A stretch of DNA of 64,000 nt from Cyclobacterium plantarum (GTDB lineage: Bacteria > Bacteroidota > Bacteroidia > Cytophagales > Cyclobacteriaceae). Below are positions 1 to 64,000 of this stretch, in pieces. The position numbers were made by a program, and so were the translations under genes. Numbering within the stretch: the stretch's first letter is position 1; each line of letters begins with the position of its first letter. The notes under the pieces are model-generated. The model was given only the letters and a program-made list of their open reading frames with translations, searched no databases and was not told the DNA's origin. The stretch lies in NCBI RefSeq assembly GCF_011290685.1, contig NZ_JAANYN010000005.1:186001-250000 (forward strand), read 5' to 3'.

Positions 1-35
1 GGTTTAATTTTTTACCTTTACCAAAAAAAACCGTT

Positions 36-1073
36 TTGGAAACAATCATATTTTCTTCCCATATCGCAGAGGATCTGCAGCGTTATCTCCATAATAAAAA
101 ATATTCCAGGTTAGGGATTATTATGGACAGCCATACCATCAAGCATTGTTACCCGCTTGTTTCAGAAGGACTACCGGAACATTGCCTGCATGCCTTTGAT
201 GCTGGCGAGATACATAAAAACCTGGATACTTGTCAGGGTATCTGGCAATGGATGACAGACAATAATTTTGACCGCCAAACCCTGATTCTTAATATTGGGG
301 GAGGAGTAACCGGAGACATGGGAGGCTTTTGCGCCAGTACCTATAAGCGGGGAATCCGCTTTGTCAATATCCCTACCACCTTGCTGTCACAAGTAGATGC
401 CAGTGTGGGAGGTAAATTGGGTATAGATTTTAATGGATTTAAAAATCACATTGGCGTTTTTAATCAGCCGGAAGGAGTCTTAATCAGTGAGGAATTTTTG
501 ACAACCCTACCAGAGGCCGAATTGCGCTCAGGCTATGCTGAGGTGATCAAACACGGTCTCATCAGGAATGAAAATTATTTCAATAGTTTGAAGACGGAAA
601 ACTGGCAGAGCCAACCCTGGAAGGATATTATTGAAGTTTCGGTAGGAATCAAGCGGGAGGTGGTAGACAAGGACCCCAAAGAAAATGGCCTTAGAAAAAT
701 TCTCAATTTTGGACATACCATCGGGCACGCCATTGAGTCACACTACCTCAACAGCCCTTACCAACTTTTACATGGGGAGGCTATCGCCATAGGCATGGTA
801 ACGGAAGCTTTTCTGTCTCATAAGTTTTTGCGCCTTCACAAAGTCCACCTGGACATCATTCAGCAAAAATTGCTGGCCGTTTTTGGTAAAATATCTATTT
901 CCGACAAGGATTTTGATGCTATCATCAAACTTTGTTTTCAGGACAAGAAAAATGATGGAGAGAAACTTAATTTCTCATTGCTGAGAAAAATCGGAGATTG
1001 TGATTTTAATATAGTGGTGGACCGGGAGGCTGTTGTGGAGGCATTGGAATATTACAACAACCTGGAAGAGTAG
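36..1073 (+). CDS. aroB: 3-dehydroquinate synthase
   Basis: Converts DAHP to 3-dehydroquinate, the second shikimate pathway step, using NAD and a divalent metal in the cytoplasm. The 345-residue protein carries the family hallmarks: an NAD-binding GGGVTGDMGG stretch near residue 90, the IPTTLLSQVDASVGGK active-site segment near 120, and the NFGHTIGHAIES and HGEAIAIGM segments that supply metal-binding His residues. Length is normal for the family. The start is a TTG codon; the next in-frame Met lies about 30 residues in and would cut the N-terminal Rossmann strand. It opens a run of aromatic amino acid genes and is followed after about 60 bp by aroA. Its upstream context lies outside the window. 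Confidence 0.95.
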   Translation: METIIFSSHIAEDLQRYLHNKKYSRLGIIMDSHTIKHCYPLVSEGLPEHCLHAFDAGEIHKNLDTCQGIWQWMTDNNFDRQTLILNIGGGVTGDMGGFCASTYKRGIRFVNIPTTLLSQVDASVGGKLGIDFNGFKNHIGVFNQPEGVLISEEFLTTLPEAELRSGYAEVIKHGLIRNENYFNSLKTENWQSQPWKDIIEVSVGIKREVVDKDPKENGLRKILNFGHTIGHAIESHYLNSPYQLLHGEAIAIGMVTEAFLSHKFLRLHKVHLDIIQQKLLAVFGKISISDKDFDAIIKLCFQDKKNDGEKLNFSLLRKIGDCDFNIVVDREAVVEALEYYNNLEE

Positions 1074-1133
1074 CCAAATGGGGATGACTTTATGCATCAC
1101 CTTTTATTCTACCATTAAGCAATAAAAACATTC

Positions 1134-2360
1134 ATGAAAAGCATTGAATTACCCCTACTTGAATCCTTTGGTAAAGTCCGTATACCACTTCCTTCATCTA
1201 AGAGTGAAAGCAATCGGGTTTTGATCATTGATGCCCTCACAGAAGGGGAAAACAAGTTATCCAATCTGGCTGAGGCCAGGGACACCCAGACCATGATCCG
1301 CTTGCTTAAGGATGATCCTGAAATCCTTGATGTACTGGATGCCGGTACCACCATGCGGTTTTTAACGGCTTATGCTGCCCTGAACAACAAGGTCAAAATC
1401 CTGACAGGTACCCCTAGAATGTGTGAACGCCCCATAGGCATACTGGTAGATGCCTTGCGGGAGATCGGAGCTGAAATTGAATACCTTAAAAATGATGGTT
1501 TTCCTCCTCTGCGCACCCTTGGCTTTGCCGGACAAAAAGCCAGTGAAATCAATATCCGTGGAGATGTAAGCAGCCAATATATTTCAGCTCTGCTAATGAA
1601 CGCACCTTTACTTCCCAAAGGCCTTGCCTTAAATCTTACCGGTAAGGTGGGGTCCCGTACCTACATCAGCATGACATTGGAATTGATGCGTACTTTTGGC
1701 GTGGATTACCAATTTGAAGGCAATCGCATCACTATTGCCCCACAGAAATATCAGGCTACCTCATTTTCTGTCGAGAGCGATTGGTCTGGAGCAAGTTACT
1801 GGTTCAGTTTACTGGCCTGTTCCAGATCCGGAGAATTGTTTTTGGATGGGTTAAAGGCCGATAGCCTGCAGGGTGATGCCCAGATCGTCCCCATCATGGA
1901 CCGACTGGGTGTGGAAAGTACCTTCCGGGATGGAGGAGTTTTACTAAAACATCAACCCATCCGGGGTTTGCCTGAATTTGATTTTACCCATTGCCCAGAC
2001 CTGGCCCAGACAGTGGCGGTTACCTGCGCCCTGACAGGCCAGCAAACTGATTTTACAGGGCTGGAAAGTTTACGGATCAAAGAGACTGACAGGATTGATG
2101 CTTTGCAAAAGGAACTGGCAAAAATCGGTTCCAAACTTGAGGAAAGAAGACCGGGTGTCTTTACCCTCGTCCCGGCAGAGCAAATTCCGGAAATGGTTGA
2201 AATTGAAACCTATGATGACCACCGCATGGCCATGGCTTTTATGCCTTTGATTAGCAAAACAAAGCTACGTGTTCTGGATCCGGAGGTGGTAAACAAATCC
2301 TACCCTAGTTTTTGGAATCATTGTGAACTTCTGGGAGTAAAGGCAAAGTACCAGGATTAA
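1134..2360 (+). CDS. aroA: 3-phosphoshikimate 1-carboxyvinyltransferase (EPSP synthase)
   Basis: Transfers the enolpyruvyl group of PEP to shikimate-3-phosphate, the sixth shikimate step. Visible motifs are DAGTTMRFLTA (a variant of the family NAGTAMR segment), SSQYISALLMNAP, the catalytic-Asp region CPDLAQTVAV, RIKETDRI and DDHRMAMAF, in the right order across 408 residues. The ATG start is preceded by an AT-rich leader. It is the second gene of the aroB-aroA-pheA-aminotransferase-tyrA run. At 408 residues it is slightly shorter than the roughly 430 of the enterobacterial enzyme; no core motif is missing. Confidence 0.95.
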   Translation: MKSIELPLLESFGKVRIPLPSSKSESNRVLIIDALTEGENKLSNLAEARDTQTMIRLLKDDPEILDVLDAGTTMRFLTAYAALNNKVKILTGTPRMCERPIGILVDALREIGAEIEYLKNDGFPPLRTLGFAGQKASEINIRGDVSSQYISALLMNAPLLPKGLALNLTGKVGSRTYISMTLELMRTFGVDYQFEGNRITIAPQKYQATSFSVESDWSGASYWFSLLACSRSGELFLDGLKADSLQGDAQIVPIMDRLGVESTFRDGGVLLKHQPIRGLPEFDFTHCPDLAQTVAVTCALTGQQTDFTGLESLRIKETDRIDALQKELAKIGSKLEERRPGVFTLVPAEQIPEMVEIETYDDHRMAMAFMPLISKTKLRVLDPEVVNKSYPSFWNHCELLGVKAKYQD

Positions 2361-2378
2361 TCGTTTTGATTATCAAAG

Positions 2379-2747
2379 ATGAAAGGGCTGTATACCATTG
2401 TCCTGCTACTGCTTTCCAATGCCTTCATGACCATGGCATGGTACGGGCATCTGAAGTTTAAGGAGCTGAGGTGGTTTGAGAATCTGGGGCTGATTTCCAT
2501 TGTGCTGATCAGCTGGGGCATTGCGCTCTTCGAATATTTCTTTCAGGTCCCGGCAAACAGGATAGGCTATAAGGAAAATGGAGGTCCATTTAGCCTGGTA
2601 GAATTAAAAGTATTACAGGAAGTGATCACTTTGGTAGTGTTCATGGGGTTTACGCTATTGTTTTTCAAAAACGAAACCATTCGGTGGAATCATTTGGTGG
2701 GTTTCTTCTTTTTGGTAGTGTCGGTTTATTTCATATTTAAAAAGTAA
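2379..2747 (+). CDS. DMT-like DUF486 family small membrane protein
   Basis: A 122-residue integral membrane protein with four predicted hydrophobic segments (about residues 5-20, 36-53, 78-98 and 105-120) and short loops. Length, topology and the segments AWYGHLKF and WGIALFEYFFQVPANRIG fit the DUF486 (DMT superfamily-like) proteins, whose substrate is not established. It sits 18 bp after aroA and 6 bp before pheA, so it is almost certainly co-transcribed with aromatic amino acid genes. A link to export of an aromatic compound is only a guess from position. Confidence 0.8.
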   Translation: MKGLYTIVLLLLSNAFMTMAWYGHLKFKELRWFENLGLISIVLISWGIALFEYFFQVPANRIGYKENGGPFSLVELKVLQEVITLVVFMGFTLLFFKNETIRWNHLVGFFFLVVSVYFIFKK

Positions 2748-2753
2748 AAGCAA

Positions 2754-3581
2754 TTGGAAAAACAATTGAAAATTGCCATTCAAGGCGTACTTGGTTCCTT
2801 CCATCATCAGGTAGCCCAGCAGTATTTTGGGGAAAGTATAGCAGTTTTTGGCTTCAATACCTTTGAGGAAGTGGCTAAAAGCGTAGAAAACGGAACAGTA
2901 GATTTCGCCGTGATGGCCATAGAAAACTCCATTGCAGGAGCCATTTTGCCCAATTATGACATTATCGACAGGCATGACCTGTTTGTAGTCGATGAGTATT
3001 ACCTGCCCATATCCCATAACCTGATGGCCCTTCCCGGGCAGCAGCTTTCAGCGATCAGGGAAGCCAGGTCCCATCCCATGGCTTTGTTGCAATGCAAGCA
3101 TTTTTTTGCCAGTCACCCTGGAATTCTTCCGGTAGATGATGTGGATACTGCTTATGTTGCAAAGGTGATAGCAGAACAAAAACTACAGGGATTGGCAGCA
3201 GTGGCCAGCACCAAGGCGGCTGAATATTACGGACTGGAAATCCTGGCCAGGGACATACAGACGGTAAAAGATAATTTCACCCGTTTTATCATCCTTCAAA
3301 AAGATAAGCCAGCCCCAGGCATTGCCCCCACTAAGGCCAGTCTGAAAATTACCGTTCGCAATGAGAAGGGAGTATTGGCTAAATTGCTGACAGTAATGAG
3401 TGAGCATGACCTGGATCTGACCAAAATTCAATCCATCCCGGTAATGAGCAAACCCTGGGAATATACTTTTTTTATTGATACCTTAATTGCAGATGAAGGT
3501 CAATTTAAAACTGCAATAGACTTGATCGAAGCCAAATATGGAAATGTGAAAATATTTGGTGCTTACCAAAACAGAAAATGA
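2754..3581 (+). CDS. pheA: prephenate dehydratase, monofunctional with ACT domain
   Basis: Converts prephenate to phenylpyruvate, the committed step to phenylalanine. Residues 1-185 form the dehydratase domain, with the AIENSIAG segment and the NFTRF motif (usually seen as T-R-F in the active site). Residues 195-270 are an ACT regulatory domain expected to sense phenylalanine. There is no chorismate mutase domain, so that activity must come from elsewhere. The canonical ACT ESRP motif is not seen; the matching place reads IQSIPVMSKPW. Start is TTG, since no Met occurs before about residue 60. The stop overlaps the next gene's ATG (ATGA), showing translational coupling to the aminotransferase. 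Confidence 0.93.
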   Translation: MEKQLKIAIQGVLGSFHHQVAQQYFGESIAVFGFNTFEEVAKSVENGTVDFAVMAIENSIAGAILPNYDIIDRHDLFVVDEYYLPISHNLMALPGQQLSAIREARSHPMALLQCKHFFASHPGILPVDDVDTAYVAKVIAEQKLQGLAAVASTKAAEYYGLEILARDIQTVKDNFTRFIILQKDKPAPGIAPTKASLKITVRNEKGVLAKLLTVMSEHDLDLTKIQSIPVMSKPWEYTFFIDTLIADEGQFKTAIDLIEAKYGNVKIFGAYQNRK

Positions 3582-4729
3582 TGAAAGGGTATTCAGAAAG
3601 ATTGGCGGAGGTTCAGGAATATTACTTTTCCAAAAAACTCAAAGAGGTACAGCAACTCAGGAATGCCGGTAGGCCCATCATCAATATGGGAATAGGGAGT
3701 CCGGATTTGCCACCTGATCCCAGTGTAACTAGCGCACTTATTGATACGGCTGCTTTACCCAATTCCCATGGTTACCAATCTTACCAGGGTACCCCTGAAC
3801 TCAGGAAGGCAATGACGGATTTTTATTCCAGGAATTATGGAGTGAAACTGGATCCCCAATCCGAGATGCTTCCCCTGATGGGGTCAAAGGAAGGTATCAT
3901 GCACATATCTATGGCTTTTCTGGATGAGGGAGATGAGGTATTGGTGCCCAATCCGGGATATCCTACCTACACCTCGGTAACCAGGCTGCTGAAAGCCAGG
4001 CCCGTTTATTTTGACTTGTTGGAGCAAGGTGATTGGGAACCTGATTGGGAGGCACTGGAAAACCTGGATCTTTCGAGGGTAAAACTCATGTGGGTCAATT
4101 ATCCCCACATGCCCACAGGGGCTAAAGGATCCATAGCGCTCTTTTCCAAACTGTTAAACTTTGCCCGCAGAAATGATATTTTACTGATTCATGACAATCC
4201 TTACAGCTTTATTCTGAATGAGGAGCCGCTGAGTTTACTTGCTCTTCCGGGGGCGATGGATCATGTTCTGGAGTTGAATTCATTGAGCAAAACCTTCAAT
4301 ATTCCGGGTTGGCGTGTGGGAATGCTGGCAGGGAGGGAGGATTATCTTCAGGCGGTATTGCGGGTGAAAAGTAATATGGATTCCGGGATGTTTCTGGGAA
4401 TTCAGGCAGGAGCAGTGGCTGCACTGGGCCTGGATAATTCCTGGATCAGTTCTATGAATGCCATTTACGCCAGGAGAAAAGCTTTGGTGTTGGAAATGAC
4501 AAAACAGTTGCAATTGGAGGTTTCTGAAGGAGCTGTAGGTTTATTTGTCTGGGCCAAGGTGCCGGCATCTGTTCAGGCACTGGAATTGGTTGACAGGTTG
4601 CTGTATGAGAAGGATATTTTCATCAGTCCCGGAATGATATTTGGCAGCAGGGGAAATGACCATGTCCGTTTTTCCCTTTGCGTTGACGAATTATTGATCA
4701 AAGAGGCACTTGGCAGGCTTTTTAAATAA
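3578..4729 (+). CDS. PLP-dependent class I/II aminotransferase (aromatic or LL-DAP type)
   Basis: A fold-type I aminotransferase of 383 residues. The PLP Schiff-base lysine is Lys238 in NSLSKTFNIPGWRVG; the cofactor-binding Asp and Tyr lie in HDNPYSFI, and NPGYPTY and a C-terminal substrate-binding Arg (DHVRFSLC) are present. The subgroup resembles LL-diaminopimelate and aspartate aminotransferases. Because it is translationally coupled to pheA (ATGA overlap) and followed by tyrA, it probably transaminates phenylpyruvate or 4-hydroxyphenylpyruvate to complete Phe and Tyr synthesis. That substrate choice is inference from context. Confidence 0.9.
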   Translation: MMKGYSERLAEVQEYYFSKKLKEVQQLRNAGRPIINMGIGSPDLPPDPSVTSALIDTAALPNSHGYQSYQGTPELRKAMTDFYSRNYGVKLDPQSEMLPLMGSKEGIMHISMAFLDEGDEVLVPNPGYPTYTSVTRLLKARPVYFDLLEQGDWEPDWEALENLDLSRVKLMWVNYPHMPTGAKGSIALFSKLLNFARRNDILLIHDNPYSFILNEEPLSLLALPGAMDHVLELNSLSKTFNIPGWRVGMLAGREDYLQAVLRVKSNMDSGMFLGIQAGAVAALGLDNSWISSMNAIYARRKALVLEMTKQLQLEVSEGAVGLFVWAKVPASVQALELVDRLLYEKDIFISPGMIFGSRGNDHVRFSLCVDELLIKEALGRLFK

Positions 4730-4736
4730 AACAATC

Positions 4737-5585
4737 ATGAAAAAAATACATATTATTGGTTTGGGATTATTGGGAGGTTCATTCGCCCTGGCACTTAAAA
4801 AAGTTTTCCCGGATTGGGAGATAACCGGTTTTGACAATGATCCGGAACACATGGCCATGGCCCTGGAAATGGGGCTTATTTCCCGGAAACTGGAGGTGCC
4901 GCAGGAGGATACTGATGCGGTCATTTTGGCAACACCGGTAGATACGCTTCTTGGACTGCTGGAAAAAACCCTGGAGCAGGTGGGACCAAACACCTTGGTC
5001 ATGGATTTTGGTTCTACAAAAGGACAGCTTTGCCGTCAAATGGCCACCCATCCCAAAAGGAATCAATATTTGGCAGTTCACCCGATCGCAGGCACGGAAA
5101 ATTCAGGTCCAGGTGCTGCAGCAGGAAACCTATTTGATGGTAAGGTTTTGATTATCTGTGAAATGGAAAAAACGGATATTCACCTGAAGGGTCTTGCATA
5201 TGATATCTTTGAGGCGGTAAACATGAAGCTACGGTTCATGGATCCCGGTGATCACGATCTTCACCTTGCCTTTGTTTCTCATCTTTCACATGTGTCCTCC
5301 TTTGTATTGGGAAAGACAGTGCTGGACAAAACGAAGGATGAAAAAAACATTTTCGATATGGCAGGCAGCGGCTTTGCTTCTACGGTTCGCCTGGCCAAAA
5401 GTTCTCCGGCCATGTGGGCCCCTATATTTTTAGAAAATAAGGAAAATGTCCTGGAAGCCATGGATAGTTATATCGAACACCTCTCCCAATTTAGAAGCAT
5501 GATTGCGGAGGGAAATGTGGATGGCTTGAATCATGAAATGCTGGAGGCAAATAAAATACGGGATATTTTAGATATTAAGGAGTAA
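4737..5585 (+). CDS. tyrA: prephenate dehydrogenase
   Basis: Oxidatively decarboxylates prephenate to 4-hydroxyphenylpyruvate for tyrosine synthesis. The N-terminus is a Rossmann fold with glycine motif GLGLLGGS, followed by FDNDPEH, and the active-site HPIAGTENSGP region near residue 115. The all-alpha dimerisation domain follows (SHLSHVSSFVLG, AGSGFASTVRLAKSS). The ATG at 4737 places the Rossmann strand at residues 3-8; an upstream TTG at 4710 would overlap the preceding gene and is less likely. With 282 residues and no ACT or chorismate mutase domain, this is the stand-alone form. It ends the aromatic operon. Confidence 0.93.
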   Translation: MKKIHIIGLGLLGGSFALALKKVFPDWEITGFDNDPEHMAMALEMGLISRKLEVPQEDTDAVILATPVDTLLGLLEKTLEQVGPNTLVMDFGSTKGQLCRQMATHPKRNQYLAVHPIAGTENSGPGAAAGNLFDGKVLIICEMEKTDIHLKGLAYDIFEAVNMKLRFMDPGDHDLHLAFVSHLSHVSSFVLGKTVLDKTKDEKNIFDMAGSGFASTVRLAKSSPAMWAPIFLENKENVLEAMDSYIEHLSQFRSMIAEGNVDGLNHEMLEANKIRDILDIKE

Positions 5586-5644
5586 ACGGAAATAATATTT
5601 TCGGTATTAGTAATTATTCCTGATTATTTTGTAGATTTATTAAT

Positions 5645-6859
5645 ATGCGATTATCGATAGCTTCAGAATTCAGGACGCTTAGGGAGGTGTTGATGCACCG
5701 GCCCGGGGGAGAAATTGACAGGTTGACCCCCTACAATAAGAAATTGCTGTTATTTGAAGATGTTCCCTATCTGGAAGAAATGCAGCGGGAGCATGATGTC
5801 TTTACCGGAATGATTAGAGAAAGTTGCGGGGCTAAGGTGTATTTTTTCGAGGATTTGTTGTTGGATATTTTAGACCAACCAGCATTGCGGAGAGAATTGA
5901 TGCAGGAAGCTTTATCGGTATCACGGCTGGGGCACCTTACGGATGAACTCTTAGGGGTGCTTTCCGTAGCGGATTGCGCCAAAGCATTGATGGCCGGAAT
6001 AAAGGTTCATGAAGTAAGAAGGAAGCTGAGTTCTTATTCTTTGGCAGACCTGTTGGATGTGGCCTTTTTGATACCTCCTTGCCCCAATCTGTACTTCCAA
6101 AGGGATACGGCTGCTGTAGTGCCGGGAGGTATGATTTTTTCCAGCATGCGTTTGCCTGAGCGGCAGAGGGAAGCCAATATGGTCAGACAGATTTTTGAAA
6201 ACCACCACCTGTTTAAGGATAAGATTTGCAAACAATATCCTCTGGATGCGCACAACAATCCTGCCTCATTGGAGGGAGGAGATGTGATCATCCTGAATGA
6301 AAAAGCGGTGGCTATAGGCTATTCCGAAAGAACGGATGAAAAAGCCATTTATCACGTGGCCAAAAGTTTGATCGCCTCAGGGAAAGTGGAACGAATCTAT
6401 GAAGTCCATCTGCCCAAGAAAAGAAATTTCATGCATCTGGACACGGTTTTTACCATTTTGGATGAAAACAAAGTGCTTACCTATCCGGATGCCATTCAAT
6501 CGGTACAGCGGATTTCATTGTACCAGCGTAAAGATGATGAAGGACCAGAAGTACATGTGAAGCGGTTGCATTTGAAAGAACAGCTTAAAGAGATTCTGAA
6601 GCGGGAGATTCCGGGACTGGAGATCATTGGAACGGACCGGGTAAATCAGGAGTATGCCATGCGTGAGCAATGGTTTGATGGGGCCAATGTGTTTACAATA
6701 GCTCCCGGAAAAGTAATTTCCTATAACCGGAACAAGCATACCAACCGGGCTCTACGGGAGTTTGGAATTGAGGTCTTGGAAATTCCTTCCTCTGAGCTAT
6801 CCAGGGGGCTTGGAGGACCCAGGTGCATGAGCATGCCAATCAGTAGAGAGAATTCTTAA
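5645..6859 (+). CDS. arcA: arginine deiminase
   Basis: Hydrolyses arginine to citrulline and ammonia. The 404-residue protein shows the guanidino-group-modifying signature: CPNLYFQRDTA, LEGGDV, NFMHLDTVFT (catalytic His) and, at the C-terminus, RGLGGPRCMSMPI with the nucleophilic Cys near residue 397. Length matches ADI (about 400-410). No carbamate kinase, ornithine carbamoyltransferase or arginine/ornithine antiporter is adjacent, so the classical arc fermentation operon is not formed here; a role in arginine catabolism or stress is possible. The last bases overlap the stop codon of the convergent lptD gene (shared TTAA). Confidence 0.93.
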   Translation: MRLSIASEFRTLREVLMHRPGGEIDRLTPYNKKLLLFEDVPYLEEMQREHDVFTGMIRESCGAKVYFFEDLLLDILDQPALRRELMQEALSVSRLGHLTDELLGVLSVADCAKALMAGIKVHEVRRKLSSYSLADLLDVAFLIPPCPNLYFQRDTAAVVPGGMIFSSMRLPERQREANMVRQIFENHHLFKDKICKQYPLDAHNNPASLEGGDVIILNEKAVAIGYSERTDEKAIYHVAKSLIASGKVERIYEVHLPKKRNFMHLDTVFTILDENKVLTYPDAIQSVQRISLYQRKDDEGPEVHVKRLHLKEQLKEILKREIPGLEIIGTDRVNQEYAMREQWFDGANVFTIAPGKVISYNRNKHTNRALREFGIEVLEIPSSELSRGLGGPRCMSMPISRENS

Positions 6860-9624
6860 AAGCTATCAAAGAAGGATCTTCGTCTGGAAACCTTAAGGTC
6901 TCTGAGGATATTGGATTTTACCCGGATATCAATATTGTAGGAGGTAAACCGGCCAAATGGAACCCAGTTTACATTCATCTGCCAGCAGTGCAGGTCCCGG
7001 GCGATGCCTATCATGGTTTGAGTGATCCTTGCAGCAGCGACATCATAACCCGAGTTGAAATTGATTTTCCATTTGTCTGAAATGCTCAAATCTCCGGAGA
7101 TATTGATGGCCTGTGTGATATTGGTATTGCCTGATGCGGCTTTATTGTAGCTCAGGTTATAGCCATAAGTCAGGTTCCAGGGGATGGACCAATCAATATA
7201 CTGGCTGGGATCATTGGCAATGCGGTTGATTTCATTTTCCACAAAATCATTCATCTGCCCTCCCTGATTCAGGAATTCATTGGTAAGCTCATCTTGTACC
7301 TCTCCCGGGGATTTTTCAGTTTTGCTGGGGTTGATACTCCCATTGATGTTAAGCGAGGCTCTCCGTATGGTACCCAGTCCCTGTCCCCTTTTCCAGGCAA
7401 AGGAGTTGATTCTTCTGGTTACTTCCCGTTCGCCACTTTGGAAGGTACCCGTGGCGTAGGGGTCGAAATTGGCGCTCAGGTTAACGGAAAGTTTGTTTTG
7501 AAACAGGGATGTACGGGTGTTGAAGTTCAGGGGGGCCAGATTAAAGGAGTCCACCGCAAAGTTATAGCTGGTAGACACATTTAAGGTTTGCAATATGGGT
7601 ACTTTTTTTGTTTCCGCCTCGGCAGTATCGCTCTCTGTCCTCACCTTGGCCTCCAGTACGTTCCGTATATTGATACTCAGAGATTTGGATTCTCCCATGG
7701 GGGCGCCTCCATATATGAATCCCTGATACCTGGAGAGTCTTTGGATGCGGCCTCCGGCATTGGTCTGTACCTCCTGGTAATACCCGTATTTCGGATCTGA
7801 AAAATCCGGAGTACTGGTAAATCCAAAAGTAGGTTGCATGTGGTGCCGGATGGCCTCTATTTTTGATCCTTCTCTAAAGGTATAAAATCCGTAAATATTG
7901 GTGGAAAGGTTAAAGGAGGAATTGTAATAATTAACGCGGTTAAAGCCACTTTCCAAAATCCGGTCCAGTCTTTCTTCGGCAGGATTGTAATAATAGTTGA
8001 TCCGGTCCAGGTACCAGAGCTCTGTGAAATTCATAGATGCCGTCCCGGTGAAAAACCGAAAAAGGCTGAAATTGGAAGAAATGGGCAGGGTATGTCGGAA
8101 GCCATTGTCAGCATCCCTAAGGAGCTGTGGCAGGTTGGCAAAGGTAAAAGGCAGTACATCCGGAGCATTGGGCTGTCCCAACTCCTCAATCTGTTGCTGC
8201 AGGTTGGGGTCTACTCCCAGTTCCGGAGTGATCCTGTTATTGATAGAGTTTTGGGCATTGAAGTTCCAGGCAATGTTCAGGGTTTTTAGCGGTTCAAATT
8301 GGATGTTTCTGAAGGGGTTTTGGCGGTTCATATTGACCGCCACATCCGGAAGCAGCAGGTTTACCTCATCAGTAACCTGATTTTGAGAATGCCGCAAATT
8401 GGCAGACATGCTGAAAGGCGTGCCGGTAAAAGTTTTGCTGTAGGATATATTTGAGGAAAAATCTGATTGCTGATTTTGTTGAAAGTTTCCCTGGTTAAGG
8501 ATATTGTCATTATAGGACTTGGTTCCAAAATTGGCAGAGGCAGAAAACCTCGAATTGCCCCTGGATTCAGGGGTATGGTTCCAGCGAAACCAAAAAGCAT
8601 CATATTCCAGGGGTTGTTCTGCCGTTTCCGGACTTTGAAACTTCTGGTAGTCTATGTTCAGGCCACCCTTAAAACGGTATCTTTTGTTATAAACGGAGGC
8701 GGTTTTGGCGCCATAGCCCCCTTTGGAGAAAATTTCTCCAGTAACACGGGTATGCACGTAGTCATTAAAAGCGAAATAGTAACCAAAATCCCTTAGGAAA
8801 AACCCTCGCCGCTGTTCTTCTCCATAGGAAGGAAATATGATTCCTGAGGTTTTCTCTTCTGGTGTGTCGGGGATAACACCAAAAGGCAGGCCAAGGGGAG
8901 TGGGTATATTGTTAAAATACAGGTTAAAAGGACCGGAGACGATGTGTTTTCCCCTCACAGATTTAATTTTGGAAGAGGAAATGTGCCAGTGGGGTTCTAC
9001 CAGATCACAGGTTGTATAAAAGCCATTTTTCAGGTAAACCGATCCGTCCTTGGTTTTTTTGACGGTTTCCCCTCTGAGCAGGCCTTCATCCTGTTGGGTC
9101 ACCACATCAGAAATAATGGCTTTTTGGCTTTCAAAATTGTAGCGCATCTTTTCCCTTATTTCATAAATGCTTTCCCCCTCTTTGAATATGGGAGTTCCCT
9201 GCGCCACTCCCGTACTGTCTTCCAGCCCTGAAGCATAAAGCTCACTTTTTTCCCAATCGATGATGATATAATCTGCATCCAGCCGGATATTGCCATATTC
9301 AAACCAGGCTCCTTTGTATAAATAAACCTTATTTTGGGTAAAATCGGAAATGATACTGTCTTCGGCGTAATAATTGATGGTGGTTGTGATATCACCGATT
9401 TCCTGGTTAATTGCAGAGTCAAGATCAGCAGAGGAAATGTTGAGTATACTATCGGGAAGTACTGGAAGCAGGGTATCTGCCTTTACATCAGGCTTTGTTA
9501 AAGTATCCGGAGCTGTCAGTTCAATTTCAGAGGAGCGGGTTTTGCCGGTTTCCTGTCCAAACAATGCCTGCCCAAAAAGCGTAAGCATGACCAGGGAAAG
9601 AAAAGCGAGCTTGATATTATGCAC
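6856..9624 (-). CDS. lptD: LPS-assembly protein LptD-like outer-membrane barrel
   Basis: A 922-residue protein with a cleavable signal peptide (about residues 1-23, ending FGQ), a low-complexity linker, an OstA/LptD-like beta-jellyroll (about 75-230, with LYKGAWFEYGNIRLDADYI-type strands) and a long C-terminal beta-barrel rich in aromatic strands. The family inserts lipopolysaccharide into the outer leaflet of the outer membrane. The barrel has the Bacteroidota form, which differs from proteobacterial LptD. It is divergent from the amidase gene with only 63 bp between starts, and its stop overlaps that of arcA. Identification rests on overall architecture rather than a catalytic motif. Confidence 0.85.
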   Translation of the reverse strand: MHNIKLAFLSLVMLTLFGQALFGQETGKTRSSEIELTAPDTLTKPDVKADTLLPVLPDSILNISSADLDSAINQEIGDITTTINYYAEDSIISDFTQNKVYLYKGAWFEYGNIRLDADYIIIDWEKSELYASGLEDSTGVAQGTPIFKEGESIYEIREKMRYNFESQKAIISDVVTQQDEGLLRGETVKKTKDGSVYLKNGFYTTCDLVEPHWHISSSKIKSVRGKHIVSGPFNLYFNNIPTPLGLPFGVIPDTPEEKTSGIIFPSYGEEQRRGFFLRDFGYYFAFNDYVHTRVTGEIFSKGGYGAKTASVYNKRYRFKGGLNIDYQKFQSPETAEQPLEYDAFWFRWNHTPESRGNSRFSASANFGTKSYNDNILNQGNFQQNQQSDFSSNISYSKTFTGTPFSMSANLRHSQNQVTDEVNLLLPDVAVNMNRQNPFRNIQFEPLKTLNIAWNFNAQNSINNRITPELGVDPNLQQQIEELGQPNAPDVLPFTFANLPQLLRDADNGFRHTLPISSNFSLFRFFTGTASMNFTELWYLDRINYYYNPAEERLDRILESGFNRVNYYNSSFNLSTNIYGFYTFREGSKIEAIRHHMQPTFGFTSTPDFSDPKYGYYQEVQTNAGGRIQRLSRYQGFIYGGAPMGESKSLSINIRNVLEAKVRTESDTAEAETKKVPILQTLNVSTSYNFAVDSFNLAPLNFNTRTSLFQNKLSVNLSANFDPYATGTFQSGEREVTRRINSFAWKRGQGLGTIRRASLNINGSINPSKTEKSPGEVQDELTNEFLNQGGQMNDFVENEINRIANDPSQYIDWSIPWNLTYGYNLSYNKAASGNTNITQAINISGDLSISDKWKINFNSGYDVAAARITQTMIGIARDLHCWQMNVNWVPFGRFTSYNIDIRVKSNILRDLKVSRRRSFFDSF

Positions 9625-9636
9625 TGATAATTTCTG

Positions 9637-9662
9637 TTTGCTTTAAAAATTTCTAATTTTTG
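9637..9662 (+). promoter_or_regulatory. candidate Bacteroidota-type promoter for the amidase gene
   Basis: TTTG at 9637-9640 and TAATTTTTG at 9654-9662 resemble the Bacteroidota -33 (TTTG) and -7 (TAnnTTTG) elements, 26-34 bp before the amidase ATG. The spacing is a little short and the -7 match is imperfect, so this is tentative. Confidence 0.3.
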
Positions 9663-9687
9663 CGTAAAGTTAACGTTATTAACGTTT

Positions 9688-10488
9688 ATGAAACGAACCA
9701 GGTTGAAAAATATTCTTATAATTTCGCTGCTTTCCTTAACCTTTGTTTTTGCGGGTTTTATCCCTACCGGGGAGAAAAAAGCAGAGTTTAAACTCAGGCG
9801 AATCGTTATTGATGCGGGACATGGAGGTAAAGATCCGGGAACCATAGGCAAGATTTCTCAGGAGAAGGATGTCGCCCTGGATCTTGCATTGAAAGTTGGG
9901 ACTTATGTACAGGAATTGCTGCCCGAAGTGGAGGTGATTTATACCCGAAAAACAGATAAATTCATTGAGTTAAAGGAAAGGGCGAACATTGCCAACAGAA
10001 ACAGGGCAGATTTATTCATTTCTATTCATTGCAATGCCACCTCCTCATCACGGGTACATGGCACGGAAACCTTTGTCATGGGAAACAAGAATTTCGATGC
10101 CAATTTTGAGATCGTGAAACGAGAAAATGCGGTAATTTTATTGGAAGATGACTACCAGGAAAACTACGAAGGGTTTGATCCTCAATCTCCTGAGTCTTAC
10201 ATGATGTTTAATCTGATGCAAAGGGCTTATTTTTCAAATAGCCTTTCGCTGGCAGAAAAAATTGAAAAGGATTTTTCTACCAGGGTTAACAGGCATTCAA
10301 GAGGAGTGAAACAGGCACCGTTTTATGTGCTTTGGACAACGAGTATGCCCAGTGTGCTGATTGAGGCAGGATTTCTCTCCAACCTCAGCGAAGAGCGCTA
10401 CTTGAACAGCAAAAACGGACAAACATATGTGGCCTCCGGGATATTCAGGGCCATTAAAGCTTATAAAGAAGAAATAGAATCTCTCTGA
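9688..10488 (+). CDS. N-acetylmuramoyl-L-alanine amidase (Amidase_3)
   Basis: A zinc-dependent periplasmic amidase that cleaves the bond between MurNAc and L-Ala in peptidoglycan, usually for daughter-cell separation. After an N-terminal membrane or signal segment (about residues 5-24) comes the Amidase_3 domain with Zn ligands in IDAGHGGKDPG (His), a following Glu region, SIHCNAT (His) and the catalytic Glu in VLIEAGFLSN. The 266 residues hold a single catalytic domain without LysM or SPOR repeats. It is transcribed divergently from lptD, both serving the cell envelope. Which AmiA/B/C-like role it plays cannot be read from sequence. Confidence 0.92.
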   Translation: MKRTRLKNILIISLLSLTFVFAGFIPTGEKKAEFKLRRIVIDAGHGGKDPGTIGKISQEKDVALDLALKVGTYVQELLPEVEVIYTRKTDKFIELKERANIANRNRADLFISIHCNATSSSRVHGTETFVMGNKNFDANFEIVKRENAVILLEDDYQENYEGFDPQSPESYMMFNLMQRAYFSNSLSLAEKIEKDFSTRVNRHSRGVKQAPFYVLWTTSMPSVLIEAGFLSNLSEERYLNSKNGQTYVASGIFRAIKAYKEEIESL

Positions 10489-10603
10489 GGATTTAAAGTG
10501 GGATCACCGATGCTCGGTTGACATTGCACAGAACAAGGAAAGGGACATGTTTTTAAATTTTAATTCGGTAACTTTAAGATGCTGTAAGTGAGTACTTCGT
10601 CAA

Positions 10604-11452
10604 ATGGATAATCAATTAACAGATAAAGAATTAAATGCTTTGGTATCCCTACTGGATGATACGGACCAGGAAATCAAAGCACATGTACGCGGAAAAATCA
10701 TCTCCCTGGGCAATGATGTCATACCCTTTCTGGAAAATAAATGGGAAAGCTCCTTCAATCCTGAAGTTCAGAAAGAAATAGAGGAGTTGGTGCATGAGTT
10801 GCAAATCAATCTGCTCCGCAAAAGGCTCCTAAATTGGAAAAATTCTGAGGAGCAAGAATTGCTGGAGGGCCTGTGGATAATCAATACCTACCTGTATCCG
10901 GAGCTTGAATTTGAGCAGTTGAATGCAGTGATGCAGCAAATCTACTTCAATGTCTGGACCAATTTTAAAAATGAATTCTCCGTCTATGACAAGATCAAAT
11001 TGATCAATAACGTGCTGTTCAATGACCTTAAGTTTTCTGCAAATACCAAAAACTTTCATAGCCCTGGAAACAGCATGATCCGAACAGTATTGGAAACAAA
11101 AAAAGGAAACCCCATTAGTTTATGTTCGGTTTATCTTTTGGTCGCGCGAAAGCTGGGATTGCCTGTTTATGGGGTGAATCTTCCCAACCTTTTTGTATTA
11201 ACCTACCAGGCTGGCAAATTTAAGTTCTACATCAATGCATTTAATAAAGGGCTGATTTTTACCAGACAGGATATCAACAATTACCTGGAGCACCTCAAGT
11301 TGGAACCCAAGTCCTCCTATTTTGAACCTTGTGAAAACATTGATATCATTCGCCGGACCCTCAGAAACCTTGTTTTTGCATTTGAAAAAATTGGAGAGGT
11401 GGACAAGGCTGAAGAAATAAAAAGTCTAATGGAGATTATAGACAAAGACTAG
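10604..11452 (+). CDS. SirB1/transglutaminase-like protein, apparently lacking the usual His
   Basis: A 282-residue cytoplasmic protein. The N-terminal third is helical; residues about 150-215 match the SirB1-type transglutaminase-like core (KKGNPISLCSVYLLVARKLG followed by GVNLPNLFV). In most relatives the second motif reads N-x-P-x-H-F; here it reads NLPNLFV, so the catalytic-type His is absent. The Cys in ISLCSVY remains. The C-terminal part is an alpha-helical repeat-like tail. Function is unknown; the family includes non-enzymatic members. It is convergent with the redoxin gene, sharing a CTAG stop overlap. Confidence 0.75.
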   Translation: MDNQLTDKELNALVSLLDDTDQEIKAHVRGKIISLGNDVIPFLENKWESSFNPEVQKEIEELVHELQINLLRKRLLNWKNSEEQELLEGLWIINTYLYPELEFEQLNAVMQQIYFNVWTNFKNEFSVYDKIKLINNVLFNDLKFSANTKNFHSPGNSMIRTVLETKKGNPISLCSVYLLVARKLGLPVYGVNLPNLFVLTYQAGKFKFYINAFNKGLIFTRQDINNYLEHLKLEPKSSYFEPCENIDIIRRTLRNLVFAFEKIGEVDKAEEIKSLMEIIDKD

Positions 11453-12027
11453 TTTTTCAAGCGGATATTACAACCCACTGCACGAGTGATGGCAGGGCTG
11501 GGTCTTTTTCTGGACAGGATATCCCTCAGGGCATTGTCCAGGTAATGAACGGAGGCACTCGAAACAGACTGGGCATTATTGTCGATGGCACCCTGGTAGG
11601 TGATGGAGTAGCCAGTAGGCCCTGAGGAGATGATGACTACTTCCGGAATTTTTTTGGCCCCTGTCTGTCTGGTAAATACCTGATCAATGTCCATCAGAAA
11701 GGGAATTCCTGAATTATTAGCCCAGGACAGCCCCCTCATTTGCTCCCTGCTCTCATCTTCCGGGCCTGCGTGGGGATTGACCAGGGCGAAAATAATATTT
11801 TGCCCGCTGTATTTTTGATGAAGGGACTGGATACGGTCTTCATACAGTTTGGAATAAGGACAAGCCAAAGTGGTGAACACAAAAACCATGGTACTGGAAG
11901 GTGGGTGGCTGGCGGTGGAAAAAGTTTGGCCGGAAAAGGCATCTACCAATTCCACATTAGATACCTGTTGGCCATTGGCCAGCAATGAACCAAGGAAAAG
12001 TAGCATAAAACACCTTAAATATTTCAT
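11449..12027 (-). CDS. exported redoxin/thioredoxin-fold protein
   Basis: A 192-residue protein with a signal peptide (MKYLRCFMLLFLGSLLANG) and a redoxin-like domain: beta strand VFVFTTLACPYSK with a CPYS motif holding a single Cys, then a helix and the strand IIFALVNPH, followed by a cis-Pro region KIPEVVII. The C-terminal SPAITRAVGCNIR is typical of Bacteroidota redoxins of this kind. A thiol-reductase or peroxiredoxin-like role in the periplasm is likely, the substrate unknown. The start at 12027 is chosen because it begins the signal peptide; an earlier in-frame Met would add 14 non-hydrophobic residues. Confidence 0.72.
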   Translation of the reverse strand: MKYLRCFMLLFLGSLLANGQQVSNVELVDAFSGQTFSTASHPPSSTMVFVFTTLACPYSKLYEDRIQSLHQKYSGQNIIFALVNPHAGPEDESREQMRGLSWANNSGIPFLMDIDQVFTRQTGAKKIPEVVIISSGPTGYSITYQGAIDNNAQSVSSASVHYLDNALRDILSRKRPSPAITRAVGCNIRLKN

Positions 12028-12062
12028 GGAATCCGCTGTTTTATTAGCAAATATAGGAAAAT

Positions 12063-12692
12063 TCACCAAATGGTATAGGTAAGAATCATGTCGTTTTCGG
12101 TTATTACTTTAACAGCGTAGTGGTGATCAGCAAAGTCTGTACCGTGAATTTTTCCTTTAATTACCTCGTCCGTACAGGAAAAGGGCTGAAGCAGAATGTT
12201 TTGCCGGAGACTGATTCCTTTTCTACCCTGGCATTTGAAGATTGTTTCTTTAACCGACCAGGCCATGGTGTGCATATACGGATCTTTATTCAGGAAATCC
12301 ATCTCTTTTGTATCCAGGTATTTGGGTGCCAGGGTTACGGTTTTGTCCCGGACTTTTTCCAAATCAATACCTACCGGCATTTCTTTATGAAAAATGGCAC
12401 CGGAATAATCACCGTGATGGGTAAGTGATACATACCCGTAACCGTCCATGGTATGAGATTTACCATGTGCATCCTTGTAAAAACCCGGATAGGGAAGTTG
12501 TATATGGTCCAGGGCAGATTTAATGGCCAATCGGGCCCCCTTCCATTCTTTTCTTTTTTGGGGATGTCCTATATTGGCCAGAGAAAGTTTTTCCCGAAAA
12601 CTCAGAAAGTCCATAGGGCTGTTTTCGGATTCATGAATATTGTTGATGGCAAAAGCAGATAAAGGGCTAATTTTTTCTATTTTTGTTTGCAT
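12063..12692 (-). CDS. 4'-phosphopantetheinyl transferase superfamily protein
   Basis: Transfers the phosphopantetheine arm of CoA to a Ser of an acyl or peptidyl carrier protein. Over 209 residues it shows the Sfp-type signature: VGIDLEKV, with the Mg-binding Asp and Glu near residues 110-112, and WSVKETIFK, with the second Mg-binding Glu. A SLTHHGDYSGAIF strand precedes them, as in the family. In Bacteroidota one such enzyme often replaces AcpS, so this may be the housekeeping carrier-protein activator; no polyketide or peptide synthetase lies nearby. It is divergent from the WD40 gene. Confidence 0.88.
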   Translation of the reverse strand: MQTKIEKISPLSAFAINNIHESENSPMDFLSFREKLSLANIGHPQKRKEWKGARLAIKSALDHIQLPYPGFYKDAHGKSHTMDGYGYVSLTHHGDYSGAIFHKEMPVGIDLEKVRDKTVTLAPKYLDTKEMDFLNKDPYMHTMAWSVKETIFKCQGRKGISLRQNILLQPFSCTDEVIKGKIHGTDFADHHYAVKVITENDMILTYTIW

Positions 12693-12735
12693 GGTTACTC
12701 AAAATGAGCTGGGTGATAAATATACGATGCAATAT

Positions 12736-13650
12736 ATGCCAAAAATTCAAGTAAATAAACTCCATACATTAAGCGGGCATAACCATTCTGTTTTCGCACT
12801 TTCCGAAGGATTGACCCCCCATCACTTTTATACCGGTTCTGGCGACGGCATGGTGGTGGAATGGGACCTGAGGACACCTAAGGATGGTTTGTTGCTTGCA
12901 AAGTTGCCACGCTCCGTTTATGCCCTTACTGTAGACAAAAAAAGGAATTTGCTTTTCATTGGTCAAAATTTTGAAGGCATTCATGCCATTGATCTAGCCA
13001 GTAAAAAAGAGGTATGGTCCCTTAAAGTTACAGCCAATGCCATATATGACATGAAGGTGGTGGGTGACCTCCTGCTGGTGGCCACCGGAGATGGTGTCCT
13101 GGTAGTGTTGAATATTGAGGCACAATCTCCCGTAAAGCATCTGAAAATCAGTGATCAACACCTGAGAGTGCTGGCCATAGATCCTGTAAGGGGGCAATTC
13201 AGTGTGGGGGCCAGTGACCATCAGGTTAAAGTTTTTGACCTCAAAGACTGGAAACCTGTGGCCAAACTTGAGGGCCATAGCAATTCAGTTTTTGCCCTGC
13301 AATATTCACCCGATGGCAAAATGCTGATCAGCGGGGGTAGAGATGCCCGTCTGAAATTTTGGGATACAAAGGATTTTAAAGAAAAGAAAAGCATTGCAGC
13401 ACATATGTTCGCCATCAATTACCTTTCTTTTCGGGATGATGGCAAGTATTTTGTAACTTGTAGCATGGATAAGTCTATCAAGCTTTGGGATCCAGATGAA
13501 GGCAAACTTCTGAAGGTTATTGATAAGGCCAGACATGCAGGACACGGAACTTCAATAAACAAAGTGTATTGGTCTGCCTATAAAGACCAGGTAGTGGCTA
13601 TCAGTGATGACCATACCGTTTCCGTTTGGGATTTAGGCATTGGCCAATGA
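12736..13650 (+). CDS. WD40 repeat protein
   Basis: A 304-residue protein built almost entirely of WD40 repeats forming one beta-propeller; several repeats end in FWD, LWD, VWD or EWD and begin with GH (LSGHNHSVFAL, LEGHSNSVFAL). There is no signal peptide, so it probably acts in the cytoplasm as a scaffold. ATG codons also occur at 12727 and 12691; the latter would overlap the divergent transferase start, and the propeller begins right after residue 10 of the 12736 form, so that start is preferred. It is followed by a DivIVA-like gene after 38 bp. No specific partner is evident. Confidence 0.85.
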   Translation: MPKIQVNKLHTLSGHNHSVFALSEGLTPHHFYTGSGDGMVVEWDLRTPKDGLLLAKLPRSVYALTVDKKRNLLFIGQNFEGIHAIDLASKKEVWSLKVTANAIYDMKVVGDLLLVATGDGVLVVLNIEAQSPVKHLKISDQHLRVLAIDPVRGQFSVGASDHQVKVFDLKDWKPVAKLEGHSNSVFALQYSPDGKMLISGGRDARLKFWDTKDFKEKKSIAAHMFAINYLSFRDDGKYFVTCSMDKSIKLWDPDEGKLLKVIDKARHAGHGTSINKVYWSAYKDQVVAISDDHTVSVWDLGIGQ

Positions 13651-13688
13651 ATCCGGAGAAATATAATCTGGAATTTAAAAATTGAGAA

Positions 13689-14543
13689 ATGAAAATAACA
13701 CCATTGGATATTCGCCAAAAAACCTTTGAAAAAAAGATCAGGGGATATGATAAAGATGAGGTTGCTGGTTTTTTAAGTTACCTGTCCCAGGAATGGGAGA
13801 AGCTGGTGGAGGAAAAAAACGCCTTGAAAGTCAAGTATGAACAGGCTGAAAAAGAGGCATCCAAGCTGCGGGAGGTGGAACAGTCACTATTCAAGACCTT
13901 AAAGACAGCTGAAGACACGGGTGCCAGTATCATTGAGCAAGCCAATAAAACAGCCGAGCTGATTTTAAAAGAGGCACAAATGAATGCAGATGCACTGAAT
14001 GCTGAATCCAAAGGAAATGCACGAAGTATTGTGGAACAGGCCGAATCCCAGGCCAAAAATATCATGGAGGACCTGAAAGAAGATGTGCAATTGCTGGTAG
14101 ATAATTATGAGAAATTGCAGGTGCAAAGAGATTATTTGCTGAAGCATCTTAAAAAAACCGCTGCTGAGACCCTTGAAAATGTAAAAACCGTTCAGGATGG
14201 TTTCAATGAAATTGATGCCGTCGCGCATACCAGATTGGTGAAGGACATCCAGAGAAAAGATAAATATTATACTTCCATGAGCAAAACTTCCCCAAAATCC
14301 GGCCAGGAAAACCCTGCGGAGGATGCCGCAAATACGTATACATGGGACAAACCGAATGCCCTTAAAAATCAGGATGAAGATAAAGAAGCCCCAAATACAG
14401 CAAGCCAAAATAAATCTGAAAACCCTGAACCCCTGGATGTTAATGAAGTAGCCGATGAAACCAGTGAGGTAGAGGGAAATACTCAGGAAGATGAAAAACC
14501 CAAAAACAAGCCTTCCGGATCGTTTTTTGACCAGTTTGAATAA
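13689..14543 (+). CDS. DivIVA domain-containing coiled-coil protein
   Basis: A 284-residue protein starting with the DivIVA N-terminal segment (MKITPLDIRQKTFEKKIRGY then DKDEVAGFL), which in characterised members binds curved or polar membrane. A long coiled coil covers about residues 30-180. The C-terminal 85 residues are acidic, low-complexity and probably disordered, ending in a conserved-looking GSFFDQFE. DivIVA proteins organise poles and division in Gram-positives; in Bacteroidota their role is poorly known. The stop overlaps the folB start (TAATG). Confidence 0.85.
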   Translation: MKITPLDIRQKTFEKKIRGYDKDEVAGFLSYLSQEWEKLVEEKNALKVKYEQAEKEASKLREVEQSLFKTLKTAEDTGASIIEQANKTAELILKEAQMNADALNAESKGNARSIVEQAESQAKNIMEDLKEDVQLLVDNYEKLQVQRDYLLKHLKKTAAETLENVKTVQDGFNEIDAVAHTRLVKDIQRKDKYYTSMSKTSPKSGQENPAEDAANTYTWDKPNALKNQDEDKEAPNTASQNKSENPEPLDVNEVADETSEVEGNTQEDEKPKNKPSGSFFDQFE

Positions 14544-14908
14544 TGGGTAAAGTTTCTTTGGAAGGCATTGAGTTTCACGCTTATCATGGGGTGTTCTCGG
14601 AAGAAAAAAAATTGGGCAACCGCTTCACAGTGGATTTACACGTATATACGGATTTCCAACAGGCAATGCTTCATGATGACTTGAAGAAAACAGTAGACTA
14701 TTTTAAGCTGTATCAGATAGCCAAAGCCCACATGCAGGTACCGGTCAAGTTGCTGGAACACCTGGCACATTTGATGATTCAGGACATATTAAATGTGTAC
14801 CCCGAAATCCGTAAGGTCAGGGTAATCATCAAAAAACACAATCCTGCGATTGGGGGAGTGGTCAATTATTCAGTAGTGGAAGTGAACTATCCACAGGATT
14901 ACGGATAA
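14543..14908 (+). CDS. folB: dihydroneopterin aldolase
   Basis: Cleaves 7,8-dihydroneopterin to 6-hydroxymethyl-7,8-dihydropterin and glycolaldehyde in folate synthesis. The 121 residues cover one T-fold domain with FHAYHGVFSEEKKLGN near the N-terminus, the LLEHLAHLM helix with the pterin-anchoring Glu, and the KKHNPAIGG active-site Lys segment. The length is exact for the family. It overlaps the preceding DivIVA-like gene by one base, so the two are probably translated together. No other folate gene is in the window. Confidence 0.93.
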   Translation: MGKVSLEGIEFHAYHGVFSEEKKLGNRFTVDLHVYTDFQQAMLHDDLKKTVDYFKLYQIAKAHMQVPVKLLEHLAHLMIQDILNVYPEIRKVRVIIKKHNPAIGGVVNYSVVEVNYPQDYG

Positions 14909-14918
14909 AAGATCAGAT

Positions 14919-15380
14919 ATGTATACCAAAAATCAGGTTAACCAGATGAAGCAGGAATTTTGGACAGCATTTGGTTGGTATATGAAACCTGTCCCCTCAG
15001 CTGATGGTTCTCCGGTGAATTGGAAAAACTATAAAACCGGCATTCGCCACCTTTACTTTCGGATGCAGGCGGAAAGGGACTTTGCTTCCATATCCATTGC
15101 GATACAACACCCAGATGAGGATATCGCGGAGTTGCTTTATGCCCAATTGTTGGAATTGAAGCATTTATTGGAAATGGAATTGGGAGAAGCCTGGAGCTGG
15201 ATACCGAAAGACCAGATAGCTCCCGAAAAAAACGGCTATAGGGTTGAAAAAAAACTGAATAGCGTCAATGTCCTGGATAAAAAATACTGGCCGGAAATTA
15301 TTTCATTTTTAAAACCCAGAATAATAGGACTCGATGCATTTTGGTCCAATGCCAGGTATGGTTTTGAAGGCTTGTTGTAA
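14919..15380 (+). CDS. DUF4268 family protein
   Basis: A 153-residue soluble protein resembling the DUF4268 domain: the opening QMKQEFWTAFGWYMKP, a central YKTGIRHLYFRMQAERDFA strand-helix, and a WP-type tail. DUF4268 is found alone in Bacteroidota and fused to restriction-like nuclease domains in other proteins; this one has no nuclease motif. It follows folB by 10 bp and is likely co-transcribed. Function unknown. Confidence 0.72.
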   Translation: MYTKNQVNQMKQEFWTAFGWYMKPVPSADGSPVNWKNYKTGIRHLYFRMQAERDFASISIAIQHPDEDIAELLYAQLLELKHLLEMELGEAWSWIPKDQIAPEKNGYRVEKKLNSVNVLDKKYWPEIISFLKPRIIGLDAFWSNARYGFEGLL

Positions 15381-15423
15381 AACCTGTTCACTTCTGGCAA
15401 GGATCATTCCTGCTTGAGAATGA

Positions 15424-15738
15424 TCACTTGTCATGTCTTTCAGGAATATCAGGATTGCTAAACACAAAGCCTCTGGCCTCATTGCTATCATGAAAATCTA
15501 CCTGCATGCCCATCAAAAACATGACATGTCTTTTTTCTACGAGTACGGGTAAGCCTTCAATGGAAAATTGTTGATCTCCTTCCCTGCACTGATCAAACCC
15601 CAGGACAAAGGATACTCCTCCACAGCCACCGCCTTTGATGCCTACCCTCAAGGCATAATCTTGGGGGATGTTTTTGGAATTCATGATGTTTTTGATTTCA
15701 ACTAAGGCCTGGGGACTTATTTTTATTGGTATCAACAT
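15424..15738 (-). CDS. HesB/IscA (A-type) iron-sulfur carrier-like protein without the C-terminal Cys pair
   Basis: A 104-residue protein with the A-type fold: ISPQALVEIKNIM at the start, GIKGGGCGGVSFVLGFD with the first conserved Cys, and the GMQVDFHDSNEARGFVFSNP end. Classical IscA/ErpA proteins end in a CGCGxSF motif that supplies two further cluster ligands; here the same place reads ARGFVFSNPD, so two of three ligands are absent. It may still bind iron or a cluster through other groups or act as a non-canonical carrier. No isc or suf genes are adjacent. Confidence 0.8.
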   Translation of the reverse strand: MLIPIKISPQALVEIKNIMNSKNIPQDYALRVGIKGGGCGGVSFVLGFDQCREGDQQFSIEGLPVLVEKRHVMFLMGMQVDFHDSNEARGFVFSNPDIPERHDK

Positions 15739-15849
15739 GTTCAGAAAATGTCAAACAAGTATGAAAGGTTCCAAATTTAATAGAGAAAACAGTTGTTGCA
15801 TAGCATAACTTGACATTATTTTGGATATTGTGATTTAAAACAGTAAACA

Positions 15850-16371
15850 ATGGAATACCTCATAGAACTTTTAAAAATCGTACTTCCGGCAGGGCTGGTC
15901 ATTTATGGCATGTTTATCATTACGGTATCATTTTTGAAGAAAGAAAAAGAAATGAAGTGGGTGGACATCAAAACCAAAAATACGGAACTACTGTTGCCCC
16001 TTCGTTTACAGGCAGGAGAGAGACTGTGTCTGTTATTGGAGCGCATTTCCCCAAACAATTTAATCCGGAGGGTCAATGAACCTGGCTTTACGGCAGGGGA
16101 ATTACACGGCAGGTTGATTGAAGAAATCCGAAATGAATTCAATCACAATTTATCGCAGCAGGTATATTTTACAGATGATACCTGGGAGTCTGTCAGAACG
16201 GCGGTAGAGCAAACCATTTCCCTCGTGAATAGATCTTATCAGGAAGTAGCAGGAGATGAAAAGAGCCTTGAACTGGCCAAAAAAATATTCCAGTCTGCGC
16301 TGGCTCAGGAAAAAGACATTATAGGACAGGCATTAAGAAATATAAAAGATGAAATAAGAATGTATTTTTAA
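15850..16371 (+). CDS. conserved Bacteroidota membrane-anchored protein (DUF7935-like)
   Basis: A 173-residue protein with one N-terminal transmembrane helix (about residues 8-28) and a charged, mainly helical cytoplasmic part containing LLLPLRLQAGERLCLLLERI and a segment with FNHNLSQQVYFTDDTWE. Proteins like this occur beside envelope and metabolism genes in Bacteroidota; I recall them as DUF7935 but cannot check. No catalytic motif is visible. It leads a five-gene plus-strand run (with the YkvA-like protein, the NAD(P)-binding protein, dtd and the ABC ATPase). Confidence 0.6.
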   Translation: MEYLIELLKIVLPAGLVIYGMFIITVSFLKKEKEMKWVDIKTKNTELLLPLRLQAGERLCLLLERISPNNLIRRVNEPGFTAGELHGRLIEEIRNEFNHNLSQQVYFTDDTWESVRTAVEQTISLVNRSYQEVAGDEKSLELAKKIFQSALAQEKDIIGQALRNIKDEIRMYF

Positions 16372-16392
16372 AGCTCATTAAACCGAAAAAAT

Positions 16393-16809
16393 ATGGATGC
16401 AACTACAGAGGAGAAAAACCTTTTTGAAAAAGTCAAAGCGATATACATGAATAGGGCAATGCATATCGCATCCACAGAGAAAAAATTACGTGCTTTGCTG
16501 GAAAAAGCCAGCCTTAAATGGCAGGAACTTTCTCAAAATCCCACCTTTTCCCAGGTCAAATTTCAAGTGGAGGTATTTATCCGGATGATCAGGTCTCACC
16601 TGAATAAAAAATATTCCGGGCTTTCCAACCGCTCTCTGGGCTTGTTGGCTTTGGGGCTGTTTTATTTTGCTTTGCCCACAGATTTAATTCCGGATTTTAT
16701 TCCTTTTGTGGGTTATGTGGACGACATTACAGTTCTTTTGGCCATTTTTAAAAGTCTCCAGTCGGACATTGCACGTTTCTTGGAATGGGAAAGGGACCAA
16801 CAGGCATGA
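16393..16809 (+). CDS. YkvA family (DUF1232) membrane protein
   Basis: A 138-residue protein whose C-terminal half is the DUF1232/YkvA segment: LLALGLFYFALPTDLIPDFIPFVGYVDD, one hydrophobic hairpin followed by the conserved P-x-D-x-I-P-D motif. The N-terminal 60 residues are amphipathic and charged. YkvA-like proteins are widespread and uncharacterised. Its TGA overlaps the next gene's ATG (ATGA), so the two are translationally coupled. Confidence 0.85.
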   Translation: MDATTEEKNLFEKVKAIYMNRAMHIASTEKKLRALLEKASLKWQELSQNPTFSQVKFQVEVFIRMIRSHLNKKYSGLSNRSLGLLALGLFYFALPTDLIPDFIPFVGYVDDITVLLAIFKSLQSDIARFLEWERDQQA

Positions 16810-17531
16810 GCAGAAGGATCGCATTCGTATCCGGTTCCTCCGGATTGGTAGGGATGAAACTGCTTCACCAGCTTTTCCAAAATTCTGAATTTGATTGGGT
16901 AATTTCTTTCGGGCGCCGTAATTTGGCCATCAAGCACCATAAATTGGTGCAGGTGGCAGTGGATTTTGATAAACTGGATCAGGTAGATTTAAGGGAGAAC
17001 ATCAGCAATCAGAATATGGGCGGAGATTTTCAACCCCTGCTTAAGGCGTTGGAATCTGGCAGTGCCCGGCCAATTGCCTTTTGCTCTCTTGGGACAACCA
17101 TCAAACAGGCAGGGTCGAAAGAAAACTTTTATCGCGTAGACCATGATTATGTGATCAATTTCGCCAGAATGGTGATGGGATTGGGAGCAAAACGGTTTAT
17201 GTATGTCAGTGCCTTAGGTGCAGATGCACAATCTTCCATTTATTACAATCAAGTAAAAGGTGAAGTCGAAAATGATTTGAAAAGAATGGATTTTGACTAT
17301 GTGGGGATTTTCCAGCCCTCACTGCTTTTGGGAGAACGAAAAGAGAACAGGTTGGGAGAGGAAGTTGCCAAGATTGTAATGAAAGGGGTCACTTTCCTGG
17401 GTCTGTTCAGGAAATACAAGCCCATTTATGACCATCAGGTAGCCAAAGCCATGGTAAAAAAATCACTTGAAGGGGAAAATTCCGGAAATGAAACCGTTTC
17501 CTCCTCAGAAATGCATAAGATGAGCGAATGA
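16806..17531 (+). CDS. NAD(P)-binding Rossmann-fold protein (atypical SDR / NmrA-like)
   Basis: A 241-residue cytoplasmic protein with an N-terminal dinucleotide-binding motif SGSSGLVGMKL (G-x-x-G-x-x-G), a CSLGTTIKQAGS segment and YVSALGADAQSS followed by YNQVKGEVE, whose Tyr and Lys resemble an SDR Y-x-x-x-K. This pattern matches the small atypical SDR oxidoreductases related to human HTATIP2/TIP30, whose substrate is uncertain. The start at 16806 forms an ATGA overlap with the YkvA gene, and its end forms another with dtd. Confidence 0.83.
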   Translation: MSRRIAFVSGSSGLVGMKLLHQLFQNSEFDWVISFGRRNLAIKHHKLVQVAVDFDKLDQVDLRENISNQNMGGDFQPLLKALESGSARPIAFCSLGTTIKQAGSKENFYRVDHDYVINFARMVMGLGAKRFMYVSALGADAQSSIYYNQVKGEVENDLKRMDFDYVGIFQPSLLLGERKENRLGEEVAKIVMKGVTFLGLFRKYKPIYDHQVAKAMVKKSLEGENSGNETVSSSEMHKMSE

Positions 17532-17980
17532 TTGCTGTAATTCAACGGGTAAAAAAGGCTGCAGTTAGCATAGGAGGGATGGAGAAATCAGCCATAGGCA
17601 CGGGTTTGATGATTTTATTGGGAATAGAGGAGGCGGATGAAAGGGAGGACATCGACTGGATTTGCCGCAAAATGGTCAACATGCGCATTTTTCCTGATGA
17701 GGATGGGGTAATGAACAAATGCCTTCAGGATGTTGAAGGTGATATGCTGCTGATCAGTCAATTTACCTTGCATGCGAGTACCAAAAAAGGAAACAGACCA
17801 TCCTACATTAAAGCGGCAAAACCCGATATTGCCATTCCCCTGTACGAAAGCTGCATCAAAGAATTGTCCCGGCAATTGGGAAAACCAGTGAAAACTGGTG
17901 AATTTGGTGCAGACATGCAGGTTTCTTTAATCAATGATGGTCCGGTGACCATTGTGATAGATTCTAAAAATAAAGTCTAA
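17528..17980 (+). CDS. dtd: D-aminoacyl-tRNA deacylase
   Basis: Hydrolyses D-amino acids (and mis-attached Gly) from tRNA, a translation proofreading step. The 150 residues match DTD1 fully: MIAVIQRVKKAAV start, the SQFTLHAST cross-subunit motif and NDGPVTIVID, which corresponds to the Gly-cis-Pro specificity motif (NxGPVT). It is coupled to the preceding SDR gene by an ATGA overlap. Catalysis is RNA- and backbone-based, so no acidic or Cys active site is expected. Confidence 0.94.
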   Translation: MIAVIQRVKKAAVSIGGMEKSAIGTGLMILLGIEEADEREDIDWICRKMVNMRIFPDEDGVMNKCLQDVEGDMLLISQFTLHASTKKGNRPSYIKAAKPDIAIPLYESCIKELSRQLGKPVKTGEFGADMQVSLINDGPVTIVIDSKNKV

Positions 17981-18050
17981 AAGAGGCCGGATCAGAAATA
18001 GCAATTTACTAAAAAACAGCCCGGTTTTTCTGTGGCGGATATTAAAACCA

Positions 18051-19580
18051 ATGATGAACAAAGACCTGGAGGAAGATTTTTTGACCATCGAAAACGCAAG
18101 GGTAAATTATTTTGGCAAGACCTTGTTTCAGGAATTGAATTTTAAGGTAAAAAATGGAGAATCCTGGGCCATTTTGGCTGCTTCCGGTAAAGAAAGGACT
18201 GCCTTCATTGAAACCCTGTTAGGCCGGACTTCCCTGGTTGCCGGAAGTATTTCAAGGCCTTTTGCCAGTGATTACCAGGAAGAACAAAACCGAATGGGCC
18301 AGGTAAACAGTTTCAGGGACCTGGTAGCATTTATCTCCCAGAAATACACCTTCAAAAATAAATCCAACCAACAGCATTTCTATTACCAGCAGCGGTTCAA
18401 TAGCGCGGAGTCCGAAGAAACGGAGACCGTTGAGGGTTATTTGTCCGGAGTAGAAAGCAGGAGGGTTGGTCCATGGGACATGGAAAAGGTAATCCGGCTT
18501 TTTGACTTGGATCAGTTTAAAGATAAGTCCCTGATCAAGCTTTCCAATGGAGAAACGAGGAGATTGGCCATGGCAGTTGCCCTGCTGAAAAATCCACGAC
18601 TTTTCCTGATGGACATGCCTTTAACAGGCCTTGATGTACAAACAAGGGATGAATTTGACCAGGTATTGCAAGCCATAATGGCCTCCGGTGTGCAGGTGAT
18701 CATGTCCACTACCGCCCGGGAAATTCCTGCGTCCATGCGGCATTGTGCCTGGATCGGAGAGGGTAAATTGCAGGTAATCCACGACATGGAGAAATTGATG
18801 CAATTGGAAGCGGTCCATACGCAGTCCCAACATTTATCGGTATCACTCTTCAAGAAACTGCTGAAAGATGTGAATCATGGAGCAAGGCTGACTTCGGTCA
18901 TTGAAATGAAGGATGTAACCATCAGATATGGCAACAATACGCTACTTGATACAATTAACTGGCAGGTACTCCCTGGTGAAAAATGGCTGATCCAGGGACA
19001 CAATGGGGCAGGGAAATCCACCTTGATCAGTTTGATTTTAGGAGAGAACCCCCAATCCTATGCCAATGACATTACCTTGTTTGATAGAAAAAGGGGCACA
19101 GGGGAAAGCATATGGGACGTGAAAAGACCAACGGGATTTGTCTCGTCTGACCTGGCCAGGTTTTTTCCTACCAACCAAACCTGTAAAAAAGTGGTTTTGT
19201 CCGGATTTTTTGATACCATGGGGCTCTTTAAAAAAACCAGTCCTGAGCAGGAAGCCAAAGCCGATGCATGGCTAAAGGCGCTTCAGTTGTCTCATATTGC
19301 TGGTTTACGTTTGCAGCAGGTTAGCCTGGAGGAACAAAGGTTCTGCCTGCTGGCCAGGGCCATGATTAAAAATCCCAGGCTGCTGGTTTTGGATGAGGCT
19401 TCTCAGGGAATGGATGAGGAACAAAGAATCAGGTTCAGGTGGCTGGTAGACCATTTTTGTGAAGAAAGCGGGATGACCCTATTGTTTGTAAGCCATTATC
19501 AGGAGGATGTACCAGACTGTATCGAAATGGTGATGGAATTGAGCCATGGAAAAGGCATTCAAAAAAGCGTAAAAATATGA
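18051..19580 (+). CDS. ModF-like tandem ABC ATPase with a degenerate first nucleotide site
   Basis: A 509-residue soluble protein made of two ABC ATPase domains. In the first (about 10-255) the Walker A is degenerate (AASGKERTAF in place of GxxGxGKST), the signature is LSNGETRRLA and Walker B is LFLMDMP without the catalytic Glu. In the second (about 285-505) Walker A is intact (GHNGAGKST), the signature is VSLEEQRFC, and Walker B is LLVLDEA. Layout and length match ModF/YcjX-like stand-alone twin ABC proteins whose role is unclear. No permease is nearby. Its last codon overlaps the MazG-like gene (ATGA). Confidence 0.82.
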   Translation: MMNKDLEEDFLTIENARVNYFGKTLFQELNFKVKNGESWAILAASGKERTAFIETLLGRTSLVAGSISRPFASDYQEEQNRMGQVNSFRDLVAFISQKYTFKNKSNQQHFYYQQRFNSAESEETETVEGYLSGVESRRVGPWDMEKVIRLFDLDQFKDKSLIKLSNGETRRLAMAVALLKNPRLFLMDMPLTGLDVQTRDEFDQVLQAIMASGVQVIMSTTAREIPASMRHCAWIGEGKLQVIHDMEKLMQLEAVHTQSQHLSVSLFKKLLKDVNHGARLTSVIEMKDVTIRYGNNTLLDTINWQVLPGEKWLIQGHNGAGKSTLISLILGENPQSYANDITLFDRKRGTGESIWDVKRPTGFVSSDLARFFPTNQTCKKVVLSGFFDTMGLFKKTSPEQEAKADAWLKALQLSHIAGLRLQQVSLEEQRFCLLARAMIKNPRLLVLDEASQGMDEEQRIRFRWLVDHFCEESGMTLLFVSHYQEDVPDCIEMVMELSHGKGIQKSVKI

Positions 19581-19903
19581 GCATTGCAGAAGCACAGGAA
19601 AAAGTAGATCAATGGATTCGCAGCCATGGGGTCAGGTATTTCAATGAATTGACCAATATGGCTATTTTGACAGAAGAAGTTGGGGAGGTGGCCCGTATCA
19701 TGGCCAGGAAGTACGGGGAACAATCATTCAAGGAAAGCGACAAAGATAAGGAATTGGCGGATGAAATGGCCGATGTATTGTGGGTATTGATTTGCCTGGC
19801 CAATCAGACCGGGGTGGACCTGACAAAGGCTTTGGAAAATAATTTTGAAAAGAAAACCATCCGGGATAAAGACCGGCACAGGAATAACGAGAAGTTAGGT
19901 TGA
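19577..19903 (+). CDS. MazG-like nucleotide pyrophosphohydrolase
   Basis: A 108-residue all-alpha NTP pyrophosphatase of the MazG/dUTPase-2 superfamily. The metal-binding pattern EExxE and ExxD is visible in LTEEVGEVARI and LADEMADVLWVLICLA. Such enzymes hydrolyse (d)NTPs to NMP and PPi, often cleaning non-canonical nucleotides. The reading frame overlaps the ABC ATPase stop by 4 bp. The substrate cannot be told from the sequence; the size is that of single-domain MazG-like proteins rather than full MazG. Confidence 0.88.
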   Translation: MSIAEAQEKVDQWIRSHGVRYFNELTNMAILTEEVGEVARIMARKYGEQSFKESDKDKELADEMADVLWVLICLANQTGVDLTKALENNFEKKTIRDKDRHRNNEKLG

Positions 19904-20213
19904 GGATATTTTTTTCTGCTGAATTCCGATACTGGATTATCAAGCCAGGGAATGTAGACAGAATAGTCCTGGGATTCTTTGGGCAGCTCTTTTTTCTCCA
20001 TGAGAAAAAATGGACCTAAATATCAGGAAAGCCCATACCTCAAAAAAAAATTACTGCTCTGGGTTTGATAAAAAGATGGAATGCAGCTATTCCGGGAAGT
20101 AAGGAATACCTGTTTGAAACATAAATTGACCTATCGCATAAGAATAGGGGAAATTTTTCATTATTTTTTTCTAATTTACTTGAAATTAACTTTAAACGTT
20201 TCCCTGATTTACC
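19904..20213. other. intergenic region before the carbohydrate cluster
   Basis: 310 bp without a convincing gene. Near 20191-20202 it holds TTTAAACGTTTC, containing the palindrome AAACGTTT, of the kind bound by LacI-type repressors; a related GAAACGTTAAA lies at 26151-26161 before the first GH43 gene. A minus-strand open frame of 65 codons around 19804-20001 overlaps the MazG-like gene and is not supported. Confidence 0.4.
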
Positions 20214-23200
20214 ATGGATAAGGCCCGGAATACCAACAATAACCATTTTTACTTTTTAAGCCGGATTTGTTTTTTTTTATTTCTTGGTATACTATTATTT
20301 TTTTATACTGCCGGAAGAAGTACTGCAGAGACAACAGATTTCTCCACAGACAGGCAGGAGCCCAGAAGGGCCGAGATCCTGTTTTTGGGCCATTCCAGCC
20401 AGCACCATGATTCCCGAAGGTATGCTCCATGGCTGGCTACCGCTATTTTCAATAGTGGGATCAACCTTACCTATACGGAATCCATGGACGATATCAATTC
20501 AGATAATCTCGCCAAATTTGATGGGCTGGTAATCTATGCCAATCATGAATATTTGTCTCCCGGTCAGGAAATGGCCATGCGTGATTTTGTTGAAGGGGGT
20601 AAAGGGTTGATTCCATTGCATTCCGCAACAGGCTGCTTTAAAAACTCTGAATGGTATATCCGCACCATAGGTGGGCAGTTTGCCTCACATGGAACGGGAA
20701 ATTTTGCCACTGAACTAAAGGACAGGGCTCATCCTGTATTGGATGGACTGGAGGAGTTTAGCACCTGGGATGAAACTTACCGTCATCAGCACATCAACAG
20801 TGATATCAATGTACTTATGGAGCGGGTAGAAGGGGCACATTGCGAGCCCTATACCTGGACCCGGGAGGAAGGAAAAGGAAGGGTGTTTTATACAGCCTAT
20901 GGCCACAATGACAGCACCTGGCAGCATCCGGGATTTCTGAAATTGGTAGAGAACGGAATTTTCTGGGCCATGGGAGAAGAGGTGAAGGCCCAGGTGACAG
21001 CCTTGGAAATTCCACAGGTATCCATATACGAGGAGCCCATTTCGGATTTCACCAAAAGGTATGAGGTCCCAAAAATTCAGGAAGCACTCAGTCCCGATGC
21101 ATCCCTGAAGCTAATCCAGAAACCGGCAGAATTTGAAATTAGCCTGTTCGCCGCTGAACCCGATATTGTCAATCCAATAGCAATGGCCTGGGACGAAAAG
21201 GGCAGGCTGTGGATTGTGGAATCGGTGGATTATCCCAATACCTTCAAAGAAACAGACGGAGCCGCCAATGACCGCATCAAGATCTGTGAAGACACCAATG
21301 GAGATGGTAGAGCAGATAAATTTACTGTTTTCGCCGATGGACTGAATATTCCGACTTCTTTGGTTTTTGCCAATGGAGGAGTGATTGTGTCCATGGCACC
21401 CGATTTTGTTTTCATGAAGGACACCAATGGAGACGATAAGGCTGATGTTTTCGAAACCATCATGACAGGATGGGGTAAAAGCGATACCCATGCAGGCCCT
21501 TCCAACCTGATGTATGGCTTTGACAATAAGATATGGGGAGTGGCAGGCTATTCCGGATTTGACGGCACCATCAATGGGGAACCCTGGAGGTTTCCTCAGG
21601 GCCTTTATCATTTCAAACCAGATGGAAGCGACTTCAATTATCTGGCAAGTTCTTCTAACAATACATGGGGACTGGGATTCTCAGAGGATAACCATGTATT
21701 TATTTCCACGGCTAACAATACCCATTCCGCTTATTATTCCATTCCTGCAAAATTCCTGCAAAGGGCTTTTCCCGAAGCAGAGGAAGGAGCGAAAAAGCCC
21801 CCTTTCACCATTCAATCCATTCAGAAAATAGATGGGCACTATGCTGCCCATGCCATGACGCCAAACCTCAGGCAGGTAGATGTGGTTGGAGGATTTACTT
21901 CAGCGGCAGGCATACGCCTGTATACGGCCAGGGATTTTCCCAAATCTTACTGGAACCGGGTGGCTTTTGTCAATGAGCCCACTATCCGGCTTACCCATAA
22001 TGCTATCCTGGAGCCAAGCGGTGCGGGCTTTGCTGAGAAAGATGGCTGGAACCTTTTGGCCAGTTCTGATGAATGGTTTGGTCCGGTGCAGGCAGAAGTG
22101 GGACCAGATGGGGCGGTATGGATTGCCGATTGGTATAATTTCATCATCCAGCACAACGTTTTTGTAGAAAGACAGGCCCCTTCCAGAATGGTATTGCCTT
22201 TCACCGAGCAGCCCCATGGGCAAGGTAATGCCTTTCAAAGTGAACTCAGGGATACCAATCATGGCAGGATTTACCGGGTGATTTATAAAGAGGCCCCTGC
22301 CTATTCCCCAAAATCTTTATCAAAAGCGGATCCTGTGGCATTGGTCAATGCCCTGACCGATGATAACATGTTCTGGAGGATGACCGCCCAGCGGCTTTTG
22401 GTCGAATCAGGTAACCAAGAACAGCTGAATGCGCTGTATACCCTGGTAAATGACAGGAGTCAGGATGAAATTGGGTTGAATAGCGCTGCGGTCCACGCCT
22501 TGTGGACCCTTCATGGCCTTGGGGCGCTGGATGGTAGTAATAAGGAAGCTATGGAAGTTGCTTTGGGGGCATTGACCCATCCTGCACCGGGGGTTAGAAA
22601 AGCGGTCCTGGAAGTATTGCCCAAAAATGAAGTAAGTTTAAAGGCTATTCATGCTTCCGGAATTTTACAGGATAAAAACCTCAATACCAGAATGCATGCC
22701 TTTTTGTCACTGGTAGAAATGCCAGAAAATGCTATCATAGGGGAATTGATCCATGAAGCAAGTCTTATTGGAGAGAATGAAACAGACGATTGGTTGACAA
22801 AAGCATTATTTGCTGCGGCCAGTCATCATTCCGAAAGTTTTCTTGCTGCTGCAGCGCTAGGAGGAAGCGCATCCTCGGGACTTCTGGACCGCCTGATAGC
22901 CGGCGTAAAAAATGAAAGGTACGAATTGGGAAGAAGAAGTTACCTTCAGTATTCCCCTGATCTTCAAAACAAGGAAATTTTGATATCCGCCACTGTGTCA
23001 GGCAGAGGAGGGGAAAGACCCAATGGGGTAATCCTTGCTCATGGAGACCGGGAAAATGGCTACTCCTTTTACATGGAAAAGGGACAGTTGATTTTTCAGG
23101 TGAACCGGCAGGGCCAGACTTATTTTGCCACTACTGAAATGGAATTGCCAGAAAGTTTTGAAGCCAGGGCACAAATCAAAGCTTCTGGCGAAATGGAGAT

Positions 23201-23375
23201 TGCAGTTGATGGAAAAACTGCAGCCAGGGTAGCATCAAAAGGCCATTTTATGGGGGTATTGCGTCCCAGTCTGCGTACTGGCCGGGATTTTGGAGGTGAA
23301 GACAATGCAGGGTCGTACGAAGGAGAACATCCTTTTGAAGGGACTCTTAGAGATGTAGTACTTGAGTTAAAATGA
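20214..23375 (+). CDS. ThuA / PVC-type dehydrogenase fusion protein with C-terminal LamG-like domain
   Basis: A 1053-residue exported protein. A signal or membrane segment (about 12-38) precedes a ThuA domain (about 48-265; RAEILFLGHSSQHHD, GLIPLHSATG), then a PVC-type (Planctomycetes/Verrucomicrobia) dehydrogenase beta-propeller (about 300-670) with two Ca-binding-like loops (DTNGDGRAD, DTNGDDKAD), a HEAT-like helical stretch (about 690-880) and a jellyroll (about 900-1050) like the tail of some sulfatases. No CxxCH haem-binding motif is present, unlike many relatives that carry cytochrome c. It overlaps by 4 bp the cupredoxin gene, its probable electron acceptor. Sugar or sugar-derivative oxidation in the periplasm is inferred. 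Confidence 0.82.
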   Translation: MDKARNTNNNHFYFLSRICFFLFLGILLFFYTAGRSTAETTDFSTDRQEPRRAEILFLGHSSQHHDSRRYAPWLATAIFNSGINLTYTESMDDINSDNLAKFDGLVIYANHEYLSPGQEMAMRDFVEGGKGLIPLHSATGCFKNSEWYIRTIGGQFASHGTGNFATELKDRAHPVLDGLEEFSTWDETYRHQHINSDINVLMERVEGAHCEPYTWTREEGKGRVFYTAYGHNDSTWQHPGFLKLVENGIFWAMGEEVKAQVTALEIPQVSIYEEPISDFTKRYEVPKIQEALSPDASLKLIQKPAEFEISLFAAEPDIVNPIAMAWDEKGRLWIVESVDYPNTFKETDGAANDRIKICEDTNGDGRADKFTVFADGLNIPTSLVFANGGVIVSMAPDFVFMKDTNGDDKADVFETIMTGWGKSDTHAGPSNLMYGFDNKIWGVAGYSGFDGTINGEPWRFPQGLYHFKPDGSDFNYLASSSNNTWGLGFSEDNHVFISTANNTHSAYYSIPAKFLQRAFPEAEEGAKKPPFTIQSIQKIDGHYAAHAMTPNLRQVDVVGGFTSAAGIRLYTARDFPKSYWNRVAFVNEPTIRLTHNAILEPSGAGFAEKDGWNLLASSDEWFGPVQAEVGPDGAVWIADWYNFIIQHNVFVERQAPSRMVLPFTEQPHGQGNAFQSELRDTNHGRIYRVIYKEAPAYSPKSLSKADPVALVNALTDDNMFWRMTAQRLLVESGNQEQLNALYTLVNDRSQDEIGLNSAAVHALWTLHGLGALDGSNKEAMEVALGALTHPAPGVRKAVLEVLPKNEVSLKAIHASGILQDKNLNTRMHAFLSLVEMPENAIIGELIHEASLIGENETDDWLTKALFAAASHHSESFLAAAALGGSASSGLLDRLIAGVKNERYELGRRSYLQYSPDLQNKEILISATVSGRGGERPNGVILAHGDRENGYSFYMEKGQLIFQVNRQGQTYFATTEMELPESFEARAQIKASGEMEIAVDGKTAARVASKGHFMGVLRPSLRTGRDFGGEDNAGSYEGEHPFEGTLRDVVLELK

Positions 23376-24037
23376 TAAACGTAATGAATTACCGGTGGTT
23401 GTTATTGTCAGGCCTTGGTTTGTTGCTGATGGGGGAAATATTTAAAATCAAGCCGGAACTTGGGCAGAAAAATCAATCGATCAGGACCGAAGAAAACCTG
23501 GAGAATGGTAAAGCAAAGCCAGCAGGCCTGGATCAAAGTTTCCTGCTTTTTACCAGGGAAGAAGTTTTGAAAGACGGACTTGCAGGTACAAAGAAAAAGA
23601 TGGTGGCTGAGGAAATTTCACCAAAAAAAGTGAGGTCAGCATCTCAGGAGAGGGTAAGGACAGTAGTGATAGAAATTGTTCCGGAAATGATGAAATATGA
23701 TACGGATACCTTTACTGTTAAAACAGGGGAGAAAATAATGCTGGAGCTGGATAATCTGGATGGCATGCAACATAACCTGCTGATCCTAAAGCCGGGTAGC
23801 CTTGAAAAAGTTGGGGCAGCAGCAGATGCCATGCTAAGGGATCCCAGGGCTTCTGAAAAGCATTATGTTCCCGAAATACCCGAGGTATTGTTTGCTACTG
23901 AGATGTTGGGACCCGGAGAATTGTATACCCTTAATTTTACCGTACCGGATACACCTGGTGATTATCCTTTTGTGTGCACATTTCCCGGGCATTGGCGCAT
24001 GATGAATGGGATCATGCGGGTAGTGACAGGGAACTAA
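23372..24037 (+). CDS. exported azurin/plastocyanin-like cupredoxin
   Basis: A 221-residue protein with an N-terminal hydrophobic segment (about 5-20), a charged linker and a cupredoxin domain (about 85-220). All type 1 copper ligands are visible: His in GMQHNLL, then Cys, His and Met in VCTFPGHWRMMNG. It overlaps the dehydrogenase gene by 4 bp. In related dehydrogenase proteins a cupredoxin or cytochrome c is often fused; here it is a separate polypeptide and likely takes electrons from the dehydrogenase in the periplasm. That pairing is inference from coupling and motif content. Confidence 0.87.
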   Translation: MINVMNYRWLLLSGLGLLLMGEIFKIKPELGQKNQSIRTEENLENGKAKPAGLDQSFLLFTREEVLKDGLAGTKKKMVAEEISPKKVRSASQERVRTVVIEIVPEMMKYDTDTFTVKTGEKIMLELDNLDGMQHNLLILKPGSLEKVGAAADAMLRDPRASEKHYVPEIPEVLFATEMLGPGELYTLNFTVPDTPGDYPFVCTFPGHWRMMNGIMRVVTGN

Positions 24038-24072
24038 GGAAAATATTTATTAATATCTAGAGGAAGGATAAA

Positions 24073-24831
24073 ATGAAAAGAATCCCAAAATTTACCAAAA
24101 CCATACCCTTGCTATTGCTGACATGGCTTTGCATTTTTCCTGGCAATGGCCGGGCAAATGGATGCTTACCTGCATCCTCAAATCCGCCAGCTGATCCGAT
24201 CCGGGTACTTCTGCTGGGAGGTGGTGCATCCCACGATTTCGATACCTGGTACAAAAATGCAGATGTGGAAACACTGGAAAAGGGGGGCTTTGCAGAAGTA
24301 ACCTACACCGATGACCCGGAGTCCATTTTGGATTTGTTGGCCGATATGGATGTGTTGTACCTGAGCAATAATCAGCCTATTGCAGATCCAGCAACAAGAA
24401 AAGCCATTTTCGATTTTGCGGCTTCCGGCAAAGGATTAATTCTTGGTCATGCCGCACTTTGGTACAATTGGGAGGATTGGCCGGAATACAATATCCATTT
24501 GGCCAGTGGAGGATCCCGGGGTCATGACCGCTTTGGAGCTTTTGATGTAACGGTTTTAGACAAAAACCATCCGGTAACGGAAGGCCTTCCTCCAACTTTT
24601 AACTTAAAAGACGAACTGTATTATTTTAAGGTAGATCCGGACGGACCGGGAATCAAAGTATTGGCAGAGGCAAGTACCAGTGAAACTGGTCCCTTCCCTT
24701 CCCTATTTGTGATCAAGCATCCAGACACCAGGATCGTGGGCATTGCTTTAGGACATGATGGTGCATCCCATAATCTGGATACCTATCAGAAGTTGCTGAG
24801 AAATGCCGTGAGTTGGGTTGCCGGAAAGTAA
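24073..24831 (+). CDS. exported ThuA domain protein
   Basis: A 252-residue protein with a signal peptide (about residues 1-28, hydrophobic PLLLLTWLCIFPG) followed by one ThuA domain: RVLLLGGGASHDFDTWY, the GKGLILGHAALWYNW loop and ALGHDGASHN. ThuA proteins have a glutamine-amidotransferase-like fold and occur with 3-keto-sugar and trehalose catabolism; the biochemical activity is not settled. This is the second ThuA domain of the cluster and follows the cupredoxin by 35 bp. A hairpin with a T-run just after the stop suggests the transcription unit can end here. Confidence 0.87.
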   Translation: MKRIPKFTKTIPLLLLTWLCIFPGNGRANGCLPASSNPPADPIRVLLLGGGASHDFDTWYKNADVETLEKGGFAEVTYTDDPESILDLLADMDVLYLSNNQPIADPATRKAIFDFAASGKGLILGHAALWYNWEDWPEYNIHLASGGSRGHDRFGAFDVTVLDKNHPVTEGLPPTFNLKDELYYFKVDPDGPGIKVLAEASTSETGPFPSLFVIKHPDTRIVGIALGHDGASHNLDTYQKLLRNAVSWVAGK

Positions 24832-24863
24832 AAGCGTAAATATTTCACCAATATCGCTTTTTT
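24830..24863 (+). terminator. probable rho-independent terminator after the ThuA gene
   Basis: AAAAGCG (24830-24836) pairs with CGCTTTT (24855-24861); an inner ATATT/AATAT stem closes a TCACC loop, with a small TAA bulge on one side, and a run of six T ends at 24863. It begins within the ThuA stop codon. Confidence 0.6.
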
Positions 24864-25001
24864 AAAATGGGATTGCCCCAAAAAGGGAAAACAAGTAGAA
24901 GGGAAAAAATTATTACGTTGTGGTGAATTTGTTATTCCAGCCGCTTGATACCTTTCTTTTTAAAATTGCGATTTTTTGTTTAACCAAAAAGCACCATTAT
25001 A

Positions 25002-26117
25002 ATGAGTCAAAAACAAATTACAGTAGTCATCGTGGGCATGGGTTTCGGTAAGGAATTTATTCCGATTTACCAAAGTCATCCCAATATCAAGGCAGTGGGT
25101 ATATGTACCCGAAACCAAAAAACCCTGGATGAATTGGCAGCAAAGTTCCATTTGGACAAGAACCTTTGTTTTACAGATTTCAATGAGGTACCCAAAAGGG
25201 ATGACGTGGATGCCATCCATGTGGTAACCCCTGTTCCCGAACATGCCAGGATGACCCTGGCATCTCTAAATGCCAATAAACATACCGCTTGTACCATTCC
25301 CATGGCAATGACGGTGGAAGACTGTAAGGCGATAGTGGAGGCCAAAAGGAAAGCCAATAAGGTTTATATGATGATGGAAACAGCCCTTTACACCAGGGAG
25401 TTTTTATATGGGTTGAACCTGGCAGAGACGGGGCAGTTGGGACGCATACAATTTGTGAGAGGCTCCCATATTCAGGACATGAGTATGGAAGGCTGGGCAG
25501 CATATTGGAAGGGTTTCCCGCCCATGCTCAACGGTACCCATGCTATCTCACCCCTGCTTCGTATCAATAACACTACTGCCGAAACGGTGGTTTGTCATGG
25601 CTCCGGCAGGTTGTCCGAAGACCTTGCCAGCCGATACGGCTCGCCTTTTGCGGTGGAAACCGCTACTTTCACATTGAAGAACTCTGATGTCATTGCAGAA
25701 GCTACCCGGTCCTTATTTGATGTGGTAAGGCAATACAGGGAATCCTATGATGTGTATGGTACCAAAATGTCTTTTGAATGGGAGCAATTGGAAGATGAAA
25801 AACATGTTATTTTTGATGGTGGGGAAAATGCGGAGCGCATAGACGTTCCTGATACCGATGAGCTGCTGATTGAACCGATAAAGCATTTTACCAAGCGTGA
25901 AAAAATAGATGACCCCAATCATGTGTCCTTTTTACAGGGAGCAGGACATGGAGGCTCACACCCCCATTTGGTGCAGGAGTTTGTGGCAGCCATTGTGGAA
26001 GGAAGGGATTCCGCTGTAGATGCCGTAACCGCCGCCAACTATACCTGTGCAGGGATATGTGCGCACGAATCAGCTATGAACAATGGCAAAAGAATTCGTA
26101 TTCCAGACTTCAAATAA
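25002..26117 (+). CDS. Gfo/Idh/MocA family oxidoreductase
   Basis: A 371-residue NAD(P)-dependent oxidoreductase with an N-terminal Rossmann domain (ITVVIVGMGFGKEF, a G-x-G-x-x motif; VTPVPEHARM) and a C-terminal alpha/beta substrate domain. The usual EKP motif, whose Lys is catalytic, is replaced by CTIPMAM. There is no signal peptide, so it acts in the cytoplasm. Members of the family act on sugars, inositols and keto-glycosides; with ThuA, the dehydrogenase and GH43 enzymes next to it, a role in carbohydrate breakdown is likely. Confidence 0.85.
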   Translation: MSQKQITVVIVGMGFGKEFIPIYQSHPNIKAVGICTRNQKTLDELAAKFHLDKNLCFTDFNEVPKRDDVDAIHVVTPVPEHARMTLASLNANKHTACTIPMAMTVEDCKAIVEAKRKANKVYMMMETALYTREFLYGLNLAETGQLGRIQFVRGSHIQDMSMEGWAAYWKGFPPMLNGTHAISPLLRINNTTAETVVCHGSGRLSEDLASRYGSPFAVETATFTLKNSDVIAEATRSLFDVVRQYRESYDVYGTKMSFEWEQLEDEKHVIFDGGENAERIDVPDTDELLIEPIKHFTKREKIDDPNHVSFLQGAGHGGSHPHLVQEFVAAIVEGRDSAVDAVTAANYTCAGICAHESAMNNGKRIRIPDFK

Positions 26118-26213
26118 TTGGAGATGCTACCTGCTGCAGGGCAAAAATCAGAAACGTTAAATTATGTGAAGGGAAGTTTTCACTTTCTTAAAAAGACTGA
26201 AAAATAGTGCCCC

Positions 26214-27296
26214 ATGATTGTATCCAATAAAGTTTTATTAGGCAAGTCAAGTCCAATAAATGCATCAAAATGGATTAGGGCGATTGCTACGGCCATTTTG
26301 GCTTTCGTATTTAGCTGTACCGGATTTTCTCAGGGGGCCACATTTACAAATCCCATTCGCAATGGTGCAGATCCATGGGTTTTCCAAAAAGGAGAAGATT
26401 ATTATTACTGTGCCTCCTCAGGTGGAGGAATTGCGGTTTCCAGGTCTTCAAAACTTACCGACCATGGTGCCTTACAAAAAGTATGGGATGCACCTGACAA
26501 AGGATGGAATTCTGCCAATATCTGGGCTCCTGAATTACATTTTATTGCAGGCCATTGGTACATTTATTATGCTGCCGGGAAAAAATCAGGGGGACCATTC
26601 ATTCACCAGAGATCAGGAGTGTTGAAATCCAAGGGGGATGATCCTTTTGGCCCCTATGAAGATATGGGTATGTTGTACACTGGAGATGATATGTCTGATC
26701 CAGGATCGGTAAAATGGGCCATTGACCTGACTCCCTTTGAACACAGGGGGCAACTTTATGCCACCTGGTCAGGCTGGGAAGAAAACAGGGACACAGACCG
26801 GACCCCACAACACCTTTATATGGCCAAAATGAGTGATCCTGCCACCATCAGCAGCAACCGGGTGAAAATTTCTTCTCCTGAAGAAAGCTGGGAAACCGGC
26901 GGTGTTCTGGACTTGAATGAGGGACCTCAGGTTTTGAAGCATGGAGATCAGACATTTATCATTTACTCAACCAGGGAATCCTGGCTAAAAGAATACCGGC
27001 TGGGTCAGTTGAAATTAAAAGCCGCAAATGCAGACCCCATGATAGCAGGGAATTGGGTAAAAAGTGGACCAGTGTTTTTGGGGAACGACACAGTTCATGG
27101 AGTAGGGCATTGCAGTTTCGCCAAATCTCCCGATGGATCCGAAGATTGGATACTCTATCATTCCAAAAAGGGAACGGATCCGGGATGGGATCGGGATATC
27201 CGTTTGCAGCCTTTCCATTGGCATGCTGATGGCAGCCCGGATTTTGGTGCTCCCGTACCCGCAGATACTCCTTTGCCTGTACCCTCAGGAGAATAA
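26214..27296 (+). CDS. glycoside hydrolase family 43 protein (exported)
   Basis: A 360-residue five-bladed beta-propeller hydrolase. The N-terminus has a signal-like segment (AIATAILAFVFSCTGFS); the catalytic triad of GH43 is visible as Asp in NGADPWVF (base), Asp in the SDPGSVKWAIDLTPFE segment (pKa modulator) and Glu in LNEGPQVL (acid). GH43 enzymes act on arabinan, xylan or galactan side chains; the exact substrate is not readable. It is followed after 27 bp by a second GH43 gene, so two enzymes are made together. The chosen ATG is preceded by an AT-rich leader, as is usual here. Confidence 0.9.
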   Translation: MIVSNKVLLGKSSPINASKWIRAIATAILAFVFSCTGFSQGATFTNPIRNGADPWVFQKGEDYYYCASSGGGIAVSRSSKLTDHGALQKVWDAPDKGWNSANIWAPELHFIAGHWYIYYAAGKKSGGPFIHQRSGVLKSKGDDPFGPYEDMGMLYTGDDMSDPGSVKWAIDLTPFEHRGQLYATWSGWEENRDTDRTPQHLYMAKMSDPATISSNRVKISSPEESWETGGVLDLNEGPQVLKHGDQTFIIYSTRESWLKEYRLGQLKLKAANADPMIAGNWVKSGPVFLGNDTVHGVGHCSFAKSPDGSEDWILYHSKKGTDPGWDRDIRLQPFHWHADGSPDFGAPVPADTPLPVPSGE

Positions 27297-27323
27297 AAAT
27301 TTAAAAAATTGCAGATAACCCTT

Positions 27324-28898
27324 ATGAGAAAACTTATTTATCCCTTTGTGTCTTTGCTAATTGTATCAGCATGTCAGCAAAAATCAGGAAACGAGCATAA
27401 TGAAACCGATGTAAAGCCCTCATCTATTTCCATCACCAACCCGGTTTTACCCGGTGACCGACCGGATCCTACTGTCATTCAGGTCGGAGAGGAATTTTAT
27501 GCTTCCACTACCTCCAATGAATGGGCACCTTTATTTCCCATTTATAAGTCTTCGGACCTGCAGGAATGGGAATTGGTCAATTATGTGTTCCCTGATGGTG
27601 CACCGGAGTGGGCAAAAAATAACTTCTGGGCTCCTGAGCTTTCCTACGATGAAGCGCAGGGAAAAATATATGCCTACTATACGGCAAGGGACAAGAGCAG
27701 CAACAGGCTGAGTGTGGCAGTGGCCAGCTCCAGTTCTCCTACGGGCCTATTTGAAGATCATGGCCCATTGGTAGCCCAGGAGTTTGGCTCTATAGATGCC
27801 TACGAGGTCCGGGATGATAGTGGTAAAATCTATGTTTTATGGAAGGAGGACGGGAACAGCAAAGGCCTGCCTACTCCCATTTGGGCCCAGGAAATTAATG
27901 AACAGCGGACCCGTTTGATGGGGAAGCCTGTGGAGCTTTTCAGGAACGACCAGCCCTGGGAAAAAAACCTGGTGGAAGGGGTGAGTGTATTTAAAGAAAA
28001 TGGATTTTTCTATGCTACCTATTCTGCGGGTGCCTGCTGCGACAAGGAATGCAATTACCAGACGGGGGTAGCCAGATCGAAAAATTTATTGGGTCCCTGG
28101 GAAAAATATGGTGGCAACCCCATATTGGCAGACAATGATGACTGGCACTGTGCCGGGCATGGGACGGTTTTAAAAAACGGCGCTGATTATTTCATGCTTT
28201 ACCATGCGTATAATGAGGAAGGCTCAGTATATGTTGGCAGGGAAGGCGTTTTAGAAAAGCTTACATGGACGGAAGATCAATGGCCGGTATTTGAAAATGA
28301 GGCTACCTATAGCAGGGAAAAGGGAATGATTGACTTCAAAGATACATTTGAGGATGGATTGGATCCGCTATGGCAATGGAGGGTAACTCAGAATATCAAA
28401 TTTGAGACAGGTGACAATGGGCTATTGCTAAAGGCATCTGAGGAAAATGAAAATATGGGAAGTCTATTGGTTCAAAGTACCAAATCCACAAATTATGATT
28501 TGGAAAGTACCATCAATATGGATCGGTCAGACGCAAAAGGGGGTGTTTTGCTGGTGGGTGCAGCCAACAATGGTTTTGGTGCCCCAATCGCAGGAATTGG
28601 GATTGCCGCAAGCAAGAATGGGTTGGAGCTTTTTGAGATGAGAGATCAAAAAGAAACCATCCTGCAACAGAAGCGAGTGGTTTTAAAGGGGAAAATTGCA
28701 GTAAGGATGGAAGTAGCTCAAGGCTATCTTTTGAGTTTTGCCTATAAAACCGAAAACGGAACCTGGGAATCTTTTGACCATGTGGCGGACGCCAGCCACC
28801 TGGTACCCTGGGGCATGGGATTTAGGATAGGCATGTTTGCAAAAGGTGCAGAAAGCCGGACCGTAAATTTTATCCAAACTCGTATTGCAAACCATTGA
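27324..28898 (+). CDS. glycoside hydrolase family 43 lipoprotein with C-terminal beta-sandwich
   Basis: A 524-residue predicted lipoprotein (signal LLIVSACQQK, lipidated Cys near residue 17). Residues about 40-320 form the GH43 propeller: RPDPTVI (base Asp), FWAPELSYDE, AYEVRDD and LVEGVSV (acid Glu), followed by HCAGHGT with the conserved His. Residues about 335-520 form a jellyroll carbohydrate-binding-like domain. The start at 27324 is chosen because it begins the lipoprotein signal; an earlier TTG would add five residues. It probably sits on the outer or inner membrane facing the periplasm. Last plus-strand gene before the convergent beta-helix gene. Confidence 0.9.
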   Translation: MRKLIYPFVSLLIVSACQQKSGNEHNETDVKPSSISITNPVLPGDRPDPTVIQVGEEFYASTTSNEWAPLFPIYKSSDLQEWELVNYVFPDGAPEWAKNNFWAPELSYDEAQGKIYAYYTARDKSSNRLSVAVASSSSPTGLFEDHGPLVAQEFGSIDAYEVRDDSGKIYVLWKEDGNSKGLPTPIWAQEINEQRTRLMGKPVELFRNDQPWEKNLVEGVSVFKENGFFYATYSAGACCDKECNYQTGVARSKNLLGPWEKYGGNPILADNDDWHCAGHGTVLKNGADYFMLYHAYNEEGSVYVGREGVLEKLTWTEDQWPVFENEATYSREKGMIDFKDTFEDGLDPLWQWRVTQNIKFETGDNGLLLKASEENENMGSLLVQSTKSTNYDLESTINMDRSDAKGGVLLVGAANNGFGAPIAGIGIAASKNGLELFEMRDQKETILQQKRVVLKGKIAVRMEVAQGYLLSFAYKTENGTWESFDHVADASHLVPWGMGFRIGMFAKGAESRTVNFIQTRIANH

Positions 28899-29266
28899 TG
28901 TATGCATTTTTCAAATAAGGACCGCATCTTCATTTGAAATCATTATTAACCTGAGATCGACTGAATTTCGTTAAAAATCCGTGGGAATCTCTAGCCAAAC
29001 GAGACTGCCACACCCTTTCCCAGCTCCTAAACCCAAGAGAATGGGTTCGCAGTGACGATTCGATTGGTTTTTACCGACGATCTTAATTCGAACTCAGTTT
29101 ATCAATGAGCGGAACTCCTATTATCAATTTTGATAACAAATGGCAGATTATCATGCAGATAGGCGTTTAGTTAGATGATAGGTTATTAAATAAAACCCGG
29201 CTCGCCACCTGGCTGTTTTTTATAAAAAAATCGGAGATTAAAAAGAAACTTGTGTCCAATTAAAAC
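28899..29266. other. intergenic region with a degenerate REP-like repeat
   Basis: No gene is seen. Between about 28981 and 29060 there is a run GGAATCTCTAGCCAAACGAG ... GACTGCCAC ... CGCAGTGACGA that looks like a decayed copy of the short palindromic elements common between Bacteroidota genes (GAGATTGCCACG ... CGCAATGACGA). Similar decayed motifs recur at 39.35-39.90 kb. Confidence 0.4.
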
Positions 29267-29303
29267 AAAAAATCCGGGCTGATCATCAACCCGGATTTTT
29301 TTT
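29267..29303. terminator. bidirectional rho-independent terminator between convergent genes
   Basis: A perfect 12-bp inverted repeat, AAAAAATCCGGG (29267-29278) with CCCGGATTTTTT (29290-29301), loop of 11 nt, flanked by an A-run and a T-run. It lies between the convergent GH43 and beta-helix genes and can serve both. Confidence 0.9.
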
Positions 29304-29325
29304 GCTTTGTTTTAATAGCCTGTGC

Positions 29326-32300
29326 CTAATCCACAATCAGCTTGATTTTCTTGATCCAATCTCTTCCGTTGGATACGGTCAGGACATAAACACCAGATTG
29401 TATTCCTTCAAGAGGGATGGTATAGGTGCCAAATCCATCACTTGCAGTTTTGGGGTCGATGCTTTTGACCAGGGCCCCTGAAGTGCTTTGCAGGTAAATT
29501 TCACTGATTACAACATCTCTACCCAGGGTAAGCGAGGTTTGGTGTGATGCTGGATTGGGATAAACCTTGGTTTCAGTAAGTTTTGTCGCTTCGGTTGACT
29601 GGATGTCAAGGATCTGATTTTGTTCTTCGGTTGCCAATCTCAGGTTAGAGGCGTACGCTCCTCCTTCAGGGATCACAGCTATACCCGACAAGGTTGCATT
29701 ATCCGTGACAGCGGCCAAGGAAATATCCAGGATACCATCAGTAACTTCAATGGATCTGAAAGTCAGCGTGGTTGGATTGTTGTTGTTTTCCTTGTAGATA
29801 TCAAAATTGGATTTTACCCTTTTGTCTTCAATATAAATATTGAATACCCTGTTGCCGGATCTGGCTGCTGGCCCAAATGATCCAAACCAAAGTTCGTTGT
29901 GGTAAGTAACAACGGTATAGGTCCCGTTTTCTACAGGAATGCTGTAATGAAGGTTACTTGAATACCTTTCGGTAAGGAACATTTCAGAACCGCCAACTGA
30001 ATAATTGAAATTGACTTTTGAGGTTCCCGGATAACTTGTATTTCTGTCTCCTACATAGGTTTGATTATTGTGTTCGGCCGCCTCGTAAGTTCCTGCATTT
30101 AAGAAAATGGCTGCTTGATTTGGCTTTGTTACTCCTGGTTTGGTGCTGCCACCAGAAGCTTTGGCAATTAATAAACCGGAGATGGTAGCATTATCTTTGC
30201 TGGCATTTAAGTCCAGGTTCAGCGCACCATCGGTAACTTCAATATTGTCAAATGTAAGCACAACTGGAGAATTTCCTTTTTCTGCATAAATATCAAAATT
30301 GTCTTTCTTCAGTTCACCTTCTATAGAAATATCAAATACCCTGTTTCCCGCAGCTGCCTTTGGTCCAAAAGATCCGAACCACAATTCTTTGTGATAGGTT
30401 TTCACCTGGTAGGTTCCATTTTCCAAAGGAATACGTATGTTCATGTTTTTGGCATACCTTTCGGTCTGAAACAGGGGCTCACCGACTACACTTCGGTTAG
30501 TATTAGCTGATGGGCTGGTGAAATAGCTTGTTTTGTAATCGGACACAAAAGTTTTTCCATCATAGGAGACATCTTCTCTGCTTCCTGTATTGATTATCAG
30601 ATAATCTGAATATGTGATCATTTCTTTATTTTCCGTTGGAGGCACCACATCGGAAAGGTCCGAAGGAATGTTGATTGGTTTTTCACTGACCACGATACCG
30701 GAAATAGAAGCATTGTCTACTGATGCGGATAAATACAAATTCAGATTTCCATCAGATACTTTTACCCCCTCAAAGGTCAAAACCATTGGATTGTTGTTGT
30801 TTTCCTTATATAAATCAAAATCTCTCTTCAGGGTATTGTTTTCTATAGCAATATTAAAAACCCGTTGACCAGTCTTACTGGAGGGGCCTTCTTTTCCAAA
30901 CCATAGTTCATTGTGAAAGGTATACACATAATAGGTGCCGTTAGGTACCGGGATATTGTAACCAAGAGTCGGTCCATACCTTTCAGACTGAAAAAGGGCG
31001 TAGGAACTTGCATTTATTGCTTCATATTCTTTGGAGGTGGTATAAAATTGGTTGTTTTGGTTTTCACCAGAGAATCTAAGGCCACTCAATTCTGCATCTT
31101 CATTACTTCCTGCGTTAATAAAAAAGTTGGTCACAGGTTGGGCAGAAGAAGTAGTTGCATTTATTTTTAATGCAACCGGAGAAGAGGATGCCTTCTGACC
31201 ATTATCAGCGGTGGCTACTGCGGATATTTCATAAGACCCGGAAGTTGGGTTTTTCCAGGCAAAGGTATAAGGAGGGGATGAAATCGAGCCAAGTTTATTT
31301 GACCCGTTGTAAAAATCAACCTGGGCAATTTCACCACCGGATATGGATGCATCCGCTTCGATCATTATGGTCTCCCCTTGCTTGGCACTGAAATTGGATT
31401 CAGGTTTGGTCAATTTGACTTCGGGGCTTGCCAATACTTTTTCGATGATTCCGCTACCCGTTTTCAGCAATAAGATTGAAGAATAAGGTTCTATGTTCAG
31501 GGTTTGTGAAAGATATTGGTTGAGCAGTCCCACGAATCCACCCACAGTAGAAAAGCTTTGTTTTTGTCTGCTTGGATTTTTTTCGAAAAGGACTTTATCT
31601 TCTGGTTTGGTGACATTGGCCTCTACCTCGTAAAATTCCAGATTATCCATCCACAAAACCCCGCTTTCACTGGTTTCGATTTCCATTACCAGACGGGATT
31701 CGTCCATGTCAGCCAGAGCTTGAATTAAAATCTCTTTTTCGCCCTTTTGCCAATTGATGCCAACTTTGTGCTTATGGGACAGGTGAAACCATGGTGAGCT
31801 TCCCTGTCTAAGGTAGAAAGAGACAGGTATGGTTTTGTCTGCCACACCAGTGAATTTTAGCAAGTAGTACTTTCCTTTTTTAAGCTGTCCGGTCCTTAAT
31901 GTTGACTGACTTTTTCCTTTGGTGCTGATTTTTAACGAGCCTCCATCTAATTTTCCGCTATCCCATGAGTTGGTACAGTCCGAACAACTAATCAAATTCA
32001 CATCCCTGTCAAACGTTCCGTTTGCATAGCGGTTGGAACCAACCTTTTTGGTCACCTTGTACAGGTTTTCCATTGGCTTGGTTGTTTTGGAGTTCCAGTC
32101 ATTGTTGAAGGCACGTTGCCATCCTGATAAATCAAAAAACTTTCGGGCTTCGTTGCTTGAATTTGCATTGTACCTCACCCTGAACCTAAAATTATCTGAA
32201 AAAGGAGCTGAATATTGATTGTTGTTAAACCTGGCCAATTTTGCTACATCATTATAAATGGAATGTACGTACACGAAATTCTGAGACGCATCCTTCGCCA

Positions 32301-33915
32301 ACAATTTATTGTTTTCGATTAGCGTATTCGAAAGTGCGTTTCCCATATGGTCATTTCGTAGGAAAATCAGGTTTTCCGAATCGTAAACGGTATTATTGAT
32401 CACTCGAATATTATCAGTATTGTGCAGGTAAATACCTTTTGTAGCCATGTGGCCCACGGTGTTACCTGATACTTCTACGTCCGTTACATTGTCATCCAGA
32501 TAGATCCCCTCTGCCTGGGGTTTGCTTACAAAGTTTTCAATGGTGGTGCCTTCTTTTACGCCGAGACCATTTAAAATAATATTGTTGGTAATCTTTCTGT
32601 TTTTGAATCTGGTATTTCTGTGTTGGTAGGTATAAATTCCACCTCCATCGTTTTTAGTATAGCAAAAACCGTCAATAAGGTTGTACCTCACCTGGGTATC
32701 ATTTCCGCCGAAACGAATGCCGATATAGCCAGTTTTTTTGATTTCATTGTATTCGATGAGGTTGTTATCTCCATCAGTGAAAATTGCCAGACCTACATTG
32801 TCACCACTTCTTCCATGCCCGGGAAATAAATAGGTGCTTTTAATCCTGTTTCCGCGAATAATCGCACTTTGGGAGTTTCTTATATTCATTCCCATATTAT
32901 TGGAATGGTCGACCTGGGAATTTTCTACCTGTAAGTTTGATACTCCTTCAATAAATAAACCATTTTCCCCGGAGAGATCCATTTTACAGTTTATTATTTT
33001 TATATCATTCCCTCCTACAAATTGAAAAGCATTTTGATTAGCTCCTTTAAAATGCAGGTTTTCAAATGTGATATATTTGGCTTGACCGGTTTTGTGAACG
33101 ATAAAATCAAAGGTACTTGCTTCAAGGTGGGTATTACCCGGATCGCCTCCGAAATACACACGCAATTTTTTATTCGATGGGTTGTAGTACCATTCGCCAT
33201 AGCGGTCCAGCGTACTGGGGTGATCCTGTATGTAATAGCCATATCCAGCTCTGGGCTCATAAGAGGTGTCTGGATTGGGGGCATAATTCACCGTTTTTCC
33301 TGAATGAGAAGTGATCCTGTGCCTGTCAGTTACCCAATATACTTTTCGAATCACTACCTCACCACCGGTCCAATTTGGACTTGAAGATAACTGGTAATCA
33401 GAGATGCTGCGGTTTCCTGAATGTGATTCATAAGTAAGGTACCCCTTTTCTGCTGTGTTGGAATTGGGATATCTCCCCATTTCCTGAGGGATATTATTTA
33501 TCGCTACCATATTTATCTTATGGTTGGGCAACCTGCTGTCTCCAGCTTCATATACGCCGTTTCCTACAGATTGCCAGTTGGACAGCCTGACAAGGGAAGT
33601 AATAACAGGATCCGGCCCGGAACCATAAGCCCCGAATGTTACCGGAGAACCAGCTGTTCCGGAAGTATTGATCAATATGGAACCGTAAAACACGTCTCCC
33701 CTGCGAAAGAGGACCTTGTCTCCCGGGTTTAAACTGGGGATTATGGCATTTAATTTGTCAATAGATTTCCAGGGACTGTTTGCACTTTGAGCCTGTGACG
33801 AACTTCTGGAGTCGTCACCGGTTTCACTTGAGAAGTAATAATTGGCTGCCTGTAAGTTTAAGCCGAATAATAATAAAGTGCAACACAGGATTAGTTTTGA
33901 TAAAACTGTATTCAT
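29326..33915 (-). CDS. large T9SS-exported protein: right-handed beta-helix, Ig-like and three malectin-type domains
   Basis: A 1529-residue secreted protein. Signal peptide about 1-23; right-handed beta-helix (pectate-lyase-like repeats) about 30-560; a carbohydrate-binding-like sandwich about 640-770; an Ig-like domain about 820-915; three malectin-like domains at about 930-1075, 1105-1250 and 1265-1415, each with a FINAGS- or LNAGT-type start and an ELWFG segment; and a T9SS type A C-terminal sorting domain (KVYPNPAS) from about 1448 to the end. It probably attacks or binds a polysaccharide outside the cell or on its surface. Two matching inverted repeats lie upstream. The substrate is unknown. 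Confidence 0.87.
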   Translation of the reverse strand: MNTVLSKLILCCTLLLFGLNLQAANYYFSSETGDDSRSSSQAQSANSPWKSIDKLNAIIPSLNPGDKVLFRRGDVFYGSILINTSGTAGSPVTFGAYGSGPDPVITSLVRLSNWQSVGNGVYEAGDSRLPNHKINMVAINNIPQEMGRYPNSNTAEKGYLTYESHSGNRSISDYQLSSSPNWTGGEVVIRKVYWVTDRHRITSHSGKTVNYAPNPDTSYEPRAGYGYYIQDHPSTLDRYGEWYYNPSNKKLRVYFGGDPGNTHLEASTFDFIVHKTGQAKYITFENLHFKGANQNAFQFVGGNDIKIINCKMDLSGENGLFIEGVSNLQVENSQVDHSNNMGMNIRNSQSAIIRGNRIKSTYLFPGHGRSGDNVGLAIFTDGDNNLIEYNEIKKTGYIGIRFGGNDTQVRYNLIDGFCYTKNDGGGIYTYQHRNTRFKNRKITNNIILNGLGVKEGTTIENFVSKPQAEGIYLDDNVTDVEVSGNTVGHMATKGIYLHNTDNIRVINNTVYDSENLIFLRNDHMGNALSNTLIENNKLLAKDASQNFVYVHSIYNDVAKLARFNNNQYSAPFSDNFRFRVRYNANSSNEARKFFDLSGWQRAFNNDWNSKTTKPMENLYKVTKKVGSNRYANGTFDRDVNLISCSDCTNSWDSGKLDGGSLKISTKGKSQSTLRTGQLKKGKYYLLKFTGVADKTIPVSFYLRQGSSPWFHLSHKHKVGINWQKGEKEILIQALADMDESRLVMEIETSESGVLWMDNLEFYEVEANVTKPEDKVLFEKNPSRQKQSFSTVGGFVGLLNQYLSQTLNIEPYSSILLLKTGSGIIEKVLASPEVKLTKPESNFSAKQGETIMIEADASISGGEIAQVDFYNGSNKLGSISSPPYTFAWKNPTSGSYEISAVATADNGQKASSSPVALKINATTSSAQPVTNFFINAGSNEDAELSGLRFSGENQNNQFYTTSKEYEAINASSYALFQSERYGPTLGYNIPVPNGTYYVYTFHNELWFGKEGPSSKTGQRVFNIAIENNTLKRDFDLYKENNNNPMVLTFEGVKVSDGNLNLYLSASVDNASISGIVVSEKPINIPSDLSDVVPPTENKEMITYSDYLIINTGSREDVSYDGKTFVSDYKTSYFTSPSANTNRSVVGEPLFQTERYAKNMNIRIPLENGTYQVKTYHKELWFGSFGPKAAAGNRVFDISIEGELKKDNFDIYAEKGNSPVVLTFDNIEVTDGALNLDLNASKDNATISGLLIAKASGGSTKPGVTKPNQAAIFLNAGTYEAAEHNNQTYVGDRNTSYPGTSKVNFNYSVGGSEMFLTERYSSNLHYSIPVENGTYTVVTYHNELWFGSFGPAARSGNRVFNIYIEDKRVKSNFDIYKENNNNPTTLTFRSIEVTDGILDISLAAVTDNATLSGIAVIPEGGAYASNLRLATEEQNQILDIQSTEATKLTETKVYPNPASHQTSLTLGRDVVISEIYLQSTSGALVKSIDPKTASDGFGTYTIPLEGIQSGVYVLTVSNGRDWIKKIKLIVD

Positions 33916-34199
33916 TGATATTTAATTTGGTTGGTGTCTGTATATGTCTGATTCTTTTTTAATCAAAATCATCCCGACCTTTGCCCGTATAAAATGGACA
34001 TACTACTTCACTTCAGTTTGAAATATTACATCAAACCCTGTTAAAAATCTCCCCTGCTAATTGTAATTATTTACTTTTGAAACTAAGCTACTTGGTAGTT
34101 AATTGGGTAATTAAGTCGATTGCTTTTAGTTCCAAACATTTAAATTTCATGCCAAATGTAAGCAAAGTTTTCATTTCGTTTCCCACCGGATTAAGTCCT

Positions 34200-34218
34200 T
34201 GTGTATTTAAATTACACA
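34200..34218. promoter_or_regulatory. operator-like inverted repeat 1 (TGTGTA-N7-TACACA)
   Basis: TGTGTA and TACACA separated by the 7-nt spacer TTTAAAT, extended on both sides to TTGTGTA/TACACAA. Located about 285 bp before the start of the beta-helix gene. The spacing differs from the CRP site TGTGA-N6-TCACA. Confidence 0.5.
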
Positions 34219-34376
34219 AAAACAGGTTTAAGAAATTTTGAATATAATTTTCAGCATCTAATATTAATAAAAATGTATTTAAAATACTATTAATGAGTGA
34301 ATAAAAAATAAACTTTGATATTTTTTCGCAGCGTTGATTGCAAAATATTCATAATAAAAAAGGAAAGTACCCCCAA

Positions 34377-34395
34377 TGTGTATAAATGTTACACA
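34377..34395. promoter_or_regulatory. operator-like inverted repeat 2 (TGTGTA-N7-TACACA)
   Basis: The same half-sites and spacing as the copy 177 bp away, with the spacer TAAATGT. Two copies of one dyad in a single intergenic region suggest binding sites for a dimeric regulator of the beta-helix gene. Confidence 0.5.
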
Positions 34396-34409
34396 ATTAT
34401 TGAAGAGTT

Positions 34410-35201
34410 TTATAAATATATGCTGTCCCCTATGGCTATTTTCCCGCTGTTCAGGGCGATGAGGTTTTGCCCAAAAAGAATCTTTTTCCCACTTTTTCTA
34501 TATTGGGACAGGGTATACAAGGGCTCTTTTCCTTTTTTGCCGGAGTCCTGGTCTATGGTGGTCATGATGCATCGGGCGCAGGGTTTTGTGTTTTTGAATG
34601 TTACTCCCCCTATTTCAAACCGATCCCAGCCATCTTCAGCGAATGCAGGCCCGCCGGAAAAAACAATGTTGGGACGGAATCTATTCATAGGTACAGGCTT
34701 ATCCAACCTGCTATTGAGATCATCCAGGGAAGATTGGCCGATAATCAGGAATGGCATGCTGTCAGCAAAACTAACATGCTCCCTGTTAACCTGATACTTT
34801 TCCTTAACCCACCGCTTCTCATTCATTCCCATTTTTACCAGTTGACAATCTATGTGCAGGAGATCCGAAAACCATTCATCCGCATTTTGTCCTGCTAAGG
34901 AGGCTTCTATCTGGTCCTCCCATATGGTAACTTTCTTCTTCTTTCCTGAATTCACTGAAAAAGGTAAGCGAAACATAGTGTTTTTATGCAGCTTGTGGCT
35001 CAGCAACAGGTGATCTTTTTTTAATTTGACCTGAAAAAGAGACATCTCCGGGTGGGTTCTCTGGCTTAAAAATTTCCCTTGCCTGTCCACCAGCATCCAT
35101 TGTCTGTCATATTGTAAGCCACAAATCTCTACCAGGCTTTCGGTTAACGAAATGGCAGGCAGGGATTTGATTGGGTAAATGTTAATTGATGTGACTTGCA
35201 T
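34410..35201 (-). CDS. MOSC domain-containing protein
   Basis: A 263-residue protein with the MOSC N-terminal beta-barrel (residues about 2-115: SINIYPIKSLPA, LQYDRQWMLVD) and the MOSC domain (about 120-262) with RFRPNIVFSG and the conserved Cys motif KPCARCIMTTID. MOSC proteins are related to the C-terminal part of eukaryotic Moco sulfurase and to the mARC and YiiM/YcbX proteins that reduce N-hydroxylated compounds with molybdenum cofactor. Divergent from dnaK; no molybdenum genes are nearby. Confidence 0.88.
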   Translation of the reverse strand: MQVTSINIYPIKSLPAISLTESLVEICGLQYDRQWMLVDRQGKFLSQRTHPEMSLFQVKLKKDHLLLSHKLHKNTMFRLPFSVNSGKKKKVTIWEDQIEASLAGQNADEWFSDLLHIDCQLVKMGMNEKRWVKEKYQVNREHVSFADSMPFLIIGQSSLDDLNSRLDKPVPMNRFRPNIVFSGGPAFAEDGWDRFEIGGVTFKNTKPCARCIMTTIDQDSGKKGKEPLYTLSQYRKSGKKILFGQNLIALNSGKIAIGDSIYL

Positions 35202-35395
35202 GATTTCCTATTGGGATGTTTAGATGGGATATTTGCTTCAAAGGTTGGAAATTAAGTAAAAATGCTGACATATCTAATCGGAAAACTGTCATGTATTATG
35301 ACAATGTGGCATTAAATTATTCATTCATTCACTTGGCACATTGGTTGTTGTTCAAGTTTTGTAATCAAAACGAAAACGACAAAATAAATATAATT

Positions 35396-37333
35396 ATGGG
35401 AAAAATTATTGGTATAGACTTGGGTACGACCAACTCTTGCGTTGCGGTAATGGAAGGTAGTGAGCCCGTGGTCATTCAAAACAGTGAAGGCAGAAGGACA
35501 ACGCCTTCAATTGTGGCATTTTTGGACAACGGAAATGGAGAGAGAAAAGTAGGAGATCCTGCAAAAAGGCAGGCCATTACCAATCCTGCAAATACCATAT
35601 CCTCTGTAAAAAGATTTATGGGGAAGAAATTCTCTGAAATTTCTGAAGAAAGAAAGCATGCCTCTTACAAGGTAGATCAGGGACCTAATGATACAGTAGC
35701 CATAAAAATAGGTGACAGGTCTTATACTCCTCAGGAGCTATCAGCCATGATTCTTCAAAAAATGAAGTCTACGGCTGAAGATTTTCTGGGTCAGGAAGTG
35801 ACGGAAGCGGTAATCACCGTTCCGGCCTATTTTAATGATTCCGAGCGGCAGGCCACTAAAGAAGCTGGTCAGATCGCAGGATTGGATGTGAAAAGAATTA
35901 TCAATGAGCCTACTGCCGCTGCGCTGGCCTACGGGCTGGATAAGAAAAACAAGGACATGAAGATTGCCGTCTATGACCTTGGCGGTGGTACTTTCGACAT
36001 TTCTGTTTTGGAATTGGGTGATGGCGTGTTTGAAGTAAAATCTACCAATGGTGATGTGCATCTGGGAGGAGATGATTTTGACCAGGTAATTATCAATTGG
36101 TTGGCTGATGAGTTTAAGGCAGAAGAGGATATTGACTTAAGGAAAGATCCCATGGCGCTGCAAAGATTGAAAGAAGCAGCAGAAAAAGCCAAAATTGAGC
36201 TTTCAAGTTCTTCCAATACAGAAATCAACCTGCCTTACATTACAGCAACCCAATCCGGTCCCAAACACCTGGTAAGAAACCTCTCCAGGTCCAAGTTTGA
36301 GCAACTTTCGGATGATTTGGTCAGAAGATCAATGGATCCTGTTAGAAAAGCCATTGCTGACTCGGGTTTGTCTCCTTCCGAAATTGATGAGGTAATCCTG
36401 GTAGGAGGCTCTACCAGAATTCCAAAAATCCAGGAAGAGGTAGAAAAGTTCTTTGGCAAGAAACCATCAAAAGGTGTCAACCCGGATGAAGTAGTAGCGA
36501 TAGGTGCAGCCATTCAAGGTGGAGTACTGACTGGTGAGGTGAAGGATGTATTGCTTTTGGACGTTACGCCATTGTCTCTGGGTATCGAGACCATGGGAGG
36601 GGTTTTTACCAAACTCATAGAGTCCAATACTACCATCCCAACTAAAAAGTCAGAGGTGTTTTCCACAGCGGCGGACAATCAGCCTGCAGTGGATATCCAT
36701 GTGCTTCAGGGAGAAAGGTCCATGGCCAAGGACAACAGGGCCATTGGCAGGTTCCAGTTGACCGATATCCCTCCGGCTCCAAGAGGTGTACCGCAAATCG
36801 AAGTAACCTTTGATATTGATGCCAATGGTATCCTGAATGTATCTGCCAAGGATAAGGGTACCGGAAAAGAGCAGAAAATTAAGATTGAAGCTTCTTCAGG
36901 ACTTTCTCAGGAAGAGATTGACAGGATGAAGAAAGAAGCAGAAGCCAATGCGGCAACTGATAAGGTGGAAAAGGAAAAGATTGATAAGATCAATCAGGCA
37001 GACAGCTTGATTTTCCAAACTGAAAAACAGTTGAAAGAATTTGGGGACAAGCTTTCTGAAGGAAACAAAACCGCCGTTAACGGTGCGTTGGAAAAATTGA
37101 AAGCAGCCCACCAGAGCCAGGACCTTGCTGCCATTGATGCAGGCATGGAAGCCCTGAATACTGCCTGGAGTGCAGCTTCTCAGGAAATGTACAATGCAAC
37201 CCAGGGTGCTGAAGGTGCTGCCGGACAAGGCGATCCTACCGGAGGAGCAGCTGATGGAGCCAGCGGTGCAGCATCCGGAGATGGCGTTTCTGATGTAGAT
37301 TATGAGGAAGTGAATGAGGAAGATAAGAAGTAA
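35396..37333 (+). CDS. dnaK: molecular chaperone DnaK (Hsp70)
   Basis: ATP-dependent Hsp70 chaperone of 645 residues. The nucleotide-binding domain opens with [19 protein letters not shown] and contains [30 protein letters not shown] and [13 protein letters not shown]; the linker [15 protein letters not shown] leads to the substrate-binding domain and a helical lid with a Gly/Ala-rich tail ending [10 protein letters not shown]. The ATG at 35396 is the true start, since the family always begins two to three residues before IGIDLGTT; an in-frame extension of 60 codons upstream has no similarity. dnaJ and grpE are not adjacent. Confidence 0.97.
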
Positions 37334-37363
37334 TATTCAGAATATTCCTGTTAAATTAAATTG

Positions 37364-37404
37364 AAATAATGGCGTCTTCACCTGGTGGGGATGCCATTAT
37401 TTTT
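37364..37404 (+). terminator. rho-independent terminator after dnaK
   Basis: AAATAATGGC (37364-37373) pairs perfectly with GCCATTATTT (37393-37402), followed by a short T-run. Its loop of 19 nt contains a smaller CACC/GGTG hairpin. Confidence 0.75.
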
Positions 37405-37434
37405 GACAGCAAAAACAAGGCACCTTAATAAGAA

Positions 37435-37821
37435 ATGACAAAAAGTATGCAATTGACATCTGAAAATAGATTAAAGAAATTGATCATCGTTGGGGATCGC
37501 TTGCTGATCAAACTAAAGAAACAAGACCAGAAAACTTCCAGCGGGCTTTACCTGCCCCCGGGTGTTCGGGAAAAAGAAAAAGTGCAGCAGGGCTATATTA
37601 TTAAGGCCGGTCCCGGATATCCCATTCCTTTACCCGTGGAAGATGAAGAGCCCTGGAAGGATCATGGGGAAAACGTGAAGTACATTCCATTGCAGGCCAA
37701 AGAGGGCGATCTGGCTGTTTTTCTGATGAACGGGGCCTTTGAAGTCATTTATGAAGGAGAGAAATACTACATTGTTCCTCAAAATGCGATTTTAATGTTG
37801 GAACGGGAGGAGGATTTGTAA
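37435..37821 (+). CDS. GroES-like (Cpn10 family) protein
   Basis: A 128-residue protein with the GroES fold signature: GDRLLIKLKKQDQKTSSGLYLPPG in the N-terminal half, the GYIIKAGPGYPIP turn, and KYYIVPQNAILMLE at the C-terminus. It is longer than classical GroES (about 97) because of an insertion of roughly 25 residues (PVEDEEPWKDHGENVKYIPL) before the last strands. No groEL follows, so it may be a paralogue of the housekeeping co-chaperone. It lies 101 bp after dnaK, past a terminator. Confidence 0.8.
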   Translation: MTKSMQLTSENRLKKLIIVGDRLLIKLKKQDQKTSSGLYLPPGVREKEKVQQGYIIKAGPGYPIPLPVEDEEPWKDHGENVKYIPLQAKEGDLAVFLMNGAFEVIYEGEKYYIVPQNAILMLEREEDL

Positions 37822-37848
37822 TAGTTAATCACAATTCTCTTATTTATT

Positions 37849-37886
37849 AGCCACAGTGGGTGCTCCTGCTGTGGCTTTTTGTTTTT
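37849..37886 (+). terminator. rho-independent terminator after the GroES-like gene
   Basis: AGCCACAG (37849-37856) pairs with CTGTGGCT (37869-37876), 12-nt loop, then a T-rich tail. Confidence 0.85.
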
Positions 37887-38247
37887 ATGCCCTCAATGAT
37901 TTTATTAAAGGTTTATTAAAAACAATGTAATAAAATAATAAAAATTTTATAAAATCTAGTATTTACAGTTTTTAATTTTGTTTAAAATCAATATTACTCC
38001 TTAAATATAATATATTTTTAAATTAATGAATTCTTTAATTATTTAAACACATATAATAAAAAGACTTTAAAATTCTTAAATTGTGTAATAGAATCAATAA
38101 ACGGTAAAAAATTTAACCAAAAATAAATTAATTTTTGCAAAATTGATAATTATAGGGTAATATTGAATCTGAAAATAACCCCTAGTTATTTTAAAATTAA
38201 ATTTTGAATTAGTTGTAGTTTAAAAATTAACCTTAATTATCAAAATC
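37887..38247. other. extremely AT-rich leader of the outer-membrane gene
   Basis: About 360 bp composed almost entirely of A and T with no gene. Its last 90 bp probably contain the promoter and leader of the beta-barrel gene at 38248; no confident -33/-7 pair could be assigned. Confidence 0.4.
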
Positions 38248-39009
38248 ATGAGAAAATTTAACATTCCAACTTTAATGAAAAGCTTTATTGCGCTTGCATT
38301 GTTTTTTGTATTTGCGGTAGGGACTGCATCAGCACAAGACGAAACAGATGAGAAATTTAGTTATACGATCACGGTAAACTCGGATCAGTTTTTTGGTTTT
38401 TATCCGTTCTTCGCTGGATCATATGCGGTAAGTGAGACATCTGCCTTTACCTTTTATGGTATTTTGTGGTCTGGCGGTACAGGTGGTAACCAAGGTTCTG
38501 GCGGTGGCTGGGGCAACTGGACAGAATTTGGTGTGGGATATAGCTTCGATGCCGCAGATGGTTTGAGTATCAATCCGCAAATAGGTGTAACCGGAGGAAA
38601 CCTACTCTCTTCAGGAACGGCAGGCCCCGGAGTCTTTGGTGATGGTTTGGTGCCCAACCTTACCATTGGATTGGATAAAGCCAAAACTGAGGGAGAAATC
38701 TATTTTGGCTTGTATTCTCCATTGAGGGATCTGGCACCAGAAGGAGGTACTACTCTGGCTTATATTCACTATTGGGCTAACTTCGGTGTGAAGGCTTCTG
38801 ACTTCTTTTCCCTTGGACTGCATTACGAACATCTGATCAATTCGGGAGGATCAAATGTGTCCGAATCTACTGATGTATACCAGTGGTTTGGTCCTTACAT
38901 TCAGTTTTCTGATCCCAATGGAAAAGCATTTGCAAGGTTATCTGCTGGCGGTGATCTGGTGGAAGGGAATGATTCCTTTTTCAAAGTTACCACAGGCCTT
39001 AGCTTCTAA
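38248..39009 (+). CDS. outer-membrane beta-barrel protein (DUF6733-like)
   Basis: A 253-residue exported protein: signal peptide (about 1-29, FIALALFFVFAVGTASA) then about 220 residues of alternating hydrophobic strands with many Gly, Tyr and Phe, ending in an aromatic residue (GLSF), the usual sign of an outer-membrane barrel. I recall a family DUF6733 of this shape in Cyclobacteriaceae but cannot verify. It has its own long AT-rich leader and a strong terminator, so it is a monocistronic and probably well-expressed gene. Porin-like or structural role; substrate unknown. Confidence 0.7.
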   Translation: MRKFNIPTLMKSFIALALFFVFAVGTASAQDETDEKFSYTITVNSDQFFGFYPFFAGSYAVSETSAFTFYGILWSGGTGGNQGSGGGWGNWTEFGVGYSFDAADGLSINPQIGVTGGNLLSSGTAGPGVFGDGLVPNLTIGLDKAKTEGEIYFGLYSPLRDLAPEGGTTLAYIHYWANFGVKASDFFSLGLHYEHLINSGGSNVSESTDVYQWFGPYIQFSDPNGKAFARLSAGGDLVEGNDSFFKVTTGLSF

Positions 39010-39034
39010 GACCTATACAAATATTGTATGATAG

Positions 39035-39065
39035 AAGGAGACTGTCTGGCAGTCTCCTTTTTTTG
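39035..39065 (+). terminator. rho-independent terminator after the outer-membrane gene
   Basis: AAGGAGACT (39035-39043) pairs perfectly with AGTCTCCTT (39051-39059), loop GTCTGGC, followed by a long T-run. Confidence 0.9.
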
Positions 39066-39355
39066 TTATGCGATTGGGTTGCCTTGGCCAGCGAGTACCT
39101 TACTTTTCAAAAGATTGTATGTAATGCAGGTCTCCGTTTTAGGAGTCCTGTTTTTTGAACGCTGAAGGAGAGGCTTCGTTTTTTTTTAGGTTAAGTAGTT
39201 CCCGTTTTGGTATGGGAATAAAACAAGCAGATCAGGAAAATCCACATTTTTTTTAGATAAAGGACAGACACGTCGGCTTGGTGAATGCGTATTACTACAT
39301 ACTGCCACAGGTTCCGATACGATTTTTGCCATTTGACTGAATATACGTCTGCACC

Positions 39356-39448
39356 CTACCGATGACGTGTTTATTAAATCACTGTAAATCAATGTATTGA
39401 AAAAAAACAATATCACCCTGATTTATGTAATTTCTAAATGCTAAGCCT
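39356..39448. repeat. diverged direct repeat, copy A
   Basis: Starts CTACCGATGACGTGTTTATT and ends TTTCTAAATGCTAAGCCT. Aligns over about 92 bp with copy B at 39800-39891, roughly 444 bp downstream, with many substitutions. Confidence 0.6.
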
Positions 39449-39799
39449 ACCTGCGAAGTAATTGAATCAGTTGTTTTTATTAAGAAGAAACCCTAAAAAA
39501 TCTGTAAAATAAAGAGGGAATAGGTTTTAAAACAAAAAGAGCGCTGGCCAGACAAAAAACGAGCCTGTCCTGACGGTAGTCAGTGGCCTGTCCCGATTTT
39601 TTTCGGGAGGGTGCGGGAGGATTGCGGGGGGAAGGATTTTTTTGTCTTGATTTTTTGGTTCTTTAGCATCAAGGCAAAAGAACAGAGAATTAAAGGAATA
39701 ATAGTTGATTTCAAGGCATAATCCTCATACAACGAACACCTCTATCATTGCAAAAAACCCATCGTCATCCCTATTTCTGCGTTTTTTAAAATTTTAGGT

Positions 39800-39891
39800 C
39801 TACCGATGACGTATTTGTTAAATTGCTGAAAATCTACATAATAAAAACCAACATCGTCATCACGATTTCAACGTTTCTAAATGTTAGGTCT
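39800..39891. repeat. diverged direct repeat, copy B
   Basis: Starts CTACCGATGACGTATTTGTT and ends TTTCTAAATGTTAGGTCT. The stretch just before it (39763-39810, CATCGTCATCCC ... GGTCTACCGATGACG) resembles the end of copy B itself, so a partial third copy abuts it. Confidence 0.6.
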
Positions 39892-40213
39892 CGCAGTGAC
39901 GATAGGACCCGCTGTGGTGAAAACTAACCTTTTCTCTAAACGCAGGGGTCAGGATGATGCAAAGGTTTTACGATACATTTATTTACAACTATTTAGTAAA
40001 TGATTTATCAGTAGCCTTGCGAGGGATTTATTTTCAGAAATTCCCCCGAACGCTGCCTGGGGCAAACAATAAAAAAAATTACACCTGGAAATAAATTTTT
40101 TTTTGGACGAGTCAGTCGGAGCAGACCCTTTCCTCATAAATTGGAGTTCGCCAGAAATGAGATTTGGATTGATTTTAAGGTGCTTTTCTTTGTCTGGCCG
40201 AAACCCACTGCAA

Positions 40214-40279
40214 GGGCAGGGGTAAGTCTCCGCAATTGATATTATTCATTACCCTGGCGGAATATTAAAACCCCTGCCC
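40214..40279 (-). other. nested inverted-repeat structure downstream of the ammonium transporter gene
   Basis: GGGCAGGGGT (40214-40223) is the exact complement of ACCCCTGCCC (40270-40279). Inside them TCCGC (40229-40233) complements GCGGA (40257-40261). On the minus strand this could fold into a two-stem RNA about 65 nt past the amt stop. It has no T-run of a standard terminator. It may be a 3' UTR element or a palindromic repeat. Confidence 0.4.
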
Positions 40280-40344
40280 ATTAAAAGATAAAACCTTTCT
40301 ATGGGCAAGAGTTGTTTTTCTAGCTAGATATCAAATCATTTGAT

Positions 40345-41643
40345 TTATTCGTCATAGACAATCGTGTATCCTCTGATGCCATGTTCATGGCTATCCAATC
40401 CTGATTTTTCATGTTCTTCGGATACCCTTATGCCTACGGTCTTCTTCAGGACAAAAAATAAGGTCAGGGCAGAAAGGAAGGCAACAGCACCGCAAATCAG
40501 GACGCCAATTAATTGGGTAATAAAGGAGTGTTCCGGATTGGTGGAGAAGATGCCTACGGCAAGGGTGCCCCACACCCCACAAGTCAGGTGAACAGAAACT
40601 GCGCCTACCACATCGTCCAATTTCATTTTGTCTAAAAATATGGCAGAGATCACGACCAGAATACCGGCTACAAAACCAATTAGCAAGGCAAATATAGGGT
40701 TAATGACATCTGCTCCTGCTGTTATTCCCACCAGGCCAGCAAGAATTCCGTTTAGAACCATTCCCAGGTCAAGTCTTTTAAAGGCAATGTAAGCAGCAAA
40801 AAAGCCTCCCAAACCACCTGCGCAGGCAGCCAATGATGTGGTAACCAATACAAAGGATACCAAACCAGGATCAGCGGAAAGCACAGAGCCTCCATTAAAG
40901 CCAAACCAGCCTAACCATAGTAGGAATACGCCAATTACTGCCAAAGGGACACTGGACCCGGGTTTTTCGATAGTCTTTCCGTTTACATATTTGCCGATTC
41001 TCGGGCCGACCATGATTACCCCTGCCAGGGCACCCCATCCTCCGACTGAGTGTACCAGAGTGGATCCGGCAAAATCATAAAAGCCCATGGCATCCAGGGC
41101 ACCACCGCCCCATTTCCAGCTTCCTATTATGGGGTATACCAAACCTACGAAAACAACGGTAAACATGAGATATGCCCATAGTTTTACCCTTTCTGCGATG
41201 GCGCCGGATACAATGGTGGCAGCTGTAGCAGCAAACATGGCCTGAAATAAGAAGTCTGTCCAGTAAGTGTAATTTCCGCCCGCATAGGCAACGGTAACAT
41301 CCGCATCGGCAGGGCTAAACCAGAACATGCTCCATCCGGAACTGTCAAAGCCAAGCCAGCCGGGTACCTCAAATCCGGGATACATCAGGAAAAAGCCCGT
41401 TAAGCCGTAGGTGACAATGCCCAGGATGGGTGTGACTGTGTTTTTAAAAAGTATATTAACCGTGTTTTTGGCCTGGCCAAATCCAGCCTCTACCCCGGCA
41501 AAGCCAAGGTGCATGATAAATACCAATGCTGTTGCCAGCATCATCCAAACGTTGTTTGTTGTAAGCAGATTTTGTGCTATTGCATCCGCTAAATCCACTC
41601 CATCCGTACTTACCTGGGTTATCGGTGAGACAATGTTTTTCAT
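40345..41643 (-). CDS. amt: ammonium transporter (Amt family)
   Basis: A 432-residue inner-membrane channel with eleven or so transmembrane helices. The conserved pore His residues are visible in STLVHSVGGWGAL and SVHLTCGVWGTL, and the family segments GGNYTYWTDFLFQAMFAATAATIVSGA and IGSWKWGGGALD are present. It conducts ammonium/ammonia and is usually controlled by a GlnK-type PII protein; no PII gene lies next to it. The tail after the last helix (about 410-432) is short and cytoplasmic. The long AT-rich upstream region with two perfect inverted repeats suggests nitrogen-dependent control (inference). Confidence 0.95.
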   Translation of the reverse strand: MKNIVSPITQVSTDGVDLADAIAQNLLTTNNVWMMLATALVFIMHLGFAGVEAGFGQAKNTVNILFKNTVTPILGIVTYGLTGFFLMYPGFEVPGWLGFDSSGWSMFWFSPADADVTVAYAGGNYTYWTDFLFQAMFAATAATIVSGAIAERVKLWAYLMFTVVFVGLVYPIIGSWKWGGGALDAMGFYDFAGSTLVHSVGGWGALAGVIMVGPRIGKYVNGKTIEKPGSSVPLAVIGVFLLWLGWFGFNGGSVLSADPGLVSFVLVTTSLAACAGGLGGFFAAYIAFKRLDLGMVLNGILAGLVGITAGADVINPIFALLIGFVAGILVVISAIFLDKMKLDDVVGAVSVHLTCGVWGTLAVGIFSTNPEHSFITQLIGVLICGAVAFLSALTLFFVLKKTVGIRVSEEHEKSGLDSHEHGIRGYTIVYDE

Positions 41644-41867
41644 AGTAACCTATTTTTTAGGGTTAGGGTAAGAAATTTCATTCTAAATCAAGCGTACAGA
41701 TCAAATTTAATCAATAATGAGTTAATAAAATAACCTATAATAAAAATATAACGGTTTAAAAGATATACTTAGGGTTTATAATAGCTTAATTTTATATGAA
41801 AATTGTATAATATGGTATTTTAAAATAAAAAATAATCGAAATTAAATTCAATGGATACTATGGAAAA

Positions 41868-41886
41868 TATTCTATTTTATAGAATA
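41868..41886. promoter_or_regulatory. 7-bp perfect inverted repeat upstream of amt
   Basis: TATTCTA and TAGAATA around a TTTTA spacer. The next palindrome starts only 9 bp downstream and shares the 5-nt spacing. Confidence 0.35.
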
Positions 41887-41895
41887 AAAAATATG

Positions 41896-41930
41896 TTTTA
41901 AGATTTAATATAGTGTATTAAATCTTAAAA
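41896..41930. promoter_or_regulatory. 15-bp perfect inverted repeat upstream of amt
   Basis: TTTTAAGATTTAATA (41896-41910) and its exact complement TATTAAATCTTAAAA (41916-41930) around TAGTG. Either an operator, an A/T-rich hairpin acting as a weak hemB terminator, or both. Perfect 15-bp arms can still arise in AT-rich DNA, so support is moderate. Confidence 0.45.
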
Positions 41931-42139
41931 AGACTATAAATAAGATTAATAAAATTTTTAGTGTGGGTTAATTCTTAGACCTATCAAATTTTTAAAGTAG
42001 GATTTTTTTAACAAAAAATATATTTTATGAATAAGGCAAAAAAAACTAATAAAAAATTTACTTTCTGTAACGAATGGGTGTTTTTTATAGATATATTACT
42101 GGTAATAGGTTTTTAAATTACGAAAAAATCAAACCATTG

Positions 42140-43108
42140 TTAGGATTCGTATAACGCGACTTCCTTGGCAAAGTAGGTCAAAATGATCTTGGCTCCCGCC
42201 CTTTTGATGCTGAGCAGGGATTCCAGCATGGCCCTCTCTCCGTCCAGCCAGCCATTTGCGGCCGAAGCCTTAATCATGGCATATTCCCCACTCACATTAT
42301 AGGCAGCAATAGGAATTGGAAATTGCTGGTGCAGCAGTTGAATGATGTCCAGATAGGCCAAAGCAGGCTTGACCATTAAAAAATCTGCCCCTTCCTCCAT
42401 GTCCAGCTGACCCTCAATCAGTGCTTCCCGGCTGTTGGCCGGGTCCATCTGATAAGTTTTTTTATCTCCTGATTTGGGAGCAGAATCCAGGGCATCGCGA
42501 AAGGGATTGTAGAAGGCACTGGCGTATTTGGCCGTGTAAGACATGATGGAAACCTCTTTGAAGCCATTTTCATCCAGCAGTTTGCGCAGATAGCCCACCC
42601 GGCCATCCATCATGTCGGAGGGGCCGATGATATCCGCTCCGGCCCTGGCCTGAGCCAAAGTCATTTTGCCCAGAATCTCCAGGGTTTCGTCATTCAATAT
42701 TTTACCGTTTTCTACCAGGCCATCATGCCCGTCGGAGTTATAGGGATCCATGGCCACATCTGTCATGATGCAGGCCTGGGGGAAGGTTTGCTTGATTTTC
42801 CGCAGGGCCTTTAAATAAAAGGTGTCTTCCCGGTAACTTTCTGTAGCAAATCGGTCTTTCTTGTCTTCCGGGTAGGCCGGGAAAATATCAAAAGCGTTTA
42901 TGCCCAGACTCAGGCAGTCATCGATTTCTTCCAGCATCAGATCCAGAGAATAGCGGTAGATACCCGGCATGGATTTTACTTCTACCTTCTGATTGACACC
43001 ATCGATCAGAAAAAGCGGAAAAATAAAGTCTTTCACTGAAAGCCTGGTTTCTTCTACAAGGGAACGAATGGCTGCGGATTTCCTGTTTCTTCTGGGTCTT
43101 CTGTTCAT
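42140..43108 (-). CDS. hemB: porphobilinogen synthase (5-aminolevulinate dehydratase)
   Basis: Condenses two 5-aminolevulinate molecules to porphobilinogen in haem synthesis. The 322 residues show the two Schiff-base lysines in SYTAKYASAFYNPFRDA and FLMVKPALAYLD, and NVSGEYAMI. The metal site reads TDVAMDPYNSDGHDG, in which the three zinc-binding Cys of the E. coli type are replaced by Ala and Asp, so this is the zinc-independent, Mg-type enzyme. It lies 76 bp downstream of the HAD gene on the same strand; no other haem gene is nearby. Confidence 0.96.
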   Translation of the reverse strand: MNRRPRRNRKSAAIRSLVEETRLSVKDFIFPLFLIDGVNQKVEVKSMPGIYRYSLDLMLEEIDDCLSLGINAFDIFPAYPEDKKDRFATESYREDTFYLKALRKIKQTFPQACIMTDVAMDPYNSDGHDGLVENGKILNDETLEILGKMTLAQARAGADIIGPSDMMDGRVGYLRKLLDENGFKEVSIMSYTAKYASAFYNPFRDALDSAPKSGDKKTYQMDPANSREALIEGQLDMEEGADFLMVKPALAYLDIIQLLHQQFPIPIAAYNVSGEYAMIKASAANGWLDGERAMLESLLSIKRAGAKIILTYFAKEVALYES

Positions 43109-43184
43109 AATCGATATAACTTCTTTGCTGACAAAGGTAAGGGATTTGCCCGCCTATTGGGGCATACCCACTGCATAAAATGAC

Positions 43185-43841
43185 TCAGGTTAGCAGGTCT
43201 GCAATTATCCGGGCATTCACTTCATGGAAATCCTCGATATACAGATTACATGGGGGCAATTCTTCTTTGCTATGAGAAGAAAGCACACCGATAACCTGCA
43301 TGCCGGCGTTGCGGGCAGCGGAAACCCCACTGAAGGAATCTTCAAAAACCAGACAGTTTTCGGGTTTCATTCCCATGTTTCTGGCGGATGTCAGGTAAAC
43401 CTCCGGATCGGGTTTGTGCTTTTTTACATGTTCACTGGCCAATATAGATTCCATTTTTGGCCCAAAGCCAAGCGTTCCCATGATCAGTTCCAGGTTGGCA
43501 GCCGGTGCAGAAGTGGCTACTCCGGTGCGGAAGCCGCTTGTTTTTAAATCATCCAAAAAAGGAAGGAAACCAGGAATAGTTTCTACTTTCGAGGCATATA
43601 TTTGCCTGAATAGCCCTTCTTTTTCGTTTTCCAACGCCGAAAATTCTTCACCTTCAAAATCCCTGCCTAAGAAATGGCTGAAGATGTATTTATTGCTTTT
43701 GCCATACATGTGTTGTGCAAACTCTTCCTCTGTAGGGCTTAACCCTCTTTTGCCAAAAAACACCCGGAAGGCTTCCGAGTGGTAGGGATTGGTATGGCAG
43801 ATCACCCCATCCATATCAAAGATAACAGCTTGTTTTTTCAT
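43185..43841 (-). CDS. HAD superfamily hydrolase (beta-phosphoglucomutase-like)
   Basis: A 218-residue haloacid dehalogenase-like phosphatase with all four HAD motifs: FDMDGVICH (nucleophile Asp plus cap-opening Asp), a VATSAP motif (Thr/Ser), a Lys in KKHKPDPEVY, and the acidic FEDSFSGVSAARNAG. The helical C1 cap and the D-x-D pattern place it with beta-phosphoglucomutases and phosphoglycolate phosphatases. Its ATG overlaps the ornithine aminotransferase stop (ATGA), so it is translationally coupled, but the link in function is not clear. Confidence 0.9.
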   Translation of the reverse strand: MKKQAVIFDMDGVICHTNPYHSEAFRVFFGKRGLSPTEEEFAQHMYGKSNKYIFSHFLGRDFEGEEFSALENEKEGLFRQIYASKVETIPGFLPFLDDLKTSGFRTGVATSAPAANLELIMGTLGFGPKMESILASEHVKKHKPDPEVYLTSARNMGMKPENCLVFEDSFSGVSAARNAGMQVIGVLSSHSKEELPPCNLYIEDFHEVNARIIADLLT

Positions 43842-45130
43842 GCTTTTACAGCAGGTTTTTCAAAGGCCAGAATGGTTTTTTCTATGATATCGCAGCAGCT
43901 GTGCAACTCTTCCATGGTCATGACCAATGGGGGGGCAAAGCGGATGATATTGCCATGGGTGGGTTTGGCCAGCAGTCCATTGTCTTTTAATGCCAGGCAA
44001 ATATCCCAGGCAGTAGAACCATCACTGCTGTCATTGATCACTACGGCGTTCAACAGTCCGCGGCCCCTTACCAGCTTCACCAATGGAGATTTTTCAGCCA
44101 GCTGTTGCATCCGTTCCCTGAAAATTTTACCGAGAGCTCTGGCATTTTGAGCCAGTTTTTCATCCCTTACCACCTCCAGTGCTGTCATGGCTATTTTGGC
44201 TCCCAAAGGATTTCCACCAAAAGTGGAGCCATGTTGGCCCGGGTGAATGACATCCATGATGGTCTCGTTGGCCAAAACAGCTGATACCGGAAAGAAGCCT
44301 CCGGAAAGTGCCTTGCCCAGGATCAGGATATCCGGTTCCACATAGGTCTCCTGCTTTTCACAATGCCCCTCACAGCTGCAGTCACCACAAACGGCCAGCA
44401 ATGAACCTGTTCGGGCTATACCGGTTTGTATTTCATCTGCCAGCAATAAGGTGTTGTATTCCAGACATAGTTTTTTCGCCTCCTTCATATAGTCCGCATC
44501 CGGGGTATTGACGCCGGCTTCTCCCTGTATGGGCTCGATGAGAAAGCCCACCGTGTCGGGATTATTGGCCAGTGCCGCTTTCAGTGCCGTCAGGTCATTG
44601 TAGGGTATCCGGATAAATCCCGGAGTGTAGGGGCCAAAGTTTTTGCGGGCGTTTTCGTCATTGGAAAAGGAAATCACTGTAGTGGTACGGCCGTGAAAGT
44701 TGTCCTCTGCCACGATGATTTTCGCCTGCTGCTCGGAAACTCCTTTTTTCTCATAGCCCCATTTTCTGGCAATTTTAATGGCGGTCTCTACGGCTTCCAC
44801 ACCTGTATTCATGGGCAGTACCTTATCGAAGCCAAAGTATTCGGTGATGTATTTCTCATAAGGCCCCAGCACATCATTATAAAATGCCCGGGATGTGAGG
44901 GTAAGGGTACCGGCCTGCTCGATCAGGGCCTCCTTTATTCTTGGATGGCAGTGGCCCTGGTTGACGGCCGAATAGGCGGAAAGGAAATCAAAGTATTTTT
45001 TCCCTTCCACATCCCAAAGGTAAACGCCCTCACCCTTGCTAAGGACTACGGGTAGGGGGTGATAATTGTGAGCGCCGTATTTGCTTTCCAGCTGTATGGC
45101 TTCCTGGCTTGAACTGATCTCCTGCATCAT
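43838..45130 (-). CDS. rocD: ornithine aminotransferase (ornithine-oxo-acid transaminase)
   Basis: A 430-residue class III PLP aminotransferase that turns ornithine and 2-oxoglutarate into glutamate semialdehyde and glutamate. The PLP Lys lies in ILGKALSGGFFP; other motifs are NTGVEAVETAIKIARKW and FLIEPIQGEAGV. Just before the PLP Lys it has an insertion with four Cys (CGDCSCEGHC) not found in classical OAT. Of the two adjacent ATGs (45130 and 45127) the first is used; a TTG-like extension further up is not needed. It leads the rocD-HAD pair and could connect with arginine deiminase products. Confidence 0.9.
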   Translation of the reverse strand: MMQEISSSQEAIQLESKYGAHNYHPLPVVLSKGEGVYLWDVEGKKYFDFLSAYSAVNQGHCHPRIKEALIEQAGTLTLTSRAFYNDVLGPYEKYITEYFGFDKVLPMNTGVEAVETAIKIARKWGYEKKGVSEQQAKIIVAEDNFHGRTTTVISFSNDENARKNFGPYTPGFIRIPYNDLTALKAALANNPDTVGFLIEPIQGEAGVNTPDADYMKEAKKLCLEYNTLLLADEIQTGIARTGSLLAVCGDCSCEGHCEKQETYVEPDILILGKALSGGFFPVSAVLANETIMDVIHPGQHGSTFGGNPLGAKIAMTALEVVRDEKLAQNARALGKIFRERMQQLAEKSPLVKLVRGRGLLNAVVINDSSDGSTAWDICLALKDNGLLAKPTHGNIIRFAPPLVMTMEELHSCCDIIEKTILAFEKPAVKA

Positions 45131-45348
45131 GGATCTCCTTATTATAATCAATAGTATTGTAAATTAGGAGCTTTTGGCTCCAAGGGGCAAATATAAGAAA
45201 AGGCTGCTGTAATCATGGCCCAAAACCAAAAAGTTGGCAAGCAGGGATTTATTAAATATTTATAGGGCCTGCTTTTGTTATTTAATGAATTCTTCCGATA
45301 TTTGCAAACCCAATTGAAAAAAGTCAATCATTACTGTATACATATATC

Positions 45349-45591
45349 ATGGCAAAAATTTGTGACATTACCGGAAAAAGGCCTCAGGTAGGCAATAACG
45401 TATCTCACGCCAACAATAAAACCAAGCGTAGATTTTACCCCAACCTGCACAAGAAGAGCTTTTATATTCCCGAAGAAGATGCCTGGATTACTTTGAAAGT
45501 TTCCTCCTCTGCTTTGAGGACCATCAATAAAAAAGGAATCAGCGCCGTACTGAAAGATGCGCAGAAAAAAGGGGACATCGTTATCAAATAA
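45349..45591 (+). CDS. rpmB: 50S ribosomal protein L28
   Basis: An 80-residue ribosomal protein: MAKICDITGKRPQVGNNVSHANNKTKRRF is the classic L28 N-terminus, and the basic C-terminal half (LRTINKKGISAVL) fits as well. It starts the Bacteroidota ribosomal-export block rpmB-rpmG-DUF4295-ftsY, with about 35 bp between genes. Confidence 0.97.
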   Translation: MAKICDITGKRPQVGNNVSHANNKTKRRFYPNLHKKSFYIPEEDAWITLKVSSSALRTINKKGISAVLKDAQKKGDIVIK

Positions 45592-45627
45592 GATTTACCT
45601 CAACACCACTATAAATTACAAAACGAA

Positions 45628-45810
45628 ATGGCTAAGAAAGGTAACAGAGTTCAGGTGATTCTGGAATGCACGGAGCACAAACAAAGCGGCATGGCCGGCA
45701 CTTCCCGTTACATCACCACCAAGAACAGAAAAAACACCACCGAGCGCTTGGAATTGAAAAAATTCAATCCCATATTGAAAAAAGTGACGGTTCATAAGGA
45801 AATCAAATAA
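45628..45810 (+). CDS. rpmG: 50S ribosomal protein L33
   Basis: A 60-residue ribosomal protein with [12 protein letters not shown] at the start, [20 protein letters not shown] and a conserved C-terminal [13 protein letters not shown]. Only one Cys remains of the four that bind zinc in some L33 proteins, so this is a zinc-free (C-minus) form. Lies between rpmB and the DUF4295 gene. Confidence 0.96.
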
Positions 45811-45843
45811 GAAATTTTCCCTCAGGGATAAAACAATACAATC

Positions 45844-45996
45844 ATGGCTAAGAAAGTAGTTGCAACACTGAAAAAAGAAGGCGGCGTATCGTATGCCAAA
45901 GTGATCAAAGCTGTCCGTTCAGAAAAGACCGGTGCCTATACCTTCAAGGAAGAAATGGTGCCCAGCCCTTTGGTTCAGGAGACCCTTAAAAAATAA
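45844..45996 (+). CDS. DUF4295 family ribosome-associated small protein
   Basis: A 50-residue basic protein (MAKKVVATLKKEGGVSYAKV at the start, ending ETLKK), translated directly from the DNA. Its position right after rpmG is the conserved place of DUF4295 in Bacteroidota, where the family is thought to be a ribosome-associated protein. Only 33 bp separate it from rpmG, and a terminator follows. Confidence 0.9.
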   Translation: MAKKVVATLKKEGGVSYAKVIKAVRSEKTGAYTFKEEMVPSPLVQETLKK

Positions 45997-46026
45997 AGGA
46001 GTATCCCCATCTTAAAGCATTTATAC

Positions 46027-46058
46027 ATCCCTTTCGGTTCTTATCGAAAGGGATTTTT
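46027..46058 (+). terminator. rho-independent terminator after the ribosomal protein block
   Basis: ATCCCTTTCG (46027-46036) pairs with CGAAAGGGAT (46045-46054), 8-nt loop, followed by TTTT. It separates the L28-L33-DUF4295 genes from ftsY. Confidence 0.85.
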
Positions 46059-46087
46059 GCGTATATTCGGGCCTTAGAGTAAAAATT

Positions 46088-47044
46088 ATGGGAGTATTTG
46101 GTTTTTTTTCCAGCGAGAAAAAAGAAAGTTTAGATAAAGGACTGGAGAAGTCCAGCAAAAATCTCTTTTCCAAGTTAGGGAAAGCCATAGTAGGCAAGTC
46201 CAAAGTGGATGATGATATCCTGGATGAATTGGAAGAGATCCTGATCACCTCAGATGTAGGTGTGGATACCACGATCAAGATCATCCGGCGCATCGAAGCG
46301 CGGGTGGAGCGGGAGAAATACATCAACACTTCCGAGCTGGATCTTTTGTTGCGGGAAGAAGTGGCGGGATTGCTGGAGGAGAACAACACCCTTGATCTGG
46401 ACGATTTTGATCTTCCAGAAGGAAAAAAGCCCTATGTGATCATGGTGGTGGGCGTAAACGGGGTGGGCAAGACCACCACCATAGGAAAACTCGCCCACCA
46501 ATTCAAGCAGGCCGGAAAGTCAGTGGTGCTGGGGGCGGCCGACACCTTCCGGGCGGCTGCTGTGGACCAGCTCATCCTTTGGGGAGAGCGGGTGGATGTG
46601 CCGGTTATCTCTCATGGCATGAACACCGACCCTGCTTCGGTAGCCTTTGATACGGTAAAAAAGGCCGTGGAAATGAAGGCCGATGTGGTGATTGTGGATA
46701 CGGCCGGTCGGCTGCATACCAAGGTCAACCTGATGAACGAACTGACCAAGATCAAGCGGGTGATGCAGAAATTTATCCCCGAGGCACCCCATGAGATCTT
46801 GCTGGTATTGGATGGCTCTACCGGACAGAATGCCTTTATACAGGCCAAAGAATTTACCAAAGCCACCGAAATCAGTGCCCTGGCCATCACCAAGCTGGAT
46901 GGGACGGCCAAAGGAGGCGTGGTCATCGGCATTTCGGATCAATTCAAGATTCCGGTAAAGTACATCGGAGTGGGAGAGAAGATGACCGATTTGCAGGTCT
47001 TTGACCGAAGGGAATTTGTGGATTCCTTGTTTAAGAAGAAGTGA
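46088..47044 (+). CDS. ftsY: signal recognition particle receptor FtsY
   Basis: SRP receptor GTPase that brings ribosome-nascent chain complexes to the membrane. The 318 residues form only the NG part: an N domain (about 15-100), then the G domain with GVNGVGKTTTIGKLA (P-loop), DTFRAAA, VDTAGRL and TKLDGTAKGG. The long acidic A domain of E. coli FtsY is absent, as usual in Bacteroidota. The gene lies just after the ribosomal block and its stop is 18 bp before the first copy of the 94-bp repeat. Confidence 0.95.
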   Translation: MGVFGFFSSEKKESLDKGLEKSSKNLFSKLGKAIVGKSKVDDDILDELEEILITSDVGVDTTIKIIRRIEARVEREKYINTSELDLLLREEVAGLLEENNTLDLDDFDLPEGKKPYVIMVVGVNGVGKTTTIGKLAHQFKQAGKSVVLGAADTFRAAAVDQLILWGERVDVPVISHGMNTDPASVAFDTVKKAVEMKADVVIVDTAGRLHTKVNLMNELTKIKRVMQKFIPEAPHEILLVLDGSTGQNAFIQAKEFTKATEISALAITKLDGTAKGGVVIGISDQFKIPVKYIGVGEKMTDLQVFDRREFVDSLFKKK

Positions 47045-47061
47045 GGTTAGGGAAACTAAAA

Positions 47062-47386
47062 AAACCTTCTAGGTCCGAAAGACCTCAAAGGTTATAGATA
47101 TTGACCTTTGGGTTTTCCCCAACCCCGAAGGTCTTTTCTGGAACGTGTACGAAAGAAACCTTCGAGGTCTCAAAGACCTCAAAGGTTATGGATATTGACC
47201 TTTGGGGTTTTCCGAACCCCGAAGGTCTTTCCTGGAACGTGTACGTTTAAAACCTTCGAGGTCTCAAAGACCTCAAAGGTTTGACTACATTGACCTTTGG
47301 GGTTTTCCGAACCCCGAAGGTCTTTTCTGGAACGTTTACGAAAGAAACCATCGAGGTCTTAAAGACCTCAAAAGTTATACCTATCC
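47062..47386. repeat. tandem array of a 94-bp palindromic repeat (three copies plus a partial)
   Basis: Units begin AAACCTTCGAGGTC at 47062, 47156, 47250 and 47345 (period 94-95 bp). Each carries two dyads: GAGGTCT/AGACCTC and GACCTTTGGGGTT/AACCCCGAAGGTC, joined by a less conserved TGGAACGTGTACGAA segment. The last copy runs into the end of the alpha/beta hydrolase gene, whose final codons and TGA it covers. Open frames through the array are artefacts of the repeat. Confidence 0.9.
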
Positions 47387-48510
47387 CTTTTATCATAAAG
47401 CAGCCCGGCTTCCCGAAGGGATTGGTAAACGCCGATTTTTTCCTGATTATCCTCAAGTAAAAAGGAGCGGATAAGCTCCCCCTGCAATCCGGTAGCCCTC
47501 AATTTCCCCAAAGCATGTCCATCCCGTAGCAGCATAAGGCTGGACTGGGGGTAGAACTCCGCCAATACATCGTAACAATACCTGGATAGCAGTTTGTCAT
47601 GGACAGCGCCCACGATCAGTACCTTTCCTTCGTACAGCCTGCCTTTGTCGTAATCCACTCCATGCACCGAAAAAGAAGCTTGCTCCAATTCCTTCCAGAT
47701 GGGCTGGCTTTCCTGTTTCATCCAGGCTGCCGCAATGGAAGGAGGCTGATCGTTCAGCCGGTTTGCCACCAAATTATAACTGTGCTCAAACAGCCGTACT
47801 TTTAGTGCCACATCATCTTCCCTATTTTCCCATAGGCCCGGCACCAAAAATCCCCATTGTAAAAAGGCATAGAAAGGAAAATCATCGGTATCACCCGTAT
47901 CCGGACAAAGCCTTTCGGCATATGCATGCCATAAATAGCCGAACCAAAACCGGTTGGCCTGCGCTTCCGGGCAGGGGGCCGGGTCCCGGAAGTTCAGGTT
48001 TTTTTGAAGGTCAAGAAGTAGGGGGTTAAAGGAAATCAGGGAACTGACTTTTTCGGGATACAGGCTCAGGTAATAATGCAGGTAGGCGGCAGCACCGGAA
48101 AAGCCCACCAAATGCACCGGCTGATCTCCGGGTAAGGCTTTCCGGACCCTTTCCAGGTCCCGGACATGCTGGTCCACGTTCGGTAGCTGGTAGGCTTTGG
48201 ACCAGTCCGTTTGCCCGCTGATATGGATGGTTGTCAGCAGGACTTCGGACTGATGGCGCCCTTTGATTTGCACCAGGTTAAATTCATCCGCCAGATCCCG
48301 GAGATCCATACTTTGCTGAAAATAGTTGTCCAGTGGATCATCCAGAAGCAGAATGGTTTCCTTTTGGTCCTGATAGGGTTGGGAAAGGGTGTAGCTGATG
48401 GTTATTTGCTTGCCGCGGGGCTCCCGGTGGTCCAGGGGCACGGATAGGGTTTCCGTCAGAACAGGGGGAAAAAGGTAAAAGTTGGTTAGTATCAGGAATA
48501 ATCCGGTCAA
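47368..48510 (-). CDS. alpha/beta-hydrolase fold protein
   Basis: A 380-residue protein with an N-terminal hydrophobic stretch (about 1-16, possibly a signal anchor) and an alpha/beta-hydrolase core. The nucleophile elbow is VGFSGAAAYLHYYL (G-x-S-x-G); a GAVHDKLLSRY strand and LLRDGHALGKLRA supply plausible Asp and His positions. Such serine hydrolases often cut peptide or ester bonds; the substrate is not readable. The final residues and stop codon lie in a repeat copy, so the original C-terminus may have been changed by repeat insertion. Confidence 0.78.
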   Translation of the reverse strand: MTGLFLILTNFYLFPPVLTETLSVPLDHREPRGKQITISYTLSQPYQDQKETILLLDDPLDNYFQQSMDLRDLADEFNLVQIKGRHQSEVLLTTIHISGQTDWSKAYQLPNVDQHVRDLERVRKALPGDQPVHLVGFSGAAAYLHYYLSLYPEKVSSLISFNPLLLDLQKNLNFRDPAPCPEAQANRFWFGYLWHAYAERLCPDTGDTDDFPFYAFLQWGFLVPGLWENREDDVALKVRLFEHSYNLVANRLNDQPPSIAAAWMKQESQPIWKELEQASFSVHGVDYDKGRLYEGKVLIVGAVHDKLLSRYCYDVLAEFYPQSSLMLLRDGHALGKLRATGLQGELIRSFLLEDNQEKIGVYQSLREAGLLYDKRDRYNF

Positions 48511-48544
48511 ATTGGCCTATCAATAAATTTCATTTACAATTAAC

Positions 48545-48881
48545 TCAATCCTGTAAATATTTTTGAATTTCTTCTTGCAGTTTTGGTAGGTGGTTCACCA
48601 CAATTCCCCAGATTATCACATCGTCAACTTTAATCATATCCATGTATTACCCAATTCCTAGTATCGACTATTCTTTTTGCATTCTCAATTTGCAAGTCTG
48701 GGTCTTGCTTCAATGCTCTGTTTATTGCTTCACCAATAATTTCTATTTCTCTTTCTATAGCTCTACGTAAAAGCTTGTTGTTCAAATATTCTGTAAAGTC
48801 AAGGTCATTGCCCAAATAGTCAAAAATTGAGTTTATGGAAACATTCACGTCATAAAGATTTTTTTTTATTTCATGCTTCAT
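48545..48881 (-). pseudogene. hepT: HepT-like toxin (DUF86) with a one-base frameshift
   Basis: The first 83 codons (48881 down to 48633) encode a HepT/DUF86 RNase with the R-x4-H-x-Y motif intact (RNWVIHGYD). A TAA follows at once (48630-48632). Skipping one base there continues in another frame as KVDDVIIWGIVVNHLPK and about 15 more residues to a stop at 48545, which matches the normal HepT C-terminus. So the gene carries a single-nucleotide insertion, either a real inactivation or a sequencing error. HepT toxins are minimal HEPN nucleases that are tamed by the MntA partner directly upstream. Confidence 0.8.
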
Positions 48882-49200
48882 AAATCAGGACTTTATTCTT
48901 GTTTACACTTTCAATAAAGTAGGGATTTGATAAGGAACGTTCGGTAATTATATCTATTTCCCGATTGAAAAGATTTCTCAATGCATATTGCAATTGGAAA
49001 TAATTCTCAGAATATTCTTCAGGTGATATTTTGTCGTCAAATGATATCAAGAAGTCAATATCACTATTCCCTCTCAACTTATCTGAAGCCACGGCAGAGC
49101 CAAAGGCATAAAGTCTTTTGATTTTTAGTCTTTCGCAGATATTCTTAAGCTCTTCTTTTCGTTGCTCAATTAATGCGTGCATTTTATTGTTTTTATTCAA
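48871..49200 (-). CDS. mntA: MntA-like antitoxin nucleotidyltransferase
   Basis: A 109-residue minimal nucleotidyltransferase. The catalytic pattern is GSAVASDKLRGNSDIDFLISF: the G-S pair followed by D-x-D. MntA-type antitoxins AMPylate the tyrosine of the HepT motif to block its RNase. It overlaps the hepT start by 11 bp, fitting the usual MntA-HepT order. An in-frame Met at 49182 is an alternative start (residue 7). Confidence 0.85.
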   Translation of the reverse strand: MNKNNKMHALIEQRKEELKNICERLKIKRLYAFGSAVASDKLRGNSDIDFLISFDDKISPEEYSENYFQLQYALRNLFNREIDIITERSLSNPYFIESVNKNKVLIYEA

Positions 49201-49256
49201 ATCTAATCAATTTTCCGCAATTACCTGCAGGTAAAAACTTGGCGATAACTACCTGG

Positions 49257-49397
49257 TTAAAGCCAATAACCTAACCGTTCTCTCATAATGGCTGTCAACT
49301 TCGCAACCACCTCGCTGTCCTTCAAAATGCATTTCTCAAAGGTGTCAAGAAGCCTACCCTGATAGCATTCCACGTTTTTTACCCGGCCTTTTGTCAT
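49257..49397 (-). pseudogene. short unrecognised coding-like fragment
   Basis: A 46-codon open frame (MTKGRVKNVECYQGRLLDTF then EKCILKDSEVV and so on) with protein-like composition but no recognised family, followed by a stop. It may be the leftover end of a lost gene, since the next 700 bp also hold remnants. Low support. Confidence 0.3.
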
Positions 49398-49429
49398 CCA
49401 AAAATTTCTCTAAATTTCCGGAAATGGGA

Positions 49430-49648
49430 TTAGGATGTTTTCTGAATGGCCTTTTTGGGTGAGGTACGTTGAATGAGTTCCTTTTTGATGCTGGTCCATT
49501 TGGATTTGGATACCCGCAGACAAAGATCATTTTGTAACATCATCTCTCTTTCCTTAGGTAAAAAAGATTGGATTAAATTAACATTGGCAAGGCAGTTCCG
49601 GTTTATTCTGATGGAGTCATCCGGCAAATGCTCTTCCATCCTTTTCAA
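49430..49648 (-). pseudogene. LytTR DNA-binding domain remnant
   Basis: 72 codons resembling the C-terminal part of a LytTR domain: MKRMEEHLPDDSIRINRNCL, then a strand LCLRVSKSKWTSIKKEL that fits the end of the domain. The response-regulator or other N-terminal part and the first LytTR strands are missing. It begins where a thioredoxin remnant ends, so two broken genes are joined here. Probably not functional. Confidence 0.6.
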
Positions 49649-49755
49649 AGAGCAAGTATCCGGGGATAAACGCCAGGCCCAGTTGATCCAGTATAATATA
49701 CTTTTATTGGCTTCATCCCCGGTAAAGGCACTGATCGCAGTCCCAGACTATAATT
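49617..49755 (-). pseudogene. remnant of a TlpA-like thioredoxin C-terminus
   Basis: Read on the minus strand with one frame change, this encodes AISAFTGDEANKSILY then QLGLAFIPGYLLFEKDGRAF, followed by a stop. It is clearly homologous to the C-terminal YQLDVAFIPRYLLFDPKGK of the intact thioredoxin lipoprotein at 50055. It shows that a second, related lipoprotein once lay next to it. It overlaps the LytTR remnant in another frame. Confidence 0.6.
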
Positions 49756-49819
49756 TTAAATCCGCTGAAAATAAATAATTTAGAATTTTGCATTTACTCA
49801 ATATATTAAGTAAAATATT

Positions 49820-49990
49820 ATGGCGTACCAAAGAACAGAAAAAGCAGGATTGCTGAAACGGCTGAAAGATGAACCCAGGAGATTTATACAGGTCATCTAC
49901 GGACCTCGACAGGTAGGTAAGACCACCTTAGTAAGGCAGATTATGGAAGATCTGGATTTTAATTTTTGCCCAATAGTATCCAGTAAATGA
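49820..49990 (+). pseudogene. N-terminal fragment of a DUF4143-type AAA ATPase
   Basis: 56 codons: MAYQRTEKAGLLKRLKDEPR, then a Walker A GPRQVGKTTLVRQI, breaking off before any further ATPase motif at a TGA. The opening matches the DUF4143-type ATPases (compare the intact one at 61059). Truncated and presumably inactive. Confidence 0.65.
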
Positions 49991-50054
49991 AATATGCGGA
50001 TTTCGGTTGCCTATTCGTTGACTAGGCAGAAGAATTTTAAAACGAATCAAATCC

Positions 50055-51509
50055 CTATCTAAGAAATCCGTCTAAAATTTGCTCGATGTCATCCTGATCC
50101 GGTCCCGGAGCATTTTGGTGAATGAGTTTGCCTTTAGGATCAAAGAGAAGGTACCGGGGGATAAACGCGACATCCAATTGATACAAAAAGCTTGATTCAC
50201 CCAGATTCAGCACGATAAATGAACGGTTTGGGAAGGCTATGCCATGTTTCCGAACCACCTGCTCCCAAAACTTATGGTTTTTATCTACAGAGAGGTGAAT
50301 GACCTCGAGGCTCCGGTCTTCGTTTTGTTCATGCAGGTTCCGCAAAGCAGGGAATGCTTTGATGCAGGGGATGCACCAGGCCGCCCAAAGGTCGACATAC
50401 AGGTAACTGCCCCTTTTCTGATGCAGCAATTCTTCAAAAGACATCAGGTGGTTTCCGAGCCCCATCAATTCCATGTCCGGCCTTTCTTTTTTCAAGGTAT
50501 TGATTCGGGCCTTTAAAAAATCAGCCTGAACTTTATTTTCCAACTGATTTCCATAGCTGTTCAGCCATTTATCGGCTTCCTGAAAAGATAGGCGGGGGAG
50601 GGATTCCTCAAGGAGTTTAAAACGCATACGCTTGCTGAATGGGCTTGGACCTGAAACCAAACTGTCCGGAAGAAGGAGCTCATTTGGATCTTTCGCTTTG
50701 ATTTGTGCCAGCAAAAAATCCGAAAACTCATCAAAATAGACCGTCTGAAGGTATTCGGAACTGTCGGTGATAGATGCCGTAAAGTGATCTAAGGCTCCCC
50801 TTGGGTCAAAAATCCCCTTCTCACCGGAAAAAAAATGAAGGTGGTCCAATTCAAACCGGAGCTTTGCTTTGTAAAAAGAAGCGGTTCTTTCAGCAATCAG
50901 GCCTGTGTTCTTCAGGGAGTCCAGCCAGGATAATTCTTTTTCCCCACTTTCTAGGGCCTTTTTTCTGCTTTTTATTCGTTCTTCACTGAGGTCAACCGGT
51001 GTTGGGGAGTTAAAATTTGCCTGCCACAGGAAATGGAAATCCTGAAGTGGGGTATAGGTGGAATGGTACAATTCACGATTGCGAAGCAGTTCCAGATTGT
51101 CATCGTATACAGATCGTTCGCTGTTTAAGGTTTTTAGCCATGGCCTCCGTTCGTCCAGGCTAATAAATATACTGTCTCCTTTCGCCAGCAGGTAGCTGTA
51201 TCGGGTCTGGCTGTTGTCAGTATACATCAGGTCTACAGCTTTTCTTTCGGTGTCGATGGATAATACCAAATTATTTTCATTTCCGGAGAAATCAATTGTT
51301 ACAGGCATATTGGCGTCATCCAGGTATTTTAAAGTGGCTTTTCGCTCCCTGAGAAAATCCCGAACCAGGCTATCTTTAAGTACCAGGACAATCTCTGCAC
51401 TATTTTCCTGCTCGTCTTGATCCTTCACTTCCTGGTTTCTACCACAAGCGGAGAAAAACAGGACCAGCAGCACAATGAGTACCCATAGTATTGAATTAAT
51501 CCTTCGCAT
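50055..51509 (-). CDS. TlpA-like thioredoxin lipoprotein
   Basis: A 484-residue lipoprotein (signal VLLVLFFSACGR with the lipidated Cys near residue 24). The N-terminal 330 residues form a helical/strand domain of unknown function common in Bacteroidota TlpA lipoproteins; residues about 350-484 form a thioredoxin domain with the redox motif WCIPC and a cis-Pro (AFIPRYLLF). It likely reduces or rearranges disulfides on the outside of the inner membrane or in the periplasm. It overlaps the CarboxypepD_reg gene by 14 bp, and with the cysteine-rich peptide gene upstream it suggests a maturation role (inference). Start chosen at the lipoprotein signal. Confidence 0.85.
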   Translation of the reverse strand: MRRINSILWVLIVLLVLFFSACGRNQEVKDQDEQENSAEIVLVLKDSLVRDFLRERKATLKYLDDANMPVTIDFSGNENNLVLSIDTERKAVDLMYTDNSQTRYSYLLAKGDSIFISLDERRPWLKTLNSERSVYDDNLELLRNRELYHSTYTPLQDFHFLWQANFNSPTPVDLSEERIKSRKKALESGEKELSWLDSLKNTGLIAERTASFYKAKLRFELDHLHFFSGEKGIFDPRGALDHFTASITDSSEYLQTVYFDEFSDFLLAQIKAKDPNELLLPDSLVSGPSPFSKRMRFKLLEESLPRLSFQEADKWLNSYGNQLENKVQADFLKARINTLKKERPDMELMGLGNHLMSFEELLHQKRGSYLYVDLWAAWCIPCIKAFPALRNLHEQNEDRSLEVIHLSVDKNHKFWEQVVRKHGIAFPNRSFIVLNLGESSFLYQLDVAFIPRYLLFDPKGKLIHQNAPGPDQDDIEQILDGFLR

Positions 51510-52764
51510 TTTGTTCAAATTGTTCCAACAGCTTTCCATTTCTTTCCAGGCTATTGATGATCGCGCTATCCAATGGGTGGTTCTTTAGGAATTCGTTATC
51601 TTTCCAAAATCCTTCATCCAAGGGGAATTCGTTTGGTTCAATTTCCTGCTCTCTTTTGAGCAGCTCTCTGGGCCTGATTTTTTTTAAATGATCTGTGTTC
51701 ACCTTATCAAACCAAAGGGTATGGATATCCATCTGGTGAACACCTACATCCCGGTTGATCAGCCTAAGTGACTTCAGCCGGATGATTTCCGGATAGTAGC
51801 GGTCATCCACTTCCCTGAACTTTACATAGACCTGGTGCTCCCCACTTCTATAGCCCAGTTGGTATTCGACAATTGCATGGTTTCGGCCATTTATTTTTAG
51901 GAAATTCCTGCCATCAGGGGGATCATCTGAGCCAAAGGCTATGTGGTAGATGGTATCCGTGCCGATAAACTCCATGCCCAGAAATTGATGATAAACGGGC
52001 AATTCAGGGATCCCCATAAACCGGTATCCGTCCCTGCCAAAGTGGCTTTCAGGAACATAGGCAGTTCTGATGTAATTGGAGGGATAAGTCCCGATAATTG
52101 GATTCAAAGCCCCTACAGGTTCACCCATGGATTCGATCTGATTTCTAATCTTTGCTTTCATGGCTGAGATATAGGGGTCAACTTCGGCATGTTCATCGCT
52201 CTGTCTCAGAGATTCCATTTTTATTTTAGTGCTCTGTACATCTTTTTCATATCCCAGGTCTTCCACCGTTACAACGGCTTCCACCAAATGGGTAAAGTCA
52301 TCATAATTGGTGGAAACTTTGCGGTAAAGACCGCTCAGTTGGTGGCGTTTATTGGGATAATTTTGGGGAATATTGTCTATGGCTTTGGAAATCATTTCTT
52401 CCAGGGAGGTATCTTCAGGCTTTACGATGACTTCTTCCAGGCCAATGACTGCTTGCGCTAATCTGATGCTGTTTCCGGTTGATTTTAACCGGGCCAGGGG
52501 AACTTGTAGCCGTTGGTATCCAGGGTGGTTCACCACCAGGGTATCTTCCTTTAGTACCTCAGGAAATCGACGGGAGAAGTGCCCGGAAGAATTGGAAAGT
52601 CCATTAAATTCCGGATAGTTTTTTAAGAAAAAGTAGACATGGTCCAAGGGCTTGTTTCCTTCGTCTAGTACGCTGCCACTCAGTTGTCCGGTTGGTGAAT
52701 TGGTTTGGGAATACACGATTCCATAAAGGCAGGCAAAAAAAATGGACAGAGATAAAATTTTCAT
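51496..52764 (-). CDS. CarboxypepD_reg-like domain exported protein
   Basis: A 422-residue exported protein: signal peptide about 1-19 (ending YSQ), then a carboxypeptidase-regulatory-like beta-sandwich (about 27-105; GQLSGSVLDEGNKPLDHVYF) as found at the N-terminus of many TonB-dependent receptors, and a longer domain of unknown function (about 110-420). No TonB-barrel is present. Its stop overlaps the start of the thioredoxin lipoprotein, so they are co-translated. It may be a surface or periplasmic protein that works with the peptide cassette. Confidence 0.78.
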   Translation of the reverse strand: MKILSLSIFFACLYGIVYSQTNSPTGQLSGSVLDEGNKPLDHVYFFLKNYPEFNGLSNSSGHFSRRFPEVLKEDTLVVNHPGYQRLQVPLARLKSTGNSIRLAQAVIGLEEVIVKPEDTSLEEMISKAIDNIPQNYPNKRHQLSGLYRKVSTNYDDFTHLVEAVVTVEDLGYEKDVQSTKIKMESLRQSDEHAEVDPYISAMKAKIRNQIESMGEPVGALNPIIGTYPSNYIRTAYVPESHFGRDGYRFMGIPELPVYHQFLGMEFIGTDTIYHIAFGSDDPPDGRNFLKINGRNHAIVEYQLGYRSGEHQVYVKFREVDDRYYPEIIRLKSLRLINRDVGVHQMDIHTLWFDKVNTDHLKKIRPRELLKREQEIEPNEFPLDEGFWKDNEFLKNHPLDSAIINSLERNGKLLEQFEQNAKD

Positions 52765-52867
52765 CTTAGCGAATGCATGTTTTTAACAGAAATTTCCCGC
52801 GTGCAAGTCTGATTGACGCCAGGATCATAGAAAATTAACTTTTTGTGATAAAAATCTGCCCATTAAA

Positions 52868-53173
52868 TTAATTTCGGGTTTGAATCCAGGGCTTCCTAAT
52901 TTTTTGGTCCTGCAGTGCGACCTGTATCAAATATAGCACAAATTTGTTTATTAAAAATTTAATACCAGGCCTGGCACATTTGGTCTTAAATCCAATGGCC
53001 TCTGCCGCCTCGCTAAGTTTGAGCAGGTTGCTTCCGGAGCGGGTGGTTTCCGAATTTTCCCGAATTTCCTGCAGGGAGATCAATTTGCCGTAGTGTTTGG
53101 CAATGATGCGCAGGCAGGTGGGGCCGCAGTTTTTGGCATCGAGTTGTTTGAAGAAAGGGAAAGTGGTTTTCAA
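52868..53173 (-). pseudogene. truncated C39 peptidase (double-Gly leader peptidase of an ABC exporter)
   Basis: 101 codons. The first about 68 match the N-terminal C39 peptidase domain of peptidase-containing ABC exporters: QLDAKNCGPTCLRIIAKHYG, with catalytic Cys16, and a SLQEIRE and AAEAIGFKT continuation. After that the sequence turns into IKFLINKFVLYLIQ, unlike the family, and stops; catalytic His and Asp, the membrane part and the ATPase are all missing. It is the remnant of the exporter that should cleave and export the double-Gly peptide upstream. Confidence 0.8.
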
Positions 53174-53237
53174 AAATTTTTAAATAATAGGTTAAATTCA
53201 ATTATTTTAAAGAGGGATTGTCCAATTCACCAATTTA

Positions 53238-54407
53238 TCAATCTTCGATTTTCAGCCCCACCCGAAATAACCGGAAATAATCCTTTTCTACTTCATCATC
53301 TGGTTCTTCCATCAACCATAGTTCTCCATTGCGAAGAACCATGGAACTGGCTATTAATCCTTTTGATTCAAAATCATTTAACCTGGTTCCTGACGAATCA
53401 AAAATGGCAATTCGATTTGGATATTTTTCTCGCATCCTCCCCCAAAACACCTTTGCTTCGTATGGTGACTTATTGACAAAAGCCTCCTCTATGTCCATTC
53501 TTTCATAACCAGGAAAATAGTTGACAATAAAGTATTTAGAGAACTTTTTTATGTTACGTATCCTTCCTGAAGTTCTTGCTTGGCCAAAAAATCTCACATC
53601 GTCGGAAAAATTTTCAGCACCTTCAAAAAACCTGAAATCAGGCAAATCAAGTGGAATGCTGGAAACTAAAGAATGGGAGGCATCGATTTCGAAAACGTAA
53701 ATGGTTGGTTCCAATCCAAACACGACATAGATCAAGTTATCGGTTACAGTAAAGACGGGGTCCCAGGCATTGCTGAAAAAATATTTTCCACTCCGAAAAA
53801 TGCTCGTTTCAGGAAAATAAATAATCGGTTCATTCTCTCCGGTTTTCGGATCCAGCCATATTAGCGGACAATGCTCTTCGTAAAAACGGTCCTTGCTATT
53901 AGAAGCAGATCGAGGTGATGGATTAACGTACAAATACTGACCTTGGGATTCTTCCATTCCCCGACCCAATCCGATTCGGGAGAAACTTTGATTGGGGCTT
54001 TCACTATGTTTCACCAACTGTTGCAGCCTTCCGTCAAAATCGTAAGTCAAAAAACCTTTTGTTCCATAGGCAAGAAATGAATTGCTTCCATTAAATTTAA
54101 GAGCGGCTAGAAGATTTCCATAACTATCGGGTACATCCCCCCATTTAGAAAAAGAGTTCAGGATAGCCCCATCAAAATCAGCTATTGTAATTTTTTGGGA
54201 TGTCTCGCTATGCTCCATAAAAATAATTTTTTTTGATGATGGATCAATATCATGGACGGTTGGGACGCCTAAATATTTAATCTTAACACTATCTAGTTTT
54301 TCAAAGATAATGTTCTCCTTGAGCCGAGTGGGTTCAATAAACTCCCTATTTTTCTTCCGTAAATTACAGGAAATCAAAAAAAAGGTTAACAGAATAATGT
54401 ATTTCAT
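53238..54407 (-). CDS. DUF4221-like six-bladed beta-propeller lipoprotein
   Basis: A 389-residue lipoprotein (signal ILLTFFLISCNL, Cys near residue 14). The rest has the repeated strand pattern of a propeller (IHDIDPSS, FDGAILNSF, FDIDASHS, and so on), like the DUF4221/6-bladed propeller proteins that occur near exported peptides and TlpA proteins in Bacteroidota. There is no catalytic motif. It lies right after the peptide gene and before the C39 fragment, in the same direction. Its function may be binding or sensing of the peptide; this is a guess. Confidence 0.78.
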   Translation of the reverse strand: MKYIILLTFFLISCNLRKKNREFIEPTRLKENIIFEKLDSVKIKYLGVPTVHDIDPSSKKIIFMEHSETSQKITIADFDGAILNSFSKWGDVPDSYGNLLAALKFNGSNSFLAYGTKGFLTYDFDGRLQQLVKHSESPNQSFSRIGLGRGMEESQGQYLYVNPSPRSASNSKDRFYEEHCPLIWLDPKTGENEPIIYFPETSIFRSGKYFFSNAWDPVFTVTDNLIYVVFGLEPTIYVFEIDASHSLVSSIPLDLPDFRFFEGAENFSDDVRFFGQARTSGRIRNIKKFSKYFIVNYFPGYERMDIEEAFVNKSPYEAKVFWGRMREKYPNRIAIFDSSGTRLNDFESKGLIASSMVLRNGELWLMEEPDDEVEKDYFRLFRVGLKIED

Positions 54408-54481
54408 CAGGTCAATTGAGATTTAAAATAGAAAATTAGCTACCCCAACAGAGGCAGCCAATTGAAGTTAGTCAAATTTTT

Positions 54482-54730
54482 TCAACCACAATAGAAGGTG
54501 GTGCTACAACTATCACAACACCAATATGCCATTTCAGGGGGGTAACCTTGTGTCTGAAATTCGGCTTCACTTCGTGAGACGTTACATTCGCCATACCATC
54601 CAGTTCCATCGTTGTAAGTATATCCACAAGTTCCGCTACCTCCAGAACCCCCATAAATGCCCGCCAATTGGCTACGTTGCAGCACATCCTCTGCTGCCAG
54701 CTTTAGTTTTTCTAAATTTAATTTTTTCAT
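54482..54730 (-). CDS. double-Gly leader precursor of a six-cysteine exported peptide
   Basis: An 82-residue precursor. Residues 1-28 form a leader (MKKLNLEKLKLAAEDVLQRS, then QLAGIYGG) with the spaced Leu pattern and terminal GG of Bacteroidota natural-product precursors (GG-leader type). Cleavage after Gly28 gives a 54-residue core rich in Gly, Ser and Tyr with exactly six Cys (GTCGY, GECNV, WCCDSC, FYCG), an even number fitting three disulfides. It heads the minus-strand run of DUF4221, C39 fragment, CarboxypepD_reg and thioredoxin genes. Product activity is unknown; it could be a bacteriocin, a signal or a surface peptide. Confidence 0.75.
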   Translation of the reverse strand: MKKLNLEKLKLAAEDVLQRSQLAGIYGGSGGSGTCGYTYNDGTGWYGECNVSRSEAEFQTQGYPPEMAYWCCDSCSTTFYCG

Positions 54731-55369
54731 TTTTCTTTTGATTAATGAATTTTATTGTTTTCCCGGACCAGCTAAGGACACCCGGGAATTATGCCCATTG
54801 ATCGCGATAGAATTTCTCTATATACCTACTTATAGACATTTATTTCCTTGAGGTCTGCAATGCGGTATTCCTTTGGTAAAGCGAATCTTCAGCAATTCAA
54901 GGATTTTACCGGAGCTGTGGAAACAATTATTCATGCGGTTCAAACAGTTTATTCGTAGGTAGATTAACAGGAATGTAGGAATCTATATATGTTTTTGCTC
55001 TTATTACTTCCCAATCTAATGGATAAAATCAAAAAATATAAGTGAATAATAGTATTTCCCGTGAACTGACCTGTTTTTCCCGTGAACGGGCAGTTTTATC
55101 CTGTGAAGGAAATGATTGTCCGGAATGGTGTGATGGTTCCATGATGTGATAGTTTGATGCTGTGCATTCCTTTGGCTTTTTATCACCTGTAGGGTGTTAA
55201 AAAATTAGCGACTTTTAGATAGTGGTTGAATTTACTTTTTAGGAATTGTGGTAGGTAATAAAAATGGTTTTGTTGGTCTGATTGGCTTGTAAGGCTGGTT
55301 TAAAACGCTCGTTTAAACGATCATAAAAATAAATTACTATCTTTATGGGGGCTTAATCTTTCAGCATGT
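54731..55369. other. 640-bp region upstream of the peptide gene with short tandem repeats
   Basis: No confident gene is seen; it probably contains the promoter of the peptide operon. Between 55055 and 55120 three imperfect copies of about 22 bp (TTCCCGTGAACTGACCTG, TTCCCGTGAACGGGCAG and TCCTGTGAAGGA) follow each other. A 32-codon plus-strand frame at 54860-54958 is too short to support. Around 55136-55160 begins a low-complexity run of GATG words. Confidence 0.4.
55056..55120. repeat. short imperfect tandem repeat, about 22 bp per unit
   Basis: Units TTCCCGTGAACTGACCTG, TTCCCGTGAACGGGCAG and TCCTGTGAAGGA with T-rich spacers; not long enough to be a known element. Confidence 0.5.
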
Positions 55370-55582
55370 ATGGAAAAGTTTGAAGAATTTGAACAACGTA
55401 TAAAACGGGCTTTGAATAATATGGATGCCAAAATTTCCTTTTTACATGATTCTACGGGTCAACTCAAAGATTCTTTTGGCGAATTCCAGGAAGAGATGGG
55501 TGAGTTGATGCATTTTGTAGCAAGTCACGTTACAGATCATGAGCAGCGACTCAGCCGTATCGAGAAGCATATCGGTATTTGA
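55370..55582 (+). CDS. small coiled-coil protein of unknown function
   Basis: A 70-residue, acidic, helical protein with heptad-like spacing (MEKFEEFEQRIKRALNNMDA, SFGEFQEEMGELMHF, HEQRLSRIEKHIGI). It is alone on the plus strand with an ATG and a clear stop. It looks real because of its composition but belongs to no family I recognise; small DNA-binding or accessory proteins often look like this. Confidence 0.5.
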   Translation: MEKFEEFEQRIKRALNNMDAKISFLHDSTGQLKDSFGEFQEEMGELMHFVASHVTDHEQRLSRIEKHIGI

Positions 55583-55911
55583 ATCATTTTTTCTTATTTC
55601 CGGCTTTGATCCTAATTTTAAGTAGTAATCGACATAAAAAATTTGGGGATGATTTTTTCTAAGGCTCAAAGCCACTTCTTACAATTAAACAATTAACCGA
55701 TTAACCAATTAAACCTATAAACCCTTAACCATCTCCCTGGCTACCGATAATAAGTCCAATCACAGAAATTTAGTTCTGGTCAAACCTAAATGGTCCAGGC
55801 CCCTTAACTCTTAACCTGTTGGATTCCATTGAAAATTACCTTGATATTTTTAAATAATCTCAAATCTTCCCTATTTTTAGTAGTAAAAATAACGGGATGC
55901 AGCCACTTACA
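55583..55911. other. intergenic region with a word-like repeat
   Basis: About 310 bp without a gene. At 55681-55715 it repeats AATTAA/AACCAATTAA words (AATTAAACAATTAACCGATTAACCAATTAAAC), a type of low-complexity sequence often found between Bacteroidota genes. Confidence 0.4.
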
Positions 55912-56349
55912 ATGAAAACATACAAGGCCAAAAAAGGACGCCTGATGCAGGGTATACTGCTCGCCATGTTGGTATTGCCACTGGCATACGGGTTTTTGGG
56001 TACCAAACCGTGGAAGGAAAAGTTGCGAAGGATCATCCCCCTGACCGCTCCGGCCTTATTGATTATCTGGCCCTATCTTGACACCCGGTATTGGGTCCTG
56101 GGTCATACCTTTTACTACAAGTCAGGCTATATCAAGGGAGAAATTGACATAGGTAGCATCCGGACCATCCTTAAAGGCAAAACCCGCTGGGTGGGGGTGA
56201 AGCCTGCACTGGCTACCGGAGGCTTGATCGTAAAATACAAGCGGTATGACGATGTGTACATTGCCCCGGAAGACAGCGAATCCCTGATTGCCGACCTGCT
56301 CACCATCAACCCCGCCATCCAGGTGATCCCACCTGGAAAAGATACCTAA
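55912..56349 (+). CDS. PH-like domain membrane protein
   Basis: A 145-residue protein with two hydrophobic segments near the N-terminus (about 12-31 and 42-58) followed by a bacterial pleckstrin-homology-like domain (about 60-140): YWVLGHTFYYKSGYIKGEID, then IRTILKGKTRW and a strand LIVKYKRYDDVYIAPE. Such small bPH proteins are found widely and are not characterised. The ATG at 55912 is preferred; an ATG at 55897 adds five residues. No partner is visible. Confidence 0.75.
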   Translation: MKTYKAKKGRLMQGILLAMLVLPLAYGFLGTKPWKEKLRRIIPLTAPALLIIWPYLDTRYWVLGHTFYYKSGYIKGEIDIGSIRTILKGKTRWVGVKPALATGGLIVKYKRYDDVYIAPEDSESLIADLLTINPAIQVIPPGKDT

Positions 56350-56412
56350 GGGGCATTAAAAAGTGCTGAGCATATCGAAATCCAGGAATGTACTTGCAAA
56401 TTTTGAAAAAAT

Positions 56413-56438
56413 AAAATCCCCCTTTCTCAAAGGGGGGG
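56413..56438. repeat. CCCCCTTT...AAAGGGGG palindrome, copy 1
   Basis: AAATCCCCCTTT followed by CTC and AAAGGGGGG, a short hairpin of a family widespread in bacterial intergenic regions. Confidence 0.6.
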
Positions 56439-56583
56439 TAGTTACAAATACCCGAAAGGTCTGGAGATTCATTATTGCTTGTAAATTGAATTGACGTTTA
56501 CCCAATTTATGGTGAATTGGTATCATTGAAACGGCCTGAAAAATTTCAGCGGTAATACCGTGGCCGCAAATAGGCATCTGTCC

Positions 56584-56614
56584 AAATCCCCCTTATCAAG
56601 GGGGCGGGGGATTT
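56584..56614. repeat. CCCCCTT...AAGGGGG palindrome, copy 2
   Basis: AAATCCCCCTTATCAAGGGGG followed by CGGGGGATTT, the end of the same family. Confidence 0.6.
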
Positions 56615-56710
56615 ATTTACTCACAACTAAGTAAACAACCACTCAAATTACCCCCAACAATAGCAATTAAAAAGGCTTGCTTTTTTAAACCATTAGTTTT
56701 ACTTTTAAAC

Positions 56711-57874
56711 ATGTCGAATCTTCGCCTAACCCTAATACCACTACTGGCAACTTGCCTGCTGTCCTGCTCCCGCTCCCAAAAGGAAACTACAGATTCCCCC
56801 AGCTATTCCCTTCAATTGGTGGACTCCGTTCGCATTGACTATATGGGCAGCCTGGAGCTAAAAGATTACGACCCGGAAACCAACCTCTTCCTGGCTTATA
56901 ACCAACAAAAAAAGGAAGTCTTGATTTTTGATACCTCAGGAGCTATCCAACATACTTTTATCCTGCAAGACGACGGCCCGGAGGCCATCAGCGGCTATGG
57001 GCTGAACCCCAGATTCTCGGCAGGAAACATCTGCATCTTTGGGGATAAAATCTACACCCTGAGCCGGCAGGGGAAGGTGTTGAACCGGACGGAGATACCC
57101 TATCCCTATTTCTGGATTGTGGGGGGCGCGCATATAGCAGCCTCTTCGCTGGGGGATAAATTGCTGTACTACAAACCGGAACCGGCAGAAGAAGGGCAGG
57201 ACCGGCAGGCAGCCTACCAACGCATGCTGGACGGAGGACCGATGATGGAGGTGCTGGATACGATCAGTGGTGAATACGATCCGACCATGAATTTTCCAGA
57301 GACGGATGCCTTTGAAGAGGGGTTCTTTTACGGGTATCCTACGCCACTTATTCAAAATAGCGGCTCCCAATGGTTCCTTTCGGTCACCAATGCCCTGGAG
57401 TTTCATGTTTACAGCGAAAGGGAACAACAATTGCTCTTTGAGCGGACGGTAAAAATTCCGGCGAAGAACGCCTACATGGACCAGCCGGTGCCATTGGAGC
57501 AAATGGATACCTTCTTTGAAAAAAACGGACTGGTTTACCGTATCCCACAGATCCACCGGTTTTTACCCCTGAAGGATCATTTTATCGCCTTTTACAGCAA
57601 GGGTGTTTCTCCCGAAACGAAAGCGGCCTATGATGTGTCGGATCCTGCGCAGCGGCGGGAATTGGTCTACTCCTTTCCCATGGAATTTGCCGTTTTTGAT
57701 TCGGAGTTTGGCCTGTGCGCAGTGGACCTGTCCATTCCGAAAAACATGGTTCCTTTTACAGCCCTGGTGGACAAAGAAGGCCAAATCGTGGCACTTAAAG
57801 ACCAGGAACAGGCAGGTGTGGAAGAGGATTTTCATACCTTGTTTCAATACAGCTTGGATTTTGGACAAGAGTAA
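56711..57874 (+). CDS. DUF4221-family propeller lipoprotein
   Basis: A 387-residue lipoprotein (signal LLATCLLSCSRS, Cys near residue 19), then a six-bladed propeller-like protein with strands such as YDPETNLFLAYNQQ, FDTSGAIQHTF and TMNFPETDAFEEG. The last 30 residues (ALVDKEGQIVALKDQEQ then VEEDFHTLFQY) are shared with the protein at 58604, so both are paralogues. No enzyme motif. It is followed by a toxin-antitoxin pair and then the paralogue. Confidence 0.82.
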   Translation: MSNLRLTLIPLLATCLLSCSRSQKETTDSPSYSLQLVDSVRIDYMGSLELKDYDPETNLFLAYNQQKKEVLIFDTSGAIQHTFILQDDGPEAISGYGLNPRFSAGNICIFGDKIYTLSRQGKVLNRTEIPYPYFWIVGGAHIAASSLGDKLLYYKPEPAEEGQDRQAAYQRMLDGGPMMEVLDTISGEYDPTMNFPETDAFEEGFFYGYPTPLIQNSGSQWFLSVTNALEFHVYSEREQQLLFERTVKIPAKNAYMDQPVPLEQMDTFFEKNGLVYRIPQIHRFLPLKDHFIAFYSKGVSPETKAAYDVSDPAQRRELVYSFPMEFAVFDSEFGLCAVDLSIPKNMVPFTALVDKEGQIVALKDQEQAGVEEDFHTLFQYSLDFGQE

Positions 57875-57922
57875 ATTGTTTGCGTCAAAATTTGTACCTT
57901 TATAAAGTAAAACCTTACCAGA

Positions 57923-58135
57923 ATGAAGACCAGGGACCTAATAAAAGAAATCCAGAAATTGCCTGTCAGCGAGCGGTTTTATATCATAGAGCGATCCATG
58001 CAACTGATTCGAAAACAGGAGAACGAAAGTCAGATGAAAAAAGCCGTTGATTTATTGTATGAAGACTATGTGGCAGACGAAGAGTTGACTGCATTTACTG
58101 ACCTTGATTTTGAGAATTTTTATGAAACAAGGTGA
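57923..58135 (+). CDS. probable antitoxin of a PemK-type toxin pair
   Basis: A 70-residue acidic protein (MKTRDLIKEIQKLPVSERFY at the start, DFENFYETR at the end) of the type found directly before PemK/MazF toxins in Bacteroidota; the LPVSER helix recurs in such antitoxins. It overlaps the toxin gene by 14 bp. Assignment is by position and shape, not by a named domain. Confidence 0.65.
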   Translation: MKTRDLIKEIQKLPVSERFYIIERSMQLIRKQENESQMKKAVDLLYEDYVADEELTAFTDLDFENFYETR

Positions 58136-58469
58136 AATATGGTTATTAAACCTTGACCCAACTGTTGGGGCTGAAATAAAAAAGACAAGACCGGCAATAA
58201 TTGTGAATGACGATACATTGGGAAAATTACCATTGAAAATCATTGTTTCGGTTACTGACTGGAAAGACAGGTACCAAATAGCCCCCTGGATGATAAAATT
58301 AATACCAGACAGCGAAAATGGATTAACAAAAGTGTCCGCAGCCGACACTTTTCAAATCCGCTCAGTTTCAAAGGAGAGATTTGTAAAAAAGGTAGGGCTT
58401 GTTTCGGAAAGCATCAGGGAACAAATCAGGATTGGGTTATCAAAAGTCTTATCTATTGACATCGAATAA
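58122..58469 (+). CDS. PemK/MazF-type endoribonuclease toxin
   Basis: A 115-residue toxin of the PemK/MazF fold: MKQGEIWLLNLDPTVGAEIK, TRPAIIVNDD and, near the C-terminus, IRSVSKERFVKKVG. MazF-like toxins cut mRNA at short motifs. The ATG at 58122 starts the conserved K-G-E-I/D-W strand; an upstream Met would lie inside the antitoxin and add six residues. The pair lies between two DUF4221 genes, as an inserted stability module. Confidence 0.88.
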   Translation: MKQGEIWLLNLDPTVGAEIKKTRPAIIVNDDTLGKLPLKIIVSVTDWKDRYQIAPWMIKLIPDSENGLTKVSAADTFQIRSVSKERFVKKVGLVSESIREQIRIGLSKVLSIDIE

Positions 58470-58603
58470 ACATCCGGTAAGGATCAAACTTTTTCATCAT
58501 TTGCAGAAATAGAAACCTGCATTCAATTTTAAAACTGCGCCAGGTCCGAAAAATTTAACGTTTTTTAGGTAGGGATATTTTCTCCTTTTGTGGAACTTGG
58601 ACA

Positions 58604-59758
58604 CATGAAAAAATGGCTATGTTTCTCCTTTTCGGCTTTGTTCCTTTATGGGTGTAGCAATAACGGTAAAAAAGCGAGGATGATTTTGCTTATCAATTGA
58701 TGGTAACGGATTCCATTCAAGTGGATTATCAGGGGAATCTGTTTCTTTATGACTATGACTCGTCAACCCACCTTTTTCTGGGCATGGACAACAGGACGGA
58801 TGAAGTACTGCTGTTTGACAGGCAAGGAACCGTCAGTTCCCGGTTTCACCTGGCAAAGGACGGCCCCAATGCCATCTCCTGGGCCGTGGGATGGGGCTTT
58901 TTTAAGGGGCAGTTCACGGTAATGGATGCCGCAAAGGGCTTGCTGTTTTTTTCCAGGGAGGGAGAAATCGTCAAGCGCATGGATTTAAATCCACCGTACA
59001 CCTTTATCAATGGGCTCAAAAGTCCCGTTCATGCCTTCGGAAAGGAACTGGCCTATATCCGGCCGGAAAGGGGGGAGATGGACTGGAACGAGCCATCCGA
59101 AATGTTCGAAAGCATTTACCGCAGTCCCATTCTGGAGCTGGTTGATCCGGAAACAGGTGCAAACAGGCAGACCATGCCTTTTCCACCCGGAACGATATAC
59201 GAGGACGGCAATTTTTACCACTGGACCTTTCCTACCGTGATTCCTGCAGGAGAGGAGTGGTTGGTCTATTTCAGGGGCGAATTGGCCTATCACGTGTACA
59301 CACAGGCAGGGGGAGAATTGGATTACCAAGAAACCATCGACCTGGACCTGAAAGATGCCGTTGCAATAAAAGGCGTTCCCATGGCCAACATAGACAATTA
59401 CTACGAAGCGAGTCTTTACAATGTCTTTGGCAGGATCCAAAACCTGTTTGTATTGGACAGCCAGATCCTCATCCATTACACCAAGGGTATGGAGGAGGAA
59501 AAAGCCAAAACCCTTCCCAGGAATACCATGGAAGAAAGCAGGGCTTTTTTATACCAAATCAAAAATTACCTGGCGGTTCTGGACCGGGAAAATCGGATAC
59601 TGCAAAAGGATATTCCAGTTCCACAGGGTATCACGCTCAGCAGTGCGGTGGATGAAAAGGGAGCTATTTTTGGTCTGAAGGACCAGGATTATTTAGGGGT
59701 GGAGGAGGATACGGTGACTTTTTACCAAATGAAGTTGCTCAAAGAAGGATCGAAATAG
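58604..59758 (+). pseudogene. DUF4221 propeller lipoprotein gene with a frameshift after the signal peptide
   Basis: From an ATG at 58604 the frame encodes a lipoprotein signal (MKKWLCFSFSALFLYGCSNN) but ends early. The second frame continues SEDDFAYQLMVTDSIQVDYQ and stays open from about 58675 to 59758, giving the DUF4221 body with GLKDQDYLGVEED at the end like its neighbour. The switch falls in a run of six A at 58668-58673; a seventh A would restore one frame. So either a slippage mutation, a phase-variable tract or a sequencing error. The body alone is 353 residues from an internal ATG at 58697. Confidence 0.8.
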
Positions 59759-59810
59759 CCATTTAATCGAAGCGCTGGCCCTTCGGGACCCGGAGAAATC
59801 CTTTCCGATG

Positions 59811-59993
59811 TACGTAGACCCTTGGGGTTTTCCCAACCCCGAAGGTCTGAGTCGGAGCGTTCACGAAAAAAACCTTCGAGGTCTCGAAGACCTCAAAGGT
59901 TATGACCTTTGGGGTTTCCGATAACCCCGAAGGTCTTTTCCCAGAGCATAGACGAAAAAAACCTCGAGGTCCTGAAGACCTCAAAGGTTATTT
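59811..59993. repeat. second locus of the 94-bp palindromic repeat (about two copies)
   Basis: The two dyads recur as AGACCCTTGGGGTTTTCCCA...CCCCGAAGGTC and ACCTTCGAGGTCTCGAAGAC...AAAGGTT. The right edge ends exactly at the TAA of the Uma2 gene, which is read from the opposite side. Diverged from the copies at 47 kb by scattered changes. Confidence 0.85.
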
Positions 59994-60602
59994 GTCCTCC
60001 GAACTTTTAAATAAGTCCGAAATATTTAATTTGAAACCTGTAATTACCTGAGAATGGACCAAATCTCCATGGGTAAATAAGCGGGTGGGCTGATAGGCAC
60101 CATTAATCAACCGATAAACCAATAAGGTCTGTTCATCCGGGTGAATGATCCAGTATTCTTTAACCCCGCTCTCTTCATAAATGTCGTATTTTTGCTTGAG
60201 CTCCTTTTGGTTATTGCCGGGAGAAAGGATTTCCACCACCAGATCGGGTGCACCCAAGCAACCCCTGTCGTCCAATTTGCTGCGGTCGCAAACCACGCAA
60301 ATATCCGGTTGTACCACGGTATCAATTTTTTCAGGCAAGTTGGAGTCCTTAGGAAGACGAACATCAAATGGGGCAATAAACACCTTGCAGGGATGTTGAT
60401 CCAGATGGTCAGCAAATATCCTGGCCATTTCCAGCAAAATTTCCTGATGGATCCTTCGGGGTGCAGCAGCTGCCCGGAAAACTTTGCCCTTGATCAATTC
60501 CACCATTTCATCCATCTGCCAATGGAGGTAGTCCAAATAGGTATAATGACCATAAGAAGTGAATGGCTCTTCCGATTGGTTTGGTTTTTCCTTGGAATCC
60601 AT
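59988..60602 (-). CDS. Uma2 family endonuclease-like protein
   Basis: A 204-residue protein of the PD-(D/E)xK-like Uma2 (DUF820) family. The catalytic pattern is PDICVVCD, then LVVEILSPGNNQKELKQKYD with the Glu-x-Leu motif and Lys, and KEYWIIHPDEQTLLVYRL. Uma2 proteins are common in mobile DNA of cyanobacteria and Bacteroidota; nuclease activity is predicted from the fold. The last codons and the TAA touch the repeat, which may have supplied the stop codon. Confidence 0.85.
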   Translation of the reverse strand: MDSKEKPNQSEEPFTSYGHYTYLDYLHWQMDEMVELIKGKVFRAAAAPRRIHQEILLEMARIFADHLDQHPCKVFIAPFDVRLPKDSNLPEKIDTVVQPDICVVCDRSKLDDRGCLGAPDLVVEILSPGNNQKELKQKYDIYEESGVKEYWIIHPDEQTLLVYRLINGAYQPTRLFTHGDLVHSQVITGFKLNISDLFKSSEDK

Positions 60603-60953
60603 ACCAGGAATTTACAAATAATATTTCAGAATTACAGGTTGATAGGCAAGTGATTCATGGAAAAATACACAGTTAAATTCATGTGCTGATTATGTGATAA
60701 TTTGATGATGTGGTGATGTGCTAATTTTTTTCCGACATCAATTTCAAAAGCTTAACGAATCCCCATATTAATGGGGAAGAGACTTTCCCTCCTAAAGTCG
60801 GTAGGGATTTAGAAGTGAGTTTAAAAATGTAAAGTGCAGTGTTACTGAATATTATCGGAAAAATCCCCCAACCCCCTTAAAAAGGGGGATTTTGTTTACG
60901 GGGTGATTTACGTTTACATTCCTGGTTTGAAATGTCCTTGGACCTGCTGGTTT
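60603..60953. other. intergenic region with word-like repeats and a CCCCCTT palindrome
   Basis: About 350 bp without a gene. At 60680-60730 the words GTGATAATTTGATGATGTGG and GATGTGCTAATTTTT follow each other, as at 55136-55160. A hairpin AAAATCCCCCAACCCCCTTAA...GGGGGATTTT lies at 60860-60893. Confidence 0.5.
60860..60893. repeat. CCCCC...GGGGG palindrome, copy 3
   Basis: AAAATCCCCCAACCCCCTT and AAAAAGGGGGATTTT form a hairpin of the same family as the two at 56.4-56.6 kb. Confidence 0.6.
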
Positions 60954-61059
60954 TAACCTCAAAGGTTAGGGTGCGTTCAGACCTTTGGGGTTTCCCGAAC
61001 CCCGTCTGACCGAAGTGTTGACGAAAAAACCATCGAGGCCCGAAGACCTCAACGGTTAT
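60954..61059. repeat. third locus of the 94-bp palindromic repeat
   Basis: A single diverged copy: TAACCTCAAAGGTTAGG, GACCTTTGGGGTTTCCCGAA and CATCGAGGCCCGAAGACCTC. Its right end touches the end of the DUF4143 ATPase gene, whose TGA lies at 61059-61061. Confidence 0.75.
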
Positions 61060-62246
61060 CAGTATAAAAAGCCAAACAGCCATAAGGGAATTTTGTTGCC
61101 AAAACCAACTTCTAAACCATCAGCTGCGACGTAATTCGCCTTATTTTCAGATGGATTGATTTTTTTGTCTTTCCCTCCAATTTCAAAAAGGTTGCTTTGA
61201 TTTACTAGAAAATCTGATGTTTCCGGGTAATTGACTGTATGGATATAAGATAGCTGATTCAGAAAAAATGTTTCTCTCAGGTTACCCAAATCCACATTTT
61301 TCCCCAAGGCAAAAGAAAGATTGGTGTTTTCCAGGAACAGTTTTTCAGGTTTTTGCAACAGGGAGACTCCTTCCGTTTTCCTGTAAATACTTTTGGTCAG
61401 CCGGCTTTCTTCCAGGTAGTGGAGATAGGCAAGTAAGGTTTGCCGGTTGATACCTATTTTTCGGCTCAGTTTACTGACATTAGGAACAAATGGAACCGCA
61501 TCTGCGATAATCGATAGCAACTGTTTTATTTTGCTGGCATAGGCGATGTCCACTTTGCGCATCAAGGGGAGTTCTATTTCAATAATCAAATTAATGATGG
61601 CGAGAACCTGTACCCCATAGAGATCTTTGAAGTCCTTAAAAAAAGGATAATACCCAGTTTTGAGGTATTCGGGGAAATATTTCAATGGTCTTACCGATTG
61701 AGAAATATCACTGGCATATTCCACGTGTTCCTGTAAAATAGTTTCCAGGGTAATTACGGGAAGATTTTTGCCTGTGACCAAATTCAGGTATTCCCTAAAC
61801 GATAATCCCTGAATCTCATATACCAATGCCCTTCTGCTTAAATCTGCCCTTGCATTGAGAATTTCCAACAGGGAAGACCCTGTGAATACCACTTTTAATT
61901 CCGGGTAAAAATCATAAATGTTTTTGATCTCAACAGACCAATTGGAGTACTTGTGCACCTCGTCTATAAAAAGGATTTTCCCTCCTGCCTTGGCAAACCC
62001 ATCCACCAAATCAACCAGCGAATGGTTGGAAAACCATATATGGTCCAAACTCACATAAAGGATTTCAGTACTTCGGGGGTATTTTTTTTTAATCCTCTGG
62101 AGCAATAGGGTGGTTTTACCTGTTCCCCTGGCACCGATAATGCCGATCAATCGGTTACCCCAATCGATCTGATAATAGATACTACGTGTGAAAGTGCTTT
62201 TTAGGGTAGCAATTAATTTGATATGCAATTCAACGAGTGTTTCCAT
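61059..62246 (-). CDS. AAA ATPase of the DUF4143/PD-(D/E)xK-like family
   Basis: A 395-residue protein with an AAA ATPase N-terminal domain (GIIGARGTGKTTLLLQ for Walker A, ILFIDEVHKYSNW for Walker B, FTGSSLLEI sensor) followed by a winged-helix segment and a DUF4143 C-terminal part (VDIAYASKIKQLL..., LFEIGGKDKKIN, IPLWLFGFLY). These ATPases are abundant in Bacteroidota, often in many copies and near mobile DNA; the role is unknown. The start at 62246 is preferred to a TTG- or ATG-like extension of seven codons. Its end touches a repeat copy. Confidence 0.88.
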   Translation of the reverse strand: METLVELHIKLIATLKSTFTRSIYYQIDWGNRLIGIIGARGTGKTTLLLQRIKKKYPRSTEILYVSLDHIWFSNHSLVDLVDGFAKAGGKILFIDEVHKYSNWSVEIKNIYDFYPELKVVFTGSSLLEILNARADLSRRALVYEIQGLSFREYLNLVTGKNLPVITLETILQEHVEYASDISQSVRPLKYFPEYLKTGYYPFFKDFKDLYGVQVLAIINLIIEIELPLMRKVDIAYASKIKQLLSIIADAVPFVPNVSKLSRKIGINRQTLLAYLHYLEESRLTKSIYRKTEGVSLLQKPEKLFLENTNLSFALGKNVDLGNLRETFFLNQLSYIHTVNYPETSDFLVNQSNLFEIGGKDKKINPSENKANYVAADGLEVGFGNKIPLWLFGFLY

Positions 62247-62537
62247 TTTGTTTGTTATAGTAAACAATAATACTTAAAAATGGTGGTTACAACAAACAAA
62301 AATGAATAAAATTATAGTGTGTATAATAAACATTTTTTAAAAAATAAGTGATTGGGCAAGCTATTATTTATTTTTAAGTTGTAAGAAATAAATTTAAAGG
62401 TCGGTTTAAAGTTACCAAACCCTAAAATTCAGTGTAAAAACCCAATAATTTGTTTATTTTTATCAGGTATAATTTTGATTAAAACTACTGGGAATGAGTA
62501 TATATAAAGCCAAATAAGCTTTGACGAGCCATTGGGA

Positions 62538-63002
62538 ATGAATAAAAACAAGAAGCATTTTCGGTTACCAAGAAAAGTCAAAAAATCACTAAAAGGGAAC
62601 CTTTGGTTGTATCCGGCTGATGAGAGGGGAAATTCCTTGATGGCCATGCCGACCAAGTCTCAGGAGGATTATTTGGCACTAAAAAATGGGATAGTCAGAA
62701 ATCTCATTGACCCTAAGGGAGCAAAAGCCAGGAAAAAGGCTTATAGAGAAAAGATGGATAAAGAAACCCTGGTTTCTGATGAAGAACTTAAACGTTATGT
62801 GGATGACATTATCCGGGAAGACCTCCAAGCCTCATCGTACCGTATTCTGGTAGCAGCAAAAAATCATCCGAAGGCAATTACTGCTTATTATAATTTCGTT
62901 AATGCTTATCAAATGTTTGAAAAGGGAGAAGAGTCCTACGGAAATATTTGTTGTCTGGCCATAGACAGGGCAAAGGACCTTATGAAGAAAAAGAGAAAAT
63001 AG
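62538..63002 (+). CDS. conserved hypothetical protein
   Basis: A 154-residue, strongly basic, helical protein (MNKNKKHFRLPRKVKKSLKG at the start; central ARKKAYREKMDKETLVSDEE; C-terminal LAIDRAKDLMKKKRK). I do not recognise a family. The composition suggests nucleic-acid binding, but no known domain is seen. The ATG at 62538 is chosen over a TTG two codons upstream. It has no close partner; the next 340 bp hold a fragment and then the DUF6250 gene. Confidence 0.55.
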   Translation: MNKNKKHFRLPRKVKKSLKGNLWLYPADERGNSLMAMPTKSQEDYLALKNGIVRNLIDPKGAKARKKAYREKMDKETLVSDEELKRYVDDIIREDLQASSYRILVAAKNHPKAITAYYNFVNAYQMFEKGEESYGNICCLAIDRAKDLMKKKRK

Positions 63003-63240
63003 CCCCTGGGATACCATTTAAAAGGAGGTTTTGTAGTAGGAATTTTTTTTAATGGCAGTTTCCAAGTTAACGTAAAAAATTAGTGCCCTATTCCTGCCAT
63101 TGAACTGAAGAGGCTTCGAAGTTCTTGCTTTTCTTCCTTTCGGAAAAATTATCAGTGCTTCATCCTGTGGATGACAAAATATTTGGTATTTTAGTCGGTG
63201 TAAAGAAAACCCCTGTGCCCTAAACCTCCATTCCCTTTAG
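63003..63240. other. intergenic region before the truncated end fragment
   Basis: About 240 bp in which no gene or clear regulatory motif is seen. Confidence 0.4.
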
Positions 63241-63327
63241 ACCTATGGGGGCTATGTGGATTTTGTGAAAACCACCGACTGGGTGGCAGCAGATATTGCC
63301 ATTGCCAAACAGGAACAGCAGCTATAA
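63241..63327 (+). pseudogene. 28-codon C-terminal-like remnant
   Basis: TYGGYVDFVKTTDWVAADIA and eight more codons to a TAA, preceded immediately by a stop in the same frame and with no start codon. It ends 12 bp before the DUF6250 gene. The composition is protein-like; it may be the end of a deleted gene, perhaps an enzyme that went with the DUF6250 protein. Family not recognised. Confidence 0.4.
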
Positions 63328-63339
63328 CAAAAATACGCA

Positions 63340-64000
63340 ATGAAACTGATTGTACTTTTATTACCCCTGCTCATCAGCTTAACATTCAGTCTGGTCGCTC
63401 AGGATTCTGGCTATGTCACATTGAATGACTCCCTGGTTTTGAAGCCTTCTTTGGTTTATTCGGAAGCATTTAATGACTTGAGCCATTGGATAGCAGAGCA
63501 GCAACCCGGAGGAAAGGTTGTTTTAAACAGGGGTGGGATGGAAATTGAAGACAAAGCAGGTTGCACTGTATGGTTCGATCAGCAGTTGCATCAACCTGTT
63601 ATGATCGAGTTTACCGCTACTGTGATTGATGAAGGAGGGCCGCAGGACCGGGTGTCAGACTTAAACTGTTTTTGGTTGGCTACCGATCCCTGGCACATGG
63701 ATTTTTTTGGGGATACGATCCCTCGTAGAGCCGGTAAATTTAGTCAGTATGATAGCTTAAAACTCTATTATGTAGGGCTTGGCGGCCATAATAACACCAA
63801 GACGAGGTTTCGCAGATATACAGGAAACGGACAAAAGCCCTTACTCCCGGCACACGATCTTTCAGATGAAGCTTACCTGATCGTACCGAACTTACCGAAT
63901 CGGATACGCATTATTGTGTACAATGGTACGGTCCAATACTGGAGAAATGAACAACTTATTTTTAATGTATATGATGCATCACCGTATGATTCCGGCTATT
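63340..64000 (+). CDS. DUF6250 family exported protein (cut by the window end)
   Basis: The first 220 residues of an exported protein (signal peptide about 1-21, ending VAQ). Residues about 28-220 match the DUF6250 fold: LSHWIAEQQPGGKVVLN, GCTVWFDQQLHQPVMIEFTA and DLNCFWLATDPWH, like proteins found with rhamnogalacturonan and other polysaccharide degradation genes. A jellyroll carbohydrate-binding-like structure is likely. The gene continues past the window. Confidence 0.8.
   Translation, partial: MKLIVLLLPLLISLTFSLVAQDSGYVTLNDSLVLKPSLVYSEAFNDLSHWIAEQQPGGKVVLNRGGMEIEDKAGCTVWFDQQLHQPVMIEFTATVIDEGGPQDRVSDLNCFWLATDPWHMDFFGDTIPRRAGKFSQYDSLKLYYVGLGGHNNTKTRFRRYTGNGQKPLLPAHDLSDEAYLIVPNLPNRIRIIVYNGTVQYWRNEQLIFNVYDASPYDSGY

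Follow-up and report, generated by a model that had tools for sequence, protein, structure and literature searches.

Displaced modules of a candidate polymorphic secreted-peptide system in Cyclobacterium plantarum

Five minus-strand genes lie at positions 50055–54730 of a 64,000-nucleotide stretch of the Cyclobacterium plantarum genome (contig NZ_JAANYN010000005.1, positions 186,001 to 250,000; hereafter, the window). Do these genes, which encode a small Cys-rich peptide, a propeller lipoprotein, a C39 fragment, a CarboxypepD_reg-like protein and a TlpA-like thioredoxin, act together? ORF listing confirmed all five ORFs of the original prediction. That prediction also treated them as one maturation and export set, which our analysis does not bear out. 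The genes are instead two displaced modules of a larger Cyclobacteriaceae system, of which literature searches turned up no description. The first module is a precursor peptide, with a near-constant leader and a variable six-Cys core, plus a β-propeller partner. The second comprises the CarboxypepD_reg and TlpA genes; elsewhere it is paired with a different class of peptide, whose own precursor is missing in the window.

A precursor peptide and its partner

The precursor gene (54482–54730, minus strand) encodes 82 amino acids. The ORF and a leader alignment of 25 precursors agree with the predicted architecture of a 28-aa double-Gly leader (54647–54730) followed by a 54-aa core with six Cys (54485–54646). 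The aligned leaders contain a conserved hydrophobic pattern and largely conserved columns, with G27 invariant and G28 conserved in at least 90%. A leader-family search, in which up to 15 candidates were scored for each genome, identified precursor relatives in at least 49 of 390 family genomes, including the window's. We found 118 leader ORFs, 103 of which have a same-strand gene of at least 150 aa within 400 nt downstream; length filters (partner, 300 aa or more; core, 20 aa or more) left 95 pairs. The number of Cys is even in 84 of the 95 cores (exactly six in 57 and four in 22), and Cys accounts for 11.8% of core residues vs 0.54% of partner residues. As proposed originally, the gene is predicted to encode a Cys-rich GG-leader peptide belonging to a C39-ABC export system, of which the window has only a broken form.

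The adjacent gene (53238–54407, minus strand, 389 aa; partner cluster 3) encodes the cognate β-propeller. It has a lipobox-like N-terminus, a feature detected by a crude pattern in only 50 of the 95 partners. The propeller had been assigned to DUF4221. This assignment stands at the level of fold, with DUF4221 family structure 3s9j as the best Foldseek match in the PDB to a model of mean pLDDT 82.2 (E 9.9e-13, TM-score 0.64/0.68, rmsd 5.3). It does not stand at the level of Pfam models, since no Pfam or NCBIfam entry, PF13970 (DUF4221) included, matches the window propeller at E≤1. Another, related partner class matches PF13970 at 4e-29.

Homologues of the window propeller are present in 33 of 148 genomes (E≤1e-30). 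The proposed co-occurrence of the five genes holds for the small gene and the propeller, which are found together in one partner cluster as 8 pairs in 7 genomes, including the window's. It does not hold for the CarboxypepD_reg and TlpA genes, which are not a fixed set with this pair. Judged by sequence comparison, the precursor and propeller are not chance ORFs, because their relatives recur across family genomes.

Core similarity correlates with partner similarity across the 95 pairs, which come from 41 genomes (r=0.722). Within-genome shuffles gave a mean of 0.145 (sd 0.045), and none of 2000 reached the observed value. Leader similarity does not track partner similarity in the same pairs (r=0.058). 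The correlation retains some artefactual pairings, namely two precursors joined to a downstream C39-VKOR-Trx gene (cluster 11), one joined to a VKOR gene (cluster 14) and one (L081 11347) whose 400-aa ‘partner’ is another ORF that precedes the true partner. The precursors therefore combine a constant N-terminus with an exchangeable C-terminus, and a cognate partner gene directly downstream moves with the variable part. Because core and partner adjoin, joint inheritance as one recombining block could yield such a correlation without binding.

The covariation of core and partner classes is consistent with more than one role for the partner. In a signal/receptor arrangement, the core would be an exported signal, the partner a surface or periplasmic receptor, and strains with only the partner listeners. 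Propellers are common ligand binders, and listeners would account for the partner-only genes described below. The partners that we scanned have no evident signalling domain, a weak argument against this arrangement, which we regard as unlikely. The covariation also fits the role proposed originally, that of a biogenesis factor dedicated to a single peptide, which it would fold, carry or display at the envelope. Thioredoxin-bearing partners (L181 11337–12785 and the window's TlpA) could isomerise disulfides in such a role.

Exporter stubs and cassette boundaries

Intact operons (for example, L092 and L180) have the gene order C39-VKOR-Trx, precursor, partner, C39-ABC, HlyD and DUF6734. The window instead has a 101-aa C39 ORF with a TTG start (52868–53173, minus strand) that covers positions 2–79 of 133 in PF03412. 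The ORF opens with a C39-ABC exporter 5′ stub of 68 codons (52970–53173), which is 76% identical to exporter residues 1–68, whereas the ORF past codon 68 shows no similarity to the exporter by tblastn. The original description of this gene as a truncated C39 peptidase was correct as to truncation; rather than a lost peptidase, the ORF contains a recurrent 5′ exporter stub that follows partner-like genes.

We considered whether the C39 ORF could be an active stand-alone peptidase and rejected this possibility, as exporter homology ends at residue 68 and two intact copies, themselves 1 non-synonymous difference apart, are 6 and 8 such differences away from the stub. The catalytic His of C39 lies past the residue 68 that the stub reaches.

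Across 61 stretches, the exporter gene occurs 23 times in full and 44 times as a 5′ segment. The 44 segments include the window's own (L004), two that belong to interrupted near-full-length exporter copies (L077 q1-323 and L194 q1-110) and two segments in L190 that are one stub. For 20 of the 23 full exporters and 27 of the 44 segments, the gene immediately before is the partner of a precursor that we detected; 16 segments follow another gene, and one has no preceding gene. The truncated ORF of the window looks like a recombination scar, a warning against reading such exporter stubs as enzymes.

Relatives encode an exporter beside the precursor. We looked for a dedicated (cognate) exporter in the window's genome and found none. 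The second exporter that the original prediction called for is present, in the form of a C39-ABC exporter (C36, L003 9985–12147), but its identity to the cognate exporter is only ~30%, and the GG peptide encoded close to it is a different one. The precursor–partner pair in this genome is probably a relic or provides protection only.

Where homology begins and ends bears on how these arrangements arose. One explanation is tandem duplication with ordinary divergence, in which exporter copies decay and cassettes are not exchanged. Tandem units do occur, as in L173 with its six exporter stubs. Several observations argue against this explanation, which we consider very unlikely. First, homology between different cassettes in the window's genus stops sharply at the leader/core boundary and resumes at the exporter start. 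Leader-coding DNA and its upstream region form a 5′ conserved arm (54637–55118, minus strand; blastn) common to other cassettes of the genus, and 11 of 13 blastn alignments of at least 80 nt to genus precursors stop at 54636–54645 (exceptions, 54677 and 54703). Cassettes of one genome with different partners have a DNA identity of 0.71–0.84 over the leader and 0.27–0.38 just past it. Exporter 5′ ends within a genome shift from 0.25–0.37 before the start codon to 0.60–0.89 over the first 180 nt.

Second, different species hold different cassettes at the same syntenic locus. The window's left flank (46088–48446) and right flank (55683–57877), neither assigned to a strand, are syntenic in the genus. 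At this locus the window matches G195 over 4.7 kb at 94%, up to a point 31 nt before the stub start; past that point the two carry different cassette genes. Flank searches found no empty site for comparison, and G211, G224, G259 and G266 gave no good right-flank match. Finally, identical core and partner classes recur across different genera. Related bacteria thus appear to swap pairs of peptide and envelope partner by recombination, as toxin/immunity genes are swapped elsewhere.

Partner genes without a precursor

We identified 59 partner genes without a precursor upstream and 95 with one. This count dropped matches below 30% identity and matches to the VKOR gene L191 16632–18086 or to the partner of L207 11543, and replaced a looser count of 107 vs 98. 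Some stretches were picked for a propeller match, so the partner-only count is raised; L004, L014, L080, L088 and L093–L096 together supply 24 of the 59. In L014, L080, L088 and L093–L096, nhmmer searches (E≤0.05) around the partner-only genes detected no remnant of a leader.

Partner-only genes form arrays in places, one of them in the window's genome, with tandem members of different classes; inspection of the C37 array repeats revealed no precursors there. In L187, L178 and L206, frame-shifted or stop-bearing precursors precede full-length partner genes. Eleven genomes encode a propeller that shares 48% identity or more with that of the window, and five of them lack a leader match at E≤0.01. 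A tree of this propeller class mixes paired and partner-only genes, with at least 5 changes. Distant propellers without an adjoining peptide gene also exist, including one on the plus strand within the window's right flank (56711–57874). Some partner-only genes may therefore never have had a precursor.

The CarboxypepD_reg-like protein (51496–52764, minus strand, 422 aa) has a weak CarbopepD_reg_2 match, under the cut-off (26.5 vs 32.2 bits); we left its structural model unused (mean pLDDT 39.7). The accompanying TlpA-like thioredoxin lipoprotein (50055–51539, minus strand, 494 aa) contains a Thioredoxin_8 domain above the cut-off. TlpA genes also follow CarboxypepD_reg genes in L178, L188, L197 and L212. 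In L178, L188 and L212, homologues of both genes sit after precursors of another core class. We therefore recognize a second module, precursor-less in the window, and reject a single five-gene pathway. L197 carries a CarboxypepD_reg gene 94% identical to the window's, likewise without a detected precursor, and point estimates of dN/dS between these precursor-less copies are 0.41 for CarboxypepD_reg and 0.24 for TlpA.

The 59 genes without a detected precursor ORF, the tandem arrays of different classes, the genomes with a close propeller and no leader match, and low dN/dS in precursor-less partner genes all argue against the partner as a biogenesis factor. We consider that role improbable.

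A toxin/immunity reading and known systems

We lean towards the view that the window holds a displaced, partly decayed cassette of a polymorphic secreted-peptide system, with the core as toxin and the partner as immunity protein. In its favour are the constant leader next to a variable Cys-rich core, the covariation of core and partner, the two conserved arms, the exporter stubs, the partner-only genes and their arrays, the broken precursors ahead of full-length partners, and the low dN/dS of the precursor-less CarboxypepD_reg and TlpA genes. The chances seem about even for a general form of this view. It envisages a Gram-negative polymorphic peptide-toxin system with a constant leader, a disulfide-rich core and propeller or CarboxypepD_reg/TlpA immunity, in which units swap between leader DNA and exporter 5′ end, stubs are scars and partner-only arrays are acquired immunity. 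We infer that, in an intact copy, the exporter's C39 domain would cleave the constant leader behind GG, export of the core would fall to the exporter together with HlyD, and disulfide formation in the core to the C39-VKOR-Trx protein. Neighbouring cells would be the target of the core, with the envelope partner neutralising only its own core class. New core and partner pairs would enter through recombination between leader DNA and exporter 5′ end, and displaced pairs would persist, some accompanied by stubs and others as partner-only genes.

Most immunity proteins are small. The partners here are large (about 330–480 aa) and differ in kind, some being propellers and others CarboxypepD_reg plus TlpA, which counts against a toxin/immunity role. 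A thioredoxin is also odd in an immunity module and would equally suit a maturation role.

If the toxin/immunity reading is true, each core should hit strains without the matching partner. It would also add about ten new Cys-rich peptide classes with candidate resistance genes (partner clusters 0–10) and suggest a job for the functionally uncharacterised propeller families DUF4221 and DUF5128.

Class II microcins and double-Gly bacteriocins have a GG leader and a C39-ABC exporter with HlyD, as does the present system. Unlike them, it has partners of about 330–480 aa, multi-cassette arrays and a fused C39-VKOR-Trx protein. The leader weakly resembles the radical SAM-modified RiPP leader TIGR04149 (NCBIfam); of the 25 precursors in the alignment, 23 give a match at E≤1, the best at 1.2e-6. 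The score of the window precursor, 14.5 bits, is below the curated cut-off of 25, and none of the window's five genes encodes a radical SAM protein.

Bacteroidetocins (class IIf) are likewise Cys peptides of Bacteroidota with a GG leader, and their gene clusters encode a C39-type ABC exporter and a thiol oxidoreductase (PMC6671954). In that report, leaders are 15–16 aa and mature peptides 35–50 aa, the two tested members are 42 aa with four Cys when mature, and no immunity gene was found (PMC6671954). The window precursor falls outside these ranges, with its 28-aa leader and 54-aa, six-Cys core, and has a matched partner gene.

Polymorphic toxin systems such as CDI and Rhs share with the present system a constant N-terminus, an exchangeable C-terminus with its neighbour gene, displaced cassettes and partner-only loci, there called ‘polyimmunity loci’ (PMC3482391). 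Their constant part is a large secreted protein, whereas here it is a 28-residue double-Gly leader. The system described here further differs in its C39-ABC and HlyD exporter, its variable Cys-rich peptide and its second arm, which is formed by the exporter gene downstream at its 5′ end. If our reading is true, the logic of polymorphic toxins, familiar from large secreted proteins, extends to ~50-residue peptides with a cleavable leader.

The five window genes and the intact operon

All five predicted genes are present on the minus strand: the precursor (54482-54730), its propeller partner (53238-54407), a short C39 frame (52868-53173), a CarboxypepD_reg gene (51496-52764) and a TlpA gene (50055-51539). 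The 82-aa precursor comprises the leader MKKLNLEKLKLAAEDVLQRSQLAGIYGG and a 54-residue core carrying six Cys. Domain and fold matches uphold the original labels overall. The short frame matches C39 positions 2-79 of 133 in Pfam, the CarboxypepD_reg gene matches CarbopepD_reg_2 with a score under the cut-off, and the last gene matches Thioredoxin_8. The DUF4221 label stands by fold only: the 389-aa propeller protein has no Pfam or NCBIfam match at E ≤ 1, and the top match of its predicted fold (mean pLDDT 82.2) is the solved DUF4221 protein 3s9j (E 9.9e-13).

Within the Cyclobacteriaceae, at least 49 of 390 genomes, from at least 19 of 84 genera, carry the leader family. Named carriers include Cecembia, Rhodonellum, Nitritalea, Aquiflexum, Mariniradius, Mongoliibacter and Algoriphagus, with Algoriphagus and Cecembia among the Cyclobacteriaceae members. 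Of 395 genomes sampled from the phylum, 8 gave a match; two belong to the Cyclobacteriaceae and the other six match at E 7e-8 or weaker. We identified 118 leader open reading frames in 61 DNA stretches, 103 of them followed within 400 nt by a same-strand gene of at least 150 aa. The cores are Cys-rich: Cys makes up 11.8% of their residues and is even in number in 84 of 95. Intact loci (e.g. stretches L092 and L180) encode, in order, C39-VKOR-Trx, precursor, partner, a C39-ABC exporter (733 aa), HlyD and a DUF6734 protein, the last without a match at some loci that have exporter and HlyD (e.g. L193, L201). At L091 3901-4971, a LanC-like gene (PF05147) adjoins an exporter of this family.

Several other features lie near the window genes. 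A small gene pair at 48630-49200 (minus strand) appears by its sequence to encode a HEPN protein and an MNT-type nucleotidyltransferase. A 56-aa fragment at 49820-49990 resembles the start of an ATP-binding protein and has a 397-aa relative near another cassette island (L091 17053-18246). A repeat at 47057-47380, with units recurring at about 94 nt in shifted alignments, has copies scattered in genomes of the genus, and a short dispersed repeat at 56513-56621 has many partial copies across them.

Cores covary with their partners between two conserved arms

Across 95 pairs from 41 genomes, compared between genomes, core similarity correlates with partner similarity (Pearson 0.722, Spearman 0.316). 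When partners are shuffled within genomes, the correlation falls to 0.145 (sd 0.045), and none of 2000 shuffles reaches the observed value. Leader similarity tracks neither one, with coefficients of 0.058 against partner and 0.098 against core. Neighbouring genes inherited jointly could produce the core-partner correlation without binding; what it therefore shows is that a core travels together with its partner, separately from the leader. Partners include DUF4221- and DUF5128-type propellers and thioredoxin-bearing proteins; others have no Pfam match. Directly before exporter stubs (5' segments of the exporter gene) at L173 about 9760, L176 about 2900 and L192 about 5250, we noted a protein (about 920 aa) that resembles CarboxypepD_reg on visual inspection and is possibly a further partner class.

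The window was predicted to hold a single five-gene set. Its precursor and propeller do recur together, in a cluster of 8 pairs from 7 genomes that includes the window's own, but its CarboxypepD_reg gene groups with a different cluster, in which the cores follow a pattern like YCxxxxxxRSCN (L178 6607, L188 5035, L212 7125). No precursor was detected beside the CarboxypepD_reg and TlpA genes in the window or in the related stretch L197, and despite this, comparing window with L197 gives dN/dS values of 0.41 and 0.24 for the two genes, respectively (point estimates).

The arms are leader DNA and the exporter 5' end. In 99 comparisons among cassettes of one genome having different partners, DNA identity drops from 0.71-0.84 in the leader to 0.27-0.38 beyond it. 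At exporter starts (48 comparisons) it rises from 0.25-0.37 upstream to 0.60-0.89 in the first 180 nt and then declines gradually, reaching 0.59 by 300 nt. Window alignments to the genus (at least 80 nt) have similar edges: 11 of 13 to precursors stop in the opening bases of the core, at 54636-54645 (the other two stop at 54677, in L197, and at 54703, in L212), and four of five to the stub stop no more than 31 nt from its start, at 53173-53204, while the fifth, from a cassette of the window's class, runs on.

The C39 frame is not the truncated peptidase gene originally proposed. A tblastn search with the full exporter found 23 full copies and 44 segments, in 28 stretches, that begin at its 5' end; the window frame (exporter residues 1-68, 76% identical) is one of the 44. 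Directly after the partner of a detected precursor lie 20 of the 23 full exporters and 27 of the 44 segments, and 43 segments begin at most 300 nt from where a same-strand gene ends. Non-synonymous differences between the window stub and two intact copies number 6 and 8, against 1 between the copies themselves. Ends of C39-VKOR-Trx genes are likewise found before precursors (L077, L084).

One syntenic locus holds different cassettes. Flanks at 46088-48446 and 55700-57874 share a contig in the window's genome and in genomes G123, G153 and G195, about 7, 12, 15 and 29 kb apart, respectively. The other cassettes are unlike the window's, with partner clusters 7 and 2 in G123, 2 in G153 (a near-copy of that in G123), and 5, 0 and 10 in G195. 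G195 shares 4.7 kb with the window at 94% (48524-53204), followed by a partner-only gene (lacking a detected leader upstream) and a pair, both of other classes.

Partners without precursors

The window precursor is the sole member of its family found in its genome. Propeller paralogues, one 51% identical, lie on contig C37 in a tandem row of three without a precursor. Between these genes (L014 7300-16000; C37:27299-35999), we observed direct repeats of up to ten copies and up to 300 nt or more, containing the palindrome-like motif GGGCTTTAGCCCA.

Partner-like genes (at least 30% identity, 200 aa aligned, E ≤ 1e-15) number 95 with a leader frame within 700 nt upstream, 59 without and 4 undecidable at an edge; the 95 equals the number of correlated pairs by chance. 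The ratio is biased upward because 24 of the 59 come from the window's stretch, L014 and six stretches chosen for the propeller. Sixteen stretches contain at least two partner-only genes. Some full-length partners follow broken precursors, which carry either a frame shift inside the leader or directly behind it (L187, L178) or a stop in the leader (L206). Of 11 genomes whose propeller shares at least 48% identity with that of the window, 5 have no leader match at E ≤ 0.01. Partners thus persist without precursors. In a tree of the window's partner class (22 sequences), paired and partner-only genes are mixed; its 5 changes are all forced by well-supported branches, so the state changed repeatedly, and 49 of 500 label shuffles give as few changes. 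The existence of partner-only genes counts against a role for the partner as a biogenesis factor of the peptide; it could alternatively be the peptide's receptor.

Export, proposed function and known systems

With the exporter broken here, a transporter elsewhere in the genome would be needed. PF03412 matches two places genome-wide, the window stub and an intact C39-ABC exporter on contig C36, but the latter is only about 30% identical to the cognate exporter (its HlyD about 23%) and lies near a different GG peptide. That GG peptide (64 aa), the exporter, its HlyD and a regulator-like gene make up a separate small bacteriocin-like cluster (L003 8796-12779). No C39-VKOR-Trx protein is evident in this whole-genome search, since its relatives score well with PF03412, which found only these other two places.

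Judging from known families, the C39 domain would cleave the precursor after GG, ABC and HlyD would export the core, and VKOR-Trx would oxidize it. By analogy, we infer that the core is a toxin against close relatives and that the partner protects against it.

Our open-licence literature search covered C39/VKOR/thioredoxin bacteriocins, double-glycine leader peptides of Bacteroidetes and Algoriphagus, Cyclobacteriaceae bacteriocins and RiPPs, and propeller immunity cassettes. It returned no paper on DUF4221, DUF6734 or NVEALA and, in titles and abstract starts among the matches listed, no description of this system; with this scope, novelty is unproven. The closest tested peptides are the bacteroidetocins, for which no immunity gene is reported to have been found (PMC6671954). 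Polymorphic toxins have displaced cassettes and polyimmunity loci (PMC3482391), which the retained partners with broken precursors and the precursor-less arrays described here resemble.
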